The notes under the pieces: generated by a model
Databases searched by the model: none
Told to the model about the DNA's origin: nothing
The model's input: only the letters and a program-made list of their open reading frames with translations
Shown: positions 1 through 59,819 of the stretch, piece after piece
How positions within the stretch are numbered: the first letter of the stretch is position 1
How the letters are laid out: each line of letters begins with the position of its first letter
Program-made: the position numbers and the translations under genes
Assembly (NCBI GenBank): GCA_016788885.1
Contig: JAEURX010000013.1
Coordinates: forward strand, 1-59,819
DNA length: 59,819 nucleotides
DNA from: Nitrospira sp.
GTDB lineage: Bacteria; Nitrospirota; Nitrospiria; Nitrospirales; Nitrospiraceae
Reading direction: 5' to 3'

Positions 1-25
1 CAACTAACCTCGAGAGGGAGGACTT

Positions 26-352
26 ATGAAGAAGGTGACCGTCTTGTTTTCTCTGAGCTTGATCAGCGCAGCGTATCTCAGCCTCACGGGCTGTCAGATC
101 GTGGCGTCTCCGATGGCGGGTGGAATCTACAATGAAACGAAGTACGGCGATGTGGCCACGACCCACAACAGCGCCACGAAGGAAGGCAAGGCTTGCGGTA
201 CGTCCATCCTCGGCTGGGTGGCGACCGGTGATGCCAGCGTCTCGGCGGCGAAAGCGGCCGGCGGGATCACCACCGTGGCTTCGGTGGACCACTCGGCGAA
301 GAACATCCTCGGCATCCTTGGCGAATGGTGCACGATCGTTAAGGGCAGCTGA
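26..352 (+). CDS. TRL-like lipoprotein
   Basis: A 108-residue secreted lipoprotein. Residues 1-22 form a Lys-Lys start and hydrophobic core ending in the lipobox LTGC, so lipidation is expected at Cys23. The mature part is Gly/Ala/Thr-rich, with the GGIYNETKYGD and GTSILGWVATGDAS segments typical of the TRL family (PF13146), small lipoproteins of unknown function. A GAGGGAGGA ribosome-binding site lies just before the ATG and a strong terminator follows the stop, so it ends its transcript here. Residues Cys57 and Cys102 could form a disulfide. Family call is from recalled motif resemblance; the role is unknown. Confidence 0.75.
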   Translation: MKKVTVLFSLSLISAAYLSLTGCQIVASPMAGGIYNETKYGDVATTHNSATKEGKACGTSILGWVATGDASVSAAKAAGGITTVASVDHSAKNILGILGEWCTIVKGS

Positions 353-378
353 TCAGGTTCGTTGTCCCTCTGAGGAAA

Positions 379-413
379 GGGTCTTCGGGAGTCTCTCCCG
401 AAGACCCTTTTTT
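379..413 (+). terminator. Intrinsic terminator after TRL lipoprotein
   Basis: A perfect 13-bp stem (379-391 with 395-407), a 3-base loop and a run of six T. It sits 27 bases after the lipoprotein stop codon and separates it from the outer-membrane gene. Confidence 0.93.
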
Positions 414-457
414 CGTTCTTCGTCCCGCCGCGTTCTGCATGGTACGGTAGGAGTGCT

Positions 458-1090
458 ATGTGGGTTCCCATCCTGCTCATCATGCTGATCGGTTCTCTCT
501 GGCATCCGGTATCAGGCCGGAGCGCCGAATTCGGGGAAATCGATTTGGGCGCTTATCTCCTGGGAAGCTGGCCGCACGACGAGCCGATTTTCAATCAAGG
601 CAGTACCGTGGCAGGTTCGATTCGGCAAGGAGTTGGTGTGGGCCTGAAAATCGGACTCTTCCCTCACGCCACACATCGGATGCTCGGCCTCGAGATTGAT
701 TCGTCCGGACATGGCGGTGCGTTGTCATTTCCCAATCACGCGAACGGACATGACAACGGAACCGGACGCTCGAACCTTCTGGTGCTGAATACCATGTTCA
801 ATCTGGTGCTCAGGTATCCCGGTGAGGTGGTGACGCCCTATATCGGCATCGGCGGCGGGTGGTCGCACGGGACTCTGCTCAACCCCAACATTACCGGACG
901 GAACGACAAGGATTTCGATTCCGCCCGCGCCTTTGGCCATCAGTACCTGGCTGGCGCTCAGGTGATGGTGAACTCCAGAGTATTCGTGTTCGGCGAGTAC
1001 CGGTATTTTTCCGCGAACTATCATTGGGACGGCCTCGCGCTGGATTTCCGCGCGCACTACGGGCTGTTCGGTGCGGGACTTCGCTTCTGA
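458..1090 (+). CDS. Small outer-membrane beta-barrel protein
   Basis: A 210-residue protein with an N-terminal signal peptide (cleavage probably near residue 20-23). The mature part shows alternating hydrophobic/polar strands (GVGVGLKIGLF, TPYIGIGGGWSHG, RVFVFGEYRYFS) and ends in AGLRF, the C-terminal Phe of outer-membrane barrels recognised by the BAM machinery. Its size fits an 8-stranded porin-like or lipid-A-modifying-type barrel, but I see no catalytic motif that decides. An AGGAG site lies 5 bases before the ATG. The alpha/beta hydrolase starts 6 bases after its stop, suggesting one transcript. Confidence 0.72.
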   Translation: MWVPILLIMLIGSLWHPVSGRSAEFGEIDLGAYLLGSWPHDEPIFNQGSTVAGSIRQGVGVGLKIGLFPHATHRMLGLEIDSSGHGGALSFPNHANGHDNGTGRSNLLVLNTMFNLVLRYPGEVVTPYIGIGGGWSHGTLLNPNITGRNDKDFDSARAFGHQYLAGAQVMVNSRVFVFGEYRYFSANYHWDGLALDFRAHYGLFGAGLRF

Positions 1091-1096
1091 GGCGTC

Positions 1097-1858
1097 ATGA
1101 GTGTGCTGGACCAATTCTTTGTCTATCACCCGTCTCCATGGGAGGAGCGTGACTGGTCCGCCGCCGCCGGTGTGCCGTTAGAGGACATCTGGTTCCAATC
1201 CGCCGATGGAACACAACTCTTCGGGTGGTATACAGAGCAGTCTGCTGCATCTCCGGTCCTGCTCTGGTGTCACGGTAATGCCGGCAATATGGTCCACCGC
1301 CTGGAGAATCTTCGTGCCTTGCATCGGTTGGGGCTCTCGGTGTTCCTCTTCGATTATCGGGGATATGGGAAGAGCCAAGGGCGGCCATCCGAAGACGGAC
1401 TCTACCAGGATGCGATCGGAGCCTATGACTATCTCACGCGTGTTCGCCGAATCAGGCCCGAGCGGCTCGTGATTTTCGGCCGGTCGCTGGGTGGGGCGGT
1501 GGCCGGAGAACTGGCGACGCAGCGGCCGGCCATGGGGCTGTTACTGGAGTCGTGCTTCCCTTCGATCGAGGCGGTGGCGCGCCACCACTATCTGGGCTTG
1601 CCCGTCCATTGGTTACTGGGGGCGACGTTCAGGTTGGAAGATCGGCTGCCGCATCTCTCCCTGCCCAAGTTATTCGTGCACGGTGATCGTGACGACATCA
1701 TTCCGATTTCACTGGGGCAGCGGGCCTATGCTGCTGCAAAAGCGCCGAAGGAATTGTATGTGGTGCAGGGCGCCGATCACAACGATGTGCCGTCGGTCGG
1801 GGGGCGAGCCTATTTTGCAACACTGTCGGAGTTTATCGCGAGAGTGATCGGCCGATGA
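1097..1858 (+). CDS. Alpha/beta hydrolase, BEM46/ABHD13-like
   Basis: A 253-residue alpha/beta hydrolase. The oxyanion-hole HGNAGN motif is near residue 58, the nucleophile elbow GRSLGG places the serine at about 130, the acid is Asp197 in HGDRDD and the base is His228 in GADHND, so the triad is complete. This order and spacing match the BEM46/YqkD-type serine hydrolases, whose substrates are mostly unknown. No signal peptide is evident. It follows the outer-membrane gene by 6 bases with a GAGG site before ATG. Substrate cannot be predicted. Confidence 0.82.
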   Translation: MSVLDQFFVYHPSPWEERDWSAAAGVPLEDIWFQSADGTQLFGWYTEQSAASPVLLWCHGNAGNMVHRLENLRALHRLGLSVFLFDYRGYGKSQGRPSEDGLYQDAIGAYDYLTRVRRIRPERLVIFGRSLGGAVAGELATQRPAMGLLLESCFPSIEAVARHHYLGLPVHWLLGATFRLEDRLPHLSLPKLFVHGDRDDIIPISLGQRAYAAAKAPKELYVVQGADHNDVPSVGGRAYFATLSEFIARVIGR

Positions 1859-2080
1859 CGCGGCTGCTTTCTGTCCAGCAGCGGCTTCTGTGTTTTTTCT
1901 GTTCACGGGCAGATCGCTTGGTAAGATGCATCACGTAGAGCGGGCGTGGCTCGGAAGCGGATGTTCGCAAGACCACTCCTCATCTGGCGAGTGCCGGAAC
2001 ATTCTGGTAGAGTGCGACCGCTCGCCGTGCTGTTGGTGCGCGGCGGTCAAGCGACACTGAGGGCAAATGCACAAGGAGGC

Positions 2081-3061
2081 ATGGTGCAGCGGAGAGGCGT
2101 GGGCGTGACGGGAGTCGTGCGAGCCGTGTCGATAATGGTTCTGTTGTTGATGGTGGGATGTGCCGGTGGGCCGACACGACCGACAGTGAATATCGGTTCG
2201 GAAGGACGGCTTTTGGCGGGGGATGATCGGTCGAACGATCACGCCGACACAGCTGAGCAGACGGTAGCTCCTGCGGCGTTGCCCCACGTGGTGCTGATCG
2301 CCAATGTGCCCGCTCCGGTGGAAAAGAAGCCCGTAGACTCCGAGCCGGCAGAAGATCCGTATTACGATCCGTTTGCAAAGGACGACGAGCCGCCTGGAGG
2401 AGAAGAGTACGATCCCTGGGAGCCACTCAATACCAAGGTCTTTGAGTTCAATCGCCAGGTAGATCGCTGGGTGCTCAAACCGGTCGCGCAGGGATATAAC
2501 AAGGTGGTGCCGAATCCCGTGCAGATCGGCATCAGCAACCTGTTCTACAACATGCGGTTTCCTTCGCGGCTGATCAACAATCTCGCGCAAGGGAAATTGT
2601 CCGGTGCGGGCACCGAGGTCGGCCGGTTTCTCCTGAACAGCAGCTTTGGGCTGGGCGGACTGGTCGATGTGGCGAAGTACATGGACATCACCACGCCGGA
2701 AGAAGATACAGGCCAGACGCTGGGGTATTATGGGGTGAAGCCGGGGCCTTATGTGATCTTGCCGTTTTTGCCCCCGTTCACGTTGCGCGATCTGGTCGGC
2801 TATGTCGGAGACATTGCGCTCAATCCGATCAACTGGTTGGTCTTTCCCATCATCGAAGTGAACGGCATTCCTTCGTTGGTCGCTCATCACAACCGGACCA
2901 CGTCGTCGATCGCTCAAATCGGTGGTCGGGTCGAAGAAATCCTGAATGAACGGTCGCTGAACCTGGAGAAATTCCAGGGAGTGGAGGAGGCAACGCTGGA
3001 TCTCTACACGGCGGTCAAGAACGCGCATCTTCAGAAGCGGCGGAACCAGATCAGGGAATAG
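2081..3061 (+). CDS. mlaA: MlaA/VacJ family lipoprotein
   Basis: About 326 residues. A signal peptide ends in the lipobox MVGC (Cys27 from this start), then comes a Pro/Asp-rich linker and an MlaA core from about residue 110: DPWEPLNTKVFEFNRQVD, an Asn/Arg region resembling FPSRLINNLAQGK, and the PGPYVILPFLPPFTLRD segment characteristic of VacJ/MlaA. MlaA sits in the outer membrane and removes mislocalised phospholipids from the outer leaflet. The other Mla genes are not nearby. The start is uncertain: AAGGAGG is only one base from ATG 2081, GTG 2084 and GTG 2105 are alternatives, and the frame is open further upstream to 1946 without a signal peptide. Confidence 0.87.
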   Translation: MVQRRGVGVTGVVRAVSIMVLLLMVGCAGGPTRPTVNIGSEGRLLAGDDRSNDHADTAEQTVAPAALPHVVLIANVPAPVEKKPVDSEPAEDPYYDPFAKDDEPPGGEEYDPWEPLNTKVFEFNRQVDRWVLKPVAQGYNKVVPNPVQIGISNLFYNMRFPSRLINNLAQGKLSGAGTEVGRFLLNSSFGLGGLVDVAKYMDITTPEEDTGQTLGYYGVKPGPYVILPFLPPFTLRDLVGYVGDIALNPINWLVFPIIEVNGIPSLVAHHNRTTSSIAQIGGRVEEILNERSLNLEKFQGVEEATLDLYTAVKNAHLQKRRNQIRE

Positions 3062-3063
3062 GG

Positions 3064-4254
3064 TTATGTAATGACGTTGAGTTCGCGGCCGACGGTCGCG
3101 AATGCGGCCACCGCCCGTTCGAGCTGCGCGCGGGTGTGGGCTGCGGACAGCTGCAGGCGTATCCGCGCCTGTCCTTTTGGTACGACCGGATAGCTGAACC
3201 CCACCACATAGATTCCTTCTCGCAGCAGACGGTCGGCCATATTTGCGGCCACCGTCGCGTCGCCCAACATGACAGGAATGATCGGATGGGGGCCGGGCAC
3301 GAGCGTGAACCCGAGCGCCGTCAGCTCCTTCCGGAGCCACTGGGCCTGTTCCATCAGGCTGGCACGCAGGTGCTCGCCCTGCTCGACCAAGGTTAAGGCT
3401 TTCAGCGTGGCGGCGGCGATGACCGGCGGCAGGCTGTTAGAAAAAAGATATGGCCGTGAGCGCTGCCGCAGAAGTTCGATGAGCTCCTTACGGCCGGTGG
3501 TCAGCCCGCCGGTTGCACCGCCCAACGCCTTGCCCAAGGTACTAGTGATGAGGTCGATCCGCTCGGCCACACCGAAATGATCGGGTGTCCCGCGCCCGCC
3601 TTTTCCCAACACCCCGGTCGCATGGCTATCGTCCACGACTACGGCCGCGTCGTAGCGGTCGGCCAGATCGATGATGCGCTCGAGTTTTGCCAAATCGCCG
3701 TCCATCGAAAAGACCCCGTCCGTGACGATCATCCTCACGCGGCTCGCGGTCGATTCCGCCAATCGCGCTTCGAGTTCCGCCATATCGGCATGGGCATAAC
3801 GCATGCGGGCGGCCTTACAGAGACGAATGCCGTCGATCAGGCTGGCATGGTTCAGGGCGTCGCTGATGATGGTATCCCGTTCGTCGAGCAGGGTTTCGAA
3901 CAGTCCGCCGTTGGCATCGAAGCAGGAGCTGTAGAGAATCGTGTCATCGGTGCCGAAAAAGGCGCTGATGGCCTGCTCGAGCCGTTTGTGGAGTTGCTGT
4001 GTCCCGCAGATAAATCGCACCGAGGCCATGCCGTAGCCGAATGTCTTGAGGCCGTCTTCGGCCGCCTGTTTTACATCCGGATGATCGGCCAGGCCGAGAT
4101 AGTTGTTCGCGCAGAGATTGATGACCTCGCCCTGTGCCACGCGAATCTTAGTGTTCTGCGGGCTGAGGATCTGGCGTTCGGTCTTATAGAGACCTGCCGA
4201 GCGGATCTCTGCCAGTTGCTGTTCCACCGCGTGCTTGAGTGTTGTGTAGGCCAT
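3064..4254 (-). CDS. kbl: Glycine C-acetyltransferase (2-amino-3-ketobutyrate CoA ligase)
   Basis: 396 residues, the usual length for Kbl. A PLP enzyme of the alpha-oxoamine synthase family: it starts with the Kbl-type [14 protein letters not shown] block, and has [10 protein letters not shown] for cofactor contacts and [13 protein letters not shown] with the Schiff-base lysine near residue 245. Kbl cleaves 2-amino-3-ketobutyrate with CoA to glycine and acetyl-CoA. The gene lies 86 bases after tdh on the same strand, so the two enzymes of threonine breakdown are encoded together. The ribosome-binding site is weak. It converges on mlaA with 2 bases between stop codons. Confidence 0.95.
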
Positions 4255-4340
4255 GGTGCCTGTGCGTGGTGAATCGTGACCCGTTCAAGCGAGCCCGCCG
4301 CAGATGCGCGGTACGCTTCCCCGTTCATTTCCCTGAAACG

Positions 4341-5375
4341 TCAGGGAAACAGCACTACTTTGCCGCATTGGCCGGACTTGATCAATTCAAATCCTTGGGC
4401 AAAGTCTTTGAGCGGAAAGGTATGGGTCAGGACCGGGCGGATGTTGAGGCCGGCTTTGAAGAGGCCGGCCAGGCGATACCAGGTGCTGAAGAGCCGGCGA
4501 CCGGTAATGCCATGGACACGGATACCTTTAAAAATGACTTCATTGGCAAGATCGCAGGTGACGGGTCCGCTGGGAATACCGAACAGGGTGACACGGCCGC
4601 CGTTTTTCACGGCGCGAAAGGCGTGGTGCAGCGCGGTGGGGTGCCCCGACATTTCCAACGATGCGTCGACCCCTTCGCCGCTGGTGATCTCCAGAATCGC
4701 CGCAGCAATGGCATCCGCTCCGTCGGTGTGTGCGTTCAACACGTGGTCGACTCCTACCTGCTTCGCCAATCCAAGGCGATAGTCACTGATATCGGTGGCG
4801 ATAATTGTCGCGGCTCCGGCCGTGCGGGCGACGGCGGCGGCGAAGAGGCCGGTCGGGCCGCACCCGGTGATCAGGACTGTGTGGCCGGTGAGATCCTCCA
4901 CGAGTGCCGCATCGACCGCATTGCCCAACGGTTCCTGCAGGCAGGCCAATTCCGGAGGAATGTCCGGCGATGTCTTCCAGAGGACGGTCTCCGGCAGGAC
5001 GATGTAGTCGGCAAACGATCCATCCAGATCAACGCCGAGGATGCGATAGTTCTTACACACATGGGCTTGGCCGGTACGGCATTGAAAGCAGGCGCCACAG
5101 GTCAGGTGCGATTCGGCTGCGACATAGTCGCCGGCTTTCACCAGACTGACATCCGTTCCAACCGCGACCACCTCGCCACACATTTCATGACCGATGATGC
5201 GTGGAGGATGGATCCGACTGTGGGCCCAGGCGTCCCAATTGTAGATGTGAGCATCAGTTCCGCAGAGCGACGTCGCTTTGACCCGGATCACGGCGTCGTT
5301 GGGGCCGGGCATTGGGTCCTGGCGTTCGGTGTACGTCAGGCCAGGTTGGGCAGCCGTTTTGACGAGTGCACGCAT
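4341..5375 (-). CDS. tdh: L-threonine 3-dehydrogenase
   Basis: 344 residues from the chosen ATG, the normal Tdh length. A zinc-dependent medium-chain dehydrogenase: the catalytic zinc site is SLCGTDAHIYNWD with GHEMCGE, the structural zinc site is the four-Cys CGACFQCRTGQAHVC, and the nucleotide-binding region holds ITGCGPTGLFAAAVAR. It oxidises threonine to 2-amino-3-ketobutyrate with NAD, which Kbl then cleaves. Upstream in-frame codons add 23 residues unlike the family. The ATG lies 6 bases after an extended -10 (TGTTATAAT) with no ribosome-binding site, so a leaderless mRNA is likely. Confidence 0.93.
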   Translation of the reverse strand: MRALVKTAAQPGLTYTERQDPMPGPNDAVIRVKATSLCGTDAHIYNWDAWAHSRIHPPRIIGHEMCGEVVAVGTDVSLVKAGDYVAAESHLTCGACFQCRTGQAHVCKNYRILGVDLDGSFADYIVLPETVLWKTSPDIPPELACLQEPLGNAVDAALVEDLTGHTVLITGCGPTGLFAAAVARTAGAATIIATDISDYRLGLAKQVGVDHVLNAHTDGADAIAAAILEITSGEGVDASLEMSGHPTALHHAFRAVKNGGRVTLFGIPSGPVTCDLANEVIFKGIRVHGITGRRLFSTWYRLAGLFKAGLNIRPVLTHTFPLKDFAQGFELIKSGQCGKVVLFP

Positions 5376-5381
5376 GGGCCC

Positions 5382-5390
5382 ATTATAACA
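5382..5390 (-). promoter_or_regulatory. Extended -10 promoter of tdh-kbl, probably leaderless
   Basis: The minus strand reads TGTTATAAT, an extended -10 with a perfect TATAAT, followed by six bases and the tdh ATG. No good -35 is visible, as often with extended -10 promoters. Transcription would begin at or within a base or two of the start codon. Confidence 0.6.
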
Positions 5391-5587
5391 AGATGGCGTG
5401 AAATGCCCAGCCAACGAGTGAAACAGGCATTCGATGCGGCACAATAGCGCGAGCCGCCACAGGGGCAGGCCGTGGTAATTGATGTGAGGCTGGGTGGGCT
5501 GGCGGAACGTGTCTGTCCCGGCCGCAATTTCTCCTCGGCTTGAGGCTGAAGAGGGCTGATGATCCCCGTGGCTGCGGAAAAAACGGG

Positions 5588-5616
5588 TTGAACTGGGTTA
5601 GGCTCCTGGGTAGGAT
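5588..5616 (+). promoter_or_regulatory. Sigma70-like promoter, probably leaderless
   Basis: TTGAAC, 17-base spacer, TAGGAT, then six bases to the ATG at 5623. There is no ribosome-binding site between the -10 and the ATG, so the mRNA should start at the codon. Confidence 0.65.
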
Positions 5617-5622
5617 GCGAAT

Positions 5623-6651
5623 ATGCAGTACCAGTACTATACGTTCTGCAGGTGTGTCATCGTCGGGTTGGCCTTGAGCGTCTGCGTCAGTGGGCCGGTA
5701 GCCGATGCTCAGGCTGGTCCTTCTGCGAATCCCGCCCTGGTGGCGCCTAAACGATGGGCCCAGTTCGATCTGGTCAGTACGGAGCCTGATGGATCAGTCC
5801 AAGCTGGAAAAGACGTAGTCCTGAGCATCACGTTGGGTGGTGTACCGCCGGGAACAGAATCCGTCATGGCGATGATCGAGTCCAACGGATTTCAAAGTCA
5901 GACGGTCTCCTTGAGTGAAGAGCCGACGGCATCGGTCTATCAGGGGACGGTCATCCTGGAGCCGAATTCGACGCTGAAAAGCCGTACCACGGTGCATCCA
6001 AAGGCCGTGCGCGTCCGGGTCTCGTTCGCACGAGCGAAGATCACGGGACTGGAAGAATTCTTAAAACGCGATGTCTACGTCACCCTCGGTGAGCCGCCTC
6101 CCGGCGACGCCGAGGCTGAAATTCAGCCGGGACCGGTGGCCGACAGTTCTGAGGCCGACGCCGCGGCCGTGCAAAAGGCGACGGAGCAGGTCCTCGCCGT
6201 GAATGCGACCATCGCCGAGGAAGATCTGTTACCCCTGCCCCCGCCAGGCGAATCGAAAGCCTATTGGAAGCAGGTCAGTGATTTGATCAGCCGGAACTGG
6301 AGCCGGCAAATCCGATCCATCCGCCGCGCACCCAGCAGCGAAACGGTCCGGGTCCATTTTAAAATGTACGCCAGCGGCGTGGCCCAGGTGATTCAATTGG
6401 AAAAGAGTTCGGGTGCACGGGATGTCAATGATGCGGGATTGCAAACCATCATCCATGCCCAGCCGTTTCCGCCGATTCCGCCGGATTTGGGTGGCGATGT
6501 CGTCGATGTGCATGTACGAATGAGAACGGGGGCGAAAGTCGCCACACAAGATGTGCAGATTGGTGTGGAGAAAAAGCCGTCCAAGTCTCTTCCGCCCCCA
6601 TCCCCCCCATCCAAAGAAGGAGCTGCGGCAAGCGGCTCTACAAAGGAGTAA
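5623..6651 (+). CDS. Periplasmic protein with TonB/TolA C-terminal-like domain
   Basis: 342 residues: an N-terminal signal peptide (to about residue 31), a beta-rich middle domain, an Ala/Glu/Pro-rich linker, and at about 220-310 a TonB_C/TolA-like domain (YWKQVSDLISRNW, then a G-V-Q-L-SSGxxxxDxA pattern and AQPFPPIPP). A Pro/Ser/Lys tail follows. In TonB and TolA this domain contacts outer-membrane or Tol partners, but there is no membrane anchor like TonB's, so it is probably soluble after export. It is followed 2 bases later by the YceI gene, so the two are likely co-transcribed. Exact role unknown. Confidence 0.72.
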   Translation: MQYQYYTFCRCVIVGLALSVCVSGPVADAQAGPSANPALVAPKRWAQFDLVSTEPDGSVQAGKDVVLSITLGGVPPGTESVMAMIESNGFQSQTVSLSEEPTASVYQGTVILEPNSTLKSRTTVHPKAVRVRVSFARAKITGLEEFLKRDVYVTLGEPPPGDAEAEIQPGPVADSSEADAAAVQKATEQVLAVNATIAEEDLLPLPPPGESKAYWKQVSDLISRNWSRQIRSIRRAPSSETVRVHFKMYASGVAQVIQLEKSSGARDVNDAGLQTIIHAQPFPPIPPDLGGDVVDVHVRMRTGAKVATQDVQIGVEKKPSKSLPPPSPPSKEGAAASGSTKE

Positions 6652-6653
6652 CT

Positions 6654-7265
6654 ATGACGAAATCGATCTGTCGTGTGGTCGCCATGTGGTGCCTGGGAGC
6701 TGGGATGCTGCTGGGCGCAACGGTTGTACAGGCCGAGACGGCGCGGTACGACGTGGACCTTGATCATTCGATTGTGGAGTTCAAGGTCGCGCACATGGTG
6801 GTGTCCAAGACGACCGGGCATTTCAAAGACTACACCGGATTCATCGAAATGGACCCTGAGTCGGGTACGGTGAAGGCGCTTGAAGCAACGATCAAGACGG
6901 CTTCGGTGACCACCAATCACGAAAAGCGTGACGCACATCTGCGAAACCCAGACTTTTTCGATGTCGAGAAGTATCCCACCATTACCTATAAGATGAAGAG
7001 CTACAAGAAAGCCGGTGACGGCTATCTCGCGGTGGGAGATCTGACCCTGCACGGTGTCACGAAGGAAATCACACTGGAGGGGACATTTAACGGTGTGACC
7101 AAGGATCCGTGGGGCAATACCCGCGCCGGATTTACAGCCGAGGGGAAACTGAACCGCAAGGATTTCGGCATGGTCTGGAATAAAGCGCTCGATAGTGGGG
7201 GACTGGTGGTCGGCGACGACGTGTTTATCAAGTTGGACATCGAATGTATTAAAGCAAAATCGTAG
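6654..7265 (+). CDS. YceI family periplasmic protein
   Basis: 203 residues with a clear signal peptide (cut after QA near residue 25). The mature protein has YceI lipocalin-like hallmarks: the opening YDVDLDHSIVEFKVAHMVVS, then TVKALEATIKTASVTT, HLRNPDFFDVEKYPTITYK and HGVTKEITLEG. YceI proteins bind isoprenoid or other amphiphilic ligands in the periplasm; the physiological ligand is usually unknown. An AAGGAG site precedes the ATG, inside the end of the previous gene, suggesting translational coupling. Confidence 0.93.
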   Translation: MTKSICRVVAMWCLGAGMLLGATVVQAETARYDVDLDHSIVEFKVAHMVVSKTTGHFKDYTGFIEMDPESGTVKALEATIKTASVTTNHEKRDAHLRNPDFFDVEKYPTITYKMKSYKKAGDGYLAVGDLTLHGVTKEITLEGTFNGVTKDPWGNTRAGFTAEGKLNRKDFGMVWNKALDSGGLVVGDDVFIKLDIECIKAKS

Positions 7266-7556
7266 TTCAAACACCCCTTTTCTAGGGGGCCACGCGCCTA
7301 CCCGGTTTCCTACCGGGTAGGCTGATGCCGCAGCGGACCATCTTCGAACCGGAGATGCAGTCCACCCTACCAGGTGGTACCGATTTCATTCGACACAGCG
7401 GTTGCTCAGGACTGGAAGCTCGCCGGGCCTTCTCGCTCGAGGCAACGGCTGCGCCGGCGCGAAGCGGCCGAATGAGACGGCGCGTGAGGGAGCGATCCGG
7501 GAGAGGACGCAAGATCGGGAGCGTATCGTTCGGAGGCCGAGAGTAGGAGCATCGTC
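7266..7556 (+). other. Noncoding stretch with an 11-bp hairpin
   Basis: A 291-base gap after yceI. It holds a perfect 11-bp stem (7296-7306 with 7312-7322, loop TTCCT) without a T-run, preceded by a weaker CCCC/GGGG hairpin, and then GC-rich sequence. A 73-codon plus-strand frame and a 76-codon minus-strand frame exist but are Arg/Pro/Ser-rich and look like chance frames. I see no recognisable RNA gene. The hairpins may protect the 3' end of the yceI transcript. Confidence 0.5.
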
Positions 7557-8207
7557 ATGGGGAGCAGGTGGGCTGGAAAAATCGGATCGGTCATCGGTAG
7601 GATACGCGGGATGTGGTCGTGGACACTGTCAGGGGCGTTGGTGTTGGCGTGGACGGTCGGCGTGGTGGACGCCGGGGCACTCGAATTTACGGCGGATCAG
7701 GTCACGAAGATCAACGGCCGGACCCAAAAATCCAACATCTACTACCGCGATAACATGTGGCGGATTGAGCATCACACGATGGGCCCGGTCAACGTCAGCA
7801 TCATCCGGAAAGACAAGCAGGTGGTGTGGCTGTTGTTGTCGAGGATGAAGCACTTCAAAACTGTGCCGTACAAGGCCGATCAGGACCTGAAAGTCACGGA
7901 GCACTTGGAGGGAGAGGTTTCGCGCGAAGAAATCGGGACGGAAACGCGCGAGGGGCACCCGACGACGTTGTATGAGGTGACGGTGAAGGAAGGCGAACGG
8001 ACGGAGGTGTATTATCAGTGGCTTGCCACTGATATTCATTTCCCGATGAAACTCGCCAAGAAAGACGGGAGCTGGATCGTCGAGTATCAGCATGTCAAAT
8101 TCCGGCCATTGATCGATTATCTGTTTCAGTTGCCGCTCAATTTTGAGCCATTGGAAGAATTTGATCACCAGCCGGCTGCTGCGGAGCCGAATCACCAGCC
8201 GATGTAG
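7557..8207 (+). CDS. DUF4412/LolA-like exported protein
   Basis: 216 residues. A long N-terminal segment precedes a signal-peptide core ending near VVDAGA (about residue 41), so the true start may be a later Met at 7611. The mature domain (FTADQVTKINGRTQKSNIYY, MWRIEHHT, VWLLLSRMKHFKTVPY) resembles DUF4412 and the LolA/LppX lipid-carrier fold, which has a half-barrel that holds lipid chains. TAGGAG before the ATG could be either a ribosome-binding site or a -10. It lies 27 bases before the SUMF1-fold gene, likely the same transcript. Confidence 0.68.
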   Translation: MGSRWAGKIGSVIGRIRGMWSWTLSGALVLAWTVGVVDAGALEFTADQVTKINGRTQKSNIYYRDNMWRIEHHTMGPVNVSIIRKDKQVVWLLLSRMKHFKTVPYKADQDLKVTEHLEGEVSREEIGTETREGHPTTLYEVTVKEGERTEVYYQWLATDIHFPMKLAKKDGSWIVEYQHVKFRPLIDYLFQLPLNFEPLEEFDHQPAAAEPNHQPM

Positions 8208-8234
8208 GAACGGTCAAGAGATACAAGGAGTGTC

Positions 8235-9164
8235 ATGGTGCGTACACGAGGTCTCGCGGTGTGGGTGTTGGGTGCGGCGCTACTGGGGATGAGCGGATCT
8301 CTCTATGCTCTTGATGTCGCCGATGTCGTCAGGGAATGGACGCCGGAGGGGAAAACGCTGGCGGCCGAACGGGTGAAATTGCCGGCGCACGATGAGATGA
8401 TTCGTATCCCGGCCGGTGAGTTTCTCATGGGCAGCGATCGCAAGGTCGACAAGAACTCCTATCTGGCCGAGTTCCCGCAGCGAAAAGTCTATCTCGATGC
8501 CTATGACATCGACAAGTACGAAGTCACCACCGTACAGTTTCTCAAGTATGTGCTCGCTCACAACCTCGCCCCTCTGATCGATTGGCAGTACGACGGCGGG
8601 AATTTTCAAGAGACCATGGTCAGCCATCCGGTGATGCACGTGTCCTGGTTCGATGCGGAGGCCTACTGCAAGTGGGCGGGGAAACGCCTACCGACCGAAG
8701 CCGAATGGGAGAAGGCTGCCCGGGGCGAAGACGGCCGTATCTATCCCTGGGGCAACCAGATGGCCGGACTGACGCGCGCCAATTTCGGTCGCACCGGTCT
8801 CTCGGGGCCCGTGCGAGATCGGCCGGAGCGGCTCTTGCTCTATCCGCCGATCATCTCGGTGGATAAGTATGACAATGCCGTCAGCCCGTATGGGCTGTTT
8901 CAGATGGCCGGGAACGTGGCCGAATGGGTCGCGGATTGGTATGACCCGAAATACTATCCCGGGGCGCCAGACAAGAACCCCAAAGGTCCTGAAACCGGCA
9001 GCCAGCGGAGTTTTCGCGGGGGCGGGTGGATCGATAGCACGCCCAGTGTCCGTGTCGCACAACGCAACGGGACGGATCCCAACACCAAGATGAACTGGAT
9101 GGGGTTCCGCTGTGCGCGGGATGCCAACGAGGGTGCGGCGGCGCCGCAGGCTGACGCGAAATAG
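8235..9164 (+). CDS. SUMF1-fold (formylglycine-generating-enzyme-like) exported protein
   Basis: 309 residues with a signal peptide (to about residue 26). The SUMF1/FGE-sulfatase domain is unmistakable: RIPAGEFLMGSDRK, YDIDKYEVT, HPVMHVSWFDAEAYCKWAGK, RLPTEAEWEKAARG, MAGNVAEWVADWYDP, SFRGGGW and a terminal GFRCARD. The paired active-site cysteines of true formylglycine-generating enzyme (a CxxxxC after RGGSW) are absent, so sulfatase maturation is unlikely; a structural, ligand-binding or other oxidoreductase role is more plausible. AAGGAG is well placed before the ATG. A paralogue lies at 10287-11126 on the other strand. Confidence 0.88.
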   Translation: MVRTRGLAVWVLGAALLGMSGSLYALDVADVVREWTPEGKTLAAERVKLPAHDEMIRIPAGEFLMGSDRKVDKNSYLAEFPQRKVYLDAYDIDKYEVTTVQFLKYVLAHNLAPLIDWQYDGGNFQETMVSHPVMHVSWFDAEAYCKWAGKRLPTEAEWEKAARGEDGRIYPWGNQMAGLTRANFGRTGLSGPVRDRPERLLLYPPIISVDKYDNAVSPYGLFQMAGNVAEWVADWYDPKYYPGAPDKNPKGPETGSQRSFRGGGWIDSTPSVRVAQRNGTDPNTKMNWMGFRCARDANEGAAAPQADAK

Positions 9165-9316
9165 CGGGCGGTGCTCTCCCTGGCAATTCCAGCACAGCGA
9201 CGCAGCAATGACTTCGTCTCAGGCCCGAGGAGCCTGATGCTGGTGCTGGTCGCTTGTCAGCGGAGGGCAGATATCATTCAACATTGACCATGGGCGAGCG
9301 GTCACGCGTGCTCCCG

Positions 9317-10162
9317 TCATGCGAACGCTTTCCTCGCCCTCAGCTCGTGGACTTGCTCGCTCGTTTCCTTTACCAGAATTCCCATTTTCCCGTGTGAGGG
9401 TTCGAAATCCACCGGCAAGCCGTGGCTGCGAATGCGTTCGCTGGCGGTGGGACCGATCGAGGCGACGACGACGTGCCGGCAGATCGTTTTGAACTGAGGT
9501 GTGTTGCCTTCCTGCTCAACCACCTGCATCACATGGTCGATCTGAGCGGCATTGGTCACTAGTATGACCTGAACGTGGCCGTCCAATATCTGGCTCACGA
9601 CCTGTTTCAGGGGGGTGAGATCTTCGGGGAGTGCCCAGCGGTAGACCGGTACAGGTGTCACAAGGGCTCCGCGCTGCGTCAACGCCGTCAGCAGATCAGG
9701 GTTGGAGAGACCGTATTCCTGTACCGCGACGCGCAATCCCTTCACCGGCCGATGGGCGTCCAATGTGGAGATCACATCCGCCCACGTATTGGGCTCAGGG
9801 ACGGTGAAGGTAGGTGGGAATCCCAGCGCCTTGAGCGCGGCGACCGATTTGGGGCCACGTGCAATCAGGACGGTGTTCTTCAATGCTGCGGCGAGGTCGC
9901 TGTTGGAGTGGCGACGCTCGAGCACCTCAAACAGGGCGGTCGTGCCGGCGCCGGTCATCAGCACCAGCACGTCGAACCCTTCCCTCATCAGTTGTTCGCC
10001 GAACCGCAACGCCGCCGAGTTGTCTTCGAACGGGATTTCCCGCAACGACGGCGCCACGAGTGGCCGGCCACCATGGCGTTCGATCAGGCGGGTCATCTCC
10101 GCTGCCATTCGTGATTCGAATGCGGCCACGGTGAGACCAGCGTATCCGCGGGATTCCGTCAT
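9317..10162 (-). CDS. hemD: Uroporphyrinogen-III synthase
   Basis: 281 residues. HemD fold with two Rossmann-like lobes: N-terminal GLTVAAFESRMAAEMTRLIE and GFDVLVLMTGAGTTALFE, later LKNTVLIARGPKSVAALKALG, VPEPNTW, and near the C-terminus HVVVASIGPTASERIRSHGL, the conserved C-terminal block of the family. It closes hydroxymethylbilane into uroporphyrinogen III for haem and sirohaem synthesis. No other hem genes are adjacent, so it is isolated here. The sequence is diverged from the enterobacterial enzyme; catalytic residues of this family are few and poorly conserved. Confidence 0.8.
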   Translation of the reverse strand: MTESRGYAGLTVAAFESRMAAEMTRLIERHGGRPLVAPSLREIPFEDNSAALRFGEQLMREGFDVLVLMTGAGTTALFEVLERRHSNSDLAAALKNTVLIARGPKSVAALKALGFPPTFTVPEPNTWADVISTLDAHRPVKGLRVAVQEYGLSNPDLLTALTQRGALVTPVPVYRWALPEDLTPLKQVVSQILDGHVQVILVTNAAQIDHVMQVVEQEGNTPQFKTICRHVVVASIGPTASERIRSHGLPVDFEPSHGKMGILVKETSEQVHELRARKAFA

Positions 10163-10286
10163 TGTGGTGTTCGGCTACAGGGTGAACCGCTACTCATGAA
10201 ACGTGCCGGTGCTTTGCCGTGTGTGCTGCACAATTGCCCTCACTTCAGCGACCGGATATCGCCAAGGTTTCCCAGCGCTTCCGTTC

Positions 10287-11126
10287 CTAGTGGGCATCCG
10301 CCGCGCAGCGGAATCCCGTCGATTCATTTCTCATGGTCGGATCGCTGTCCACGCGGGTGAAGATGCGAACCGTCGGGGTCTCATTTTGCCAGCCGGCCCC
10401 GCGGATGACCTTCTTCGTGCCGCTCTCGGGTCCGGGAGGATTCTTTGCAGGGCTCTTTTCATAGTACTTCGCGTCGTACCAGTCGTTCACCCATTCCCAC
10501 ACATTGCCCGCCATGTCGTAGACGCCGTACGGGCTTTTTCCCTTCTCGTACGTGCCCACCGGCATCAGGGTTTTTTCCCCGATCCACTTTTGATTGAAGT
10601 TCAAATGGCCGTTGGTGGGTTCGACATTGCCCCAGGGAAAGCGCCAATCATTGTTGCCCTTGGCGGCTTTTTCCCATTCCGCTTCACGCGGCAACCGACG
10701 GCCTGCCCATGTGCAGTAGGCGTCGGCATCGGCCCAGTCCACATTGATCACCGGGCGATCGGCGAGCGAGGCGGGAATGCCGATCCCTTCCCAGAGATTC
10801 CGAGTGGGATTTTTGGGATTTTGCGGCACGCGGTGATTGGTCGCCTTCACAAATTCCAGATATCGTCCGTTGGTGACCTCGTACTTGTCGATGTAGAAGG
10901 GATCGATCTCGATCACGTGGCGGGGATATTCGTCGCGTCCGCCATCACGGTCGCCGGCTGGAACGCCCATGGGGTATGAGCCGGCCGGGATGAGCACCAG
11001 CGGCGCCCCGTCTTTCCCTGTGATTTCCTTGGGCAGAGCGGCCGGCTCTGCGGCCAGTGCATGAGATCCCGTGCCGTTGAATCCGATGAGCGCCACCACG
11101 ACTGCGAGGACGGATCGTACCAACAT
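10287..11126 (-). CDS. SUMF1-fold exported protein (second copy)
   Basis: 279 residues from an ATG preceded 9 bases upstream by AAAGGAG. A signal peptide ends near ALAAEP (residue 27). The SUMF1 domain shows VLIPAGSYPMGVPAGDRDGG, FYIDKYEVTNGRYLEFV, RLPREAEWEKAAKG, MAGNVWEWVNDWYD, VIRGAGWQ and a final GFRCAADAH. As in the copy at 8235, the CxxxxC pair of formylglycine-generating enzyme is missing. The two copies flank hemD in opposite orientation. The frame stays open a further 73 codons upstream, but that part has no signal peptide and lies in the promoter region. Confidence 0.86.
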   Translation of the reverse strand: MLVRSVLAVVVALIGFNGTGSHALAAEPAALPKEITGKDGAPLVLIPAGSYPMGVPAGDRDGGRDEYPRHVIEIDPFYIDKYEVTNGRYLEFVKATNHRVPQNPKNPTRNLWEGIGIPASLADRPVINVDWADADAYCTWAGRRLPREAEWEKAAKGNNDWRFPWGNVEPTNGHLNFNQKWIGEKTLMPVGTYEKGKSPYGVYDMAGNVWEWVNDWYDAKYYEKSPAKNPPGPESGTKKVIRGAGWQNETPTVRIFTRVDSDPTMRNESTGFRCAADAH

Positions 11127-11164
11127 AGTTCCAAGCTCCTTTAGTTCGTAACCACTGATCCCCG

Positions 11165-11191
11165 ATCGTACCACAGCCGCAGAGTTTTCAA
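11165..11191 (-). promoter_or_regulatory. Possible promoter of the second SUMF1 gene
   Basis: On the minus strand TTGAAA, a short 15-base spacer and an extended -10 (TGG followed by TACGAT) lie about 39 bases before the ATG. The spacer is shorter than usual, so the extended -10 would have to carry it. Confidence 0.35.
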
Positions 11192-11251
11192 ACATGACTT
11201 GCCGGTCCAAAATGATCGTTCTGAGGGACGTCCGGCCCCGGCGGTTGAGGA

Positions 11252-11281
11252 TTGACGCGATGGTGGCCCCGCACCTACTAT
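11252..11281 (+). promoter_or_regulatory. Sigma70-like promoter of the VOC gene
   Basis: TTGACG, 18-base spacer, TACTAT. Transcription would start near 11289, giving a very short leader that still contains AGGAGA before the GTG at 11302. Confidence 0.6.
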
Positions 11282-11301
11282 ACGCGCCAGGAGATTGTCG
11301 C

Positions 11302-11727
11302 GTGACGTTCCATCGAGGTTTACGACATCTGGCCCTCCGTGTCACGAATCTGGCCCGGTCGCGCGTGTTTTACGAGCGACTGCTGGGGATGAAGGTGGTG
11401 TGGGAGCCGGATCCAGACAACGTCTATTTCAGTTCGGGAGCGGACAATCTAGCCTTGCATCAGATCGGCCAGGCCGAACTGGCTCAGTATCAGCCGCCAC
11501 GGGGCCAGTTGCTCGACCACTTCGGCGTGATCCTGGAAAGTCCTGCCCAGGTGGACGAGATGTTTACGGAGGTGCAGCACGAGGGCGCCCGGTATGGCGC
11601 CACGATTGCCAAACCGCCGAAACAGCATCGTGACGGCAGTTACTCCTTTTATTTCACCGATCCGGACGGCAACGTGATTCAGGCGTTGTACGAGCCGACC
11701 ATCAGCCGATTGGAACTGAAGCTGTAA
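11302..11727 (+). CDS. VOC-superfamily (glyoxalase/dioxygenase-like) protein
   Basis: 141 residues starting at GTG, with CAGGAGA seven bases upstream; the frame opens earlier but that part overlaps the promoter. The two beta-alpha-beta-beta-beta modules of the vicinal-oxygen-chelate fold are visible: RGLRHLALRVTNLARSRVFYER with LLGMKVVWEPD, then LDHFGVILES and YSFYFTDPDGNVIQALYE. His9 region, Glu-type ligands and the terminal ALYEP fit a metal-dependent VOC enzyme, but substrate (glyoxalase, dioxygenase or resistance type) cannot be told. It is followed 23 bases later by the MBL-fold gene. Confidence 0.85.
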   Translation: MTFHRGLRHLALRVTNLARSRVFYERLLGMKVVWEPDPDNVYFSSGADNLALHQIGQAELAQYQPPRGQLLDHFGVILESPAQVDEMFTEVQHEGARYGATIAKPPKQHRDGSYSFYFTDPDGNVIQALYEPTISRLELKL

Positions 11728-11750
11728 CCCACGGCTCACGCCTGTCACTC

Positions 11751-13373
11751 ATGGGACTCTGGGACGCATTACCGCGCGATCAGTATGTGGGGTTGGCCCC
11801 CTGGGTCTGGGTCCAGCTTGAAAGCAACCAGTCGCCGGGGCCGTTTCCGTTCGTCGGCGGCGTGGCACCGGAGGTTGTGGGGAGCCTGCACGAGGCCCAT
11901 AGCCTCTTTCTGGCCTGTATCGAAACGGCCATCAGCGATATATTTTCCCGGCGCGCCGTCCTTGATGATCCGCAGACCCGGGTGCGGCTCGAGGATGCGT
12001 ATGCTGAACTGGTGAATTCCCGCCAGCAATTGAGTCAGCACATTACGGCGCGGCGTCAACCTGACGGCCAATTCCACTGGTCGCACCCGTTCGATCCTAC
12101 GAAATCCGCCACCGTCGTCAACACCGGGCTGCGCATCTTCAATGCCGTGAAACGGCAGGCGATCCCCGTGCCGTTCGAGCGCCCCATGGGGCCGCTGGTC
12201 GGCAAACTGCTGGGGATGTTGGATGGCACGCAGCAGGCCGGGGCGATTCGGACCATTGTGACGACGGTCGGGAGGGACGGCGAGCGCCTGCTGACCAAAT
12301 TGATGGAGTTATTCGTCCAGTATGAGTGTCTCACGCCCACGACCCAGGCTTCGGTTCGCGATCAGTGGTTGCGGCAGATCAACGACCGGGACACGGTGCA
12401 CCTCGGCCATGCCGCGCTCATGTATCGGCAGCGTGATCAATTTCTTCTGTTCGACCCCTGGCTGTTGCCGTGGTTCGCGGAATCGAATGTGCCGAGCCTC
12501 TGGGTGTCGTTGTTGCCGAAACCGGCGGCGATTTTCCTGACGCACGACCATGACGACCATGTGGACCCTCGAACGTTATTGCACGTGCCGAAGGATGTCC
12601 CGATCGTCATTCCCAGCCGACGAAATCGCAAGAAATTTTTCTACGATTATCTGCCGTTGCTTCGTGAACTGGGGTTCAGTCATATCATCGAACTCGCCCA
12701 CGGCGAGAGTTGGAGCTTTGACGGCGGCGCCGTGGTTTCGGTTCCGTTCTACGGCGAGGATCCCTGCGACCTGGAGATGCCAAGAAACTGCTATCTTGTG
12801 ACCGATCGCGGGCAGAACGTGCTCGTGCATGCCGATAGCGGTCCGACGAACAATGGCCGATCGGCCATTCAGGAGGGGGTTATTCAGCGGTTAGTCCAGA
12901 AGTATGGTCCGCTCTCCCTCCTCCTGGCCTCCCAACAGCAGCTGCAGGAGATTCGCAGTTATGCTGCCCACGCGCCGCTGTCGCATCCGGGCCAGTGGCT
13001 TGAGGTCGGGGAGAACGGGTACCTGACCAACCGCTATCTGGACGAGTTGTGCGCCACTGCGCAGGCGCGCCTGTTTGTGTCTTATGCTACGGGTGGCGCC
13101 GATTGGTATCCGGATCACTTGTCATTTATGTTCAGCCAGCGCAATCCGGCCCGTACGGCCCTGCTCACCGCACATTGGGAGCCGCCGGAAAAGCTGAAAG
13201 ATCTTCTGGCGCAACACGATTGCCGGTATCATCGCGCTCATGCGCTGGACGTGTTTCGAAACGTCGGCGATGAATCGATGGAAGTCCGCTCGGCGGCTGA
13301 GTCCCTGTCGCCGCTGCCGCTCTACCGAGTCGATCATGGGGACCCGTCGTTCATGAAGCGGGGTGGCCGATAG
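11751..13373 (+). CDS. Metallo-beta-lactamase-fold hydrolase with long N-terminal domain
   Basis: 540 residues. The metal-binding motif THDHDDHVDP is at about residue 264-273, after LLFDPWLLPWF and before LVTDRGQNVLVHADSG, as in UlaG/YycJ-like lactonase or nuclease-type MBL proteins; a later HLSFMF with Asp upstream may complete the site. The first 250 residues are an additional, mostly helical domain (many Arg/Gln/Leu) that I do not recognise. No signal peptide. No clear ribosome-binding site before the ATG, but the VOC gene is 23 bases upstream, so co-translation is likely. Substrate unknown. Confidence 0.78.
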   Translation: MGLWDALPRDQYVGLAPWVWVQLESNQSPGPFPFVGGVAPEVVGSLHEAHSLFLACIETAISDIFSRRAVLDDPQTRVRLEDAYAELVNSRQQLSQHITARRQPDGQFHWSHPFDPTKSATVVNTGLRIFNAVKRQAIPVPFERPMGPLVGKLLGMLDGTQQAGAIRTIVTTVGRDGERLLTKLMELFVQYECLTPTTQASVRDQWLRQINDRDTVHLGHAALMYRQRDQFLLFDPWLLPWFAESNVPSLWVSLLPKPAAIFLTHDHDDHVDPRTLLHVPKDVPIVIPSRRNRKKFFYDYLPLLRELGFSHIIELAHGESWSFDGGAVVSVPFYGEDPCDLEMPRNCYLVTDRGQNVLVHADSGPTNNGRSAIQEGVIQRLVQKYGPLSLLLASQQQLQEIRSYAAHAPLSHPGQWLEVGENGYLTNRYLDELCATAQARLFVSYATGGADWYPDHLSFMFSQRNPARTALLTAHWEPPEKLKDLLAQHDCRYHRAHALDVFRNVGDESMEVRSAAESLSPLPLYRVDHGDPSFMKRGGR

Positions 13374-13494
13374 GCCAGGGGGATCCCCTCGGTGCGCGCC
13401 CGTGTGATGTGTGCACCGGCGCTGCGGCCGAGGTCGTTCCTGTGGCCGTGGCGGTCGGACTCGTCGAATGACCTGCCAGAAGGAGAGAACCGGT

Positions 13495-14517
13495 ATGGGG
13501 TCTGCAAATGGGGTCGTACTGGTCACTGGTGCTGCCGGGTTCATCGGGTCTCATGTGGCCAGGCGACTGCTGGATCGCGGGGATGCCGTCCTGGGGCTGG
13601 ACAATCTCAACGACTACTACGATGTTCGGCTGAAGGAAGCGCGTCTGGCACGGCTGCAGACGCACCCTCAGTTTCAGTTCGTGAAGCTGGATGTGTCGGA
13701 TCGGCCCGGCATGGCCGCCCTCTTTGCGCAGCAGCGCATCAGGCGGGTGGTGCACTTAGCAGCGCAGGCCGGTGTCCGCTATTCGCTCGTGAATCCCCAC
13801 GCGTATACGGCTAGCAACGTCGACGGATTTCTGAACATTCTCGAAGGGTGCCGGCATCATCAGGTCGAGCATCTGGTCTATGCATCCACAAGCTCGGTGT
13901 ATGGCGGCCATACGAAGATGCCGTTTTCCGTGCATGACAATGTCGACCATCCGGTTTCGCTGTATGCGGCGACGAAGAAGGCTAATGAATTGATGGCGCA
14001 CTGTTATGCGCATCTATATCGCTACCCGATTACCGGTTTGCGGTTCTTCACCGTCTATGGGCCCTGGGGTCGCCCCGACATGGCGCTGTTTTTGTTTACA
14101 AAGGCGATTCTTGAAGGCAAACCCATCGATGTGTTCAATCACGGGAAGATGCAGCGCGACTTCACCTATGTCGACGATATCGCCGAAGGCGTGTTGCGCA
14201 CGCTCGATCGCCCCGCACAGGCCGATTCTCAGTGGGTGAGCGACAATCCCGACCCCGGGAGCAGTTCCGCCCCCTACCGGCTCTACAACATCGGCAATAA
14301 CCAACCGGTAGACCTCCTACGATTCATTGAGGTACTAGAGAGCACACTCGGCAAGAAAGCTATGAAGAACTTTCTGCCCCTCCAGGCCGGCGATGTGCCG
14401 GCAACCTATGCCGATGTGGCGGATCTCATGCGGGATACCGGCTTTAAGCCGGCCACCCCGATCGAAACGGGCATCGCGCGGTTCGTCGAGTGGTACCGCG
14501 AGTACTACAAGGTCTGA
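13495..14517 (+). CDS. NAD-dependent epimerase, UDP-glucuronate 4-epimerase type
   Basis: 340 residues from an ATG preceded by AAGGAGAGA. Extended SDR family: NAD-binding [16 protein letters not shown] near the N-terminus, [17 protein letters not shown] (a signature of UDP-glucuronate/UDP-galacturonate epimerases), STSSVYG, and catalytic Tyr157-xxx-Lys161 in YAATKKANE. It would convert UDP-glucuronate to UDP-galacturonate for surface polysaccharide. The UDP-glucose dehydrogenase at 37836-39155 could supply its substrate, although 23 kb away. The open frame upstream of this start has no epimerase-like sequence. Confidence 0.88.
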
Positions 14518-14678
14518 GCACAGCTGGGTGCTGCGAGCCACGTCCGTCGAGCACCATCCTCCCGAGACACGGGCCGTCAGATGGCTCTCCTCGCACACGG
14601 TCCCTCTCGTGCAGGCTGCCTGTAATCGTTGGTGGACTTCCATCGGACCGCATACTGTCACTCTTCTGTTCCTGCGAC

Positions 14679-14707
14679 TTGTTGCGGCGTGATGGATGGA
14701 GTAGAGT
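14679..14707 (+). promoter_or_regulatory. Sigma70-like promoter, probably leaderless
   Basis: TTGTTG, 17-base spacer, TAGAGT, then seven bases to ATG 14715. No ribosome-binding site lies in the seven bases. Confidence 0.5.
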
Positions 14708-14714
14708 GACAATC

Positions 14715-15125
14715 ATGAAGCCAAGGAGATGTAGAACTGCGGTGATGCTCTGGGCGCTGTCGGTGGGGGGATTGGTGTATGCCGGAAGTATGGAGACCGC
14801 ACGAGCCGAGGCTTCCGTATCCGATGCACCGGCGTGGACCGAGTTGCGGGCTCAGACTTCAGGCGCGGGCGCCCAGGTTTCTTCCCCGAGTGATCAGCAG
14901 TCGGACCTGTTTCGCCAGGCGCCCACGCTGACCGGTCGGCTACGTGTCAGCGAACAGACGCTGATTCCGTATGTTGGCGCCGGCTTCGGCGGGGGCTATG
15001 TGACGGAACGTGATCGAGCCCTGGGTCCACAACCGACCCTTCCACAACAACACCTCTTCGGCGAGTCCATGGGTAAAAGCATGATGCCGAACGAGTTTCA
15101 GATGGGCATTCGCATTCCCTTCTAA
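14715..15125 (+). CDS. Small exported protein of unknown function
   Basis: 136 residues with a signal peptide (cut near ARAEA, about residue 35). The mature part is short, with a Ser/Gln-rich stretch, a strand-like segment LIPYVGAGFGGGYVTERD, and an end FQMGIRIPF that looks like a terminal membrane strand ending in Phe. It could be a fragment of an outer-membrane barrel or a small membrane-associated protein. I do not recognise it. The start follows a -10-like TAGAGT by seven bases. It converges on the HAD gene, 44 bases between stops. Confidence 0.6.
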   Translation: MKPRRCRTAVMLWALSVGGLVYAGSMETARAEASVSDAPAWTELRAQTSGAGAQVSSPSDQQSDLFRQAPTLTGRLRVSEQTLIPYVGAGFGGGYVTERDRALGPQPTLPQQHLFGESMGKSMMPNEFQMGIRIPF

Positions 15126-15169
15126 TCTCACTCGATCCCTCACTTCATCAGCCAGGTGTATGGTGCGCT

Positions 15170-15865
15170 TCAAGCGCCGGCGTGAAAGAGTCGCCGGGCC
15201 ACGTCGTTCGGCTGGATCTCTTCCAGTGACGGGAGGACCAGATGCGCCTCGGTGAGTTGGGCGGCCGGGTAGGTGGTCGCGACCGCGAGGACACGCATGC
15301 CGGCCTTCAGCGCCGCCTGGATTCCTGCGCGGGAATCTTCGATGACGAGACATTCGCCGGATCGAAGGAGGGGTGGTCTGGGGCTGCGGGCGTTGAGCTG
15401 TCGAAGCGCGAATTCATACATCGCGGGATCGGGCTTGCCGACGGTGCATTCGTCCGCGGACACGATGAGTTCGAATCGTCCCTCGATGGCCGTTCCCGCG
15501 AGGGCGGAGAGAATGTGTTCCCGTCGGCCTCCCGATGCGATGGCCAGCCGGTAGTGCCCGAACGCTCGTTCGACAAACCCGGACACCCAGGGAAAAAGGG
15601 GCGGCGTTCGTGTCGCCGTATGCTCACGGAACAGCGCCGCTTTCCGTTCGGCGATCCGGGCATGAATCACGGGGTCGCATCGGCCATCCCGTTTCAGCAG
15701 CAGCGCGGCGGCACAGGTCCGCTCATCCATCCCGAGATAGGTGTCATAGTACTCGTCCTTGCTGATCGTCAGTCCGGATTCAGCAAGCGCTTGCTGAAAA
15801 CATTCCAGGTGCGGTGTTTCGTCGTCGGCGATGACGCCGTTGAAGTCAAAAATGATTGCGCGCAG
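15170..15865 (-). CDS. HAD-family phosphatase with CTG start
   Basis: 231 residues if translation starts at CTG 15865, which has a good AAGGAG six bases upstream. No ATG, GTG or TTG lies between that site and the first HAD motif; the first ATG (15730) would remove motif I. Motifs: I at IIFDFNGVIADDE, II in RLAIASGGRR, III at GKPDP, IV at CLVIEDSRAGIQAA. A helical cap lies between I and II, so it is a beta-phosphoglucomutase/phosphoglycolate-phosphatase-like HAD. Motif I has Asn in place of the second Asp (the usual general acid/base), which should weaken or alter catalysis. Substrate unknown. Confidence 0.8.
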   Translation of the reverse strand: MRAIIFDFNGVIADDETPHLECFQQALAESGLTISKDEYYDTYLGMDERTCAAALLLKRDGRCDPVIHARIAERKAALFREHTATRTPPLFPWVSGFVERAFGHYRLAIASGGRREHILSALAGTAIEGRFELIVSADECTVGKPDPAMYEFALRQLNARSPRPPLLRSGECLVIEDSRAGIQAALKAGMRVLAVATTYPAAQLTEAHLVLPSLEEIQPNDVARRLFHAGA

Positions 15866-16028
15866 AGTCGACTCCTTTGTGCAGCCTTGACGGACCAGCG
15901 CCGTACTCTAGCTGAGTGCGGGTCGTAGGACAAATGGAACGCCTTGTTCCGCCGAGGTCCCTACGGTATGCTGCGGCACGAATTCGCTTCATGGCCGATC
16001 GAAACGGCAAACCGATCCTATTTCCCCT

Positions 16029-18053
16029 ATGAGTGATTACGCAGTTCTCGGCGACCTGTTGGTGATCTATGCAGTGTCCACTGCGGTCGTGTTCACGTTT
16101 CACCAGTTCCGTCTCCCGTCGATCGCCGGGTTTCTTGTCGCCGGGGCTTTGATCGGCCCGCATGGGTTGCACCTGATTCCCGATGTGTCTCAGGTCCATG
16201 TGCTCGCCGAGATCGGCATCGTCCTGTTGTTGTTCACGATCGGTATGGAGTTTTCGTCCGCGCACTTTGCGGCGGCCCGCCGTACGCTGATGGTGGCGGC
16301 TCCTGTTCAAACCGGTGGGGTCCTGATTCTGGCGCTGCTTGGGGCGCTGGCCGTCGGCCTTTCCTATCAGCAGGGAATTTTCTGGGGATTCCTCCTCGCG
16401 CTCAGCAGCACAGCGATCGTCTTGAAAGCCCTCTCGGAGCAGGGCGAGAGCGATTCATTTCACGGCCGCGCCACGGTCGCGATTTTGATTTTCCAGGACC
16501 TTGCCGTCGTGCCGATGATGCTGATCACGCCGATCCTGGCCACACCCAGCGGGAGTGCGATGGGGATGGTGCTGATGACGCTGGTGAAGGCGGCCGTCGT
16601 GGTCGGGTTGATCGTCGCGGCGGCCTGGTATCTGGTCCCCCGATTGTTGCGGCATATCGTGCGGAGCCGCAGCCGCGAGTTGTTTTTGCTCTCGATCATT
16701 GTGTTGTGTCTGGGGATCGCCTGGTTGACCTCCCTGGGCGGCCTGTCGCTGGCCTTGGGCGCCTTTATCGCGGGTCTGGTCATGTCTGAGTCTGAGTACA
16801 GCCACCAGGCGTTGGCGGAGGTGTTGCCGTTTCGGGACAGCTTCAATAGTTTATTTTTCGTCTCGATTGGCGTCCTGATGGACCTGCGGGTGGTGTTGGA
16901 CCATCCCTTCATCGTCCTGGGGCTGTTGGTCGCCGTCATTGTCGGGAAGTTGCTCACCGGCGCCGGCGCGATGGTCGCGGCTGGAGCCCCTCCCAGGTCG
17001 GCGGTCCTGGTGGGGGTGGCGCTTGCGCAGGTGGGCGAATTCAGCTTCATCCTTGCGCAGCAGGGGCAGGACGCTGGCCTCTTTACCGGAGATCAGTATC
17101 AGTTGTTTCTGGCAGTGTCGGTCCTGACGATGGTCGTGACGCCGTTCGTGATGCAGTGGTCGCCTCATCTGGGGAGGCGGATTGAAGCGTTGCAGCGTGT
17201 TCGCGGATGGATGCCGTCGCGCACGGTGGCCCATGTCGAGCAATTAGAGGGGACGCAGGTCCGGATCAAAGACCATGTCATCATTGTGGGGTACGGTCTC
17301 AATGGGCGCAATCTGGCTCGTGTGCTTGGCGAAACGGAAATTCCGCATGTGGCGTTGGATCTGGATGGGGAAACCGTGCGCCGCGAAGCGCGCCATGGCG
17401 TACCGATCTATTACGGCGACGGCTCGAATGCCAATGTGCTTCGACACATGAAGATCGAAGACGCCAAAGTGCTGGTGGTCGCCCTGTCCGATCCCTTCAC
17501 GGCTCGAAGAACGGTGAAAGTCGCAAAGGGGTTGAATGCGAAGCTGCACATTGTGGTGCGGACGCGATACTTGCGGGAGTTGGAAGAACTGCATCAGCTG
17601 GGCGCAGACGACGTGGTGCCGGAGGAATTCGAAACCTCGATCGAAATTTTTGCGTTGGTGTTACGGACCTATAGCCTGCCCCAGGAATTCGTGGCGCGCA
17701 AGGCCGAGCAGATCAGGCGGGAAGGGTACGCCTTGTTACGGCGCAGTGAAATGCCGGAATTGGCGCACCACCTCCGTGGCGGGACACTGACTGATGTCGA
17801 GGTCGAAACCTGCCGGATCGATGACGACGCGCCGGCGGTGGGAAAATCGTTGGCGGAGCTGTCCATTCGTCCGCGAACCGGGGCGTCGGTCATAGCCTGG
17901 ACCCGGAGTCAGGTGACGCAGTCCAATCCGTCGGAGCACGTCCGCCTGCAGGCAAGCGATGTGATCACGCTGCTCGGATCCCGAGAGCAGATTCGTCGGG
18001 CCATGGCGCTGCTGAACGAGCCCAATCATGGCACGAGCCACCCGATGAGCTAG
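16029..18053 (+). CDS. CPA2 cation:proton antiporter with TrkA-N and TrkA-C domains
   Basis: 674 residues. About 12-13 membrane helices (residues 1-385) of the Na+/H+ exchanger fold, including the LPSIAGFLVAGALIGPHGL opening and the GFLLALSSTAIVLKAL segment with the discontinuous-helix pattern. A TrkA-N Rossmann domain begins at about 416 with VIIVGYGLNGRNLARVLGE, and a TrkA-C domain occupies about 570-665. This is the KefB/KefC/YbaL type, a K+ or Na+/H+ antiporter gated by nucleotides, and possibly by glutathione adducts in Kef. No KefF/KefG ancillary gene is adjacent. No strong ribosome-binding site precedes the ATG. Confidence 0.93.
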   Translation: MSDYAVLGDLLVIYAVSTAVVFTFHQFRLPSIAGFLVAGALIGPHGLHLIPDVSQVHVLAEIGIVLLLFTIGMEFSSAHFAAARRTLMVAAPVQTGGVLILALLGALAVGLSYQQGIFWGFLLALSSTAIVLKALSEQGESDSFHGRATVAILIFQDLAVVPMMLITPILATPSGSAMGMVLMTLVKAAVVVGLIVAAAWYLVPRLLRHIVRSRSRELFLLSIIVLCLGIAWLTSLGGLSLALGAFIAGLVMSESEYSHQALAEVLPFRDSFNSLFFVSIGVLMDLRVVLDHPFIVLGLLVAVIVGKLLTGAGAMVAAGAPPRSAVLVGVALAQVGEFSFILAQQGQDAGLFTGDQYQLFLAVSVLTMVVTPFVMQWSPHLGRRIEALQRVRGWMPSRTVAHVEQLEGTQVRIKDHVIIVGYGLNGRNLARVLGETEIPHVALDLDGETVRREARHGVPIYYGDGSNANVLRHMKIEDAKVLVVALSDPFTARRTVKVAKGLNAKLHIVVRTRYLRELEELHQLGADDVVPEEFETSIEIFALVLRTYSLPQEFVARKAEQIRREGYALLRRSEMPELAHHLRGGTLTDVEVETCRIDDDAPAVGKSLAELSIRPRTGASVIAWTRSQVTQSNPSEHVRLQASDVITLLGSREQIRRAMALLNEPNHGTSHPMS

Positions 18054-18083
18054 CCTCATCGCGCGCCCGATTTTACCAGTCGG

Positions 18084-19172
18084 TTAGCTTCTCCACCGAA
18101 GTGTGACGCGGTCTTTCAGCGGATGGTCCAGCGGTGTCCCGGTTTGGACCGAGGTCAGGTAGGCGGCTTTGAGTTTGTAGTACCACTTGGCCGGAGTGTC
18201 GGCATCGTCGATCAGCATCAGCGCCGGTTTGTACTTCAACCCCACCGCTTGCCGCTCCATGGCCTGCTTGTCCTGCTTCATGAAGATATTGGCGAAGTAT
18301 CGAAACAGGGGTTTGGCAAACGGAAGCCAGGGAAGGATGTTCCAGGCGGCGGCGAAGTCGATTCGGCACTGCTGCTCCCCCACCGGCGTCACGGTGGCAC
18401 GGGAAGACACGAACATCGATCCGCACTGCACGAACTCAAATCGTTGATTGGGAAGGACGAAGTCGATCGTGGTCGTCAGCGGACCACCGTAGAGTTTATT
18501 GAGCAGCTTATAGGGTCCGCTGTTTTTGGAGGGGGCGTGTGGCACCATCCGAAATCCGTTGGGAATGGGCTCGAAGGTCTTTGCCTTGTCGTGCATGCTG
18601 GCTTGAGTTCGCCACCAAGAGCTTTGATGGACGAAAGGGCCGTGTGCAGGATCCATGAGGCCTACGATGCCGTCGTCGATGGTGCAATCCAAGATCGTGG
18701 AGATGTGAACCATACGATACGGCGTGGACGGCAGTGGAAGGCGTGGAAGTTCAGGCATCGGCCCATCCAGCCGTTGCGGATCGGGTAGATAGACCCACAC
18801 ATACCCGTCTGCTTCTTGGCACGGGTAGGAGGTGATCCCGATTTTCTCGGGTCGAAGCGCCGATCCCTCGACAAGAGCCGGAATGTGACGACAGCGACCG
18901 CCTGTATCAAATTGCCATCCGTGATAGGCACACTCAACGCGTTCTCCGTCAAAATGACCGAACGACAGGGGCATGCCCCGATGGGGACAAATGTCTCGCA
19001 TGGCCGCCACTCGACCTTGTCGGTCTCGGCACACGAGAATCGGTTGTCCCAACATGACCTGGGTTTGCATCTGACCGACGGCCAGGGCCTCGCTGGTCGT
19101 CGCCGGGTACCAGAAGCCGAAGAGAGGGGCACTTTTCGTCGGTTTGAGTTCGGTAATGAGGTCTGTGCTCAT
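18084..19172 (-). CDS. Rieske-type aromatic-ring/pheophorbide-oxygenase-like protein
   Basis: 361 residues. N-terminal Rieske [2Fe-2S] site: CPHRGMPL (about 70) and CAYHGW, spacing matching CxH...CxxH. The catalytic domain has DDGIVGLMDPAHGPFVHQ, where Asp and two His should bind mononuclear iron. The C-terminal half (DFVLPNQRFEFVQCG, AAWNILPWLPFAKPLFRY) resembles the PaO/CAO-like subgroup rather than classical two-subunit dioxygenases, and no partner beta subunit or reductase is nearby. Electron donors could be the ferredoxin or the Rieske protein elsewhere in the window (inference). Start chosen after the promoter at 19212-19240; the site before ATG is weak. Confidence 0.82.
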   Translation of the reverse strand: MSTDLITELKPTKSAPLFGFWYPATTSEALAVGQMQTQVMLGQPILVCRDRQGRVAAMRDICPHRGMPLSFGHFDGERVECAYHGWQFDTGGRCRHIPALVEGSALRPEKIGITSYPCQEADGYVWVYLPDPQRLDGPMPELPRLPLPSTPYRMVHISTILDCTIDDGIVGLMDPAHGPFVHQSSWWRTQASMHDKAKTFEPIPNGFRMVPHAPSKNSGPYKLLNKLYGGPLTTTIDFVLPNQRFEFVQCGSMFVSSRATVTPVGEQQCRIDFAAAWNILPWLPFAKPLFRYFANIFMKQDKQAMERQAVGLKYKPALMLIDDADTPAKWYYKLKAAYLTSVQTGTPLDHPLKDRVTLRWRS

Positions 19173-19211
19173 GGGCGACCGGGCAAGCTTCTGGGCTGAA
19201 TGAACGCTTGG

Positions 19212-19240
19212 ACTATAACGGTGGGCCTGCGGCAGGTCAA
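19212..19240 (-). promoter_or_regulatory. Promoter of the Rieske oxygenase gene
   Basis: On the minus strand TTGACC, 17-base spacer, TATAGT, close to consensus. The start would be near 19205, leaving a leader of about 33 bases. It lies back to back with the dsrE-tusA promoter. Confidence 0.7.
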
Positions 19241-19328
19241 GCAAGCACCTGTATCGCATGCGTATCGGGCGAAAGCCGCTGTGGGGCCATACCCATGCGG
19301 GCACGCCTTCGTCCACGGGTCCCATTTC

Positions 19329-19358
19329 TTGACAAGAAAAAGAAGCGGAGACTATAGT
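19329..19358 (+). promoter_or_regulatory. Promoter of the dsrE-tusA operon
   Basis: TTGACA, 18-base spacer, TATAGT: a perfect -35 and a five-of-six -10. The start would be near 19365, with a leader of about 48 bases carrying GAGGGA before the ATG at 19413. It is one of the best promoters in the window. Confidence 0.75.
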
Positions 19359-19412
19359 CATTTTCAGTAGTTTGTCCGCGTGTTCTCTGTGTTCTCACCG
19401 GCGAGGGAAGCG

Positions 19413-19943
19413 ATGACGACCGCACAAATCGAGCCCACAGCGGCCCTGACGCAACTCCGCGAGTCAAAGGCCGACCGCGTGACGATCGTGCTCCTCAGTG
19501 GAGACCTCGATAAGGCAATGGCCGCGTTTATTATCGCGACCGGCGCTGCTGCCATGGGTATGCAGGTGACAGTGTTTTTCACCTTCTGGGGGCTCAATAC
19601 GATTCGCAAAAAAGGGGCAAGCAGTTCAGCGTCGGATTGGCTGCGCCGGATGTTCGGCTTCCTCAACAAAGGCGGAGCCGATACCTTGCCTCTGTCCCGT
19701 TTTCACTTCTGGGGGCTGGGCACAAAAATGATGCAAGTCGTGATGAGGCAGAATCGCATGCCTGGCGTGCCGGAGCTGATGCAGATGGCGCTGGACCTTG
19801 ATGTTCGCTTCATTGCCTGCACCACCACAATGGGCTTGATGGGAATTACCAAAGACACGTTGATCGACGGCATCGACCAATTCGCGGGTGTGACCACCTA
19901 CCTGGCTGAAGCGAAGCAGGGCAGCGTCAATCTGTTCATATAA
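19413..19943 (+). CDS. DsrE-family protein (DsrE2-like)
   Basis: 176 residues. DsrE/DsrF-like fold: ADRVTIVLLSGDLDKAMAAF, ATGAAAMGMQVTVFFTFWG (a hydrophobic stretch that in DsrE2 proteins can be a membrane helix), and a C-terminal ACTTTMGLMG with a Cys at the site where DsrE proteins carry sulfur, ending SVNLFI. DsrE2 proteins accept persulfide sulfur from TusA-type carriers in sulfur oxidation and trafficking. tusA follows 20 bases later, which supports this role. A second family member is at 22935-23354. Confidence 0.85.
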   Translation: MTTAQIEPTAALTQLRESKADRVTIVLLSGDLDKAMAAFIIATGAAAMGMQVTVFFTFWGLNTIRKKGASSSASDWLRRMFGFLNKGGADTLPLSRFHFWGLGTKMMQVVMRQNRMPGVPELMQMALDLDVRFIACTTTMGLMGITKDTLIDGIDQFAGVTTYLAEAKQGSVNLFI

Positions 19944-19963
19944 GCAGGGGTTGAGGAGAGGGC

Positions 19964-20209
19964 ATGATACAGGCCGATGTGAAACTCGATACGCTCGGGT
20001 ACTTTTGTCCGATGCCGATCATTCTGACGTCGAAGAAGATTAAGGAACTGACGATGGGCCAGGTGCTGGAAGTCGTCTCGGACGATGAGGGTATCAAGAA
20101 AGATATGCCGGCCTGGTGTGAAACGACCGGCCATGAAATGGTGGGACTGGAGGAAGAGCACAGTTCTTCCAAGCGAATCTACAAGGCGTTCGTCAAGAAG
20201 GCCAAGTAA
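19964..20209 (+). CDS. tusA: TusA-family sulfur-carrier protein
   Basis: 81 residues, the usual TusA length. The sulfur-carrying motif CPMP (after LGYF) is near residue 16, in the two-layer alpha/beta fold LDTLGYFCPMPII ... MGQVLEVVSDDEG. The C-terminal part (KDMPAWCETTGHE) is also typical. TusA hands persulfide sulfur to DsrE-type partners and, in other bacteria, to tRNA thiolation or molybdenum-cofactor enzymes. A GAGGAGAG site precedes the ATG, and a terminator follows 45 bases after the stop. The pairing with dsrE suggests sulfur trafficking, although no dsrAB or sox gene is visible here. Confidence 0.93.
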   Translation: MIQADVKLDTLGYFCPMPIILTSKKIKELTMGQVLEVVSDDEGIKKDMPAWCETTGHEMVGLEEEHSSSKRIYKAFVKKAK

Positions 20210-20253
20210 CATTCGAGGACAGGCCACGCATGCGAGGCCGTCGTGTTTCTGCC

Positions 20254-20288
20254 AAGCCGGAGGGGAGCCGAAACCCCCCGGCTTTTTT
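20254..20288 (+). terminator. Intrinsic terminator after tusA
   Basis: Stem AAGCCGG plus GGGG paired with CCCC plus CCGGCTT, with one bulged A, an 8-base loop and a run of six T. It closes the dsrE-tusA operon. Confidence 0.88.
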
Positions 20289-20348
20289 CTTGCGTCGAGG
20301 AACCCCGGCGACGGTGTCTTGATCTGAGAGGATGGGAGCACGCACGCA

Positions 20349-21908
20349 GTGAGTCAGATCGTCGAATGTGTGCCGAATTTCAGCGAAGGCCGGAATCCTG
20401 AGGTGATTCACGCGCTCGCTGCCCTGGTTCGGTCTGTGCCCGGCGTGGTGCTGCTGGATGAGACGAAGGATCCGGACCACCATCGGGCGGTCCTGACCTT
20501 CGCGGGAAGGCCCTATGCTGTGGCGGAAGTCGCCTTTCAGATGGCGCGGCTCGCCTCGCAACTGATCGACCTGCAGACGCATCATGGTGAACATCCGCGC
20601 GTCGGGGCGACAGATGTCATGCCCTTCGTCCCCATTCGTGACGTCAGTATGCAGGACTGTGTGCAGTTGGCTCGCATGGTGGGGCAACGGATCGGCAACG
20701 AACTCAAAATTCCCGTCTTCCTTTACGAACAGGCGGCGAGCAAGCCTGAGCGGAAGCAACTGGAGTGGATTCGAAAGGGAGGGCTGAAAGGATTGGCCGA
20801 CCGAATGGCTGCCGATCCTGGATGGGCTCCGGATTTTGGACCGAAGCAGTTGCACCCGTCCGCCGGGGCGACCGTGGTGGGTGCGCGGTGGCCGCTCATC
20901 GCCTTCAATGTGAATTTGAAGACGCAGGATCTGTCAGTCGCGAAAGCAATTGCGAAGGTCGTTCGTCAGTCGAGCGGAGGCCTTCCCTGTGTGAAAGCCA
21001 TCGGCGTCGAGCTGCGCAGTCAGGGACTCGTGCAGGTCTCGATGAATCTGACGAACCATGAGGAGACACCGCTGCACAAGGCGTTTGCCGCGGTGCAGCA
21101 GGCGGCGGCGGCTCATGGCGTGGAGGTTGCCGGGACCGAACTCATCGGTCTTGTCCCAGAGCAGGCCCTCATTGAGACGGCACAACAGGCGCTCTGTCTG
21201 GATCGATTCGAGAGGCGGCAGGTGCTTGAAGCGCGTTTGGAGACTGCCGAATCGCGTTCGGCGATTGGGCGACTAGCCGCATCCCCATCAGTCAAAGCAC
21301 AGCCATCTGCGACCCGCTTCGGGGCATCTGATGTGTGGGAAGGTGCAGAGCAGGGACTGACCGGGGGCAGCGCGGGCGCCCGTTCCGCCATGTTTGCGGC
21401 TGCCTTGGGGGTCATGGTGGCGAAGTTGAATCGCGCGCGAGCGGTAGAAACGCGCTTGTCTGAAATTTCAGCGAGACTCTCGGAACTGGTGCAGGGTGAT
21501 CGCGATGCCTATGCCCGTGTGCTACAGGCCAAGAAGCTTCCACCGAATCATCCCGATCGTGCGATCGCCCTGTCGTCCGGTCTCCTGGGTGCGATTGAGA
21601 CTCCCCTGGAAATCGTGAAACTGTCCTGCGAACTCATTCCGCTCCTGCGCGGACTCATGGCGCAGGCGAAGCCCGAGGTGCATCCGGATCTCACGATGGG
21701 GATGCGGTTGGCCGATGCGGTCATCGATGGGTGTGTGGCCATGGTGGAAGAGAACATGAAAACTCAACCAAATCAGCAGCTTATTGAGTCGATCCGGCAG
21801 CGATTTTCGCGTGTCGAACAAATGCTTGTGGATGCGAAATCGCTATGCTACACTCCGCCCTTCGATTCGTGGCCCCAAAACATGTTGAATATCCTGAAAC
21901 TTCGGTGA
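20349..21908 (+). CDS. ftcD: Bifunctional glutamate formimidoyltransferase / formimidoyl-THF cyclodeaminase
   Basis: 519 residues from a GTG with GGGAG ten bases upstream. Residues 1 to about 300 form the formiminotransferase domains: VECVPNFSEGRNPEVI, GRPYAVAEVAFQMARLA, THHGEHPRVGATDVMPFVP and LHPSAGATVVGAR. From about 330 the cyclodeaminase domain carries GGSAGARSAMFAAALGVMVA and helical repeats up to the C-terminus. The enzyme moves the formimino group from formiminoglutamate to tetrahydrofolate and then deaminates it to methenyl-THF. No histidine-degradation genes (hutHUI) are adjacent, so its supply of substrate here is unclear. Confidence 0.92.
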   Translation: MSQIVECVPNFSEGRNPEVIHALAALVRSVPGVVLLDETKDPDHHRAVLTFAGRPYAVAEVAFQMARLASQLIDLQTHHGEHPRVGATDVMPFVPIRDVSMQDCVQLARMVGQRIGNELKIPVFLYEQAASKPERKQLEWIRKGGLKGLADRMAADPGWAPDFGPKQLHPSAGATVVGARWPLIAFNVNLKTQDLSVAKAIAKVVRQSSGGLPCVKAIGVELRSQGLVQVSMNLTNHEETPLHKAFAAVQQAAAAHGVEVAGTELIGLVPEQALIETAQQALCLDRFERRQVLEARLETAESRSAIGRLAASPSVKAQPSATRFGASDVWEGAEQGLTGGSAGARSAMFAAALGVMVAKLNRARAVETRLSEISARLSELVQGDRDAYARVLQAKKLPPNHPDRAIALSSGLLGAIETPLEIVKLSCELIPLLRGLMAQAKPEVHPDLTMGMRLADAVIDGCVAMVEENMKTQPNQQLIESIRQRFSRVEQMLVDAKSLCYTPPFDSWPQNMLNILKLR

Positions 21909-21931
21909 AAGAGAGTCGAAGGTAGCTGACG

Positions 21932-22126
21932 ATGGAAATTAAGGTTTTCAATAACAACGTTGAAAAGGCCCTGAAGGTCGCCAAGAAAAAGTTGGCGGGC
22001 GAAGGATTGTTCCGCGAACTGAAGCGACGTCGGTATTATGAAAAGCCGAGTGTTCGCAAGAAGGCGAAAGAGCGCGAGGCTCAACGTCGGCGACAGAAGT
22101 GGCTTGCGAAGCGACGGCCTGAATAG
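21932..22126 (+). CDS. rpsU: 30S ribosomal protein S21
   Basis: 64 residues, highly basic: MEIKVFNNNVEKALKVAKKK, then the conserved FRELKRRRYYEKPS and KKAKEREAQRRRQKWLAKRR. This is a small-subunit protein near the anti-Shine-Dalgarno end of 16S rRNA. GAAGG lies before the ATG. It lies 23 bases after ftcD and is not in the usual rpsU-dnaG-rpoD arrangement. Confidence 0.97.
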   Translation: MEIKVFNNNVEKALKVAKKKLAGEGLFRELKRRRYYEKPSVRKKAKEREAQRRRQKWLAKRRPE

Positions 22127-22196
22127 TCGTCGGGCATTCCTTCCTTCAGACGACCATTGCGATCACTCCAGCTAAGCTCTCCGCTCCGGCAGATCC

Positions 22197-22856
22197 ATGC
22201 AGGCGCAACAAATCCACGCTGCCATCCGTACGGTCAAGCGGGAGATTGCCCAATGGCCTGATCCGGTGGTCGGCGTTGTGGCCAAAGAGACCAGCCGCGA
22301 TCCGTTCCTGGTTCTGATTTCCTGCCTCCTCAGTCTACGCACAAAAGACAAAACCACTGCCGAAGCCAGTGCGCGGCTGTTTGCGCTGGCGTCCACTCCG
22401 GCCACGATGCGGCAGCTCACGTTGTCGGCCGTCGAGCAGGCCATTTATCCCGTTGGGTTCTACCGGACCAAGGCGAAACAGATTCTTCAGATTTGCACGC
22501 AGCTGCTCGAGCGATACCAAGGGCGTGTGCCGGATTGCATCGAAGAGCTGTTAACGCTGCCCGGTGTGGGGCGAAAGACGGCGAACTTAGTGGTCACAGT
22601 TGGATATGAGAAGCCGGGGATTTGTGTCGACATTCATGTCCATCGGATCAGTAATCGATGGGGGTATGTGAAGGCGAACACCCCGGACGAGACGGAGCAG
22701 GCGCTCCGCAGAAAACTACCCAGCCAGTATTGGATCACTTTCAACGATCTGCTCGTCCCTTACGGACAGCACCTCTGCCAACCTGTCTCGCCGTTCTGTA
22801 GCCGATGCAAAATTGTGAAATATTGCGATCGAATCGGTGTGACGAAAAGCCGTTAG
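22197..22856 (+). CDS. nth: Endonuclease III
   Basis: 219 residues. DNA glycosylase/AP-lyase of base-excision repair acting on oxidised pyrimidines. The helix-hairpin-helix is LLTLPGVGRKTANLV; the catalytic Lys lies within LPGVGRKT and the Asp in ICVDIHVHRIS. The C-terminal iron-sulfur loop is CQPVSPFCSRCKIVKYC with spacing C-x6-C-x2-C-x5-C, exactly as in [4Fe-4S] endonuclease III. No clear ribosome-binding site lies before the ATG. Confidence 0.96.
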   Translation: MQAQQIHAAIRTVKREIAQWPDPVVGVVAKETSRDPFLVLISCLLSLRTKDKTTAEASARLFALASTPATMRQLTLSAVEQAIYPVGFYRTKAKQILQICTQLLERYQGRVPDCIEELLTLPGVGRKTANLVVTVGYEKPGICVDIHVHRISNRWGYVKANTPDETEQALRRKLPSQYWITFNDLLVPYGQHLCQPVSPFCSRCKIVKYCDRIGVTKSR

Positions 22857-22934
22857 ACGTACCTCATTCAGGCAATCGCTGGGATGAAGAGAGTGGTGGC
22901 GGATGGCGCGCGTTAGACGCGGCCGCAACGGCGA

Positions 22935-23354
22935 TCAGATAAACAGCTTGGTTTCCGCCTGGGCCGTCAATGACAGGATGGAGGGCAGGCCCAGCACTTC
23001 GTCGACGTTTCGCTCGACGGCCCCTGCGTCAACTCCCATGTATTCAAGGCCCGCGCTGCAGGCGATGACACGAAATTGGCCCACGAGGCGGGCTTCTCGA
23101 AACATTTCGGAGATAGTGGGCACCTTTTTTTCTTTCAGGAGACGGGCGACCTCATCGGCGGAGGCCGCATATTCCTGAGGAAAGTCGATCTGATCGAGTT
23201 TGCCCTCCGCCAGTTTCTTGATCGTCCAGAACAGCAGGACGACAATCACGTCTTTGCCCATCGCTGCGGCGGTCAGGCCGAGGGTGGCCACCTGGTGCAA
23301 TTTATCGTACGTGGCGTTGTGGGCGAAGATGACGAATTTGGGTTTCTCGGCCAT
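22935..23354 (-). CDS. DsrE-family protein (second copy)
   Basis: 139 residues. DsrE-like fold: KFVIFAHNATYDKLHQVATLG, AAAMGKDVIVVLLFWTIKKLA, and the C-terminal VIACSAGLEYMGVD with a Cys where the 19413 protein has ACTTTMG. It ends ETKLFI, matching NLFI of that protein, so the two are paralogues. It follows the 23360-23755 gene by 5 bases on the same transcript. No tusA is adjacent. It may act in sulfur or redox relay, but this is inference. Confidence 0.83.
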   Translation of the reverse strand: MAEKPKFVIFAHNATYDKLHQVATLGLTAAAMGKDVIVVLLFWTIKKLAEGKLDQIDFPQEYAASADEVARLLKEKKVPTISEMFREARLVGQFRVIACSAGLEYMGVDAGAVERNVDEVLGLPSILSLTAQAETKLFI

Positions 23355-23359
23355 GGCGG

Positions 23360-23755
23360 CTATTTGACCTTCTGTCGGGTTTTGACGCTGTTCACAAAAT
23401 CGGTGATGGCCGCATCCACTTCGGCCGGTGTCATGGCGCGGTCGTGCATTTCACTTTCGTCGAGCAGGTACCGCGTGCCTTCTTTTTCTTGCCGGACCAC
23501 CACGGAATTTTCCGGAGTGACTTCCACCCGCATGAACCACTCTTTCCCGTCCTGGGTGATGACGACTTCCTTTCCGAGCCCGATTTTGGTGATTTCAATA
23601 GCGAGTGTGGGCCCGTCCGGTGCATCCGCAGCCTGAGCTCCGTGATGCAGTGGGACGAGGGGACTGAGTGTCAGCACGAGGCCAAGGAGGGACAGGACGT
23701 AGACGATGGAAGGATGCTGCGTCGGCAGCCAGTTCTCAACAAGGTGCAGCGGCAT
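23360..23755 (-). CDS. Small exported protein of unknown function
   Basis: About 131 residues. A long N-terminal hydrophobic signal (VYVLSLLGLVLTLSPLV, cut near AQA) is followed by a domain rich in Lys/Glu/Val: TLAIEITKIGLGKEVVITQD, WFMRVEVTPENSVVVRQEKE, and a helical tail. No family recognised; the second half looks like a small beta-sandwich. The ATG lies 7 bases after a TATAAT with no ribosome-binding site. Coexpressed with the DsrE gene downstream, so it could be a periplasmic partner, but this is speculative. Confidence 0.6.
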   Translation of the reverse strand: MPLHLVENWLPTQHPSIVYVLSLLGLVLTLSPLVPLHHGAQAADAPDGPTLAIEITKIGLGKEVVITQDGKEWFMRVEVTPENSVVVRQEKEGTRYLLDESEMHDRAMTPAEVDAAITDFVNSVKTRQKVK

Positions 23756-23762
23756 AGGGCGA

Positions 23763-23791
23763 ATTATATCTGGAGGCGTGGGGAACGTAAA
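23763..23791 (-). promoter_or_regulatory. Promoter of the exported protein-dsrE unit, probably leaderless
   Basis: On the minus strand TTTACG, 17-base spacer, TATAAT, then seven bases to ATG 23755. There is no ribosome-binding site. Confidence 0.6.
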
Positions 23792-23808
23792 CCGGCATGC
23801 CGATACTC

Positions 23809-23838
23809 TTTCCGCCGTACAAAGCCCCATGCTAGGAT
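23809..23838 (+). promoter_or_regulatory. Divergent promoter of the PGPGW-like gene, probably leaderless
   Basis: TTTCCG, 18-base spacer (or TTCCGC with 17), TAGGAT, then six bases to GTG 23845. The same TAGGAT-6-start arrangement occurs at 5611. Confidence 0.5.
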
Positions 23839-23844
23839 GCGCCG

Positions 23845-24276
23845 GTGATGTCCGACCTGTTGGCGCAGATCGAGTCCTACGTCCCGGCGAACGTGCTCAT
23901 TTGGTTTGCTGTTTCGTCCGTGTTCATGTTTGTCGGGACTCTCATCGCGATTCCCATTATTCTCATGCGGTTGCCGGCTGATTATTTCGATGTCCGCACG
24001 CCGCGCCCCTGGATGGAAAATCACCATCCGATTATTCGGCTGTTGGGGCATATTGTCAAAAATGTCGTCGGGGCGATTTTTCTCTTCGCAGGGTTTCTCA
24101 TGCTGTTTCTGCCGGGGCAGGGGGTGTTGACGATGCTAATCGGGCTCTCGTTGATTGAATTCCCGGGGAAGCGGCGCGTGGAAGCGAAGATCGTGGGGCA
24201 ATCGACCGTCCTGAGCACCATCAACGCCATGCGGGCGAAGTTCGACAAACCCCCACTGATCATCGCGCCGGATTGA
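23845..24276 (+). CDS. Membrane protein, PGPGW-like family
   Basis: 143 residues from GTG 23845 (ATG 23848 is next). Two hydrophobic segments are visible: WFAVSSVFMFVGTLIAIPI and IFLFAGFLMLFLPGQGVL, the second followed by LIGLSLIEFPGKRR. The LPGQGVLTMLIGL pattern resembles the putative transmembrane PGPGW family (PF09656), of unknown function. The C-terminal basic part is cytoplasmic by the positive-inside rule. The start is placed by the promoter, 6 bases after TAGGAT. polA follows 76 bases later. Confidence 0.68.
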   Translation: MMSDLLAQIESYVPANVLIWFAVSSVFMFVGTLIAIPIILMRLPADYFDVRTPRPWMENHHPIIRLLGHIVKNVVGAIFLFAGFLMLFLPGQGVLTMLIGLSLIEFPGKRRVEAKIVGQSTVLSTINAMRAKFDKPPLIIAPD

Positions 24277-24352
24277 TCAGGTTGAGCTCAATCGTGTTAC
24301 GCAATCCAAGCTAACATCACTGTGCCTGCTGCCTTGTGCCTTGTACTCCACC

Positions 24353-26998
24353 ATGCCGACTCTGTATCTCATCGACGGTAGCGCCTACATTTATCGGGCG
24401 TTTTTTGCCCTGCCTCCCCTGTCGAACTCCAAGGGCTTACAGACTAACGCCGTGTACGGCTTCACGACCATGTTGCTGAAGGTTCTGCGCGACCATCGAC
24501 CGGACTATGTGGCGGTGGTGTTTGATGAGAAAGGCCCCACCCATCGCCACGAAGCGTTCAAGGAGTACAAGGCGCAACGGCCGCCCATGCCCCAAGGGAT
24601 GAGTGCACAGATTCCCTACATTCATCGGGTGGTAGAAGCCCTGTCCTTACCGGTCATCCGCCAAGCGGGGTATGAGGCGGATGATTTGATCGGCACCTTG
24701 GCGCGGAAAGGTGAGGGCGAGGGGCTCGATGTCGTGATCGTGACCAGCGACAAAGATATGTTCCAGCTCCTGACGCCAAAGACACGGATTTATGATCCGG
24801 TGAAGGATAAGTGGTTCAACGAGGCGGATTCGTTGGTGCGGTTTGGCGTCGAGCCGGCGCGCGTCGTCGAGATCATGGGGCTGATGGGTGACACGAGCGA
24901 CAATATTCCCGGCGTCAAAGGCATTGGAGAGAAAACCGCACTGAAGTTGATCACGCAATTCGGGACGATCGACGAACTGCTTCGCCGGGTCGAGGAAGTC
25001 ACACCGGCCAAGACGAAGCATCTCCTGCTGGAGCAGGGCGAGAATGCGCGCATGAGCAAGCAACTGGCGACGATCGACATCGAGTGCCCGGTGGAGTTTG
25101 TCCCGTCCCATTTCCAAGCCAAGGCGCCGCATACGGAGACGCTCGTGAGTCTCTTGCGCGAGTTGGAATTTATGACGTTGGCCAAAGCCTTCCAGGGGGA
25201 GACTCCTGAGCCCAACCGCTTAGGTTCAGACGTGATCGACATTCACGATGCCGCGGGAGCCACGCAATTCCTGACGCGGCAGGAGGCGGAGCCGCTCCTG
25301 GGCGTGGCCTGCGTGTTGAGTGAGGCGTCCGGTGTGCGGGCCGATATTCGGGGCTGCGCCCTGGGCTGGTCTGACGGTGCTGCAGCATTCGTCCAAGGCG
25401 ATGCCCGTGACTGGCCTGGCCCGTTGATCGATTATCTGCGAGACGGGAGTCATAGAAAAGTCGTCCAAGATCTCAAGCCGTTCCTGTTGGCGCTCCATCG
25501 GCAGGGCCTTGAGATGCCGGGGCCCTATTTCGACACGATGGTGGCCGACTACCTGCTCAATCCGAATCGTCGCGCGCATACGCTCGACGCTATCGCGATG
25601 GATGCGCTGAGTTATCAACTTGGCGCCGGAGCAGCTGAGAAGATCGACCCGAGGCCGCAATCCCTATTCGACGTGGACGAGCACGCGATTCATCGATCAG
25701 GTGAGGCGGCGGCCGTGACGGCCAAGGTGGCGCCGCTGTTGCGCGAACGATTGCGGGAGCAGGGCAGCTTGGCCCTGTTTGAAGACGTCGAAATGCCGCT
25801 GGTCCCGGTGCTAGTCGAGATTGAACGGAATGGGTTCTTGCTCGACGTTGAGAGCCTGCGCTCGCTGAGTCGAGAACTGGAACGAGAGCTCGATCAGATG
25901 GTCAGCACCATCCATCGGCTCGCCGGTGGTGAGTTCAATATCGGCTCGCCCAAACAACTGGCCACAGTGCTGTTCGAGAATCTTGGCCTCAAGCCGCTTC
26001 GGAAAACCAAGACCGGCTTCTCCACCGATGAAGACACGCTCACCCAGCTGGCCGGTCAGCATGAACTCCCCGCACACATTCTCAATTACCGGACCTTGAC
26101 GAAACTCAAATCGACCTATGTCGATGCCTTGCCGCAGTTGGTGAATCCCGACACCGGACGGCTCCACACCTCGCTTAACCAAACGGTGGCGGCCACAGGA
26201 CGCCTCTCCTCCACCGATCCGAATCTGCAGAATATTCCGGTGAAGGGGGACTACGGTCTCCGTATTCGTGAAGCCTTCATCACGCCGCCGGGACATCACT
26301 TGCTCTGTGCAGACTATAGTCAGGTGGAACCGCGGATTCTGGCCCATCTGTCGCAAGACCCTCGATTGCTGCAGGTGTTTGAGCAGGGCGAAGACATTCA
26401 TATGGCCACGGCCATGGAGATTTTTAATCTTCCTGCCGGGGAGGTGACGCGTGAGATGCGACGGGCGGCGAAGAGCGTGGTGTTCGGCATTGTGTACGGC
26501 ATCAGCCCGTTCGGCCTCGCCTCAAATATCGGTGTGTCCCAGGTGGAAGCCAAGAAATATATTGAGACGTTCTTTGAGAAGTTTGCGGCCGTCAGGGCGC
26601 TCATGGATCGGAACATCGACGACGGCAAAACCAAAGGGTATACGACCACGATTCTCGGTCGCCGCCGGCCGATTCCGGAACTGCAGAGCGGCGATCCTTC
26701 GCAGCGTGGCGTCGGTGAGCGGATGGCGGTGAATAGTCCGATTCAGGGCTCGGCTGCGGATTTGATCAAGGTGGCCATGATCAACGTCCATCGGCGGCTG
26801 CGAGACGAGTTGCCGGCGTGCAAGATGATTCTTCAAGTGCACGACGAACTGATCTTCGAAGTGCCGGACGGAATGTTGGAGCAGGCGCAGCACCTCGTGA
26901 AGGAGGAAATGGAGGCGACCGGCACGGCGCTGAAGCTCTCGGTCCCGCTTAAGGTGGATGTGGGTGTGGGGGCCAATTGGCGAGTGGCCCACCCTTAG
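24353..26998 (+). CDS. polA: DNA polymerase I
   Basis: 881 residues from ATG 24353 (a TTG four codons earlier is possible). The 5'-3' exonuclease domain occupies residues 1 to about 290 (YLIDGSAYIYRAFFALPPL, DKDMFQLL, GVKGIGEKTA). A proofreading-like domain at about 300-480 is degenerate: the DxE of Exo I is lost (GVACVLSEASG), as is the Asp of Exo II (QDLKPFLLAL). Polymerase motifs are intact: A at ADYSQVEPRI (about 652), B at RRAAKSVVFGIVYG (about 703), C at QVHDELIFEVP (about 829). Motif A has Pro where E. coli has Leu after the Glu. Expected to act in repair and Okazaki processing without proofreading. Confidence 0.96.
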   Translation: MPTLYLIDGSAYIYRAFFALPPLSNSKGLQTNAVYGFTTMLLKVLRDHRPDYVAVVFDEKGPTHRHEAFKEYKAQRPPMPQGMSAQIPYIHRVVEALSLPVIRQAGYEADDLIGTLARKGEGEGLDVVIVTSDKDMFQLLTPKTRIYDPVKDKWFNEADSLVRFGVEPARVVEIMGLMGDTSDNIPGVKGIGEKTALKLITQFGTIDELLRRVEEVTPAKTKHLLLEQGENARMSKQLATIDIECPVEFVPSHFQAKAPHTETLVSLLRELEFMTLAKAFQGETPEPNRLGSDVIDIHDAAGATQFLTRQEAEPLLGVACVLSEASGVRADIRGCALGWSDGAAAFVQGDARDWPGPLIDYLRDGSHRKVVQDLKPFLLALHRQGLEMPGPYFDTMVADYLLNPNRRAHTLDAIAMDALSYQLGAGAAEKIDPRPQSLFDVDEHAIHRSGEAAAVTAKVAPLLRERLREQGSLALFEDVEMPLVPVLVEIERNGFLLDVESLRSLSRELERELDQMVSTIHRLAGGEFNIGSPKQLATVLFENLGLKPLRKTKTGFSTDEDTLTQLAGQHELPAHILNYRTLTKLKSTYVDALPQLVNPDTGRLHTSLNQTVAATGRLSSTDPNLQNIPVKGDYGLRIREAFITPPGHHLLCADYSQVEPRILAHLSQDPRLLQVFEQGEDIHMATAMEIFNLPAGEVTREMRRAAKSVVFGIVYGISPFGLASNIGVSQVEAKKYIETFFEKFAAVRALMDRNIDDGKTKGYTTTILGRRRPIPELQSGDPSQRGVGERMAVNSPIQGSAADLIKVAMINVHRRLRDELPACKMILQVHDELIFEVPDGMLEQAQHLVKEEMEATGTALKLSVPLKVDVGVGANWRVAHP

Positions 26999-26999
26999 C

Positions 27000-27124
27000 C
27001 AGCGGCTGAACAAGGTCTCCAACTTCGTTCTCGGGCGTCTCGGCCTCCTCAACGTACTACACGACGTACAGCCTCGGAGGCCTCGCACCCTGCGGCCTCG
27101 TTGGACGACCTTTTTGAGCCGCTG
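27000..27124. repeat. 125-bp imperfect palindrome between polA and the metallopeptidase
   Basis: The left arm begins CAGCGGCTGAACAAGGTC and the right arm, read on the other strand, begins CAGCGGCTCAAAAAGGTC; they remain partly complementary toward a centre near 27062 (GTAC...GTAC). The folded RNA would be a long interrupted hairpin from either strand. Its position just after the polA stop and its GC-rich arms fit a dispersed REP-like element or a transcript-end structure. Whether it recurs in the genome cannot be seen here. Confidence 0.65.
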
Positions 27125-27178
27125 ATGATTGACGAACGGTGCAAGCTTTGCAGAGACATGAGCGGGAGCTAATTGGTT

Positions 27179-27565
27179 ATGTCGCCACGAAAGCGTACAT
27201 TGACCATACCCGAGTCTGAGTTTCAGGCCTTGGTGCAGGAAGCATTGGACGGCCTGCCGGATGAATACGCCAAGCTCCTCACCAACGTGGCCGTGGTGGT
27301 CGAGAAAGAGCCTCCGCCTGATGTCCGCACTGATCTGGAGTTGGAGGACGGCGAAGATCTCCTCGGCCTCTACCAAGGTCTCCCCATCGACAAAGAGTCC
27401 TTCTTTCAGGCAGGCGGGCAACTGCCGGCCAAAATCTCAATTTATCGCGGACCCATCCTCAGACTGTGTCGGACCAAACAGGAAGTGGTGCAGGAAGTGC
27501 GCGATACCGTCGTGCACGAGATCGGGCATCATTTCGGCTTTGACGACGACGAGATGCCGTACTGA
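27179..27565 (+). CDS. Zincin-like metallopeptidase family protein (MMP_TTHA0227)
   Basis: 128 residues from ATG 27179, with GGGAG ten bases upstream. Small zincin: N-terminal FQALVQEALDGLPDEYAKLL, middle LLGLYQGLP, LPAKISIYRGPILRL, and the zinc site VVHEIGHHFGFDDDEM (HExxHxxxxDD), the signature of the TTHA0227 family. These are single-domain proteins related to metalloproteases; activity is not well established. No signal peptide, so cytoplasmic. Confidence 0.92.
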   Translation: MSPRKRTLTIPESEFQALVQEALDGLPDEYAKLLTNVAVVVEKEPPPDVRTDLELEDGEDLLGLYQGLPIDKESFFQAGGQLPAKISIYRGPILRLCRTKQEVVQEVRDTVVHEIGHHFGFDDDEMPY

Positions 27566-27649
27566 GCAACGGTGACGAAGGAGTAGCTGCTGGACGGCGT
27601 GTGGTGGGAGAGGTAGGGGGTGTCAGCGCAAAGAGGTGTTGAGAGGTCG

Positions 27650-28903
27650 TTACGAGTATAGCCGGCCGACGATCTGAGTGAAGTTGAACAGCATGGCGTT
27701 CGCGCGGGTGTAAGCGGCGTGGCCGTAGTAATGGTCGCGGACGTTCGTCGAACTCGTGCAGTCTTTGTAATCCACCAGCAGGCACTGTCCTTCGCTCGGG
27801 AAGCGCGTGGCGCGGCGTGCGCATTCCACCCATCGTTCAAATCCGTCGTAGGGCTCCACTAATTCCCACACAGCCTTATTGGCCGTTTTGGCATTCTCCG
27901 CGGGCAGCGCGTCACTTCCGGCCACGGCCAGTTCCTGTACGTAGTCCCCACCCCAGGCGATCGGCATTTCAACAGAGATCTGTGGCAGCTCCATTTTGGA
28001 GAGCCAGGTCTTCCCGTCTGTGCGTAGATTACGGTGGTTCACGATGTGGAGTAGCTTGCCAATGCCGGATGGATCCCAGCCGTATCGTACCGGAGTGCCG
28101 AACGTCACGATGTCGAGCGAGGCCCCGTTGAGCAGGGTTCCTTGGCTCAGCAATGGATCGATGTGGTGAATGGCGTGTGCGTCCGGACCTTGTGGTTGTG
28201 CGGCAAGGAGCAATTCGAAGAACGTCTTTCGTCCCGTGATCGGTGACGGGCAGAGCAGATTGGAGGCCAGGGCAAGCACGAGTCCGGCCTGACCGTGGGC
28301 TTGGACCAGGATACGATCGCCGGCTCCAAGATGCTGCTCGACCACGAGGGCGCGAAGTCGATCCAAGAGTCGGCACGCAGCCAGGGCGCGTCCCAGATGA
28401 TGGTGCTCGCTGGACCACAGTTCCCGCAGGCAGAGAATCGGTTTCGCGACCTGCTGGTTCAGGGCCTTGCGGCACTGTTCGATGGTGTGTGCGGTGAAAT
28501 TGCCGGCGTCGCCGATCTGGCTGTCCAGCATGTGCTTCGTGGCGTCGTCGTTCGAGAGGGGCGGTTTGAGGCCTCCGGGCAGCGGAGTGATGCCGTTCGT
28601 GCCTTCCCGCATGAACGAGAGGAGCGAATCCAGACCTGAAATCCCGCGTGAATAGCCGCGCTTGAGTCCCCCCACTTCATCGAGCCGTCCCAGGCCGAAG
28701 ATATCGGTGCCTGGAATCGCACCATGAAGAAAGAGCATGACGCGCACCCCGGCCTGCGACAGTTTCTGCCCGACTTGCCCCATGGTGACCTGCCACTGAG
28801 GGGATCCCATATCGGGGGAAGGGGTCCACTCGGCAGCGGTGAGGCGCTCACCGGGATTCTTGCGAGAGAGCTCATCGTGCTGAAAATTGTTTTCGACGGG
28901 CAT
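27650..28903 (-). CDS. Degenerate alpha/beta-hydrolase-like protein
   Basis: 417 residues, no signal peptide seen. The fold is suggested by MLFLHGAIPG (oxyanion-type HG near residue 60), ILVQAHGQAGLVLALASNLL (about 198-217) and DIVTFGTPVRYG (about 264-275), the order of a lipase-type hydrolase. The nucleophile elbow that should read GxSxG is AHGQAG, so the catalytic serine is missing. A terminal HYYGHAAY could be the His region. It is the third gene of a minus-strand unit after the two LPP20-like genes. If folded, it is probably a non-catalytic binding protein. No specific family recognised. Confidence 0.5.
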   Translation of the reverse strand: MPVENNFQHDELSRKNPGERLTAAEWTPSPDMGSPQWQVTMGQVGQKLSQAGVRVMLFLHGAIPGTDIFGLGRLDEVGGLKRGYSRGISGLDSLLSFMREGTNGITPLPGGLKPPLSNDDATKHMLDSQIGDAGNFTAHTIEQCRKALNQQVAKPILCLRELWSSEHHHLGRALAACRLLDRLRALVVEQHLGAGDRILVQAHGQAGLVLALASNLLCPSPITGRKTFFELLLAAQPQGPDAHAIHHIDPLLSQGTLLNGASLDIVTFGTPVRYGWDPSGIGKLLHIVNHRNLRTDGKTWLSKMELPQISVEMPIAWGGDYVQELAVAGSDALPAENAKTANKAVWELVEPYDGFERWVECARRATRFPSEGQCLLVDYKDCTSSTNVRDHYYGHAAYTRANAMLFNFTQIVGRLYS

Positions 28904-28972
28904 GGGACGACTGTCTTACCCGAAATCCAACCTGAAGTTCAATGGAGAGGTCGTCAGGCTCTGCGGGAGTGG

Positions 28973-29530
28973 TTAGCGGCGTGTCGGCGAATCGTGGGCC
29001 ATCGGCTCAACGGCGGGAGAAGCCGGGAGGTGAGTTTTTGGCATCACGGCCACCGCAGAGCAGGTCTTGGTTCCATCATCCATGTGGCGGTCCACGATGG
29101 TGACGCCCTGCAGATATTCCTGGACGATTTCTTCACGCACCACCTCGATGTCCTGTTCGGTCTCGCGGCCGGTGCGCTCGCGCAGGCGGTCGATCGCATG
29201 CTCCTTCACCTGAACGCGGATCTGTTTGGCGATGTCGGCCCGTGCGGCCAATTCCGACACGCGCTGACATACCAGAGGGCCCTTGTTCAAGTCACCTTGG
29301 CCCTGTCCGATCAGAAAGTGCTCGGCATCATAGGTTCGTGCCGACGGTGGTTGCGCTCGATTCTGGTGCTCAGGCGCAAGGCCCTGTTCTCGTGTGTGCA
29401 ACTGGCGGAATGTACGGTCGGCATGATCGCGGACCTCTGGGGTGGAATCCGCTGCCGGCGCAGGCGTGGTGGTCACGAGGGCGCACAGGAGCCACCCTCC
29501 CGCACACACCTGTCCTCTTGTCATGAACAT
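28973..29530 (-). CDS. LPP20-like exported protein (short)
   Basis: 185 residues with a signal peptide (to about PAPAADS). The mature part has an LPP20-type segment: YDAEHFLIGQGQGDLNKGP, then SELAARADIAKQIRVQVKE and a helical Arg/Glu-rich stretch ending EYLQGVTIVDRHMDDGTKTC. LPP20 domains occur in small outer-membrane or periplasmic proteins of unknown function. GGGAGG lies nine bases before ATG 29530; an earlier ATG (29536) overlaps the upstream stop as ATGA. Three near starts exist, so a few residues are uncertain. The same frame stays open far upstream, but only as a shadow of the next gene. Confidence 0.7.
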   Translation of the reverse strand: MFMTRGQVCAGGWLLCALVTTTPAPAADSTPEVRDHADRTFRQLHTREQGLAPEHQNRAQPPSARTYDAEHFLIGQGQGDLNKGPLVCQRVSELAARADIAKQIRVQVKEHAIDRLRERTGRETEQDIEVVREEIVQEYLQGVTIVDRHMDDGTKTCSAVAVMPKTHLPASPAVEPMAHDSPTRR

Positions 29531-29532
29531 CC

Positions 29533-30810
29533 TCATTGTCCTCCCTGGTTGTTGCCCGGGGGCGAGTTGCGCTGGGGGACCAGGCTGGATGAACCGCCTG
29601 GTGGAGTCTGTTGGAGGCTTGGCGGGTGAATCCCACGAAAGGTCGGCATTTGTGGCGGTGTGCCGGCGGGTGAACCAGAGGCTCCTCCGGCGCGATAGGT
29701 GTGCAAGGTTGGCTGGCCCGTCTGGCCGTTGGGGGGTGGGACTTGCCGATAGGTCGGCATTGTGCCTCGACTTACGGGCGGCACGCCGGTTCCCGGCCGA
29801 GGGTGGACTTGGATAATGGTGGTGCCGTTGCCTGGCTGGGCCGGTTGGCCCGTCGGGTTGGGGAGCAGCGGATTGAGTTGATAGACGCTGGAAAGTTGTC
29901 GCGAGTCGGTGGACGGAGTGGTATCGGGCTGAGCCGGCGATTGCGGAACCACGTAGTATCCGGGAAGAAACGGGACGGTATGGGGAACGGGCGGCTGTTT
30001 CGGTTGAGGTGGGGCAGGAGGAGTGTTCGTTGTCACCGTCTGTTGCGCTGCGACGAGGTGGGGATTGTCGGGATTCAGCCGACCGGCCAAGCCGAGGAGG
30101 CCTTGCACATGGGCGAGGCCTGCTGCCGGATAGGGCTGTGCAAATGGTGCGATCAAGAGCCAATCGGTCCAGGCTTGCGCCACCATCGCGTTCGACTCCG
30201 CCTGATCGAGCAGGCGGGCGCGCTGCTGATTCAGCTCTCGGGCCTGTTCGGGGGACTGGGCTTGGGCCAGCGCTCGGTTGGCATCGGCGAGTTGCTGCTG
30301 CAGATGATCGATATCCGCCTTCAGCGCGAGCAACTCGTCTCGCACGGTTTCCTGCTGCTTCAGCGCGGCGAGAGCCTGAGCGACCTCGTCGGTGTCCACT
30401 TGCGTCTTCAGGTCGACGTGGATCACCACGACCTCACCGTCCAACCTGGTTCCTACCTGTTGATCGAGCACCAGCACCATCCCGGCGGTATAGCTGCGCA
30501 GTTCATCGCGGGTGACGTCCAGATCTCGTACGATCGTGACGCGTTCGAGATAGGAGGCCACCTGTTCCAACGCGTCTTGTTTGGCTTGGTCGCCTGCCAG
30601 CCGGATGGCATCCACTCTCGTTTCCCGATCGGTCATACGATGCTCCCCCGAGGCCGTCACGACTCGAATGTCGGCATGGCTCGCAGTCGGCCAGGCCACG
30701 ACGAGTGCCACATTGAGCGTGAGTAGGCTGCTGAGCGTGGAGGTCGCCAATTTTCGAAGAAACCTGCGCGGGGTGATGTGGGGATGGTGAAACTGCTGGT
30801 GGTCGGTCAT
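29533..30810 (-). CDS. LPP20-like exported protein with Pro-rich C-terminus
   Basis: 425 residues. N-terminal signal (LSSLLTLNVALVVAWPT, cut near SHA). Next an LPP20-like stretch: RVDAIRLAGDQAKQDALEQV ... ERVTIVRDLDVTRDEL. Then a coiled coil at about 145-205 (ALKADIDHLQQQLADANRAL, Gln/Ala/Glu-rich), a predicted globular piece, and from about 250 a long Pro/Gln/Thr/Gly-rich, probably disordered C-terminus. First gene of a three-gene unit. The paralogous short protein follows with an ATGA-type overlap, so they are probably translated together. Function unknown; localisation likely periplasm or outer membrane. Confidence 0.68.
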   Translation of the reverse strand: MTDHQQFHHPHITPRRFLRKLATSTLSSLLTLNVALVVAWPTASHADIRVVTASGEHRMTDRETRVDAIRLAGDQAKQDALEQVASYLERVTIVRDLDVTRDELRSYTAGMVLVLDQQVGTRLDGEVVVIHVDLKTQVDTDEVAQALAALKQQETVRDELLALKADIDHLQQQLADANRALAQAQSPEQARELNQQRARLLDQAESNAMVAQAWTDWLLIAPFAQPYPAAGLAHVQGLLGLAGRLNPDNPHLVAAQQTVTTNTPPAPPQPKQPPVPHTVPFLPGYYVVPQSPAQPDTTPSTDSRQLSSVYQLNPLLPNPTGQPAQPGNGTTIIQVHPRPGTGVPPVSRGTMPTYRQVPPPNGQTGQPTLHTYRAGGASGSPAGTPPQMPTFRGIHPPSLQQTPPGGSSSLVPQRNSPPGNNQGGQ

Positions 30811-30924
30811 GGGCGTACCCAGCACCTGAGGGAGCTGCCGGTGTATTGATTCGGGGAGAATTGTGTCCTCAGATTCAGGATAGCATCGATCGTCTTGGAG
30901 CGCTATGAGAGGCGCGGTTCGCGC

Positions 30925-30954
30925 CTTGCCTTCCCGGAAAACAGCGTGCTAAGG
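30925..30954 (+). promoter_or_regulatory. Candidate promoter of the HEAT-repeat locus
   Basis: TTGCCT, 18-base spacer, TAAGGT, with TGC just before the -10 (extended -10). Start near 30961, leaving a leader of about 39 bases before ATG 31000. The same TTGCnT-18-TGC pattern occurs before the cupredoxin. Confidence 0.5.
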
Positions 30955-30999
30955 TACTTTCTCTTCGCATTGTTACACGATTCTCTGGTGAGGCAGCTC

Positions 31000-32043
31000 A
31001 TGAGTGATATCCGCGCGTTTTCTATCACGGCGGCGGCGTTTCGTATGGCCCTGTTTCTGGGCCTGACCCTGGTATTTTCCTCCACATCATCCATGGCCTT
31101 GGCCGCGCGTGGCGGCGGTGCGCCTTCAGCACCGGAAGCGGCAACCGAACACGTCATCCTGTTTGTCTTGGAAGGGCTCGGCCAGGAGTCATTGAAGAGT
31201 GGGGTGATGCCCGTCTTGTCGTCTCTGGTGAAGGATGGATCTGTCACCTGGTCGGCCACTGCCGTCGCGCCTGCGCGTCGCTTGCCGACGATGGCGTCGT
31301 TGGTGACGGGGATGCCGGTTGCCAAACACGGCATCACCTGGAATGTCTTTGAATTCAGCCGTGGATACCCCCGCGCGCCGACTGTGTTTGACTATCTCGA
31401 CTTGAGCGGGGGGCGGGACAGCGCCATTTTTTATATGGATGAGTCCCTCTATCAGCTTGCCAAGCCGGAACCGTATACCGACTATCAGATGTGTGGGCCA
31501 CTGAGGGCCGAGTGCAACCCAGACCGGTTGGTCGGGTACGTGCGGGACTACTTCAAGAAGGCCACCAGCGGTTCCGGGTATGGTCACGCCATCCCATCGT
31601 TGCCCCATCTCCTGGTGGTGCATTTGCCGGCACCCGGTCGTGTCGGTGAGGCGCAGGGGTGGAAATCGGCTGCGTACAAAGATGCCCTCAAGGCCGTGGA
31701 TAAGGCGATGGGGACGGTGCTCGATTTATACCGCGAACTGGGTTTGATCAAGCGGACGACCATCTTCGCCACTTCGTTGAGCGCCTTCGGGGAGACGCAA
31801 TTCTCCTCCGGTGAGGTGGGCAGCGAGCAGGCGGCTGCCGTTCCGGTAGTGCCCTGGATCGCATCCGGCGTCGGGATCAAGGCGGGTTATGCGATCCGTC
31901 AGCCGGTGTCGATCATCGATACCGGTGCGACCGTCATGCGCGCGCTCGGACTTACCACCTATACTGAATGGGAGAGCCACCCCGTCGAAGAGATTTTCAA
32001 GACGGCATTCACGGCGGCTCCTGTCAGCCCACTCCTGCAATAG
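31000..32043 (+). CDS. Phosphodiesterase/alkaline-phosphatase-fold exported protein with lost metal ligands
   Basis: 347 residues with a signal peptide (to about LAARG). Resembles type I phosphodiesterase/nucleotide pyrophosphatase (PF01663): HVILFVLEGLGQESL at 51-65 and RRLPTMASLVTGMPVAKHGI at about 93-112, later LPAPGRVGEAQGW and FATSLSAFGE. In active members the first motif has Asp (here Glu58), the nucleophile Thr precedes the Phe-Pro (here Arg), the D-x-x-G-H ligands are present (here G and E), and a SDHG motif follows (here SLSAFGE). All ligands appear replaced, so it is probably not an active phosphatase. First gene of the HEAT-repeat locus; GAGG before the ATG. Confidence 0.68.
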   Translation: MSDIRAFSITAAAFRMALFLGLTLVFSSTSSMALAARGGGAPSAPEAATEHVILFVLEGLGQESLKSGVMPVLSSLVKDGSVTWSATAVAPARRLPTMASLVTGMPVAKHGITWNVFEFSRGYPRAPTVFDYLDLSGGRDSAIFYMDESLYQLAKPEPYTDYQMCGPLRAECNPDRLVGYVRDYFKKATSGSGYGHAIPSLPHLLVVHLPAPGRVGEAQGWKSAAYKDALKAVDKAMGTVLDLYRELGLIKRTTIFATSLSAFGETQFSSGEVGSEQAAAVPVVPWIASGVGIKAGYAIRQPVSIIDTGATVMRALGLTTYTEWESHPVEEIFKTAFTAAPVSPLLQ

Positions 32044-32050
32044 AGGACCG

Positions 32051-32536
32051 ATGTATACAGCGTCGCATAGATCTCTCATGGGGCGGTCGGCGTTCATGGT
32101 GGTCCTGATCCTGACCGGTCTGGTGGGGTATTCGGAACAACTTCTGGCCGCCGGCCCTCCCCCAGCCTATACGAAGGAGCACGCCATCACGATCGATCCG
32201 ACTCCGCTGGTGCCGCAATCGTGGTGGCAGGTGCCTGGTATCACGCCGCCGCTCTGGGTGTTGGACCCTGAAACCTCGGATGCCTATCGTACGACAGAAA
32301 CGCGTGAGTTGAAACTCAAGCCAGGACAATACAAGTTCATCAGTTTTACCTTCGACTTTCCCTTCACGGTGAGTTTGGATGGGAAACTGGAATACTCCAA
32401 GTCACTCGATCAATGTGTGGAGGGCCGCGGGACGCAGACCCTGGTGGTACGGTGCAAGCGTACCTATCCCCATGGCGGTCAACGTGACGCCTATTATGGA
32501 AACAATGAGGTAGGTGATGGCACAGGCACTCGATGA
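32051..32536 (+). CDS. Small exported protein of unknown function
   Basis: 161 residues with a signal peptide (MVVLILTGLVGYSEQLLA, cut near AAG). The mature part has a beta-sandwich look: PQSWWQVPGITPPLWVLDPE, TRELKLKPGQYKFISFTFDF, FTVSLDGKLEYSKSLDQC, then CKRTYPHGGQRD. A terminal Asp/Gly/Thr-rich end overlaps the next gene by 20 bases. Two cysteines may pair. No family recognised. AGAGGA precedes ATG 32051; only seven bases separate it from the previous stop. Confidence 0.6.
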   Translation: MYTASHRSLMGRSAFMVVLILTGLVGYSEQLLAAGPPPAYTKEHAITIDPTPLVPQSWWQVPGITPPLWVLDPETSDAYRTTETRELKLKPGQYKFISFTFDFPFTVSLDGKLEYSKSLDQCVEGRGTQTLVVRCKRTYPHGGQRDAYYGNNEVGDGTGTR

Positions 32537-33887
32537 TTTGCTGGATTCCCTCGAAGATCCGGACGATGCCACCCGCGAAGAGGCCGCAAAGTCCCTTGCG
32601 CAGTTGGCGGACCCGAAGACGCTGGATGCGCTGATCGGCGCCTGTGGCGACGAGTACTGGTCCGTGCGGACGCGCGCCGGTTGGGGGGTGGCGAAGATCG
32701 GCGGCGCGAAGGCCCTTGAAGCGTTGATTGCGCTCTTCAATGACCCGATCATGGAGGTCCGCAACGAAGCGGTTGCGGCCGTGGTGTCGCTCGGAGCGGG
32801 TCAACTGGATCGTCTGCTGACAGCCTTGAAAGATGAGCGGTGGCGCGTTCGGGAGCATGCGGCGAAAGCCTGTGGCGATCTGCGCGATGCACGCGCGGTC
32901 GACGGGCTGGTGTTTGCCTGCCGGGATCGGGACGGCGCCGTGAAAAGTGCTGCCGCGGAGGCGTTGGGGAAAATCGGTGATGCCAAGGCGATTCCCGTCT
33001 TGATCAAGCTGTTCCGGGATTCGTCGAAGATTGTGCGTGAGACGGCCGGGATCGCGTTGGTGGCCATCGGTCAGCCCTCAGTCGATCTGCTGCTCGAGAC
33101 CATGAAGGATAAGGATTTCGTCGTGCGCTGCCATGCGGCTCGCGCCCTGGGCGGGATGACGACGGACTATCAAATCGGCAAGAGTTGGGTTCGCGAGCCA
33201 CGCGTCGTTGATGCCTTGATCGAAGCACTCAAAGATCCGGACCGTGCCGTGCGCGAAGATGCCACGATTGCCTTGGGCATGATCGGTGACCCTCGCGCGA
33301 TCGATGGGCTGTTGGAAGCCATGAAGGACGGTGCCGTGAAGCGTCATGCCATTGCGTCGCTCGGGATGATCGGCGATCCCCGCGCCCTCCCTGCCGTCTT
33401 GGCGGCGCTCAAGGGCAAAGGGGTGCGCCAGGATGGAACACCGACTCCCGGATGTATCGTGAGTGAGGATGCGTTCATCAAGGAGGCGGCCGCCACTGCA
33501 CTCGGACATTTTCGCGATCCGCGAGTGATTCCCGACCTCATCATGCTGTTGAAGGACGGCGTCTTGCGTGAGAAGGCCGCCTCTGCGTTGGTGCTGATCG
33601 GCGACTCCGCGATCGAACCGTTGATTTCATTCCTCTACGATCCCAAAGCCTCCGAAGTTGAGTCCGAAGGCGAACGGGTATTGTCCTATGCCTCGGTCCG
33701 GTTGACGGCCAAAGACTCTCTGCGGTTATTGGTCGTGGAAACATTGGAGCACCTGGGATGGACGCCTCCCGATGAAGAGACCTCGGTGGATTCCAGTCAG
33801 GCCGACAATCTTCGCGTCGATCGCCCCTTGGGGGATATCGGGCGGTTCGGTCCGAGCGGAGATTTCGCGAAAGGATCGGTACGGTAA
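32517..33887 (+). CDS. HEAT-repeat protein 1
   Basis: 456 residues. Tandem HEAT/PBS-lyase-type repeats of about 31 residues throughout (for example DEYWSVRTRAGWGVAKIGG, DPDRAVREDATIALGMIGDP), probably 11-12 repeats. No signal peptide, so cytoplasmic. Repeats are interrupted near residue 305-320 by a loop DGTPTPGCIVSED containing Cys. HEAT solenoids bind proteins or act as lyases/adaptors. ATG 32517 has GAGGTAGG before it and overlaps the previous gene by 20 bases, so translation is coupled. First of five. Confidence 0.9.
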   Translation: MAQALDDLLDSLEDPDDATREEAAKSLAQLADPKTLDALIGACGDEYWSVRTRAGWGVAKIGGAKALEALIALFNDPIMEVRNEAVAAVVSLGAGQLDRLLTALKDERWRVREHAAKACGDLRDARAVDGLVFACRDRDGAVKSAAAEALGKIGDAKAIPVLIKLFRDSSKIVRETAGIALVAIGQPSVDLLLETMKDKDFVVRCHAARALGGMTTDYQIGKSWVREPRVVDALIEALKDPDRAVREDATIALGMIGDPRAIDGLLEAMKDGAVKRHAIASLGMIGDPRALPAVLAALKGKGVRQDGTPTPGCIVSEDAFIKEAAATALGHFRDPRVIPDLIMLLKDGVLREKAASALVLIGDSAIEPLISFLYDPKASEVESEGERVLSYASVRLTAKDSLRLLVVETLEHLGWTPPDEETSVDSSQADNLRVDRPLGDIGRFGPSGDFAKGSVR

Positions 33888-34137
33888 CAACCACGGGGCT
33901 TTCGCAATGGCCTTGCCGATTCTGAGCATCAGGCGCTCCTGCCGTTTCTTCTCCTTCCGTGTCGATGGGGCTCGTGGAACTGGTGTGAGGCCGAGTTGAA
34001 GCAGGCGAGCAGGGACGTGTATGAGGCGCTCTGCGGCCACTGGTCCTCTCTTGCAGCCGGCGCTCGGGCAATTCGATCAGTCCCCTGCAGCCGAATGCTA
34101 CGCGAAGGTCGATGGCCCCATCGGATGCCGAGGTACC
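33888..34137 (+). other. Intergenic stretch in the HEAT-repeat locus
   Basis: 250 bases. The plus-strand frame of HEAT protein 2 is open back to 34021, but those 39 residues lack HEAT character. I see no RNA gene, strong promoter or terminator here. Confidence 0.5.
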
Positions 34138-35220
34138 ATGGCCGACACGGTCAGTGAGCAGATCGCCGCATTGTCGGATGAGGATTGGGCGATTCGTGAG
34201 GAGGCGGCGACCCTGCTGGGTGGCCTGAAGGATGCGCGAGCAGTCCTTCCGCTCACGAAAGCGCTGCGCGATCCGGACCGTGCGGTGCGTGAGGCGGCCG
34301 TCGGGGCGCTTTCTGCACTGGGGGCCGTATCGGTTCCGGCGCTTTCCGGATGCTTGACGGATCCGGCCCTGCAAGTCCAGGAGGCGGCATCGGCGATTCT
34401 CGCATCGCTGGCCGACGCGCGGGTGCTGATGCCCCTGATGCAGGCCTTGGGTAGCCGCGATTGGATCGTGCGGATGCACGCGGCCAAAGGGCTGGGGCGA
34501 ATCGGTGATGCGCAAGCCATTCCTGCCCTGATGCCGCTCTTGCAGGACAAGGTCAAGGCGGTGCGGGAGGAGGCTTCCAGTGCATTGGCGACTATCGGCG
34601 CAGCCGCTGTCGCCGGACTGGTGGAGGCGCTGCAGCATGAGGACTGGTTGGTACGTCTTCATGCGGTGGAGGCGTTGGGTAAGCTGAAGTCTCCGGATGC
34701 CGTCGACCCGCTGCTTCGTGCCCTGTTCAATGAGCGGGATTCGGCGATTCGTGAGGATGTCGTCAAGGCGCTGGGCACGATTCGGGATGTGCGCGCCGTC
34801 GACTACCTGGTGGTGGCGATGAAGGAGCCGGGGCTGCGGTTGTTGGCCGTCGAGGCTCTTGGCCATATCGGTGATCGTCGTGTGGTGCCGCTGCTGCGTC
34901 GTGTGGTCGAGGGCGTGCCGCTTGGGGAGCCGAGGGATTCGGCGACTCCTTGTGCCGATGGGTGGACGGACGAAATGGCCACCATGGGAATGGCCGCTCG
35001 TGCACTAGGCATGATCGCCGATGCGGTGGCGATTCCGTCCTTGATCATCGCGTTGCGGAATACGATTACGCGGTCTGAAGCGGCGGCGGCATTGACGAAA
35101 TTTGGCCCGACCGTGATTCCTTCTCTCTTGCCGATGTTGGCCAAAGAGCAGGACGAAAACGTTCGGTACCATGTGCGGGAAACACTCACGGCTGTCGGCT
35201 GGCGAGCCGGGCGAGTTTAG
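34138..35220 (+). CDS. HEAT-repeat protein 2
   Basis: 360 residues from ATG 34138 (GAGG upstream). HEAT repeats begin at once (SDEDWAIREEAATLLGGLKD, DPDRAVREAAVGALSALG) and continue to the end with about nine to ten repeats. One repeat carries an insertion EPRDSATPCADGWTDE (about 260-275), like the Cys-containing loop of protein 1. No signal peptide. An in-frame extension to 34021 lacks repeats and is likely not translated. The next gene starts 9 bases after its stop. Confidence 0.9.
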   Translation: MADTVSEQIAALSDEDWAIREEAATLLGGLKDARAVLPLTKALRDPDRAVREAAVGALSALGAVSVPALSGCLTDPALQVQEAASAILASLADARVLMPLMQALGSRDWIVRMHAAKGLGRIGDAQAIPALMPLLQDKVKAVREEASSALATIGAAAVAGLVEALQHEDWLVRLHAVEALGKLKSPDAVDPLLRALFNERDSAIREDVVKALGTIRDVRAVDYLVVAMKEPGLRLLAVEALGHIGDRRVVPLLRRVVEGVPLGEPRDSATPCADGWTDEMATMGMAARALGMIADAVAIPSLIIALRNTITRSEAAAALTKFGPTVIPSLLPMLAKEQDENVRYHVRETLTAVGWRAGRV

Positions 35221-35229
35221 AACATTACG

Positions 35230-36330
35230 ATGTCCAAGGAATCGATCGATACCTTAGTTTCCGAGTTGACGCATGAAGAGGAATGGCGGCGTATGCGAGC
35301 CACGGCGGCTTGCCTGGCCGGCGGTCCCCGGGCAGTCCACGCCTTGACGCAGGCGTTGCAGACCGGCGATGTGCCACTTCGTGTTGAAGCGGCGGCGATG
35401 TTGTCGCGCATCAAGGATCCGGCCGCGGGTGTGGCTCTGGTCGCGTTGATTCGGGATCCTGAGGAGACGGTCCGGCAGGCCGCGTTTGCCGCACTTGAGC
35501 AGATGGCCGGCAATTTGGACGACGACACTGCCGCGGGATTGGTGCGCAATCTTCACGAATCGCCCGATGAGGATGTCCGTCACCGCGTTCGACAACTTTT
35601 GGGCGTGATTCCCAATGCCATCACCCCCCTGTGCGACATGTTGAAGCATCCGGACGAGGATGCGCAGACGACGGCGGCGACGATTCTCGAACATTTGCTC
35701 GATCCGCGTTCAGCCGATGGGTTGATCGACGCCATGGCCTCTCCGGCGGTGCGTGAAATTGCCGTGCGGACGCTGAAGAAGCTGAGTGCTGTTCGGGACC
35801 GGATCGATGCGACGTTTCACGCGTTGCGCGACGTGGAGGGGGCCAGCGAACGGGAAGAAGCTCGCATGGCGACGGTCATGGATCTGCTGGGTATCGGCCG
35901 GCCGGCGGTTGAGATTTTGATCGAATATTTGGAAGACGACGATTGGCTCATCCGCGAAGCCGCCGCGGATTTGCTGGGAAAAATCGGCGATGTGCGCGCG
36001 GTTGAACCGCTCATGCAGCGGTTGCAGAAGGATAAAGATACCGGCGTGAAGGAGTATGCCGTGAAATCGTTGGGCCTCATCGGCGACCCGCGCCCGGCAC
36101 AATTGTATATCGAAGCCATTCCGATCAGGCCGCTACGAGTGATGGCTATCGAGGCATTGGCAAAGATCAAGGACGTTGAGGTCTTGCGTCCTTATAACGA
36201 GCTGTTCAACCGGTTGCGCAGTGATCGGGACGGTATCGTGTCATACAGCGCCGGCCTCATTGCGGACAAGCTGGCGGCGCTTGAGGGCGAACAGCCGGTC
36301 GGACAGGAGGAGTCGGAGGATCATGAGTGA
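35230..36330 (+). CDS. HEAT-repeat protein 3
   Basis: 366 residues. HEAT repeats are clear but more diverged (PEETVRQAAFAALEQMAGN, DDWLIREAAADLLGKIGDV, VLRPYNELFNRLRSDRDGI). The first repeat starts after a short Ser/Glu leader; the end is Glu/Asp-rich. No ribosome-binding site is obvious, but it lies 9 bases after protein 2, so coupling is likely. The middle contains a region without clear repeats (about 150-215), possibly an inserted domain. Confidence 0.88.
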   Translation: MSKESIDTLVSELTHEEEWRRMRATAACLAGGPRAVHALTQALQTGDVPLRVEAAAMLSRIKDPAAGVALVALIRDPEETVRQAAFAALEQMAGNLDDDTAAGLVRNLHESPDEDVRHRVRQLLGVIPNAITPLCDMLKHPDEDAQTTAATILEHLLDPRSADGLIDAMASPAVREIAVRTLKKLSAVRDRIDATFHALRDVEGASEREEARMATVMDLLGIGRPAVEILIEYLEDDDWLIREAAADLLGKIGDVRAVEPLMQRLQKDKDTGVKEYAVKSLGLIGDPRPAQLYIEAIPIRPLRVMAIEALAKIKDVEVLRPYNELFNRLRSDRDGIVSYSAGLIADKLAALEGEQPVGQEESEDHE

Positions 36331-37084
36331 TGCCGAGCGAATTGCACAACTGATTGCCGCGCTACGTGACGACAACGAAGCGCTGCGAGACCATGCGATG
36401 GCGAGCCTTGGGCAAATGGGTGTCGAGGCGGTTCCGCAACTGATCGGCCTGATGGCGGACGAGGATGTCGTCATTCGTGAGGCGGCGGCGACGGCGGTGG
36501 TGCGCATTGGCCCTGTCGCGTTCGATCAACTGGTGGAGGCCTTGCGCGATGATGAATGGGCGATCCGCGAGCAGGCCGCCAATGCACTCGGCCGATTCCG
36601 CGACTCCCGCGCCGTGGATCCGTTGATGGCAGCACTCAAAGATAAGGACGGGGCGGTCAGGACGGCGGCAGTGTGGGCGTTGGAACGGATCGGTGACTCG
36701 CGTGCGACGCCCGGCTTGATCGAGGCGCTCGGTGATGGAACGGTGCGTGAAGACGTGGCCAGGGTCCTGAAAAAGATTGGCGATACCCGCGCGGTCGATG
36801 CGTTGATTGAAGGGCTCCTCGGACCCAATTGGATGGTGCGGCGTCATGCTGCCGAGGCGCTTGGGAAGATCGGCGACCCCCGCAGTGCCGAAGCGTTGAT
36901 CCAATCGCTGCAGGATGAGGACTGGCTCGTGCGCCGCAACGCGGCCGAATCATTGGCGCGGCTCGGGGCGAAGCAGGCGATCGAACCGCTGCTCCCCCTG
37001 TTGGAAGACGAAAATACGATGGTGCAGGAAACCGTCGAAGGTGTCCTTGCGAGTTTGGGATGGAAACAGGCGACCTCGTCATAA
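36323..37084 (+). CDS. HEAT-repeat protein 4
   Basis: 253 residues, about seven regular HEAT repeats (DDEWAIREQAANALGRFRDS, LGPNWMVRRHAAEALGKIGD, QDEDWLVRRNAAESLARLGA). ATG 36323 lies inside the end of protein 3 (8-base overlap with its stop) with AGGAG/GGAGGA before it. It resembles proteins 1 and 2 most. The frame is open upstream to 36176 but that part is a shadow of protein 3. Confidence 0.9.
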   Translation: MSDAERIAQLIAALRDDNEALRDHAMASLGQMGVEAVPQLIGLMADEDVVIREAAATAVVRIGPVAFDQLVEALRDDEWAIREQAANALGRFRDSRAVDPLMAALKDKDGAVRTAAVWALERIGDSRATPGLIEALGDGTVREDVARVLKKIGDTRAVDALIEGLLGPNWMVRRHAAEALGKIGDPRSAEALIQSLQDEDWLVRRNAAESLARLGAKQAIEPLLPLLEDENTMVQETVEGVLASLGWKQATSS

Positions 37085-37104
37085 CCCGATAAAGGAACTT
37101 TATT

Positions 37105-37815
37105 ATGGCTGAAGAAGCACAGGTAAAACTGATTCAGATCGGACCGAAGGGCGGCCCCAAGAAAGACGGCTTCAACTTGGTGACGGAGCGAGTGGTGGCC
37201 GTGAATCCTGAAGCCAAGCAGTTGGAAGTTGAGTTGCTCGCGTATGACGGGAAGACCGTTGTACTTGATGTGGGAGACGAGGCGCTCGAAGAGTTTCTTA
37301 AGATTAAGCCTGGTGACGGGGCCACGATTCGGGTCGTGGAAGAAGGCGGCAAACGGGTCGCCAAAAGCTTCCGGATTCGTGCGAAAGATCCGAATGCGGC
37401 CAAAGCCGATGCCATGTTGATCGATTTGAAGGATTCACATTGGCTCAATCGTAAGTATGCGGCTGAGGTGCTTGGTGAATTGAAGGATCCGCGGGCCGTC
37501 GTTCCGCTCGTAGAGGCGCTCACGGACGAAGTTGGGGATGTGCGGCAACGGGCCTATGACTCGTTAATCAAGATCGGCGGGTCGGCTGTGCCGTCGCTGG
37601 TGCCTTTGTTGGCCGCCGAGGAAGACGATGTGCGTCAGTCGGCGACCGAAATCATTCGCAAGATCGGCAAGCCGGCCGTCGAACCGTTGGCGACGGCGTT
37701 GGCGGATGCGGATGATCGATTGAAGACGAAGATTATGAAGGTACTCGACCGGATGGGCTATAAACCGAAGCCCAAGGAGAGCGCTCAGGCTGAACCGGCG
37801 AAGTTGTTAAGTTAA
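37105..37815 (+). CDS. HEAT-repeat protein 5 with N-terminal beta domain
   Basis: 236 residues. Residues 1 to about 95 form an Lys/Val/Gly-rich beta domain (FNLVTERVVAVNPEAKQLEV, GDGATIRVVEEGGKRVAK), which I cannot assign. From about 105 HEAT repeats: LNRKYAAEVLGELKDPRAVV, VGDVRQRAYDSLIKIGGSAV, EEDDVRQSATEIIRKIGKPA. It ends Lys/Pro-rich. AAAGGA lies before the ATG. Last gene of the locus; a hairpin follows that is shared with the opposing dehydrogenase gene. Confidence 0.88.
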   Translation: MAEEAQVKLIQIGPKGGPKKDGFNLVTERVVAVNPEAKQLEVELLAYDGKTVVLDVGDEALEEFLKIKPGDGATIRVVEEGGKRVAKSFRIRAKDPNAAKADAMLIDLKDSHWLNRKYAAEVLGELKDPRAVVPLVEALTDEVGDVRQRAYDSLIKIGGSAVPSLVPLLAAEEDDVRQSATEIIRKIGKPAVEPLATALADADDRLKTKIMKVLDRMGYKPKPKESAQAEPAKLLS

Positions 37816-37824
37816 GAGTGGCCG

Positions 37825-37848
37825 TCCGGCCGCCGTTAGGCGGCCGGA
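37825..37848. terminator. Hairpin between convergent HEAT and dehydrogenase genes
   Basis: A 10-bp GC-rich stem (37825-37834 with 37839-37848) and a 4-base loop. No T-run follows on either strand, so termination would be weak. The loop contains the stop codon of the dehydrogenase gene on the minus strand. Confidence 0.5.
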
Positions 37849-39155
37849 TTCTTGGTCGTGCGACCGACCGAGACGTGGCGGAAGCCGTAGGCCACTACGC
37901 GATCAGATTCGTAGGTGTTGCGCAGATCGAGCAGCAGCGGTTCCTTCAGGGATTTCTTGAGCCGTTCGAAGTCGAGATTTCGGAACTGATTCCACTCAGT
38001 CATGATGATCAGGCCATCGGCGCCTTCCGCGACGTCATACGTATCCTGGCAGGCAACCATGCCGGGCAAGAGCTTGACCGATTCCTCCATCGATGCCGGG
38101 TCATAGGCGCGGATCGTCGCCCCTTCCTTCATCAACTCACTCAAGATGGTCAGTGACGGGGCTTCACGCATGTCGTTCGTGTTGGGTTTAAACGACAGGC
38201 CCAAGACGCCGAGCGTCTTGCCTTTCACGCCTCCGCAGGCATCCTTCACCTTCTGCACCATGCGCAGGTGCTGTTCATAGTTCACCTTAGCGGCTGCGCC
38301 GGCGATCTGGAACGGATAACCCACGCGCTCGCCGGTTTGCACCAGCGCTGCGAGATCTTTCGGGAAGCAGGACCCGCCGAATCCTGGGCCGGCATGCAGA
38401 AACTTGTTCCCGATGCGATTGTCGAGCCCCATGCCTTTAGACACCATCTGCACGTCTGCGCCCACCTTTTCACAGACCGTCGCAATTTCATTGATAAAAG
38501 AGATTTTGACGGCGAGAAAGGCGTTGGACGCGTACTTGATCATTTCGGCGGTCGGAATGTCCGTGACCACGATTGGCGTTTCGAGCAGATACAACGGACG
38601 GTAGAGGTCCTTCATGATGGCGACAGCCTGTTCGCTATCCGCGCCGATGACGACGCGATTGGGTCGCATGAAGTCTTCGATGGCGGAGCCTTCCCGTAGG
38701 AATTCCGGATTGGACACGATGTCGAACCGGAACCGGCCGGTTTGATTGGCCTTAATGACCTCGCGCAACTTTTCGCCGGTGCCGACAGGAACCGTGGACT
38801 TGGTGACGATGACCTTATAGCCGGTCATATTTTTCGCAATTCCGCGTCCCACCTCTTCCACGTAGGATAAGTCGGCTGACCCATCGGATTTCGGGGGAGT
38901 TCCGACGGCAATGAAGATGGCCAGCGCTTTGTCGACGGCTTTGGCAATATCGGTGGTGAAATGGAGTCGGTCTTCTTTGATGCCCTTGGCGACCAGTTCG
39001 GCGATGCCGGGTTCGAAAAAGGGCACTTCGCCCTTTTCGAGTTTGGCAATTCGGCGTGCGTCTGTGTCCATACAGGTCACGTTCACCCCGAATTCCGCAA
39101 AGCAGGCCCCGGTGACCAAGCCGACATAGCCCGTTCCAATCACACTAATATGCAT
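37836..39155 (-). CDS. ugd: UDP-glucose 6-dehydrogenase
   Basis: 439 residues from ATG 39155, preceded by GAGGAG. Nucleotide-sugar dehydrogenase: N-terminal GTGYVGLVTGACFAEFG, TKSTVPVGTGEKLR, NPEFLREGSAIEDF, AEMIKYASNAFLAVKISFIN, and catalytic Cys in GPGFGGSCFPKDLAAL, followed by LGLSFKPNTNDMREAPS. It oxidises UDP-glucose to UDP-glucuronate with two NAD. UDP-glucuronate is the likely substrate of the epimerase at 13495-14517. The closely related GDP-mannose dehydrogenase is less likely but not excluded. Confidence 0.92.
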   Translation of the reverse strand: MHISVIGTGYVGLVTGACFAEFGVNVTCMDTDARRIAKLEKGEVPFFEPGIAELVAKGIKEDRLHFTTDIAKAVDKALAIFIAVGTPPKSDGSADLSYVEEVGRGIAKNMTGYKVIVTKSTVPVGTGEKLREVIKANQTGRFRFDIVSNPEFLREGSAIEDFMRPNRVVIGADSEQAVAIMKDLYRPLYLLETPIVVTDIPTAEMIKYASNAFLAVKISFINEIATVCEKVGADVQMVSKGMGLDNRIGNKFLHAGPGFGGSCFPKDLAALVQTGERVGYPFQIAGAAAKVNYEQHLRMVQKVKDACGGVKGKTLGVLGLSFKPNTNDMREAPSLTILSELMKEGATIRAYDPASMEESVKLLPGMVACQDTYDVAEGADGLIIMTEWNQFRNLDFERLKKSLKEPLLLDLRNTYESDRVVAYGFRHVSVGRTTKNPAA

Positions 39156-39217
39156 GGATGCATCTCCTCTTGAAGAACAGCCGCGAGCCGTTTGGTGAGT
39201 ACTCGTGTAGAGCCGGT

Positions 39218-39246
39218 AGTATAACAATGCCCGGGAAACCGAGCAA
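39218..39246 (-). promoter_or_regulatory. Promoter of UDP-glucose dehydrogenase gene
   Basis: On the minus strand TTGCTC, 17-base spacer, TATACT, with TGT just before the -10 (extended -10). Start about 39210, leader about 55 bases. Confidence 0.6.
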
Positions 39247-39286
39247 TCGTCTCGCGGGTTTTTGCGAGACGAGCCGTCGAGGTGAA

Positions 39287-39315
39287 TTGCAGATTGTGGT
39301 GCACTTCAGTAGAAT
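39287..39315 (+). promoter_or_regulatory. Promoter of the CBS-domain gene
   Basis: TTGCAG, 17-base spacer, TAGAAT. Start near 39322, leader about 23 bases with GCAGGAGA before the ATG. Confidence 0.65.
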
Positions 39316-39344
39316 TCGGGCCTCTCCGCAGGAGATGCTGACAG

Positions 39345-39755
39345 ATGGCGGCGGTAAGCGGACCGATTCAGCGACCCTTGGCGATGATGATGCGCCCTAT
39401 CACCAACACGGTGCATCCTGATGATTCCTTGCTGGTGGTGGCGCAGCGGTTGCGTGATGCCCGAGTCGGGGCAATGCTGGTTGCCGACCGCGGTGACTAT
39501 CTCGGAATCGTCAGCGAGGCCGATCTCGTCCGGAAAGCCATGGCCAGCGGGGCGTCAGCCGAGCAGGTGTTGGCTCGCTCTGTGATGAGCACGCCCGTCA
39601 TGACGATCGACATCGCTCAGTCGGCCCATGAGGCGAGCGACCTGATGGCTGAGCGAGGCATCCGGCACCTGGTCATCACCGAGGAAGGGCGGGTGGTGGG
39701 CATGATCTCCGTGCGCGATTTGCTGCGATACTTCAAAAACTGGGGCACGGTATAG
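39345..39755 (+). CDS. Two-CBS-domain protein
   Basis: 136 residues forming one Bateman module. First CBS: HPDDSLLVVAQRLRDARVGA followed by VADRGDYLGIVSEADLVRKA; second: VMTIDIAQSAHEASDLMAER and VITEEGRVVGMISVRDLLRY. Such modules bind adenosyl compounds and control partner proteins. No catalytic domain is fused. The next gene, a membrane-fused aminopropyltransferase-like protein, starts 64 bases later. Confidence 0.93.
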   Translation: MAAVSGPIQRPLAMMMRPITNTVHPDDSLLVVAQRLRDARVGAMLVADRGDYLGIVSEADLVRKAMASGASAEQVLARSVMSTPVMTIDIAQSAHEASDLMAERGIRHLVITEEGRVVGMISVRDLLRYFKNWGTV

Positions 39756-39819
39756 CGATGGTTCGACAAGACCCCGGACAATCTCCTTCCCCCACGTGGT
39801 GTTCCGTGGCTCCTCGCCG

Positions 39820-41385
39820 ATGATGGCTCAGGGACCTGCCGCTACGCCCGTTTCACGTCTGTTTCTCCTTGCGACGGCGATGGTAACGGGCGCGATTGTC
39901 ATGGCGCTCGAGATTTTGGGGAGTCGCTTACTCGCTCCGGTCTTCGGGAATTCCTTGTTCGTGTGGGGCGCGTTAATCGGGGTGATTCTTGCGGCCATGA
40001 GTTCCGGGTATGCGTTTGGTGGCTGGGCATCGGATCGGTATCGTGTTGCCGCGGTGCTGGCGTGGCTCCTCCTGGGATCAGGTGCGTGGACGCTGCTGAT
40101 GTCGTGGCTGGGGCAGGTTGCGATTTTCAAAGTCGCCAAGCTGATCGAAGACCCTCGATGGGGCCCCAGCTTTGCGGCCTGTGTGCTGCTTGCTCCACCG
40201 GCGTTCGGCTTGAGCGGGGTGATGCCTGCCCTGCTCCGATTGGCCGTTGTCGACATGGGGTATCTGGGGCGACACACCGGCAGCATGATTGCGCTCTCGA
40301 CCGTCGGCAGTCTCGCAGGGACATGGGGGACGGCATTTTTTCTTCTCTCGTGGTTGGGGACCCAGACGCTCGTGGCATCTTTGGGGGTGATCCAACTTCT
40401 GTTGGGCCTATTGTGGTTGCAGCAGGGGAGCGGCAAAGTGATCAGGTTTACGGGGATCGCCCTGACCGGCTTGTTGATTCTGGGGTGGCAATTGTTTGGT
40501 CAGGCTCCTCCGGTAGCGGGGTTGGTGTACCAGGAGGATAGTCCTTATCAGCAGGTGCGCGTGCGGGACGACGATCTGTTTCGGTATTTGGTCCTCGACC
40601 GTACGTGGCATGCCGTGATGTGGCGTGCCGATCCACACACCCTCTTTCTTCCCTACAGTCAGCTGATGGTTGCTGCGGTGGCGCTGACTCCAGAACCCAA
40701 GCGGGGACTCATCTTAGGGCATGGGGGGGGATCACTGGCAAAGTGGCTGGCCCAGTCCTGGCCGGAGATGGAGCTGGACGTCGTTGAGTTTGATCCCGTC
40801 GTGGTGCGGATGGCGGAGCAGTATTTCGAGTATCGCCCCCCGGCCAATCACCATGTGTGGGTGAAGGATGCTCGCGTGTTCCTGCGCGACACGAAGGCGA
40901 CTTATGACATCATCTGGGTCGATGCGTTTGCTCGGCATCTGATTCCTTTTCATCTGACCACCGTGGAATTCTTTTCGGAGCTCAGGGCGCGACTCAATCC
41001 TAACGGGGTGCTGGCGCTCAATCTGGCCTCTTCCGGCGAAGGAGGGGATCTGCAGCGAGCGAGTGCGGTGGTGCAGACGCTGAAGACGGCGTTCCCGAAG
41101 ATTGAATCCTTTGGTGTAAAGGGCCCGTGGCGGGCCCATCAAACCACGGCGGAGAATCTGATTTTTTTCGGCGGCGGTCCAATCGATACCATGCCGTACG
41201 ACGAATTCGTGCAGCGGATCCAATCGCAGGTAGAAGCCAGACGGTTGCCGCTGGAGGCGGCCGCGCTCTTGGCTGCCCGTCGGACCACGCCCTGGTCGCC
41301 GGGTTTACAGTTGACCGACGACTACACCCCCTACGATCTCTTGATCGGATCCCACGCGGTGGAAATGGCGCCGGACAGTCGATGA
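39820..41385 (+). CDS. Membrane-fused spermidine-synthase-like protein
   Basis: 521 residues from ATG 39820. N-terminal half (to about 225) has 6-7 membrane helices (ATAMVTGAIVMALEILGSRL, LFVWGALIGVILAAMSSGYA, GMIALSTVGSLAG-like glycine-rich helices). The C-terminal half is a spermidine-synthase-like methyltransferase fold: LILGHGGGSLAKWLAQSWPE (SAM-binding glycines), ELDVVEFDPVVVRMAEQYFE, YDIIWVDAFARHLIPFHL. This is the fused MFS/spermidine-synthase type; substrate unproven. The aminopropyl-acceptor residues of true spermidine synthase are not clearly conserved. Met starts at 39796, 39820 and 39823 are possible. Confidence 0.85.
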   Translation: MMAQGPAATPVSRLFLLATAMVTGAIVMALEILGSRLLAPVFGNSLFVWGALIGVILAAMSSGYAFGGWASDRYRVAAVLAWLLLGSGAWTLLMSWLGQVAIFKVAKLIEDPRWGPSFAACVLLAPPAFGLSGVMPALLRLAVVDMGYLGRHTGSMIALSTVGSLAGTWGTAFFLLSWLGTQTLVASLGVIQLLLGLLWLQQGSGKVIRFTGIALTGLLILGWQLFGQAPPVAGLVYQEDSPYQQVRVRDDDLFRYLVLDRTWHAVMWRADPHTLFLPYSQLMVAAVALTPEPKRGLILGHGGGSLAKWLAQSWPEMELDVVEFDPVVVRMAEQYFEYRPPANHHVWVKDARVFLRDTKATYDIIWVDAFARHLIPFHLTTVEFFSELRARLNPNGVLALNLASSGEGGDLQRASAVVQTLKTAFPKIESFGVKGPWRAHQTTAENLIFFGGGPIDTMPYDEFVQRIQSQVEARRLPLEAAALLAARRTTPWSPGLQLTDDYTPYDLLIGSHAVEMAPDSR

Positions 41386-41490
41386 TCGTCACAAACCATT
41401 GAAACGCCAAGTTTATTCTGCTTCATGGCTTGATGGGCGCAAGGTATGCGCTCCTCTCCAGTGGCCCCCTTGGTCGCCTGTGAAACTTTC

Positions 41491-41520
41491 TTGCTTCCTT
41501 TTAAATCCCTGTGCTATAAG
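41491..41520 (+). promoter_or_regulatory. Promoter of the cupredoxin gene
   Basis: TTGCTT, 18-base spacer, TATAAG, with TGC just before the -10 (extended -10). Start near 41527, leaving a leader of about 140 bases that carries a perfect AAGGAGG (41657-41663). Strong start signals fit a highly expressed gene. Confidence 0.6.
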
Positions 41521-41669
41521 GTGTCGCTCATTAGCCTATTACTTAGGACACATTCGAGCAGTTGTGGCTAGCCTTCTGGGCGGAGTGTCTAGCAGAAAGT
41601 TCAGCGCGCGGTGGTCATTATTTACCAACCTAATCGCATCTCTTCTTAATCTCTTTAAGGAGGTAGGTC

Positions 41670-42149
41670 ATGGGTAAGACGATGGTGGCAGTATTTTTCG
41701 GCCTGGTCATGCTGGTGGCTGGGGCATCAGGCGCATACGCGCTGCAAGCTGGCGGTGTCGAAATCGGTGATTTAGATACCGGTTCTGTCGTTGGCCAACC
41801 GTTTAAAGAATTGATTGTGGATGCGGAATTATACGCCGTCGAAATCGGCAATATGAAGGCGTGGTATCCGCCGGTGACTGTGATTGATTTCAAGGTGCGG
41901 CCAGGTCGGCCCGTGGTGTTGAAAGTTACGAACAATTCGTCTGCTGATCATGGGTTCCAGATGACCGATCCTGTGAATGCTGCTTCGCCGTTTGTGATGA
42001 AGGCGGAAGTGGTGCTCAAGCCGGGCGAGACGAAGTATATCGGAGTTCCGACCAGTGATATGTTCAATGCGACCCAGGGGAATACCTTGACCTATCGCTG
42101 CCATTTGCACCCGGCGCATGTCGGTGGCAAGCTCGTCATGATCAAGTAG
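41670..42149 (+). CDS. Exported cupredoxin
   Basis: 159 residues with a signal peptide (to about GAYA). Cupredoxin fold: PVVLKVTNNSSADHGFQM (the N-terminal His ligand in DHG), LKPGETKYI, and the C-terminal copper loop YRCHLHPAHVGGKLV with Cys, His and later His. This is a type-1 copper protein of the nitrosocyanin/plastocyanin-like group; it could shuttle electrons in the periplasm. The axial ligand is not certain from sequence. Strong promoter, ribosome-binding site and terminator make it a monocistronic unit, independent of its neighbours. Confidence 0.85.
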   Translation: MGKTMVAVFFGLVMLVAGASGAYALQAGGVEIGDLDTGSVVGQPFKELIVDAELYAVEIGNMKAWYPPVTVIDFKVRPGRPVVLKVTNNSSADHGFQMTDPVNAASPFVMKAEVVLKPGETKYIGVPTSDMFNATQGNTLTYRCHLHPAHVGGKLVMIK

Positions 42150-42175
42150 TTCATTTCCGATAGTCGTTCATAGTA

Positions 42176-42218
42176 CAACGCCCCAACTGCAGTGATGCAG
42201 TTGGGGCGTTGGCATTTT
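42176..42218 (+). terminator. Strong intrinsic terminator after cupredoxin
   Basis: A 16-bp perfect stem (42176-42191 with 42196-42211), loop GTGA, then GCA and a run of five T. One of the longest hairpins in the window. Confidence 0.93.
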
Positions 42219-42250
42219 TGCCATCATAGTGGCGAGAGCGAAGCGCCCGG

Positions 42251-42586
42251 CTACACTTCTTGTTCCTTCTGGCATTCAGCAGCCGTATCCAGCGGGATGC
42301 TTTGGATCCCCTTGATCTGTCCCTCCACGATCAGCAGCAGGAAGCGACTTTCCGTCGGGGGAGTCTGTCGCCGCTCTGTCACGATGGCGTTCATATCGAC
42401 AATTATTTCATCGCCGTCCCATTGGGTGTCGTTCACGATCCAGAAGTGACTGGCGGCATCCGGAAACTGCCGAGTCACGAAACTTTCTATCACGGTCCCG
42501 ATATCGCCAGGATCGGTCATGGCATAGGCTGGGGACGCGGCGAGAGCTAGGCCCGCAAGCAGTATGAGGCGAGTAAAACTTCTCAT
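42251..42586 (-). CDS. Small exported protein of unknown function
   Basis: 111 residues with a signal peptide (LILLAGLALAASPAYA). The mature part starts MTDPGDIGTVIESFVTRQFP and has FWIVNDTQWDGDEIIVDMNA, RRQTPPTESRFLLLIVEGQI, and one Cys near the end. No recognised family. A good GGGAGGA precedes the ATG. It runs toward the cupredoxin terminator, whose hairpin, read from this side, might also act on it. Function unknown. Confidence 0.6.
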   Translation of the reverse strand: MRSFTRLILLAGLALAASPAYAMTDPGDIGTVIESFVTRQFPDAASHFWIVNDTQWDGDEIIVDMNAIVTERRQTPPTESRFLLLIVEGQIKGIQSIPLDTAAECQKEQEV

Positions 42587-42759
42587 TTGGTCCTCCCGTT
42601 GAGAGGATGGGACATCACGGCGCAGCGTGTCCACGTGAGCGCAGTGGCCGACGCATGCCACATATCTATTTAAAGTCTACAGCGGTCGAGCGGGGAAAGC
42701 CAGGGAAGTGTCTGTTGTCGCTGGGGAGTGAAGTCGGATCCGGTTCGATCTAGAAATAA

Positions 42760-42783
42760 CGAAGGCTCCCGGAGGAGCCTTCG
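42760..42783 (-). terminator. Hairpin terminator for the ferredoxin gene
   Basis: A 10-bp stem with a 4-base loop, followed on the minus strand by TTATTT. It lies 32 bases after the ferredoxin stop. Confidence 0.65.
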
Positions 42784-42814
42784 TAGTGCCATGCAATAGC
42801 TACTGGTCTGAGAC

Positions 42815-43162
42815 TTAGTTGCGAACACCGCTCCAGACTTTAGCCGGATCAATTTCCTTGTCCGGATTCAGGGTCTTGGCCTTCTCCAGCAACACGTCGG
42901 TCGTCTCCGGGTAGGCGGGATCGGCGATGCAGCAATTGTCCACTGGGCAGACCGCTGCGCACTGGGGTTCATCAAAATGTCCGACGCACTCGGTGCAGCG
43001 ATCGTGCGTGATGACATAGATGTTGTCGCCGACGCCTTGGCCGTCTCCCACATGGTTGCCTTTGCCTTCAGCATCGCTGCGCGTTTCGAAGATCGCTTCA
43101 TTGGGACATTCTGGCAGGCATGCCCCGCAGGAAATACATTCGTCGGTGATCAGAAGCGCCAT
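42815..43162 (-). CDS. 2[4Fe-4S] ferredoxin, YfhL type
   Basis: 115 residues from an ATG with AAGGAGG nine bases upstream. First cluster motif CISCGACLPECP; second CTECVGHFDEPQCAAVCPVD, with the enlarged C-x2-C-x8-C-x3-C spacing of YfhL-type ferredoxins. A Glu/Lys/Leu helical tail follows. A low-potential electron carrier; a possible donor for the Rieske oxygenase at 18084 or others (inference). A promoter and leader hairpin precede it. Confidence 0.92.
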   Translation of the reverse strand: MALLITDECISCGACLPECPNEAIFETRSDAEGKGNHVGDGQGVGDNIYVITHDRCTECVGHFDEPQCAAVCPVDNCCIADPAYPETTDVLLEKAKTLNPDKEIDPAKVWSGVRN

Positions 43163-43221
43163 GGCCTGTGCCTCCTTCTCGGTTCCTTTTGATGACGGAT
43201 AAGATGTTGACAATTTCGTGC

Positions 43222-43244
43222 CGCCGCGACCATAGTTCGCGGCG
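43222..43244 (-). promoter_or_regulatory. 8-bp inverted repeat in the ferredoxin leader
   Basis: CGCCGCGA paired with TCGCGGCG across a seven-base loop. It lies just downstream of the predicted transcription start (about 43250), so it could be a leader hairpin or an operator. Confidence 0.45.
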
Positions 43245-43256
43245 AAACAGGTCCGC

Positions 43257-43286
43257 ATTTTATGCTGGCGTTCTTCGGCAAGTCAA
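43257..43286 (-). promoter_or_regulatory. Promoter of the ferredoxin gene
   Basis: On the minus strand TTGACT, 18-base spacer, TAAAAT. Start about 43250, leader about 88 bases. Confidence 0.7.
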
Positions 43287-43422
43287 CAGAGTGCGGCTTG
43301 GTAAGAAGGCCTAGCATGAGGAAAGTCATGGGGCTTTGGGCCCAATATACATGCGGCTCTGCGCGTGTGTGATCACGTGTGTGGTCAGATGAGGATGCAT
43401 CAATGTTCGACAGCATGTGGGT

Positions 43423-43920
43423 ATGGTAACGCGTTCGGGCGGAGCGGAGTCGGAGCAGCGTCGCAAGAAGATTGTGACGTTTGTGCTGCTGGTGATCTTG
43501 CTGATCAGCGTCAGTCTGTTTCTGGGGGGACCGAAAGAATCGGAACTCATCATTGTCGAGTTTCCGAATGGGAAAACCATGGAAACGGAGGTGGCGAGTA
43601 CGCCGGAGAAATTACTGTTCGGCCTTGCATTCAGGGAAGGATTGCCACCCGACACGGGGATGCTCTATATCTTTGAATCGACCGGGTTGCATCGCGTGGC
43701 GACCCGGCAGTTCCGTATTCCCGTCGACATGATGTGGATTGATGAGAGTCACCACATCGTGCACATTCAAGAGCAGGTGCCGCCTTGTGCCCAGGACCCC
43801 TGTCCGCTCTATGGGCCTCCCCCCGAGCCGGTGCGCTATCTCATCCAGGCCGAGGCGGGCTATGCCAAGCGCGCGGAGATTGCGCTCGGGATGGAGCTTA
43901 GATTTACGCTTCGTATGTAG
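43423..43920 (+). CDS. DUF192 family membrane-anchored protein
   Basis: 165 residues from ATG 43423. An N-terminal membrane anchor (IVTFVLLVILLISVSLFLG) is followed by the DUF192 domain: IVEFPNGKTMETEVASTPEK, FGLAFREGLPPDTGMLYIFE, RQFRIPVDMMWIDESHHIVH, IQAEAGYAKRAEIALGMEL. The Arg-rich dimer region and the VDMMWID motif are typical of this family of unknown function. No clear ribosome-binding site. The Rieske gene starts 9 bases after its stop, suggesting one transcript. Confidence 0.9.
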   Translation: MVTRSGGAESEQRRKKIVTFVLLVILLISVSLFLGGPKESELIIVEFPNGKTMETEVASTPEKLLFGLAFREGLPPDTGMLYIFESTGLHRVATRQFRIPVDMMWIDESHHIVHIQEQVPPCAQDPCPLYGPPPEPVRYLIQAEAGYAKRAEIALGMELRFTLRM

Positions 43921-43929
43921 AGGGAGTGC

Positions 43930-44256
43930 ATGTTGGTTATGGAAGGGTTTCAGCGTGTCGCCACGGTCGAGGAGATTCCGCCAGGCCGGGTGAAGGTCGT
44001 CAAGGTGAATGAACGTGATATTGCGGTATTCAATATCGACGGGCGATTTCACGCGATTTATAATTCCTGTCCTCACGAAGGCGGGCCCCTGCACAAGGGG
44101 CGCGTGAAGGGGCACGTGGTTTCCTGTCCCTGGCACGATCTGGCGTTTGATGTGCGAAATGGTCAAGGCACGGACGGTGGGGGCTACTGTGTGGGGAGTT
44201 ATGACGTGCGTGTCGAGGACGGGCAGATATTTGTGGGTGCCAGACGGAAGGTCTAG
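43930..44256 (+). CDS. Rieske [2Fe-2S] protein, NirD-like
   Basis: 108 residues. The Rieske motif is CPHEGGPLHKG and CPWHDLAFD (CxH...CxxH), in a NirD-like single-domain ferredoxin (MEGFQRVATVEEIPPGRVKV, NGRDIAVFNID-like NERDIAVFNID). It would be a soluble electron carrier. No nitrite reductase large subunit is adjacent. Possibly the donor for the oxygenase at 18084 (inference). AGAGGGAG precedes the ATG. Confidence 0.92.
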   Translation: MLVMEGFQRVATVEEIPPGRVKVVKVNERDIAVFNIDGRFHAIYNSCPHEGGPLHKGRVKGHVVSCPWHDLAFDVRNGQGTDGGGYCVGSYDVRVEDGQIFVGARRKV

Positions 44257-44292
44257 TCGCGCGAAATTCTGGTCGAGGTAGGAAGGGCATCT

Positions 44293-44625
44293 ATGAGTCC
44301 CTTGAGCAAAGTGGTTCCGACAGGCACTGAACCGGAGGCGGGCGCGAAGATGATCAAGGCACGGCTGGGTGCATCAGTGCACATCCGGCTCTGGGAGGAT
44401 CGTACGAGGGGGGAGCAGTGGGTTCCCTACTACGACCCCGGTGCTATGCCCCTGGTGGAGGACGATTTTCTCCGTACCGCCAGCAACAATGCGGTCGATG
44501 CAGGACAGCGCAGTTTCGAGTTCAGGCCGGTGACTGCCGGGATGCATCGATTGATATTCGAAAAGCGGATGGGATGGAAATTTACGGCTGAAGACCGGCA
44601 GATTTATTATGTGACGGTGTCCTGA
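44293..44625 (+). CDS. I42 (chagasin-like) protease-inhibitor-like protein
   Basis: 110 residues with no signal peptide. A beta-rich chain resembles the I42 inhibitor fold: KARLGASVHIRLWEDRTRGE, GQRSFEFRPVTAGMHRLIFE (the G-x-x-x-F-x-A-x-x-x-G pattern) and KRMGWKFTAEDRQIYYVTVS where the family has RPW. The family's NPTTG loop is not clearly present. Inhibitors of this family block papain-like proteases, but the match is weak; an unknown function remains possible. It sits 36 bases after the Rieske gene. Confidence 0.5.
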   Translation: MSPLSKVVPTGTEPEAGAKMIKARLGASVHIRLWEDRTRGEQWVPYYDPGAMPLVEDDFLRTASNNAVDAGQRSFEFRPVTAGMHRLIFEKRMGWKFTAEDRQIYYVTVS

Positions 44626-44648
44626 CATGCCTGGTCTGGAAGGAGACC

Positions 44649-45488
44649 ATGCCTGATATTGCCTGTGTGAATGGTCGCTTTGGTCCCCTGGCTGAAGCCG
44701 TGGTCAGCGTCGAAGACCGTGGGTTTCAGTTCGGCGACGGCGTGTATGAAGTCATTCGCACCTATCGGGGGCGTCCCTTCGCCATCGACGAGCATCTGTC
44801 CAGGCTTGAACGTAGCGCTCAGGCGCTGCAGCTTTCCCTGGGCTATACGAAAGCGCGGTGGATCGCGTTGATCGAGGAAGGCCTGCGACGGAGCAGTCTT
44901 CCCGAGACGAAAATTTATCTCCAGATCACGCGCGGGCAGGCGCCCCGCGATCATCCGTTTCCTGCCGAGCTCTCGCCGACCACTGTATTGACCTTTCGCG
45001 AACTCCATCCCCTGGATTTGTCGGTTCGCCAGGCGGGCGTTCAGGCTATTTTGTTGGAAGATATTCGGTGGGGGCGTTGCGATATCAAGAGCGTCAATCT
45101 CTTGGCGAACGTCCTGGCACGTCAACGGGCAAAAGAAGCCGGCGTCTTCGAGGCAATCCTGCTTCGAGATGGTGCAGTCACCGAAGGATCGGTCAGCAAT
45201 GTCATGGTCGTGCAGAACGGAACCATTCTGACGGCACCCGAGGGGCCACGCATTCTTTCCGGAGTGACGCGTGCCAAGGTCCTGGAGCTGGCGAAGAAAG
45301 AGGGGATTCCGGTTGCCGAGACCGTTGTCAGACGCGAAGATCTCCTTGGGGCATCGGAAGTGTTTTTGACCGGGACGACGGTGGAAGTGCTGCCGGTCGT
45401 GCGTGTGGATGGGCAGGCCATTGGCCCCGCAGTTCCCGGCCCCATGACGCAGCTTCTGTCCCGTCGTTGGGAGGCCTTGCTCGGGTAG
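44649..45488 (+). CDS. Class IV aminotransferase (D-amino-acid transaminase type)
   Basis: 279 residues. PLP aminotransferase, fold type IV: VSVEDRGFQFGDGVYEVIRT, GRPFAIDEHLSRLERSA, DIKSVNLLANVLARQRAKEA with the catalytic Lys in DIKS, GAVTEGSVSNVMVV and TILTAPEGPRILSGVTR. D-alanine transaminase (Dat) and branched-chain aminotransferase differ little here; the F-Q-F-G-D-G motif and length fit Dat, which would make D-glutamate or D-alanine for peptidoglycan. AAGGAG precedes the ATG. A terminator follows. Confidence 0.85.
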   Translation: MPDIACVNGRFGPLAEAVVSVEDRGFQFGDGVYEVIRTYRGRPFAIDEHLSRLERSAQALQLSLGYTKARWIALIEEGLRRSSLPETKIYLQITRGQAPRDHPFPAELSPTTVLTFRELHPLDLSVRQAGVQAILLEDIRWGRCDIKSVNLLANVLARQRAKEAGVFEAILLRDGAVTEGSVSNVMVVQNGTILTAPEGPRILSGVTRAKVLELAKKEGIPVAETVVRREDLLGASEVFLTGTTVEVLPVVRVDGQAIGPAVPGPMTQLLSRRWEALLG

Positions 45489-45535
45489 CCGTCCCTTGCT
45501 TTCACTTCTATGGCATGGTAAGGTCTCACCGCTGT

Positions 45536-45559
45536 AAGTGGGCCTGGGCCCACTTTTTT
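45536..45559 (+). terminator. Intrinsic terminator after aminotransferase
   Basis: A 9-bp stem (45536-45544 with 45547-45555), a tight loop, and a run of six T (45554-45559). It ends the upstream unit just before rimP, or acts as an attenuator in the rimP-nusA leader. Confidence 0.88.
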
Positions 45560-45578
45560 GTTTGAGCAACTTTTGCAT

Positions 45579-46100
45579 ATGCGTGACGTGGGAGCAGTGT
45601 CGGTAGGGAAGCCTTCGGTGAAACGCGCTGAGGCGCTGAACCTTCGCGTGCAGGAAATTGCGGCTCCTATTCTTCGTTCCCACGGTCTTGAGTTGGTCGA
45701 AGCGGTCTGTGTCGGCCAGGGACCGCGGACCGTGGTTCGAGTGTTTATCGACAAGCCCGGTGGGATCTCGCTGACGGACTGTGAACAGGCGCATCGTTCG
45801 TTGAGCCCGGCGCTGGATGTCATTGATCCGTTCCCGCATGCCTATACGTTGGAAATATCCTCGCCGGGGTTGGATCGTCCGTTGCGGAGCGTGCAGGACT
45901 ATCGGCGACTAATCGGGCAGCGAATCACGCTCAAGCTGCGCCAACCGATTCAGACGCAGTGGCGGCTGGAGGGTGCCGTGGCCGATGTGGATGACCAAGC
46001 GGTCACCCTATCGGTCCTGCAGAAAAAGACTGTCGAAACGTTGCGAATTGAGTTTGACCATATTGCGCTGGCGCGCCGAAAAGTTGAGTTTTCGAAATAG
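45579..46100 (+). CDS. rimP: Ribosome maturation factor RimP
   Basis: 173 residues from ATG 45579 (a short upstream TTG frame is less likely). Two-domain RimP: N-terminal EIAAPILRSHGLELVEAVCV, GPRTVVRVFIDKPGGISLTD and CEQAHRSLSPALDV, then YTLEISSPGLDRPLRSVQDY; C-terminal SH3-like domain QRITLKLRQPI ... GAVADVDDQAVTLSV. Needed for 30S subunit assembly. First gene of the classic rimP-nusA-infB order. The start is uncertain by a few residues. Confidence 0.94.
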   Translation: MRDVGAVSVGKPSVKRAEALNLRVQEIAAPILRSHGLELVEAVCVGQGPRTVVRVFIDKPGGISLTDCEQAHRSLSPALDVIDPFPHAYTLEISSPGLDRPLRSVQDYRRLIGQRITLKLRQPIQTQWRLEGAVADVDDQAVTLSVLQKKTVETLRIEFDHIALARRKVEFSK

Positions 46101-46141
46101 CCGGAGCCGCCGAGGGCTGTGTTAACCATGAGGTGTGAGCT

Positions 46142-47281
46142 ATGAACCGAGAGTTGATCGCCGTCATCGATGAAATCGGCCGTCAAAAAGGGATCGACAA
46201 GGCCCGGGTCATTGGCGCGATCGAGTCCGCGCTTCAAACTGCCGCCAAGAAACGATTTGGCCAGGCTGAAAACATCCAGGTGGAAATCGACAGCAAGACG
46301 GGAGAAATTTCGGTCGTCTCCAAGAAAATTATTGTCGATACCGTGGCCAATCCCAAAGCTGAAATCTCCCTGAAGGAAGCTCGCGAGTATGACGAAGGTG
46401 CGGAGGTAGGCGACGAGATCGGTTCTCTGATCGAGATGGATGAGCTGGGGCGTATCGCAGCTCAAACGGCCAAGCAGGTCATTTTTCAAAAAGTACGCGA
46501 GGCCGAGTGGGAAGCCGTTCAGAAGGAGTATTCGACACGGCAAGGCGACTTGGTCAACGGCATTATTCTGGGCATGGAGCGCCGGAACTTTCTGGTCGAT
46601 CTCGGTAAGACCGAGGCGATTCTCCCCATCCAGGAGCAGATCCCGCGTGAAACCTATCGCCGAGGAGATCGTGTCAAGGCCTTGTTGTTGGAAGTGCGTC
46701 GAACCCCTAAAGATGTGCAGGTGATTCTCTCTCGTAGCCATCCCCAGTTTGTCGCCAAGTTGTTTGAGCTGGAGGTGCCGGAGGTCGGGGAGAAAATCGT
46801 TGAGATCAAGTCGATCGTGCGCGAGCCTGGTGACCGCACGAAGATCGCGGTGTCGTCGCGGGATAAAGCCGTGGATCCGGTAGGGGCCTGTGTCGGCATC
46901 AAGGGGTCGCGCGTGCAGGCGGTGGTCCGCGAGTTGCGCGGAGAGAAGATCGACATTATCACGTGGACGCAGGATCCTCGCGTGTTCATCGCGGAAGCAT
47001 TGAATCCGGCGACGATCGAAAAGGTTGGCATCGACGAAGAGAAAAAGTCGGCCTTGGTGGTGGTGGCGGATTCGCAATTGTCGCTGGCGATCGGGAAGAA
47101 TGGACAGAACGTCCGGCTTGCGGCGCGCCTGACTGGTTGGAAGATCGACATCATCAGCGCCACGGAGTACGAGAAGGAAAAAGCTGAGCGGGATCGGGAT
47201 ATCAAGGCGGCTTTAGCGGAAGAGACGGAAGCCCAGCGCCAGCAGGACGAGGCGCGGGCTGCAGCCCAGCAGGCGGACTAA
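46142..47281 (+). CDS. nusA: Transcription termination/antitermination protein NusA
   Basis: 379 residues: N-terminal RNA-polymerase-binding domain (IAVIDEIGRQKGIDKARVIG, YDEGAEVGDEIGSLIEMDEL), S1 domain (EAILPIQEQIPRETYRRGDR), and two KH domains (GACVGIKGSRVQAVVRELRG; LAIGKNGQNVRLAARLTGWK). It lacks the C-terminal acidic repeats of the E. coli protein, as in many bacteria, and ends in a Gln/Ala/Glu tail. Modulates pausing and termination. Confidence 0.96.
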   Translation: MNRELIAVIDEIGRQKGIDKARVIGAIESALQTAAKKRFGQAENIQVEIDSKTGEISVVSKKIIVDTVANPKAEISLKEAREYDEGAEVGDEIGSLIEMDELGRIAAQTAKQVIFQKVREAEWEAVQKEYSTRQGDLVNGIILGMERRNFLVDLGKTEAILPIQEQIPRETYRRGDRVKALLLEVRRTPKDVQVILSRSHPQFVAKLFELEVPEVGEKIVEIKSIVREPGDRTKIAVSSRDKAVDPVGACVGIKGSRVQAVVRELRGEKIDIITWTQDPRVFIAEALNPATIEKVGIDEEKKSALVVVADSQLSLAIGKNGQNVRLAARLTGWKIDIISATEYEKEKAERDRDIKAALAEETEAQRQQDEARAAAQQAD

Positions 47282-47344
47282 CGCGGCTCGGTGGTCACGA
47301 GCCGAATGGCAATCATCTAAGCGGGTGGAGCTGAGCGGTACTGT

Positions 47345-49915
47345 ATGCGCGTGTACGAATTAGCAAAGCAGCTGGGGATGGAAAATCGGGAGCTGATTCC
47401 TGAACTGAAACGGCTCGGGATTCCGGTGGCATCCCACAGCAGCGCCTTGGATGATGATTCGGTTCGCGTGGCGATCGAGAAGCTCAGCTCAAAAGCGCGA
47501 GCTGGTGAGGCTTCTGCTGGTCATGAGGGAAAGAAGGCGGGGCGTGCCAAAGAGCATGGCGCGACGCACGCATTGGTCCATGAAGAGCCACCGAAGCCTG
47601 ATAAAAAGCGTATTCTGATCAAGAAGAAGAAGGAAGAGGGTGCTGAGGAAGCCGTCGCGCCGCTGGCTGCGGCGGAGGCGGTATTTGCGCCGGCTGCCCC
47701 ACAAGGGGCGGAGGTCCCGTCGGTTGCGGCTCCTGAGGCGACCGCTCCCGAGGTCGTAGAGGCGGCATCGCCGGAGCTGGCCCCGGTCGAACCGGCCGTC
47801 TCGCAGCCACCGGTGGCTCCGGTCGTGGAGGCGGTGGCGACCAAACCCGCTCAAGTTTCTGTGGTCACGCCAACTCTGCCCGATGCGGGGGCGAAAAAGA
47901 AGTCTCCTGCAGCGGAGGCGCTGGAAAGTGAAGCGGCTGCCCGTGAGAAACTGAAGAAGGCCAAGAAGGCACCTCGGACTCGAGAGGAAGACGAAGCCAA
48001 ATTCAAGAACGACGCCACCCGATGGGGTGATCTGCGCGCGATTCCCGTACAGCGGCGTGAGGACCGGTCCAAGCATATTCATCACGCCTCGCCGACGGAG
48101 ATCACGAAGCCGAGAAGGAAAAGCGTGAAATTAAGCGCGGGTGTCAGTGTGAAGGAGTTTGCGGAACTCATCGGTCAGCGGCCGGCGGATGTGGTCCGGA
48201 AGCTGATGGAGATGGGGCAAATGGTGACCTTCAACCAGTCCATCAATCTTGAGGCGGCTTCCTTGATCGCCGAAGAGTACGGGACCAAGGTGGAAGTTTC
48301 GACGGAAAAGGCCGGCGAGGCATTGCTGGAAGAGGCGGCGCAATCGTCCGGCGAAGAACAAGCCGTGCCGCGCCCGCCGGTGGTGACCATCATGGGCCAT
48401 GTCGATCACGGGAAAACCTCCTTGCTCGATGCGATTCGGCAGACGAAGGTGGCGGAAGGCGAAGCTGGGGGCATCACGCAACATATCGGGGCCTATATGG
48501 TCGGGGTGCGCGACAAGCAGGTGACATTCCTGGACACTCCTGGTCACGAAGCGTTTACGGCGATGCGTGCCCGTGGTGCGAAAGCGACGGACATCGTGAT
48601 TCTAGTCGTCGCCGCTGACGATGGAGTGATGCCGCAGACCGTTGAGGCGATTCATCACGCCAAGGCGGCCGGGGTACCGCTGATCGTGGCCGTGAATAAA
48701 GTGGATAAGCCTGGAGCGAACGTCGATCGCGTCAAGAATGCGCTGACCGAGCACGGATTGGTGCCGGAAGCGTGGGGCGGTGACACGATCATGGTCGAGG
48801 TCTCGGCCAAGCAGCGGACGGGTTTGGAGCAGCTCTTGGAGATGATCCTCCTACAGGCGGAAGTGTTGGAGTTGAAGGCAGATCCCACGCGCATGGCCAA
48901 GGGATTGGTTATCGAGGCCAAGCTGGATCGCGGCCGTGGACCCATCGCGACGGTGCTGGTGCAAAGCGGCACGCTCCATGTCGGCGATGCGTTTGTGGTC
49001 GGCAATTTCAGCGGACGTGTCCGCGCGCTCATTACCGATACGGGAAGAAAAACTACCGAGGCGGGACCGTCAGTGCCTGTTGAGGTGATCGGGTTGCCGG
49101 GAGTGCCGTCAGCCGGCGATGTCTTCACCATCGTGAAGGATGAGCGGGTTGCGCGAGAGATCGCTCAGGAGCGGGCGATGAAGCAGCGGGCTGCTGAGTT
49201 GGCTGGTCCGGCGAAGGTGAGCCTGGATGATCTTTTTGCCAAGATTCAGGAAGGCAACGTCAAAGAGTTGCCGATCGTGATCAAGGCCGATGTGCAGGGC
49301 TCTGCGGAAGCCTTGGCGGCTGCGGTGGAAAAAATGCCCGCAGGCGCCGTCAAGTTGCGCGTCATGCACACCGGGGTCGGGGGCATTACGGAAACCGACG
49401 TGCTGTTGGCAGCGGCTTCCAAGGCCATCGTGATCGGATTCAATATCCGTCCGGAGCCGAAGGCTGCGTCGTTGGCGGAGCGCGAAGGGGTGGATGTTCG
49501 CCTCTATAGCATCATTTATGATGCGTTGAATGACATTCGTGCCGCGATGGAAGGGCTGCTCGAACCGACCCTGAAGGAGCGTGTGCTCGGACGGGTTGAA
49601 GTGCGGCAGATGTTTACGATCCCCAAAGCCGGCTTGGTGGCCGGTTGTTATGTGGTGGATGGCGTCATCTCCCGGGCGAGTGCCGGTGTCCGCGTAATTC
49701 GGGACAGTGTGGTCGTCTATGAAGGGAAGCTGGGCTCGCTCAGGCGCTTCAAGGACGATGTGCGTGAAGTGCAGCAGGGATATGAGTGTGGTGTCACGGT
49801 CGAAAACTTCAATGATCTCAAAGCCGGAGACATCATTGAAGCGTTTGCGATCGACAAGGTCGCCGCAAAGCTCGAACCAGTCAATCGTGGCGCGGCGCCA
49901 AGCCATCGGGCATGA
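47345..49915 (+). CDS. infB: Translation initiation factor IF-2
   Basis: 856 residues. IF2-N at the start ([20 protein letters not shown]), a long Ala/Glu/Pro/Lys linker (about 60-240), a second IF2-N-like part around 265-320, then the G domain: GHVDHGKTS at about 351 (G1), DTPGHEAF (G3), NKVDK (G4), and domains II-IV with [20 protein letters not shown] and the C-terminal [12 protein letters not shown]. It brings fMet-tRNA to the 30S subunit. Its stop overlaps the next start by ATGA. Confidence 0.98.
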
Positions 49916-50193
49916 TCGTCGGGCTCTGTACGGTCGAACTGTTTATCCCCGATGGCCATTCGTTGAAGGACAAGCGGCAGGTCCTGCAAAGTCTGAAAAG
50001 CCGGCTGCGGGACAAATTCAATGTCTCGGTGGCTGAGGTTGGTGATCAGGAGTTGTGGCAGAAAGCGATTTTGGGGTTGGCCTGCGTGGCGAATGAATCC
50101 TCGCACGTGAACCAGGTGCTCGACCAAGCCGTGAATTTGATTCAGGCGGTACCCACAATCCAGTTGTTGCGCTCGCGGATCGAATTGCTGTAA
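49912..50193 (+). CDS. YlxP/DUF503 family protein
   Basis: 93 residues. The DUF503 pattern [20 protein letters not shown] with [20 protein letters not shown] and [16 protein letters not shown]-like text is clear. Members always accompany the nusA-infB-rbfA cluster and may be translation-related RNA-binding proteins; function not established. ATG overlaps the infB stop (ATGA), so it is translationally coupled. Confidence 0.92.
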
Positions 50194-50202
50194 GGCCGCC
50201 TC

Positions 50203-50601
50203 ATGTCAAAGTCGACATACAGCCGGGCCGATCGGGTTGCAGACCAAATTCGCATGGAAGTGGCAGACATTCTGATGCGGAAGATCAAAGATCCGCGTGT
50301 GCGATCCGTGACCGTGACGGATGTGGAGTTGACGAAGGATCTGCGCATCGCGCGGGTGTTTGTCACGACGATGGAGCAGAACAAAGACGAGCGGCATGTG
50401 TTCGACGGGTTGGCGAAGGCGAGCGGCTTTGTGCGGGCGGAGTTGGGGCGGCGTTTGGCCTTGCGATACCTGCCGGAAGTGATCTTCATGAAGGACGTCA
50501 GCGGTCCTCGGGCGGATCGGGTGCTGAAGCTGCTGGACGGATTACACAGTGACGCGGTGAAGGAAGAGGTGCTCGTGGAATCCCCTCGCACCGATGTCTA
50601 G
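50203..50601 (+). CDS. rbfA: Ribosome-binding factor A
   Basis: 132 residues. RbfA KH-like fold: YSRADRVADQIRMEVADILM, DPRVRSVTVTDVELTKDLRI and the typical VFVTTM, ALRYLPEVIFMKDVSGPRAD-like region. Needed for late 30S maturation and cold growth. It lies 9 bases after DUF503 and 3 before truB. Confidence 0.96.
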   Translation: MSKSTYSRADRVADQIRMEVADILMRKIKDPRVRSVTVTDVELTKDLRIARVFVTTMEQNKDERHVFDGLAKASGFVRAELGRRLALRYLPEVIFMKDVSGPRADRVLKLLDGLHSDAVKEEVLVESPRTDV

Positions 50602-50604
50602 CAT

Positions 50605-51636
50605 ATGATTGCGATGCCATCGACGGAATCCCAGGTCGTGCGGAAGCTTCAGGACGGCGTGCTGAATGTCCATAAGGAAGCTGGGTGGACGTCTCACGAT
50701 GTGGTGGCGCGCATCCGTGGGAAGCTCCGCGGGGTGAAGCTTGGGCATGCGGGCACGCTGGATCCTGCGGCAACCGGGGTACTGCCGCTGCTCCTTGGTC
50801 GCGGTACACGCATCGCAGAATATTTGTTGGAGTGGGATAAGGCCTATCTGGCCGAATTGCGGCTTGGTGAAGCGACCGATACACAAGATGCCACAGGGAC
50901 CGTACTCCGACGCGTATCCACTGACTCGTTGAACGAAGCCCGTCTCCGAGAGGTCGTGGCGCGGTTTCAGGGTCCTATTCAGCAAATTCCCCCCATGTAT
51001 TCGGCCGTGAAGGTCGGAGGAGTTCCTCTCTATAAATCTGCGCGAGCCGGCAAAGATGTGATGCGTCAGGCGCGTGAAGTGACCGTCTATCGGCTCGACA
51101 TTGTGAACATTGCATTCCCGCGAGTCATGCTTCGCGTGACCTGCTCGAAGGGCACGTATATTCGCACATTGTGCGCAGATATCGGAGAGCAGTTAGGGAC
51201 CGGCGGCCATATGGCCGCCCTCGTTCGTGAACGGGTGGGGCCCTTGGTGCTGGAGCAGGCATTAACCGTCGGCGAGGTCGAATCCCGGTTGGCGCAGGGG
51301 ACCTTGGAGGCCTCAGTGCTGACGTTGGACGAGGCGCTGGTCGGGTTGCCGATGTGCACGGTGGGTGCTGGAACTGCCAGGCGGGTGTTGCATGGCATGC
51401 CGGTTCCGGGTTCGGAGGTGTTGGGTTGGGACGGGGTGCCCACGGCGTGTTCTGATGGCGCCAGCCGAGCGATCCGGATCAAGGACGAAGCCGGGCGCTT
51501 GCTCGCGATCGGCACGCTGCCAGCTGGCCTGGGTATGCAGGGGAGTCGCGCAGATGAACTCCCGATTGCCGTATCAAAAGTGTTAGTCACAGACGAGTCA
51601 CAGGGGTCGAGTATTGCGAACTCAATAGAGGAGTAG
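50605..51636 (+). CDS. truB: tRNA pseudouridine-55 synthase
   Basis: 343 residues. TruB: GVLNVHKEAGWTSHDVVARI, catalytic Asp in GHAGTLDPAATGVLPLL at about residue 53, KAYLAELRLGEATDTQDATG, and a C-terminal PUA-like part from about 250. It modifies U55 of the tRNA T-loop. Part of the rbfA-truB-rpsO order. Confidence 0.97.
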   Translation: MIAMPSTESQVVRKLQDGVLNVHKEAGWTSHDVVARIRGKLRGVKLGHAGTLDPAATGVLPLLLGRGTRIAEYLLEWDKAYLAELRLGEATDTQDATGTVLRRVSTDSLNEARLREVVARFQGPIQQIPPMYSAVKVGGVPLYKSARAGKDVMRQAREVTVYRLDIVNIAFPRVMLRVTCSKGTYIRTLCADIGEQLGTGGHMAALVRERVGPLVLEQALTVGEVESRLAQGTLEASVLTLDEALVGLPMCTVGAGTARRVLHGMPVPGSEVLGWDGVPTACSDGASRAIRIKDEAGRLLAIGTLPAGLGMQGSRADELPIAVSKVLVTDESQGSSIANSIEE

Positions 51637-51642
51637 AGACGT

Positions 51643-51912
51643 ATGGCACTGGTGAAAGAAGTGAAAACGGAATTGGTGAAGAACTTCCAGAAGCACGAGA
51701 AGGATACCGGATCTCCGGAAGTGCAAATTGCCATTCTGACGAATCGCATCACGTATCTGACGGAACATTTTAAGCTGCACAAGAAAGACCACCACTCGCG
51801 GCGTGGATTGTTGACGTTGGTGGGCCGACGCCGTCGGTTGTTGGACTATCTTCGACGTATTGAAGAAAGCCGCTATCGGGCCGTCATTGAGCGTTTGGGG
51901 ATCCGCAAGTAG
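51643..51912 (+). CDS. rpsO: 30S ribosomal protein S15
   Basis: 89 residues, the standard length. Conserved [39 protein letters not shown] and [20 protein letters not shown]. Binds 16S rRNA helices near position 655-760. GAGGAG lies before the ATG and a leader for pnp follows. Confidence 0.98.
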
Positions 51913-51925
51913 TCGGGTGATCGAA

Positions 51926-52055
51926 TCGGCCGCCACCCTGGTTTGTGGCGGCCGACCTATTGTCCCCGCAGGTGAACACTGAAACACGTTCAAGTGGAGG
52001 GTGCCGCAAGCCGTGGTGCCGGGAGAGGCGGAGGGTCCGCTCGTCATTTGAACGT
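51926..52055 (+). promoter_or_regulatory. Structured rpsO-pnp intergenic leader
   Basis: Two candidate RNA structures. First an 11-bp perfect stem (51926-51936 with 51945-51955), loop of 8, no T-run. Second, ACGTTCAA (51986-51993) pairs with TTGAACGT (52048-52055), enclosing GC-rich sequence. In E. coli the rpsO-pnp space carries an RNase III-processed hairpin that PNPase uses for autoregulation; this region could serve the same end (inference). Confidence 0.5.
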
Positions 52056-52098
52056 ATCTCTGTGGGCATCTGTGGGATTTAACCGGAGGAGACCATAG

Positions 52099-54216
52099 AT
52101 GAAACATGTTGTAGAGATCGAGCTGGCGGGCCGCCGCTTGACGCTGGAAACCGGCCGAATTGCCAAGCAGGCTGACGGTGCGATTTGGGCCACGTACGGC
52201 GATACCGTGGTGTTGGCGACGGCCGTCGCGTCCCAGACGGCCAAACCAGGTGTGGATTTTCTCCCGCTCACCGTGGATTACCAGGAAAAGACCTACGCGG
52301 CCGGCAAGATTCCCGGCGGGTACTTTAAGCGCGAAGGCCGTCCTTCGGAACGAGAAGTTCTGACCAGCCGGTTGATTGATCGTCCCCTTCGTCCCCTCTT
52401 TCCCGAAGGCTACTACTTTGAAACGCAGGTCATTGCCTCGGTCCTGTCGGCCGATAAGAGCGGCGTGTCGGATGTGATCGGCATCATCGCCGCCTCGGCG
52501 GCTCTGGCGATTTCTCCCATTCCGTTCAACGGACCGATCGCCGGCGTCAAGATCGGCCGCGTGAACGGGCAGCTTGTGGTCAACCCGGATCTGGAAACGT
52601 TGGAATCCAGCGAACTCCAGCTTGTGGTGGCGGGTACTGCCGATGCTGTGATGATGGTGGAAGCGGGAGCCAATGAGTTGCCGGAAGCGACGATGCTGGA
52701 AGCGATCGAACTGGCGCACAGCGAGATCAAGAAAATCGTCGCGAAGATTGAAGAGTTGCGCGCGCTGGCCGGGAAGCCGAAACGAGTTGTGAAGCAAGAG
52801 TCGATCGATGCGGCATTGGCCGAACAAGTACGCAAGCTGGTTGCCGGACCGATTCGCGAAGCGATCCTGATTCCTAACAAGAGTGCGCGGCAGGAGCGGT
52901 TGGATCAAGTATTAGCCGAAACGCTCACGGCTCTCAAATCGGATGAACCGAATCGGGATCGACACGTCAAGATCATCTTTCATGGATTGGAATACACCGA
53001 AGTCCGCAACATGATTCTCGAGAAGCGGGTGCGCGCGGATGGTCGCGGGCCTGCCGACATTCGCCCAATCACCTGTGAAGTGGGTGTGTTGCCCCGCGCG
53101 CATGGATCGGCGGTGTTCACTCGTGGAGAAACGCAGAGTTTGGCGGTCGTCACGTTGGGGACCACCGACGACGAACAGCGTATTGACGCTCTGGAAGGGG
53201 AGTACATGCGCACGTTCATGCTGCATTATAACTTCCCGCCCTTCAGTGTCGGCGAGGCACGGCCGCTCCGCTCTCCGGGACGACGTGAAGTCGGGCACGG
53301 GGCGCTTGCCGAGCGCGCGCTGAAGTCGATCATGCCTGGCAAGGATAAATTTCCCTATACGGTCAGGATCGTATCGGAAATTCTGGAGTCGAACGGCTCC
53401 TCGTCCATGGCGACGGTGTGCGGAGGCACTCTGGCATTGCTGGATGCGGGTGTACCGATCAAGGAACCCGTCGCGGGCATCGCCATGGGGTTGATCAAGG
53501 AAGGCAACCAGGTGCTGGTGTTGTCTGATATCCTCGGACTCGAGGATCACTTGGGCGATATGGATTTTAAGGTGACCGGGACGAAGAATGGTGTCACGGC
53601 CTTGCAGATGGACATCAAGATCGGTGGAATCACGTCCGACCTGATGCGTGAAGCGTTGGCCCAGGCCAAAGCCGGCCGGCTGCACATTCTGGGATGCATG
53701 GCTCAGGCACTGACCGCTCCGCGGACCAAGTTGTCCGCGTTCGCTCCTCGGATTTTCCCGATGAAGATCAAGCAAGACAAGATTCGGGACGTCATCGGCC
53801 CGGGCGGGAAAATGATCCGCAGCATCATCGCGGAGACAGGTGTGAAGATCAATGTCGAAGACACGGGCGACGTGACGATTGCGTCATCGGACGAAGCCTC
53901 GGCACAGAAGGCCATCGATATGATCAAGCGCCTGACCGAAGAAGTCGAAATCGGCAAGATTTATCAGGGCACGGTCAGGAAAATCATGGATTTCGGGGCT
54001 TTTGTCGAGGTTCTTCCTGGCACGGACGGACTGGTGCACATCTCTCAGTTGGCTCATCACCGGGTGAAGGCGGTGACCGACGAAGTCCGAGAGGGTGACC
54101 AGATCATGGTGAAGGTGTTGGAAATCGACAAGCAGGGGAAAATTCGCCTCAGCCGGAAGGAAGCGATGCCGGCACCAGCGGGCGCCCCAGCCACTGAACC
54201 GACGCCTGCGGGATAA
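52099..54216 (+). CDS. pnp: Polynucleotide phosphorylase
   Basis: 705 residues. Two RNase PH domains (about 10-220 and 320-545): first includes DGAIWATYGDTVVLATAVAS, second DGRGPADIRPITCEVGVLPR, with PGRREVGHGALAERAL. Then KH near 555-615 (IRDVIGPGGKMIRSIIAETG) and S1 at about 625-690 (GTVRKIMDFGAFVEVLPGTD). It degrades RNA 3' to 5' by phosphorolysis, with RNase E and helicases in some bacteria. GGAGGAG precedes the ATG. Confidence 0.97.
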   Translation: MKHVVEIELAGRRLTLETGRIAKQADGAIWATYGDTVVLATAVASQTAKPGVDFLPLTVDYQEKTYAAGKIPGGYFKREGRPSEREVLTSRLIDRPLRPLFPEGYYFETQVIASVLSADKSGVSDVIGIIAASAALAISPIPFNGPIAGVKIGRVNGQLVVNPDLETLESSELQLVVAGTADAVMMVEAGANELPEATMLEAIELAHSEIKKIVAKIEELRALAGKPKRVVKQESIDAALAEQVRKLVAGPIREAILIPNKSARQERLDQVLAETLTALKSDEPNRDRHVKIIFHGLEYTEVRNMILEKRVRADGRGPADIRPITCEVGVLPRAHGSAVFTRGETQSLAVVTLGTTDDEQRIDALEGEYMRTFMLHYNFPPFSVGEARPLRSPGRREVGHGALAERALKSIMPGKDKFPYTVRIVSEILESNGSSSMATVCGGTLALLDAGVPIKEPVAGIAMGLIKEGNQVLVLSDILGLEDHLGDMDFKVTGTKNGVTALQMDIKIGGITSDLMREALAQAKAGRLHILGCMAQALTAPRTKLSAFAPRIFPMKIKQDKIRDVIGPGGKMIRSIIAETGVKINVEDTGDVTIASSDEASAQKAIDMIKRLTEEVEIGKIYQGTVRKIMDFGAFVEVLPGTDGLVHISQLAHHRVKAVTDEVREGDQIMVKVLEIDKQGKIRLSRKEAMPAPAGAPATEPTPAG

Positions 54217-54222
54217 TCGATC

Positions 54223-55476
54223 GTGTATCGAAAGATCGTTCTCGACAACCGGTTGCGCATCGTAGCCGAATTGCTGCCGACGTTGAAGTCCGTCACCATC
54301 GGGATCTGGGTCAACGTCGGATCGCGTGATGAGCTGCCGGGTGAAGAAGGGCTGTCTCATTTTCTCGAGCACATGTTTTTCAAGGGGACGCGAAGTCGAA
54401 CCGCGACGCAGATTTCCCGTGAGATTGATGCGCTCGGCGGAGAGATGAATGCGTTTACCACCCGGGAGACGACGACCTTTTACGTCAAAGTGCTGGATCA
54501 GCAATTGGAGGCGGCCCTGGAGCTTCTCTCAGACTTGTTCTACCGGTCTCGGTTTGAGTCCAAGGAAGTCGAGAAAGAGAAGCAGGTGGTCTTGGAAGAG
54601 ATCCGGATGGTTCAGGATGATCCGGAGGACCTGGTCCAAGAACTCCATATGAAGCACACGTTGGGCAGTCATCCGTTAGGACGGCCCATCCTCGGGCAGG
54701 CTCCTAGAATTCAAGCGTTGGGGCGCAAAGACCTCGTGTCCTATGTCGGCTCGCACTATGATCCGGAGCGCACGGTGATTTCTGTGGCAGGCAACTTTAC
54801 CTGGAGGCGACTGGAAACGTTGTTGTCGCGGTATTTTTCCGCATCCCACAAGGGCGTGGCGGTCAAGCCAAGCCGTCGCCCGCCGGAGGTTCGTGGGGGA
54901 GTGCTGGTAAAGCGTAAGTCGCTGGAGCAGGTGCACTTGTGTTTAGGGTTGCAGGGACTGAGCGCGGGGCACGAGGATCGGTATGCCGCGCATGCCTTGA
55001 ACGGCGTGCTGGGCGGAAGCGTGAGCTCGCGGTTATTTCAAGAGGTGCGAGAGAAGCGCGGGCTTGTCTACTCGATCTATTCGTTCTTGTCGACGTACTC
55101 GGATGGAGGTATGACCACGGTGTATGCGGGCACCCGCCCCAAAGAAGTGGAGCGTGTGGTGGAGGTCGTGTGCCGTGAACTCAAGAAGCTTCGCACGAAC
55201 GGTATTGATCGGAAAGACCTGGCTCGCGTCAAGAATCAAATGAAGGGTAGCCTCATGCTCAGTCTCGAAAGTTCCCATAGCCGGATGAGCAAGTTGGCAA
55301 AGGATGAGTTGACGCAGGGGAGCCATGTGTCTCTCGAGCAGATGATAGGGGAAATTGATCGAGTGACCACAGACCAGGTGTATCGGGTTGCGCAAACCCT
55401 GTTGGACCAACGGTGTCTTGCGATCACGGCGCTTGGACCGATCCCAGCGAACAGTCTTCAGTCGTTTGCCTCATAA
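54223..55476 (+). CDS. M16 zinc metallopeptidase
   Basis: 417 residues from GTG 54223. Inverted zinc motif HFLEH at residues 46-50 with a downstream Glu in EKEKQVVLEEIRM completes the site. Typical pattern: NRLRIVAELLPTLKSVTIGI, WVNVGSRDELPGEEGLSHFL, GGEMNAFTTRETTTFYVKVL. Single-chain M16 with N- and C-terminal lobes, like processing peptidases or PqqL/YmxG. No signal peptide. It is next to pnp as in many bacteria (the ymxG arrangement). Confidence 0.93.
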   Translation: MYRKIVLDNRLRIVAELLPTLKSVTIGIWVNVGSRDELPGEEGLSHFLEHMFFKGTRSRTATQISREIDALGGEMNAFTTRETTTFYVKVLDQQLEAALELLSDLFYRSRFESKEVEKEKQVVLEEIRMVQDDPEDLVQELHMKHTLGSHPLGRPILGQAPRIQALGRKDLVSYVGSHYDPERTVISVAGNFTWRRLETLLSRYFSASHKGVAVKPSRRPPEVRGGVLVKRKSLEQVHLCLGLQGLSAGHEDRYAAHALNGVLGGSVSSRLFQEVREKRGLVYSIYSFLSTYSDGGMTTVYAGTRPKEVERVVEVVCRELKKLRTNGIDRKDLARVKNQMKGSLMLSLESSHSRMSKLAKDELTQGSHVSLEQMIGEIDRVTTDQVYRVAQTLLDQRCLAITALGPIPANSLQSFAS

Positions 55477-55850
55477 TAGATCATCGGGCCTGGCGGGATT
55501 CGGTGGAAGCTGCGCTCTTGTGGGCAAACGATACAGGTCAGAGCGGTCTCGATGGGAGCGGCTAACTGATTGAAGAACAACGGTCTCGCTCTCAAGGGTT
55601 GAGCCAGAATTTTCGAAAAACATTTTCTTGACACGTTTGGTGGATTTAAGTACCATGGCCGCGTTTTCATCCTATACGTTCGAATTTATTTCGACTGCAT
55701 TACAGGGGAAGGTAAGCAGAGAGAAAGGGGGTGTGGTTCGCACTTCCTCCTGCTAGCGCGTTCTCTCATTTTTTGTTTTTTTGAACTCTTTTTTTGGATA
55801 CTGTGATTCAACGGTTCTCTGGTCATCATTTTTCCAAGGAGGGTAGGGTT
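55477..55850 (+). other. Promoter and long leader of the secreted-protein pair
   Basis: 374 bases without a gene. A promoter TTGACA (55628-55633), 17-base spacer, TACCAT (55651-55656) is present. The following leader of about 190 bases is AT-rich and T-tract-rich (TTTTTTGTTTTTTTG, then CTTTTTTTG) and ends in AAGGAGG (55836-55842). No hairpin stands out before the T-tracts; a leader attenuator is possible. No RNA gene recognised. Confidence 0.55.
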
Positions 55851-56363
55851 ATGAATAGGGTCGGAATTCTAGCCGCACTTGCAGTCTCCTCCGTTGTCGG
55901 CTTGTTGACCGCCGGTGTCTCGATGGCGGCCGACGCTCCAGCCGGGGGCGGACCCAGCGAAGTCACTACGGGCAGCGGAAAGTTTTTTAAGGGTGAGCCT
56001 ACGAACACACTGAAGGGGCGGGTCTGGTCGCAGTGGGCGGACAACCCTGATGGTGAAATTTTGTTCGGCATTCAATATTGGAACACGGGTGATCCCGCCT
56101 CAGGAGAGGGTGGTGGTCGTTCGTCAACCTCCATGGATGTGAAGCCGCCGGATCCTCTCTTCACCTGTTGTGCCTGGGGTTACACGGGCGGTACGGACAG
56201 GAATAATCCTTACGCCGGTTGGCACCATGCTCAGACGACGGTTCGCTTGGCTGTGAAGGACAAGGGCTTGATGGATCAGATCATCAAGGCCTCGCAAGAG
56301 CTTGTTGCGATGGAAGTGACCCTTGACGGTCGCACTATTACTGGTTTTAAAGTATTGAAGTAG
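55851..56363 (+). CDS. Small exported protein (secreted-pair member 1)
   Basis: 170 residues. Signal peptide cut near AADA (about 25). The mature part has Gly/Asn/Asp-rich strands, TNTLKGRVWSQWADNP, GEILFGIQYWNTGD, a TCCAWGYTGG Cys-Cys, and LVAMEVTLDGRTITGFKVLK at the end. It looks like a compact beta fold. The segment around TLKGRVW recurs as TLHGRVI in the next gene. Strong AAGGAGGG, strong promoter, 57 bases from next gene: probably highly expressed and co-transcribed. No family recognised. Confidence 0.65.
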   Translation: MNRVGILAALAVSSVVGLLTAGVSMAADAPAGGGPSEVTTGSGKFFKGEPTNTLKGRVWSQWADNPDGEILFGIQYWNTGDPASGEGGGRSSTSMDVKPPDPLFTCCAWGYTGGTDRNNPYAGWHHAQTTVRLAVKDKGLMDQIIKASQELVAMEVTLDGRTITGFKVLK

Positions 56364-56420
56364 ATTTTATTCGCGAGGCGACATTCTTGAGACTCTTTTG
56401 TCTTCTTTAAGGAGGATGTG

Positions 56421-57095
56421 ATGATGAAGCTTCAAAAGCAAGGGTGGACCTTCATGGCTGCCGCAGCTTTGGTGGTAAGTTTTGCCTCCACTGCGCTGGC
56501 CATCGAGGCGTTCCAAGAGAGGTTTGAGTGGGGAGATCTGAGCAAGCCCACCACGTTGCATGGCCGAGTAATCATTTTGGATCCGTATGATGAGGCCGTG
56601 TGGCTCAACATCGCGGTGTTCGGCGGCAATGCTGAGAGCGGATTGTGGTGGCAGAGAGTCCATCCCGGAAAGAACCTCAAGTTCTATCCGGCCGACAAGA
56701 ACATCTGGGAGCAGCTGAAAGCGATGGCCCGTCCGCATTCAGGTCCGGCTGCCGCGAAGGAAGTTCCTCCTGGATCTCCGACCACGCTGGTTGAGTTTGT
56801 AGCTCAAGAGACCGAGCAGAACCATCGCGTGATCACCTCCGTGAAGAAGCTTAATGACAATGCTGGCGAGATGGGGAAGCCAAAGAGCATCTCCGCCCTT
56901 CGCTTGAAGGAGTGTGAGGGGAAGACCGAAGTGGATGCGCCTTGCTATGCTGCAAAGCAGGCATTGAACACTTCTCCGAAGACTCCAGATGGCGCCAATT
57001 TGCCCCTGCAGTATGATGTCTTGTTGCCGGATGGCAAGCCGATTGCCAATCTGATTCCCTGGACTGCCCACTACAACCGGGGTAGCAAGCACTAA
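56421..57095 (+). CDS. Exported protein (secreted-pair member 2)
   Basis: 224 residues from ATG 56421 (ATG 56424 is also well placed after AAGGAGG). Signal peptide cut near TALA. The mature chain begins with IEAFQERFEWGDLSKPTTLH-type sequence, GRVIILDPYDEAVWLNIAVF, then GLWWQRVHPGKNLKFYPADK, a Lys/Glu-rich helix, and a C-terminal LPLQYDVLLPDGKPIANLIP. A pair of Cys (ECEG ... DAPC) is near 170-180. The TTLHGRV part matches member 1, suggesting a duplicated fold. Function unknown. A strong terminator follows. Confidence 0.65.
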   Translation: MMKLQKQGWTFMAAAALVVSFASTALAIEAFQERFEWGDLSKPTTLHGRVIILDPYDEAVWLNIAVFGGNAESGLWWQRVHPGKNLKFYPADKNIWEQLKAMARPHSGPAAAKEVPPGSPTTLVEFVAQETEQNHRVITSVKKLNDNAGEMGKPKSISALRLKECEGKTEVDAPCYAAKQALNTSPKTPDGANLPLQYDVLLPDGKPIANLIPWTAHYNRGSKH

Positions 57096-57124
57096 GTCTC
57101 GCAGGTTATTGCGCTCATGAAAGA

Positions 57125-57159
57125 AGGCGGCACTCCGAAAGGGGTGTCGCCTTTTTTTT
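57125..57159. terminator. Terminator between secreted-pair and mutS
   Basis: A 12-bp stem with two wobble pairs and a GAAA tetraloop, followed by eight T on the plus strand. On the minus strand TTCTTT follows, so it may also end the mutS transcript. Confidence 0.88.
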
Positions 57160-57203
57160 AGTTCTCAACGGCAGGGTGCCAGCTGAATCTCTTCGAGCGG
57201 GAA

Positions 57204-59819
57204 TTATTGTTCCTGCAAAAGGCGTTGTTGGAGGACAGCGAGTCGGTTGAGGGCATCGAGTGGTGTCATGGAGAAGAGGTCCATTTGCCGGACTTCCTCC
57301 AGCATGGGGTGTGGTGCAGGTAGCGTCGCATCAAATTGCAGGGATTGTTGAGTCTCACGAATGGGGTGAGGAGAGGAGGTTGCGGACTCAAGCTGTGCGA
57401 GGACTGCTTTGGCTCGATGTATCACCGCTTCTGGAAGGCCTGCCAGCTGCGCGACGTGAATACCATAACTTCGATCGGCTCCACCCGGGATGATCTTCCG
57501 TAGAAACAGCACTGTTCCATTGCGTTCCTGTACTGCCACAGAATAGTTCACAATACCGGCTCGCAGTCCTTCCAGCTGTGTCATCTCATGGTAGTGCGTC
57601 GCGAACAGCGTGCGCGCGCCGAGTCGCTCAGGGTCCTGGATAAATTCGGCAATGGCCCAGGCGATGCTCAACCCGTCATAGGTGCTGGTTCCACGCCCGA
57701 CTTCATCGAGCAGAATCAAGCTGCGTGCGGTGGCGCAATTGAGAATATGTGCTGATTCGATCATTTCGACCATGAACGTGCTTTGGCCCCCGGCGAGATT
57801 GTCTGAAGCCCCCACCCGGGTGAAGATGCGATCTACGAGTCCGATCCGGGCTTCAGTCGCGGGCACAAAGCTTCCCATTTGTGCCAGAAGCGTGATGAGC
57901 GCGACCTGCCGGAGGTAGGTGCTTTTTCCGGCCATATTGGGCCCGGTGATGATGTGGAGACGACTTGTCTGGAGATCCAGATGGGTATCATTGGGAACAA
58001 ACCCGCCTGAGAGATCGAGTCGTTCAACCACGGGGTGACGGCCTTGGACGATATGGAGGCCGTCACCGGTGTCAACGATTGGTCGAACATACCGGTGTAG
58101 CGCGGCAGTTTCTGCGAGGGCCGCAAGTACGTCCAGGACGGCGAGCCGCTGACTGATGTCTTGGAGTCGTGGAGTTTGGCCGGCCAGTTCCGTTCTGAGT
58201 TGCTCGAATAGATGCTGCTCCAAGGCGGTGAGTTTGGAGTCGGCTCCAGTGACACGCTCCTCGAGTTCCTTCAACTCAGCGGTCATGAATCGTTCCGCAT
58301 TGACGAGCGTCTGTTTTCGAATGTAGTCGGGCGGAACCTTTCCCAGGTTCGCTTTCGTAACCTCGAGGTAGTATCCGAAGACCTGATTGTATCGAACCTT
58401 CAGCGATTCGATGCCGGTGCGGGTGCGTTCTTTGGTTTCCAGGCTGGCGATCCAGCTTTTGCCTTCGCGACTTGCTTTGCGGAGTTCGTCCACATCCGCG
58501 TGGTACCCATCCTTTAGGATGCCGCCATCACGAATCGACACGGGAGCCTCCGGCACAATGGCCTGCTCAATGAATTGGTACAAGTCGGCGGCGTTGTCCC
58601 ATGAGGCGGTCAGATCGGCGAGGAGTGGGGCTCGCAATTCCGCCAACTCGGCATGAATGGCTGGGAGAGAGGAAAGGGACAATTTGAGGGCCAAGACATC
58701 GCGTGGATTCGCGACGCCGAGGGACATGCGACTACAGAGACGTGAAATGTCCTGTACGGGGCGCAAGGCCGATCGAAGCCGAACCCGTGCATCAAGGTGT
58801 TGATGGAGCTCTTCGACTGCGGTGAGACGGGCCTCAATGGGCGCGCACGTCACCAACGGTCGCAAGAGCCAGTCTCGGAGCAGGCGACTGCCCATCGCCG
58901 TCACCGTGCGGTCTAAGATACCCAGGAGCGTATACGACGACTGTCCCGGTGATTCCTCGAGGCGACCGCTCGGTCTTACGAGTTCCAGATTGCGGATGGT
59001 GACGCTGTCTAAGTGCATGGCATCGTGCTGTTGCCGGACACGTACCTGCCGGATGTGGTCAAGCGAGGCGGTTGGTTGCGTCTCACGGACGTAACGTAGG
59101 ACAGCCGCTCCGGCTTGGATGCCCAGCGTCAGGGCATGGCACCCGAAGGCATCCAGGGAATGGACGCGAAAATGTTCCTGTAGCCTGATGCGCCCTGCGT
59201 CAAGATCGAACCAGGCGGCCGGTTGCGTGCACCAACGGGGTCCGGGCAGATCGGTCATCCACTGTTGTTCATCGGGGGGGAGGCCCTCGGCACACAACAA
59301 CTCCTTAGGCTCGAGTCGCGTCAGTTCGTCCATGAGGGCGCTACGCGCATGAGGGCCCTGAAATTCACAGAGCCAAAAGTCGCCGGTCGAAACTTCCAGC
59401 GTGGCGAGGCCGAAGGCGCAGCCGCTGTGTGGTGGGCTTCCGGCTCGGGGACGGGTTGCCACTGCGGCGAGGATGTTGGATTCTGCGGCAGCCAGAAATT
59501 CGCTATCGACCAGTGTGCCGGGCGTATAGAGTCGGACGACTTCTCGACGCACCAAGCCTTTGGCCAGCTTGGGATCTTCGACTTGCTCGCACAGGGCCAC
59601 TGTGCGGCCTGCACGAAGCAACTTCGCAATATAGTTGGTGGCAGCATGGTGGGGGACGCCGCAGAGGGGGATCGGGGTGTCGCTCGATTTGTCGCGAGAG
59701 GTGAGAGCAATTGACAGGAGTTTCGACGCTTCAACGGCGTCCTCCTGAAACATTTCATAGAAATCGCCGACACGAAAAAACAGGATGGCATCGCGATAAG
59801 CCTGCTTGATGTCGCGATA
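57204..59819 (-). CDS. mutS: DNA mismatch repair protein MutS (5' end outside window)
   Basis: The minus-strand frame is open to the window edge, so 872 residues are visible and the N-terminal start is missing. The mismatch-binding region FFRVGDFYEMF holds the Phe-x-Glu that stacks against mispairs. Later LLRPLVTCAPIEARL, and the C-terminal ATPase: Walker A GPNMAGKSTYLRQ at about residue 625 of the visible part, LILLDEVGRGTSTYDGLSIA, TLFATHYHEMTQLE. The ATG at 59753 is an internal Met, not the start. It starts mismatch repair; mutL is not in view. Confidence 0.97.
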   Translation of the reverse strand, partial: YRDIKQAYRDAILFFRVGDFYEMFQEDAVEASKLLSIALTSRDKSSDTPIPLCGVPHHAATNYIAKLLRAGRTVALCEQVEDPKLAKGLVRREVVRLYTPGTLVDSEFLAAAESNILAAVATRPRAGSPPHSGCAFGLATLEVSTGDFWLCEFQGPHARSALMDELTRLEPKELLCAEGLPPDEQQWMTDLPGPRWCTQPAAWFDLDAGRIRLQEHFRVHSLDAFGCHALTLGIQAGAAVLRYVRETQPTASLDHIRQVRVRQQHDAMHLDSVTIRNLELVRPSGRLEESPGQSSYTLLGILDRTVTAMGSRLLRDWLLRPLVTCAPIEARLTAVEELHQHLDARVRLRSALRPVQDISRLCSRMSLGVANPRDVLALKLSLSSLPAIHAELAELRAPLLADLTASWDNAADLYQFIEQAIVPEAPVSIRDGGILKDGYHADVDELRKASREGKSWIASLETKERTRTGIESLKVRYNQVFGYYLEVTKANLGKVPPDYIRKQTLVNAERFMTAELKELEERVTGADSKLTALEQHLFEQLRTELAGQTPRLQDISQRLAVLDVLAALAETAALHRYVRPIVDTGDGLHIVQGRHPVVERLDLSGGFVPNDTHLDLQTSRLHIITGPNMAGKSTYLRQVALITLLAQMGSFVPATEARIGLVDRIFTRVGASDNLAGGQSTFMVEMIESAHILNCATARSLILLDEVGRGTSTYDGLSIAWAIAEFIQDPERLGARTLFATHYHEMTQLEGLRAGIVNYSVAVQERNGTVLFLRKIIPGGADRSYGIHVAQLAGLPEAVIHRAKAVLAQLESATSSPHPIRETQQSLQFDATLPAPHPMLEEVRQMDLFSMTPLDALNRLAVLQQRLLQEQ

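Follow-up and report, generated by a model that had tools for sequence, protein, structure and literature searches.

An adjacent pair of predicted exported proteins and its conserved promoter in the order Nitrospirales

Between the gene of an M16 peptidase and an oppositely oriented mutS gene, a Nitrospira genome carries two short tandem genes, here termed P1 and P2, whose products are predicted to leave the cytoplasm. This arrangement raises the question of what such a pair is, how widely it is kept, how it is expressed and what it might do. The genome (G000; 3.92 Mb, 75 contigs, 99.8% complete) is represented here by a window of 59,819 nucleotides (C13:1-59819), the whole stretch of DNA that was analysed, in which the M16 gene occupies positions 54223-55476 and mutS runs from 57204 onward; the names of neighboring genes were read from their sequences. 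The features of the locus, in window coordinates, are as follows:

55563..55575, plus strand: IHF-like element 65 bases ahead of the -35 hexamer; its sequence, TAACTGATTGAAG, differs from YAANNNNTTGATW at 2 positions
55618..55627, plus strand: conserved AAACATTTTC block, possibly UP-element-like, directly upstream of the -35 hexamer
55628..55656, plus strand: sigma-70-like promoter, consisting of TTGACA, a 17-base spacer ending in TTTAAG, and TACCAT
55663..55850, plus strand: untranslated leader containing T-runs, approximately 190 nt long when counted from a putative start
55836..55842, plus strand: Shine-Dalgarno sequence AAGGAGG of P1
55851..56363, plus strand: P1, 170 aa, predicted exported, with a conserved core at residues 54-170 and a CC pair at 106-107
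56409..56415, plus strand: Shine-Dalgarno sequence AAGGAGG of P2
56424..57095, plus strand: P2, predicted exported, 223 aa when the conserved start is used, with an OB-fold-like domain at about residues 41-146 (numbering from 56421) and a variable tail
57126..57159, plus strand: intrinsic terminator, a GAAA-loop hairpin followed by T8, between P2 and the convergent mutS

The first-pass annotation had described the two genes as tandem secreted paralogues. Both ORFs are confirmed and, as judged by eye, both N-termini resemble signal peptides, so that Sec-type export is predicted for P1 and P2 alike. The codon at 56424 appears to be the better start of P2, because it is an ATG in 67 of 73 loci, compared to 31 of 73 for the codon at 56421. 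The motifs PTNTLKGRV (P1 residues 50-58) and PTTLHGRV (P2 residues 43-50, numbering from 56421) are both present as annotated, but their supposedly similar distances from the mature N-terminus are only roughly alike, at approximately 24 and 16 residues from the cleavage sites placed by eye. Each gene exists as a single copy in G000; one extra match to the P2 query, at an E-value of 0.3, runs through three stop codons and was taken as noise.

A scan of species genomes with P1 identified 125 relatives, the best 80 of which were examined. The record titles of these 80 name Nitrospira, Nitrospiraceae, Nitrospirae/Nitrospirota and, in one case, "uncultured Nitrosospira." P2 lies directly downstream of P1 in 78 of these 80 Nitrospira loci, and the remaining two stop before P2. 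Where the flank is long enough, all 73 loci have the M16 gene upstream on the same strand, and 70 of 71 have a convergent mutS downstream. The kept surroundings of the pair in Nitrospira comprise pnp, the M16 protease gene and convergent mutS. In an even draw of Nitrospirota genomes, P1 was present in 95 of 295, every one of them belonging to three families (f1, f2, and f3) of one order, and P2 was present in 26 of 43 selected genomes, likewise restricted to f1-f3. P1 was found neither in the 15 genomes listed for the remaining families of the same class nor in any of four genomes of f40, a further family of the same order, in which a query with P3 (a protein described below whose query detects P2 elsewhere) likewise gave no match. 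Wherever it could be checked, P1 and P2 are an adjacent, single-copy pair across the three families; they would represent a two-gene unit special to the order Nitrospirales that is presumably co-transcribed. Searches of the open-licence literature led to no paper describing the pair, which is real, conserved and, as far as these searches show, undescribed.

The conservation of the promoter is the strongest and most striking result of the analysis. In the window, TTGACA at 55628 and TACCAT 17 bases further on agree with the consensus at 10 of 12 positions. All 77 Nitrospira upstream regions of sufficient length (the window and 76 loci with 330 bases upstream; 4 of the 80 loci fell below this length and were left out) conform to one of two closely related patterns, both built as TTGAC[AT]...GTA[CG][CG][AG]T. 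TTGAC does not vary among 52 representatives, their spacer measures 17 (46 cases) or 18 bases (6 cases), and the TT, AG (A in 96%), TA and final T columns around the -10 hexamer are invariant or nearly so, while the AAACA just before the -35 hexamer is kept at 87-100% per column; most of the remaining columns shown in the promoter alignment are far less constrained. Beyond the genus, a promoter composed of TTGAC and a TANNNT hexamer was identified at every one of 34 loci belonging to other genera and families (22 + 12, with L188 and L133 stemming from the same genome), and [AG]GTA[CG][CG][AG]T was read from 33 of these 34 sites. The near-duplicate or cut loci L123, L124, L135, L136, and L140-L142 were all left out of the 22-locus set and some of them also out of the wide P1 and P2 alignments. 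The strong promoter reported by the first-pass annotation is therefore confirmed in its TTGACA and proves to be conserved far more widely than one window could indicate (77/77 Nitrospira and 34/34 other loci).

The motif also appears to belong to this pair alone. TTGACA-N14-16-AGTASSAT occurs once per genome in five of five whole genomes, always before P1, with 0 matches in the control, and the patterns used revealed no other gene of G000 that shares the promoter; allowing up to 2 mismatches gave 16 sites in G000 compared to 9 in the control. The AAACATTTTC block has one exact copy in G000. As the promoter and IHF patterns were drawn after viewing the alignment, all of these counts are descriptive, with shuffles, reverse-orientation counts and whole-genome counts serving as controls. 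The TTNAG preceding the -10 hexamer (55646-55650) is nearly invariant in Nitrospira, which exceeds the ordinary need of a sigma-70 spacer, and it is possibly the site of a regulator. A palindromic arrangement of the 12 bases preceding the -35 hexamer was considered and rejected, as the counts of complementary pairs do not rise above those of column shuffles, with the exception of a single pair (20 vs. 12.1 of 52).

Further upstream, the sequence YAANNNNTTGATW, which we take to match the IHF consensus on one strand, was found with no more than one mismatch in 37 of 51 Nitrospira upstream regions when the best position within 85 bases was taken, compared to 6.9% of shuffled sequences and 3 of 51 regions in the opposite orientation (one of the 52 representatives was left out for having too little upstream sequence). 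In 23 of those 37 cases, the site starts exactly 65 bases before the -35 hexamer. Most f2 loci are without an IHF-like site, and G000 contains four matches to the HU/IHF family. At the level of sequence, a consensus at a fixed upstream distance resembles an IHF-assisted sigma-70 promoter, and IHF may control the promoter of the pair. Work on IHF at two promoters, ilvPG and phage lambda PL, is cited in the reference list of PMC1784095.

The distance from the -10 hexamer to the ATG of P1 is 194 nt, and the first-pass annotation had suggested that an unusual 190-base leader with two T-tracts may regulate the genes. The length of about 190 nt holds, whereas the window leader contains three T-runs of 6 or more rather than two. 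Such a leader might be an attenuator or a riboswitch that controls the operon: its length is roughly conserved (135-260 nt), the window leader folds better than its shuffles (z about -2.4 to -2.7), and its T-runs come after a hairpin. Yet leader sequence is not conserved, folding z-scores average 0.0 over 53 leaders, the hairpin region alone reaches a z of -1.3, T-runs of at least 6 are almost universal in the window's clade but scattered elsewhere, and a search of the whole window against Rfam yielded no family. No conserved RNA element emerged from the folding of the 53 leaders or from the Rfam search of the window, regulation through the T-tracts is not supported, and an attenuator or riboswitch is considered very unlikely, though the leader may matter.

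Ribosome-binding sites and terminator agree with the earlier description of both as strong, since AAGGAGG precedes both genes and the terminator GGCGGCACTCC-GAAA-GGGGTGTCGCC-T8, which a first pattern scan did not list, has a folding energy of -29.7 kcal/mol (z -6.8). High expression had been deduced from these signals and the TTGACA. The codon adaptation of P1 (0.798) and P2 (0.815), with ribosomal-protein genes averaging 0.794, does not set the pair apart from other genes and lends no support to high expression. Elsewhere in the window, a 159-aa exported-looking ORF (41670-42149, plus strand) has the top codon adaptation among 55 window ORFs. The main text of the N. moscoviensis transcriptome paper contains no tag in NITMOv2_43xx-44xx, the range estimated for the locus from its map position. 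NITMOv2_2496, named in the text of PMC6606698 among the top N. moscoviensis transcripts, resembles P1 and P2 in being an exported-type protein of unknown function from a nitrite oxidiser; by its number it would belong to a different locus.

Sequence searches against Pfam, NCBIfam and the PDB gave no significant match for either protein. Confidence in the AlphaFold2 models is low (mean pLDDT of 47 for P1 and 54 for P2), and both exhibit the order strand-strand-strand-helix-strand-strand, which is that of an OB fold. The P2 model matched SilF with a Foldseek E-value of 2.9e-4, and VIA-align likewise ranked SilF best (Z 9.5, 2.2 A over 74 residues), followed by CusF, single-strand-binding proteins, tRNA-synthetase domains and others, most of which we recognise as OB folds. 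P2 is therefore predicted to be an OB-fold protein, with the five-strand barrel order present and Z up to 9.5 in a model whose pLDDT is only 54. The P1 model, with the same strand order, reached a best Z of 3.0 (PrgE) and a best Foldseek E-value of 0.19, which lends an OB fold of P1 no comparable support; immunoglobulin chains with Z of about 2 dominate the matches to this model and were dismissed as meaningless. An assignment of P2 to DUF6152 (PF19649) was also discarded, as the sub-threshold matches from one P2 member (E 0.1) and one P3 member (E 0.23) are far below significance, the gathering score was not reached and P2 itself had no match.

CusF and SilF are periplasmic metal chaperones with an OB fold, and CusF needs Met/His ligands. 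As these two are the best fold matches of P2 (Z 7.4-9.5), and as P1 carries a vicinal cysteine pair at residues 106-107 (window 56166-56171) that is kept in f1 and f2, P2 could, together with P1, act as a periplasmic metal carrier with the cysteines as metal site. Against this, the wide P2 alignment has no invariant Met or His column past the signal peptide and thus lacks the conserved ligand set; P2 also differs from CusF and SilF in its longer tail and shares only about 11-13% identity with them. In addition, OB folds of many functions score nearly equally, the cysteine pair is replaced in all eight f3 sequences of P1 that were read, and the identified neighbors are not metal genes. A role as metal carrier is consequently judged improbable.

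A relative of P2 was encountered as a weak match in genome G165 (L139:1417-1794, minus strand; relatives L143-L162). This protein, P3, is a solo exported-type protein of about 125 aa. HHalign aligned it to the P2 barrel with probabilities of 98.6-98.9% (E 5e-16 to 4e-17), which makes the predicted homology of the two firm. The P3 family, defined here, belongs to Nitrospirales and differs from P2 in consisting of a single domain, in having no P1 partner and in being encoded elsewhere. The P3 query matched in 104 of 120 relatives, many of the matches being P2 itself; P3-like genes were seen in f2, f3 and several, though not all, genera of f1, and in the window's genus the query found P2 only.

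The relationship between P1 and P2 themselves is less clear. BLASTP revealed nothing significant (E 0.27). The HHalign probability was 4.6% with the first alignments, 24% with f2 and f3 members added, 41% for the mature parts and 45% for the cores; a global alignment that included the signal peptides gave 78% and was discounted, the values without signal peptides being 29% and 10%. The local alignments span the C-terminal half only and miss the LKGRV/LHGRV motif on which the proposed paralogy had been based. Moreover, P1 shows no match to P3, the firm relative of P2 (0.3-0.4%). These results would suit two unrelated proteins that merely share an operon and whose motifs are a short convergent strand element, a reading to which we grant a chance not far below even. 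On the other hand, the P1-P2 profile score of 29.2 exceeds reversed-profile controls and all 42 decoy profiles of flanking genes (maximum 19.0 for P1 and 18.0 for P2), and the strand order of the two models is identical. Remote homology of P1 and P2 is regarded as probable but unproven, and the paralogy of the first-pass annotation persists in this weakly supported form.

Nitrospira are major nitrite oxidisers, and the distribution of the pair was compared with that of NxrB, for which TIGR03478 was chosen as an assumed stand-in; no match reaches its curated cut-off, and strong matches below it (approximately 140-250 bits) were counted. An NxrB-like gene was found in 33 of 50 P1-bearing genomes, in 1 of 10 genomes of the same order that lack P1 and in none of 15 genomes from the other families of this class; for the order alone, Fisher's test gives p 0.0015 with relatedness ignored. 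In G000 itself no such match was found (TIGR03478, E up to 1e-10), whereas the N. defluvii-like genome G055 has one; repeated nxr copies were perhaps lost in the assembly of G000. The tie between the pair and periplasmic nitrite oxidation is only suggestive and is confounded by phylogeny; it may be accidental, because the association runs along phylogenetic lines and no NxrB-like gene was found in many genomes, G000 among them. In its strictest form, the pair would be a dedicated periplasmic part of nitrite oxidation in Nitrospirales: two exported barrels, expressed from a unique promoter kept across the order, that assemble with or service NXR or its electron carriers and that relatives unable to oxidise nitrite lack. 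This form seems unlikely. An identification of P1 or P2 with NXR-T of anammox bacteria was set aside, as NXR-T is described as a haem-containing four-helix bundle (PMC8387239).

P1 and P2 could also be a general envelope pair of the order that is engaged in the upkeep of cell wall or outer membrane and has nothing to do with nitrite oxidation. They are present in nearly every f1-f3 genome regardless of whether NxrB was found, and 17 of the 50 P1-bearing genomes are without it. However, NxrB may have been lost in fragmented assemblies, so that its absence means little, and f40, although a member of the same order, has neither P1 nor a strong NxrB match (0/4 each). We consider a general envelope function possible, at clearly less than an even chance.

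The explanation adopted here, a strongly transcribed exported pair serving periplasmic nitrite oxidation, is as a whole tentative and held at somewhat under an even chance. In this model, P1 and P2 would form a two-gene operon special to Nitrospirales, in which a strong sigma-70-like promoter (TTGACA/TACCAT with its A/T block) would drive steady, high transcription, usually aided in Nitrospira by an IHF-like site that would bend the DNA about 65 bp ahead of the -35 hexamer. Near-ideal ribosome sites would serve both genes, and Sec-type signal peptides would export both products. P2 would consist of a small barrel of the OB type and a variable tail. P1 probably contains a barrel that has diverged but retains this strand order, interrupted by a long insert in which two of the three families carry the vicinal cysteine pair. 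Our best guess is that the two proteins would act jointly as an abundant soluble periplasmic accessory pair, for binding or scaffolding, of the nitrite-oxidation machinery; we infer the high abundance, the partnership and the link to nitrite oxidation.

The adjacency of P1 and P2 and their near-constant promoter across the order suggest an important job in the envelope. To our knowledge, the helpers of the periplasmic nitrite oxidoreductase of Nitrospira are poorly known, and a nearly universal, order-specific pair of predicted exported proteins is a candidate for localisation and for co-purification with this enzyme. In addition, the promoter is far better conserved than the surrounding non-coding DNA and could be of use for the genetics of these bacteria, for which few tools exist.
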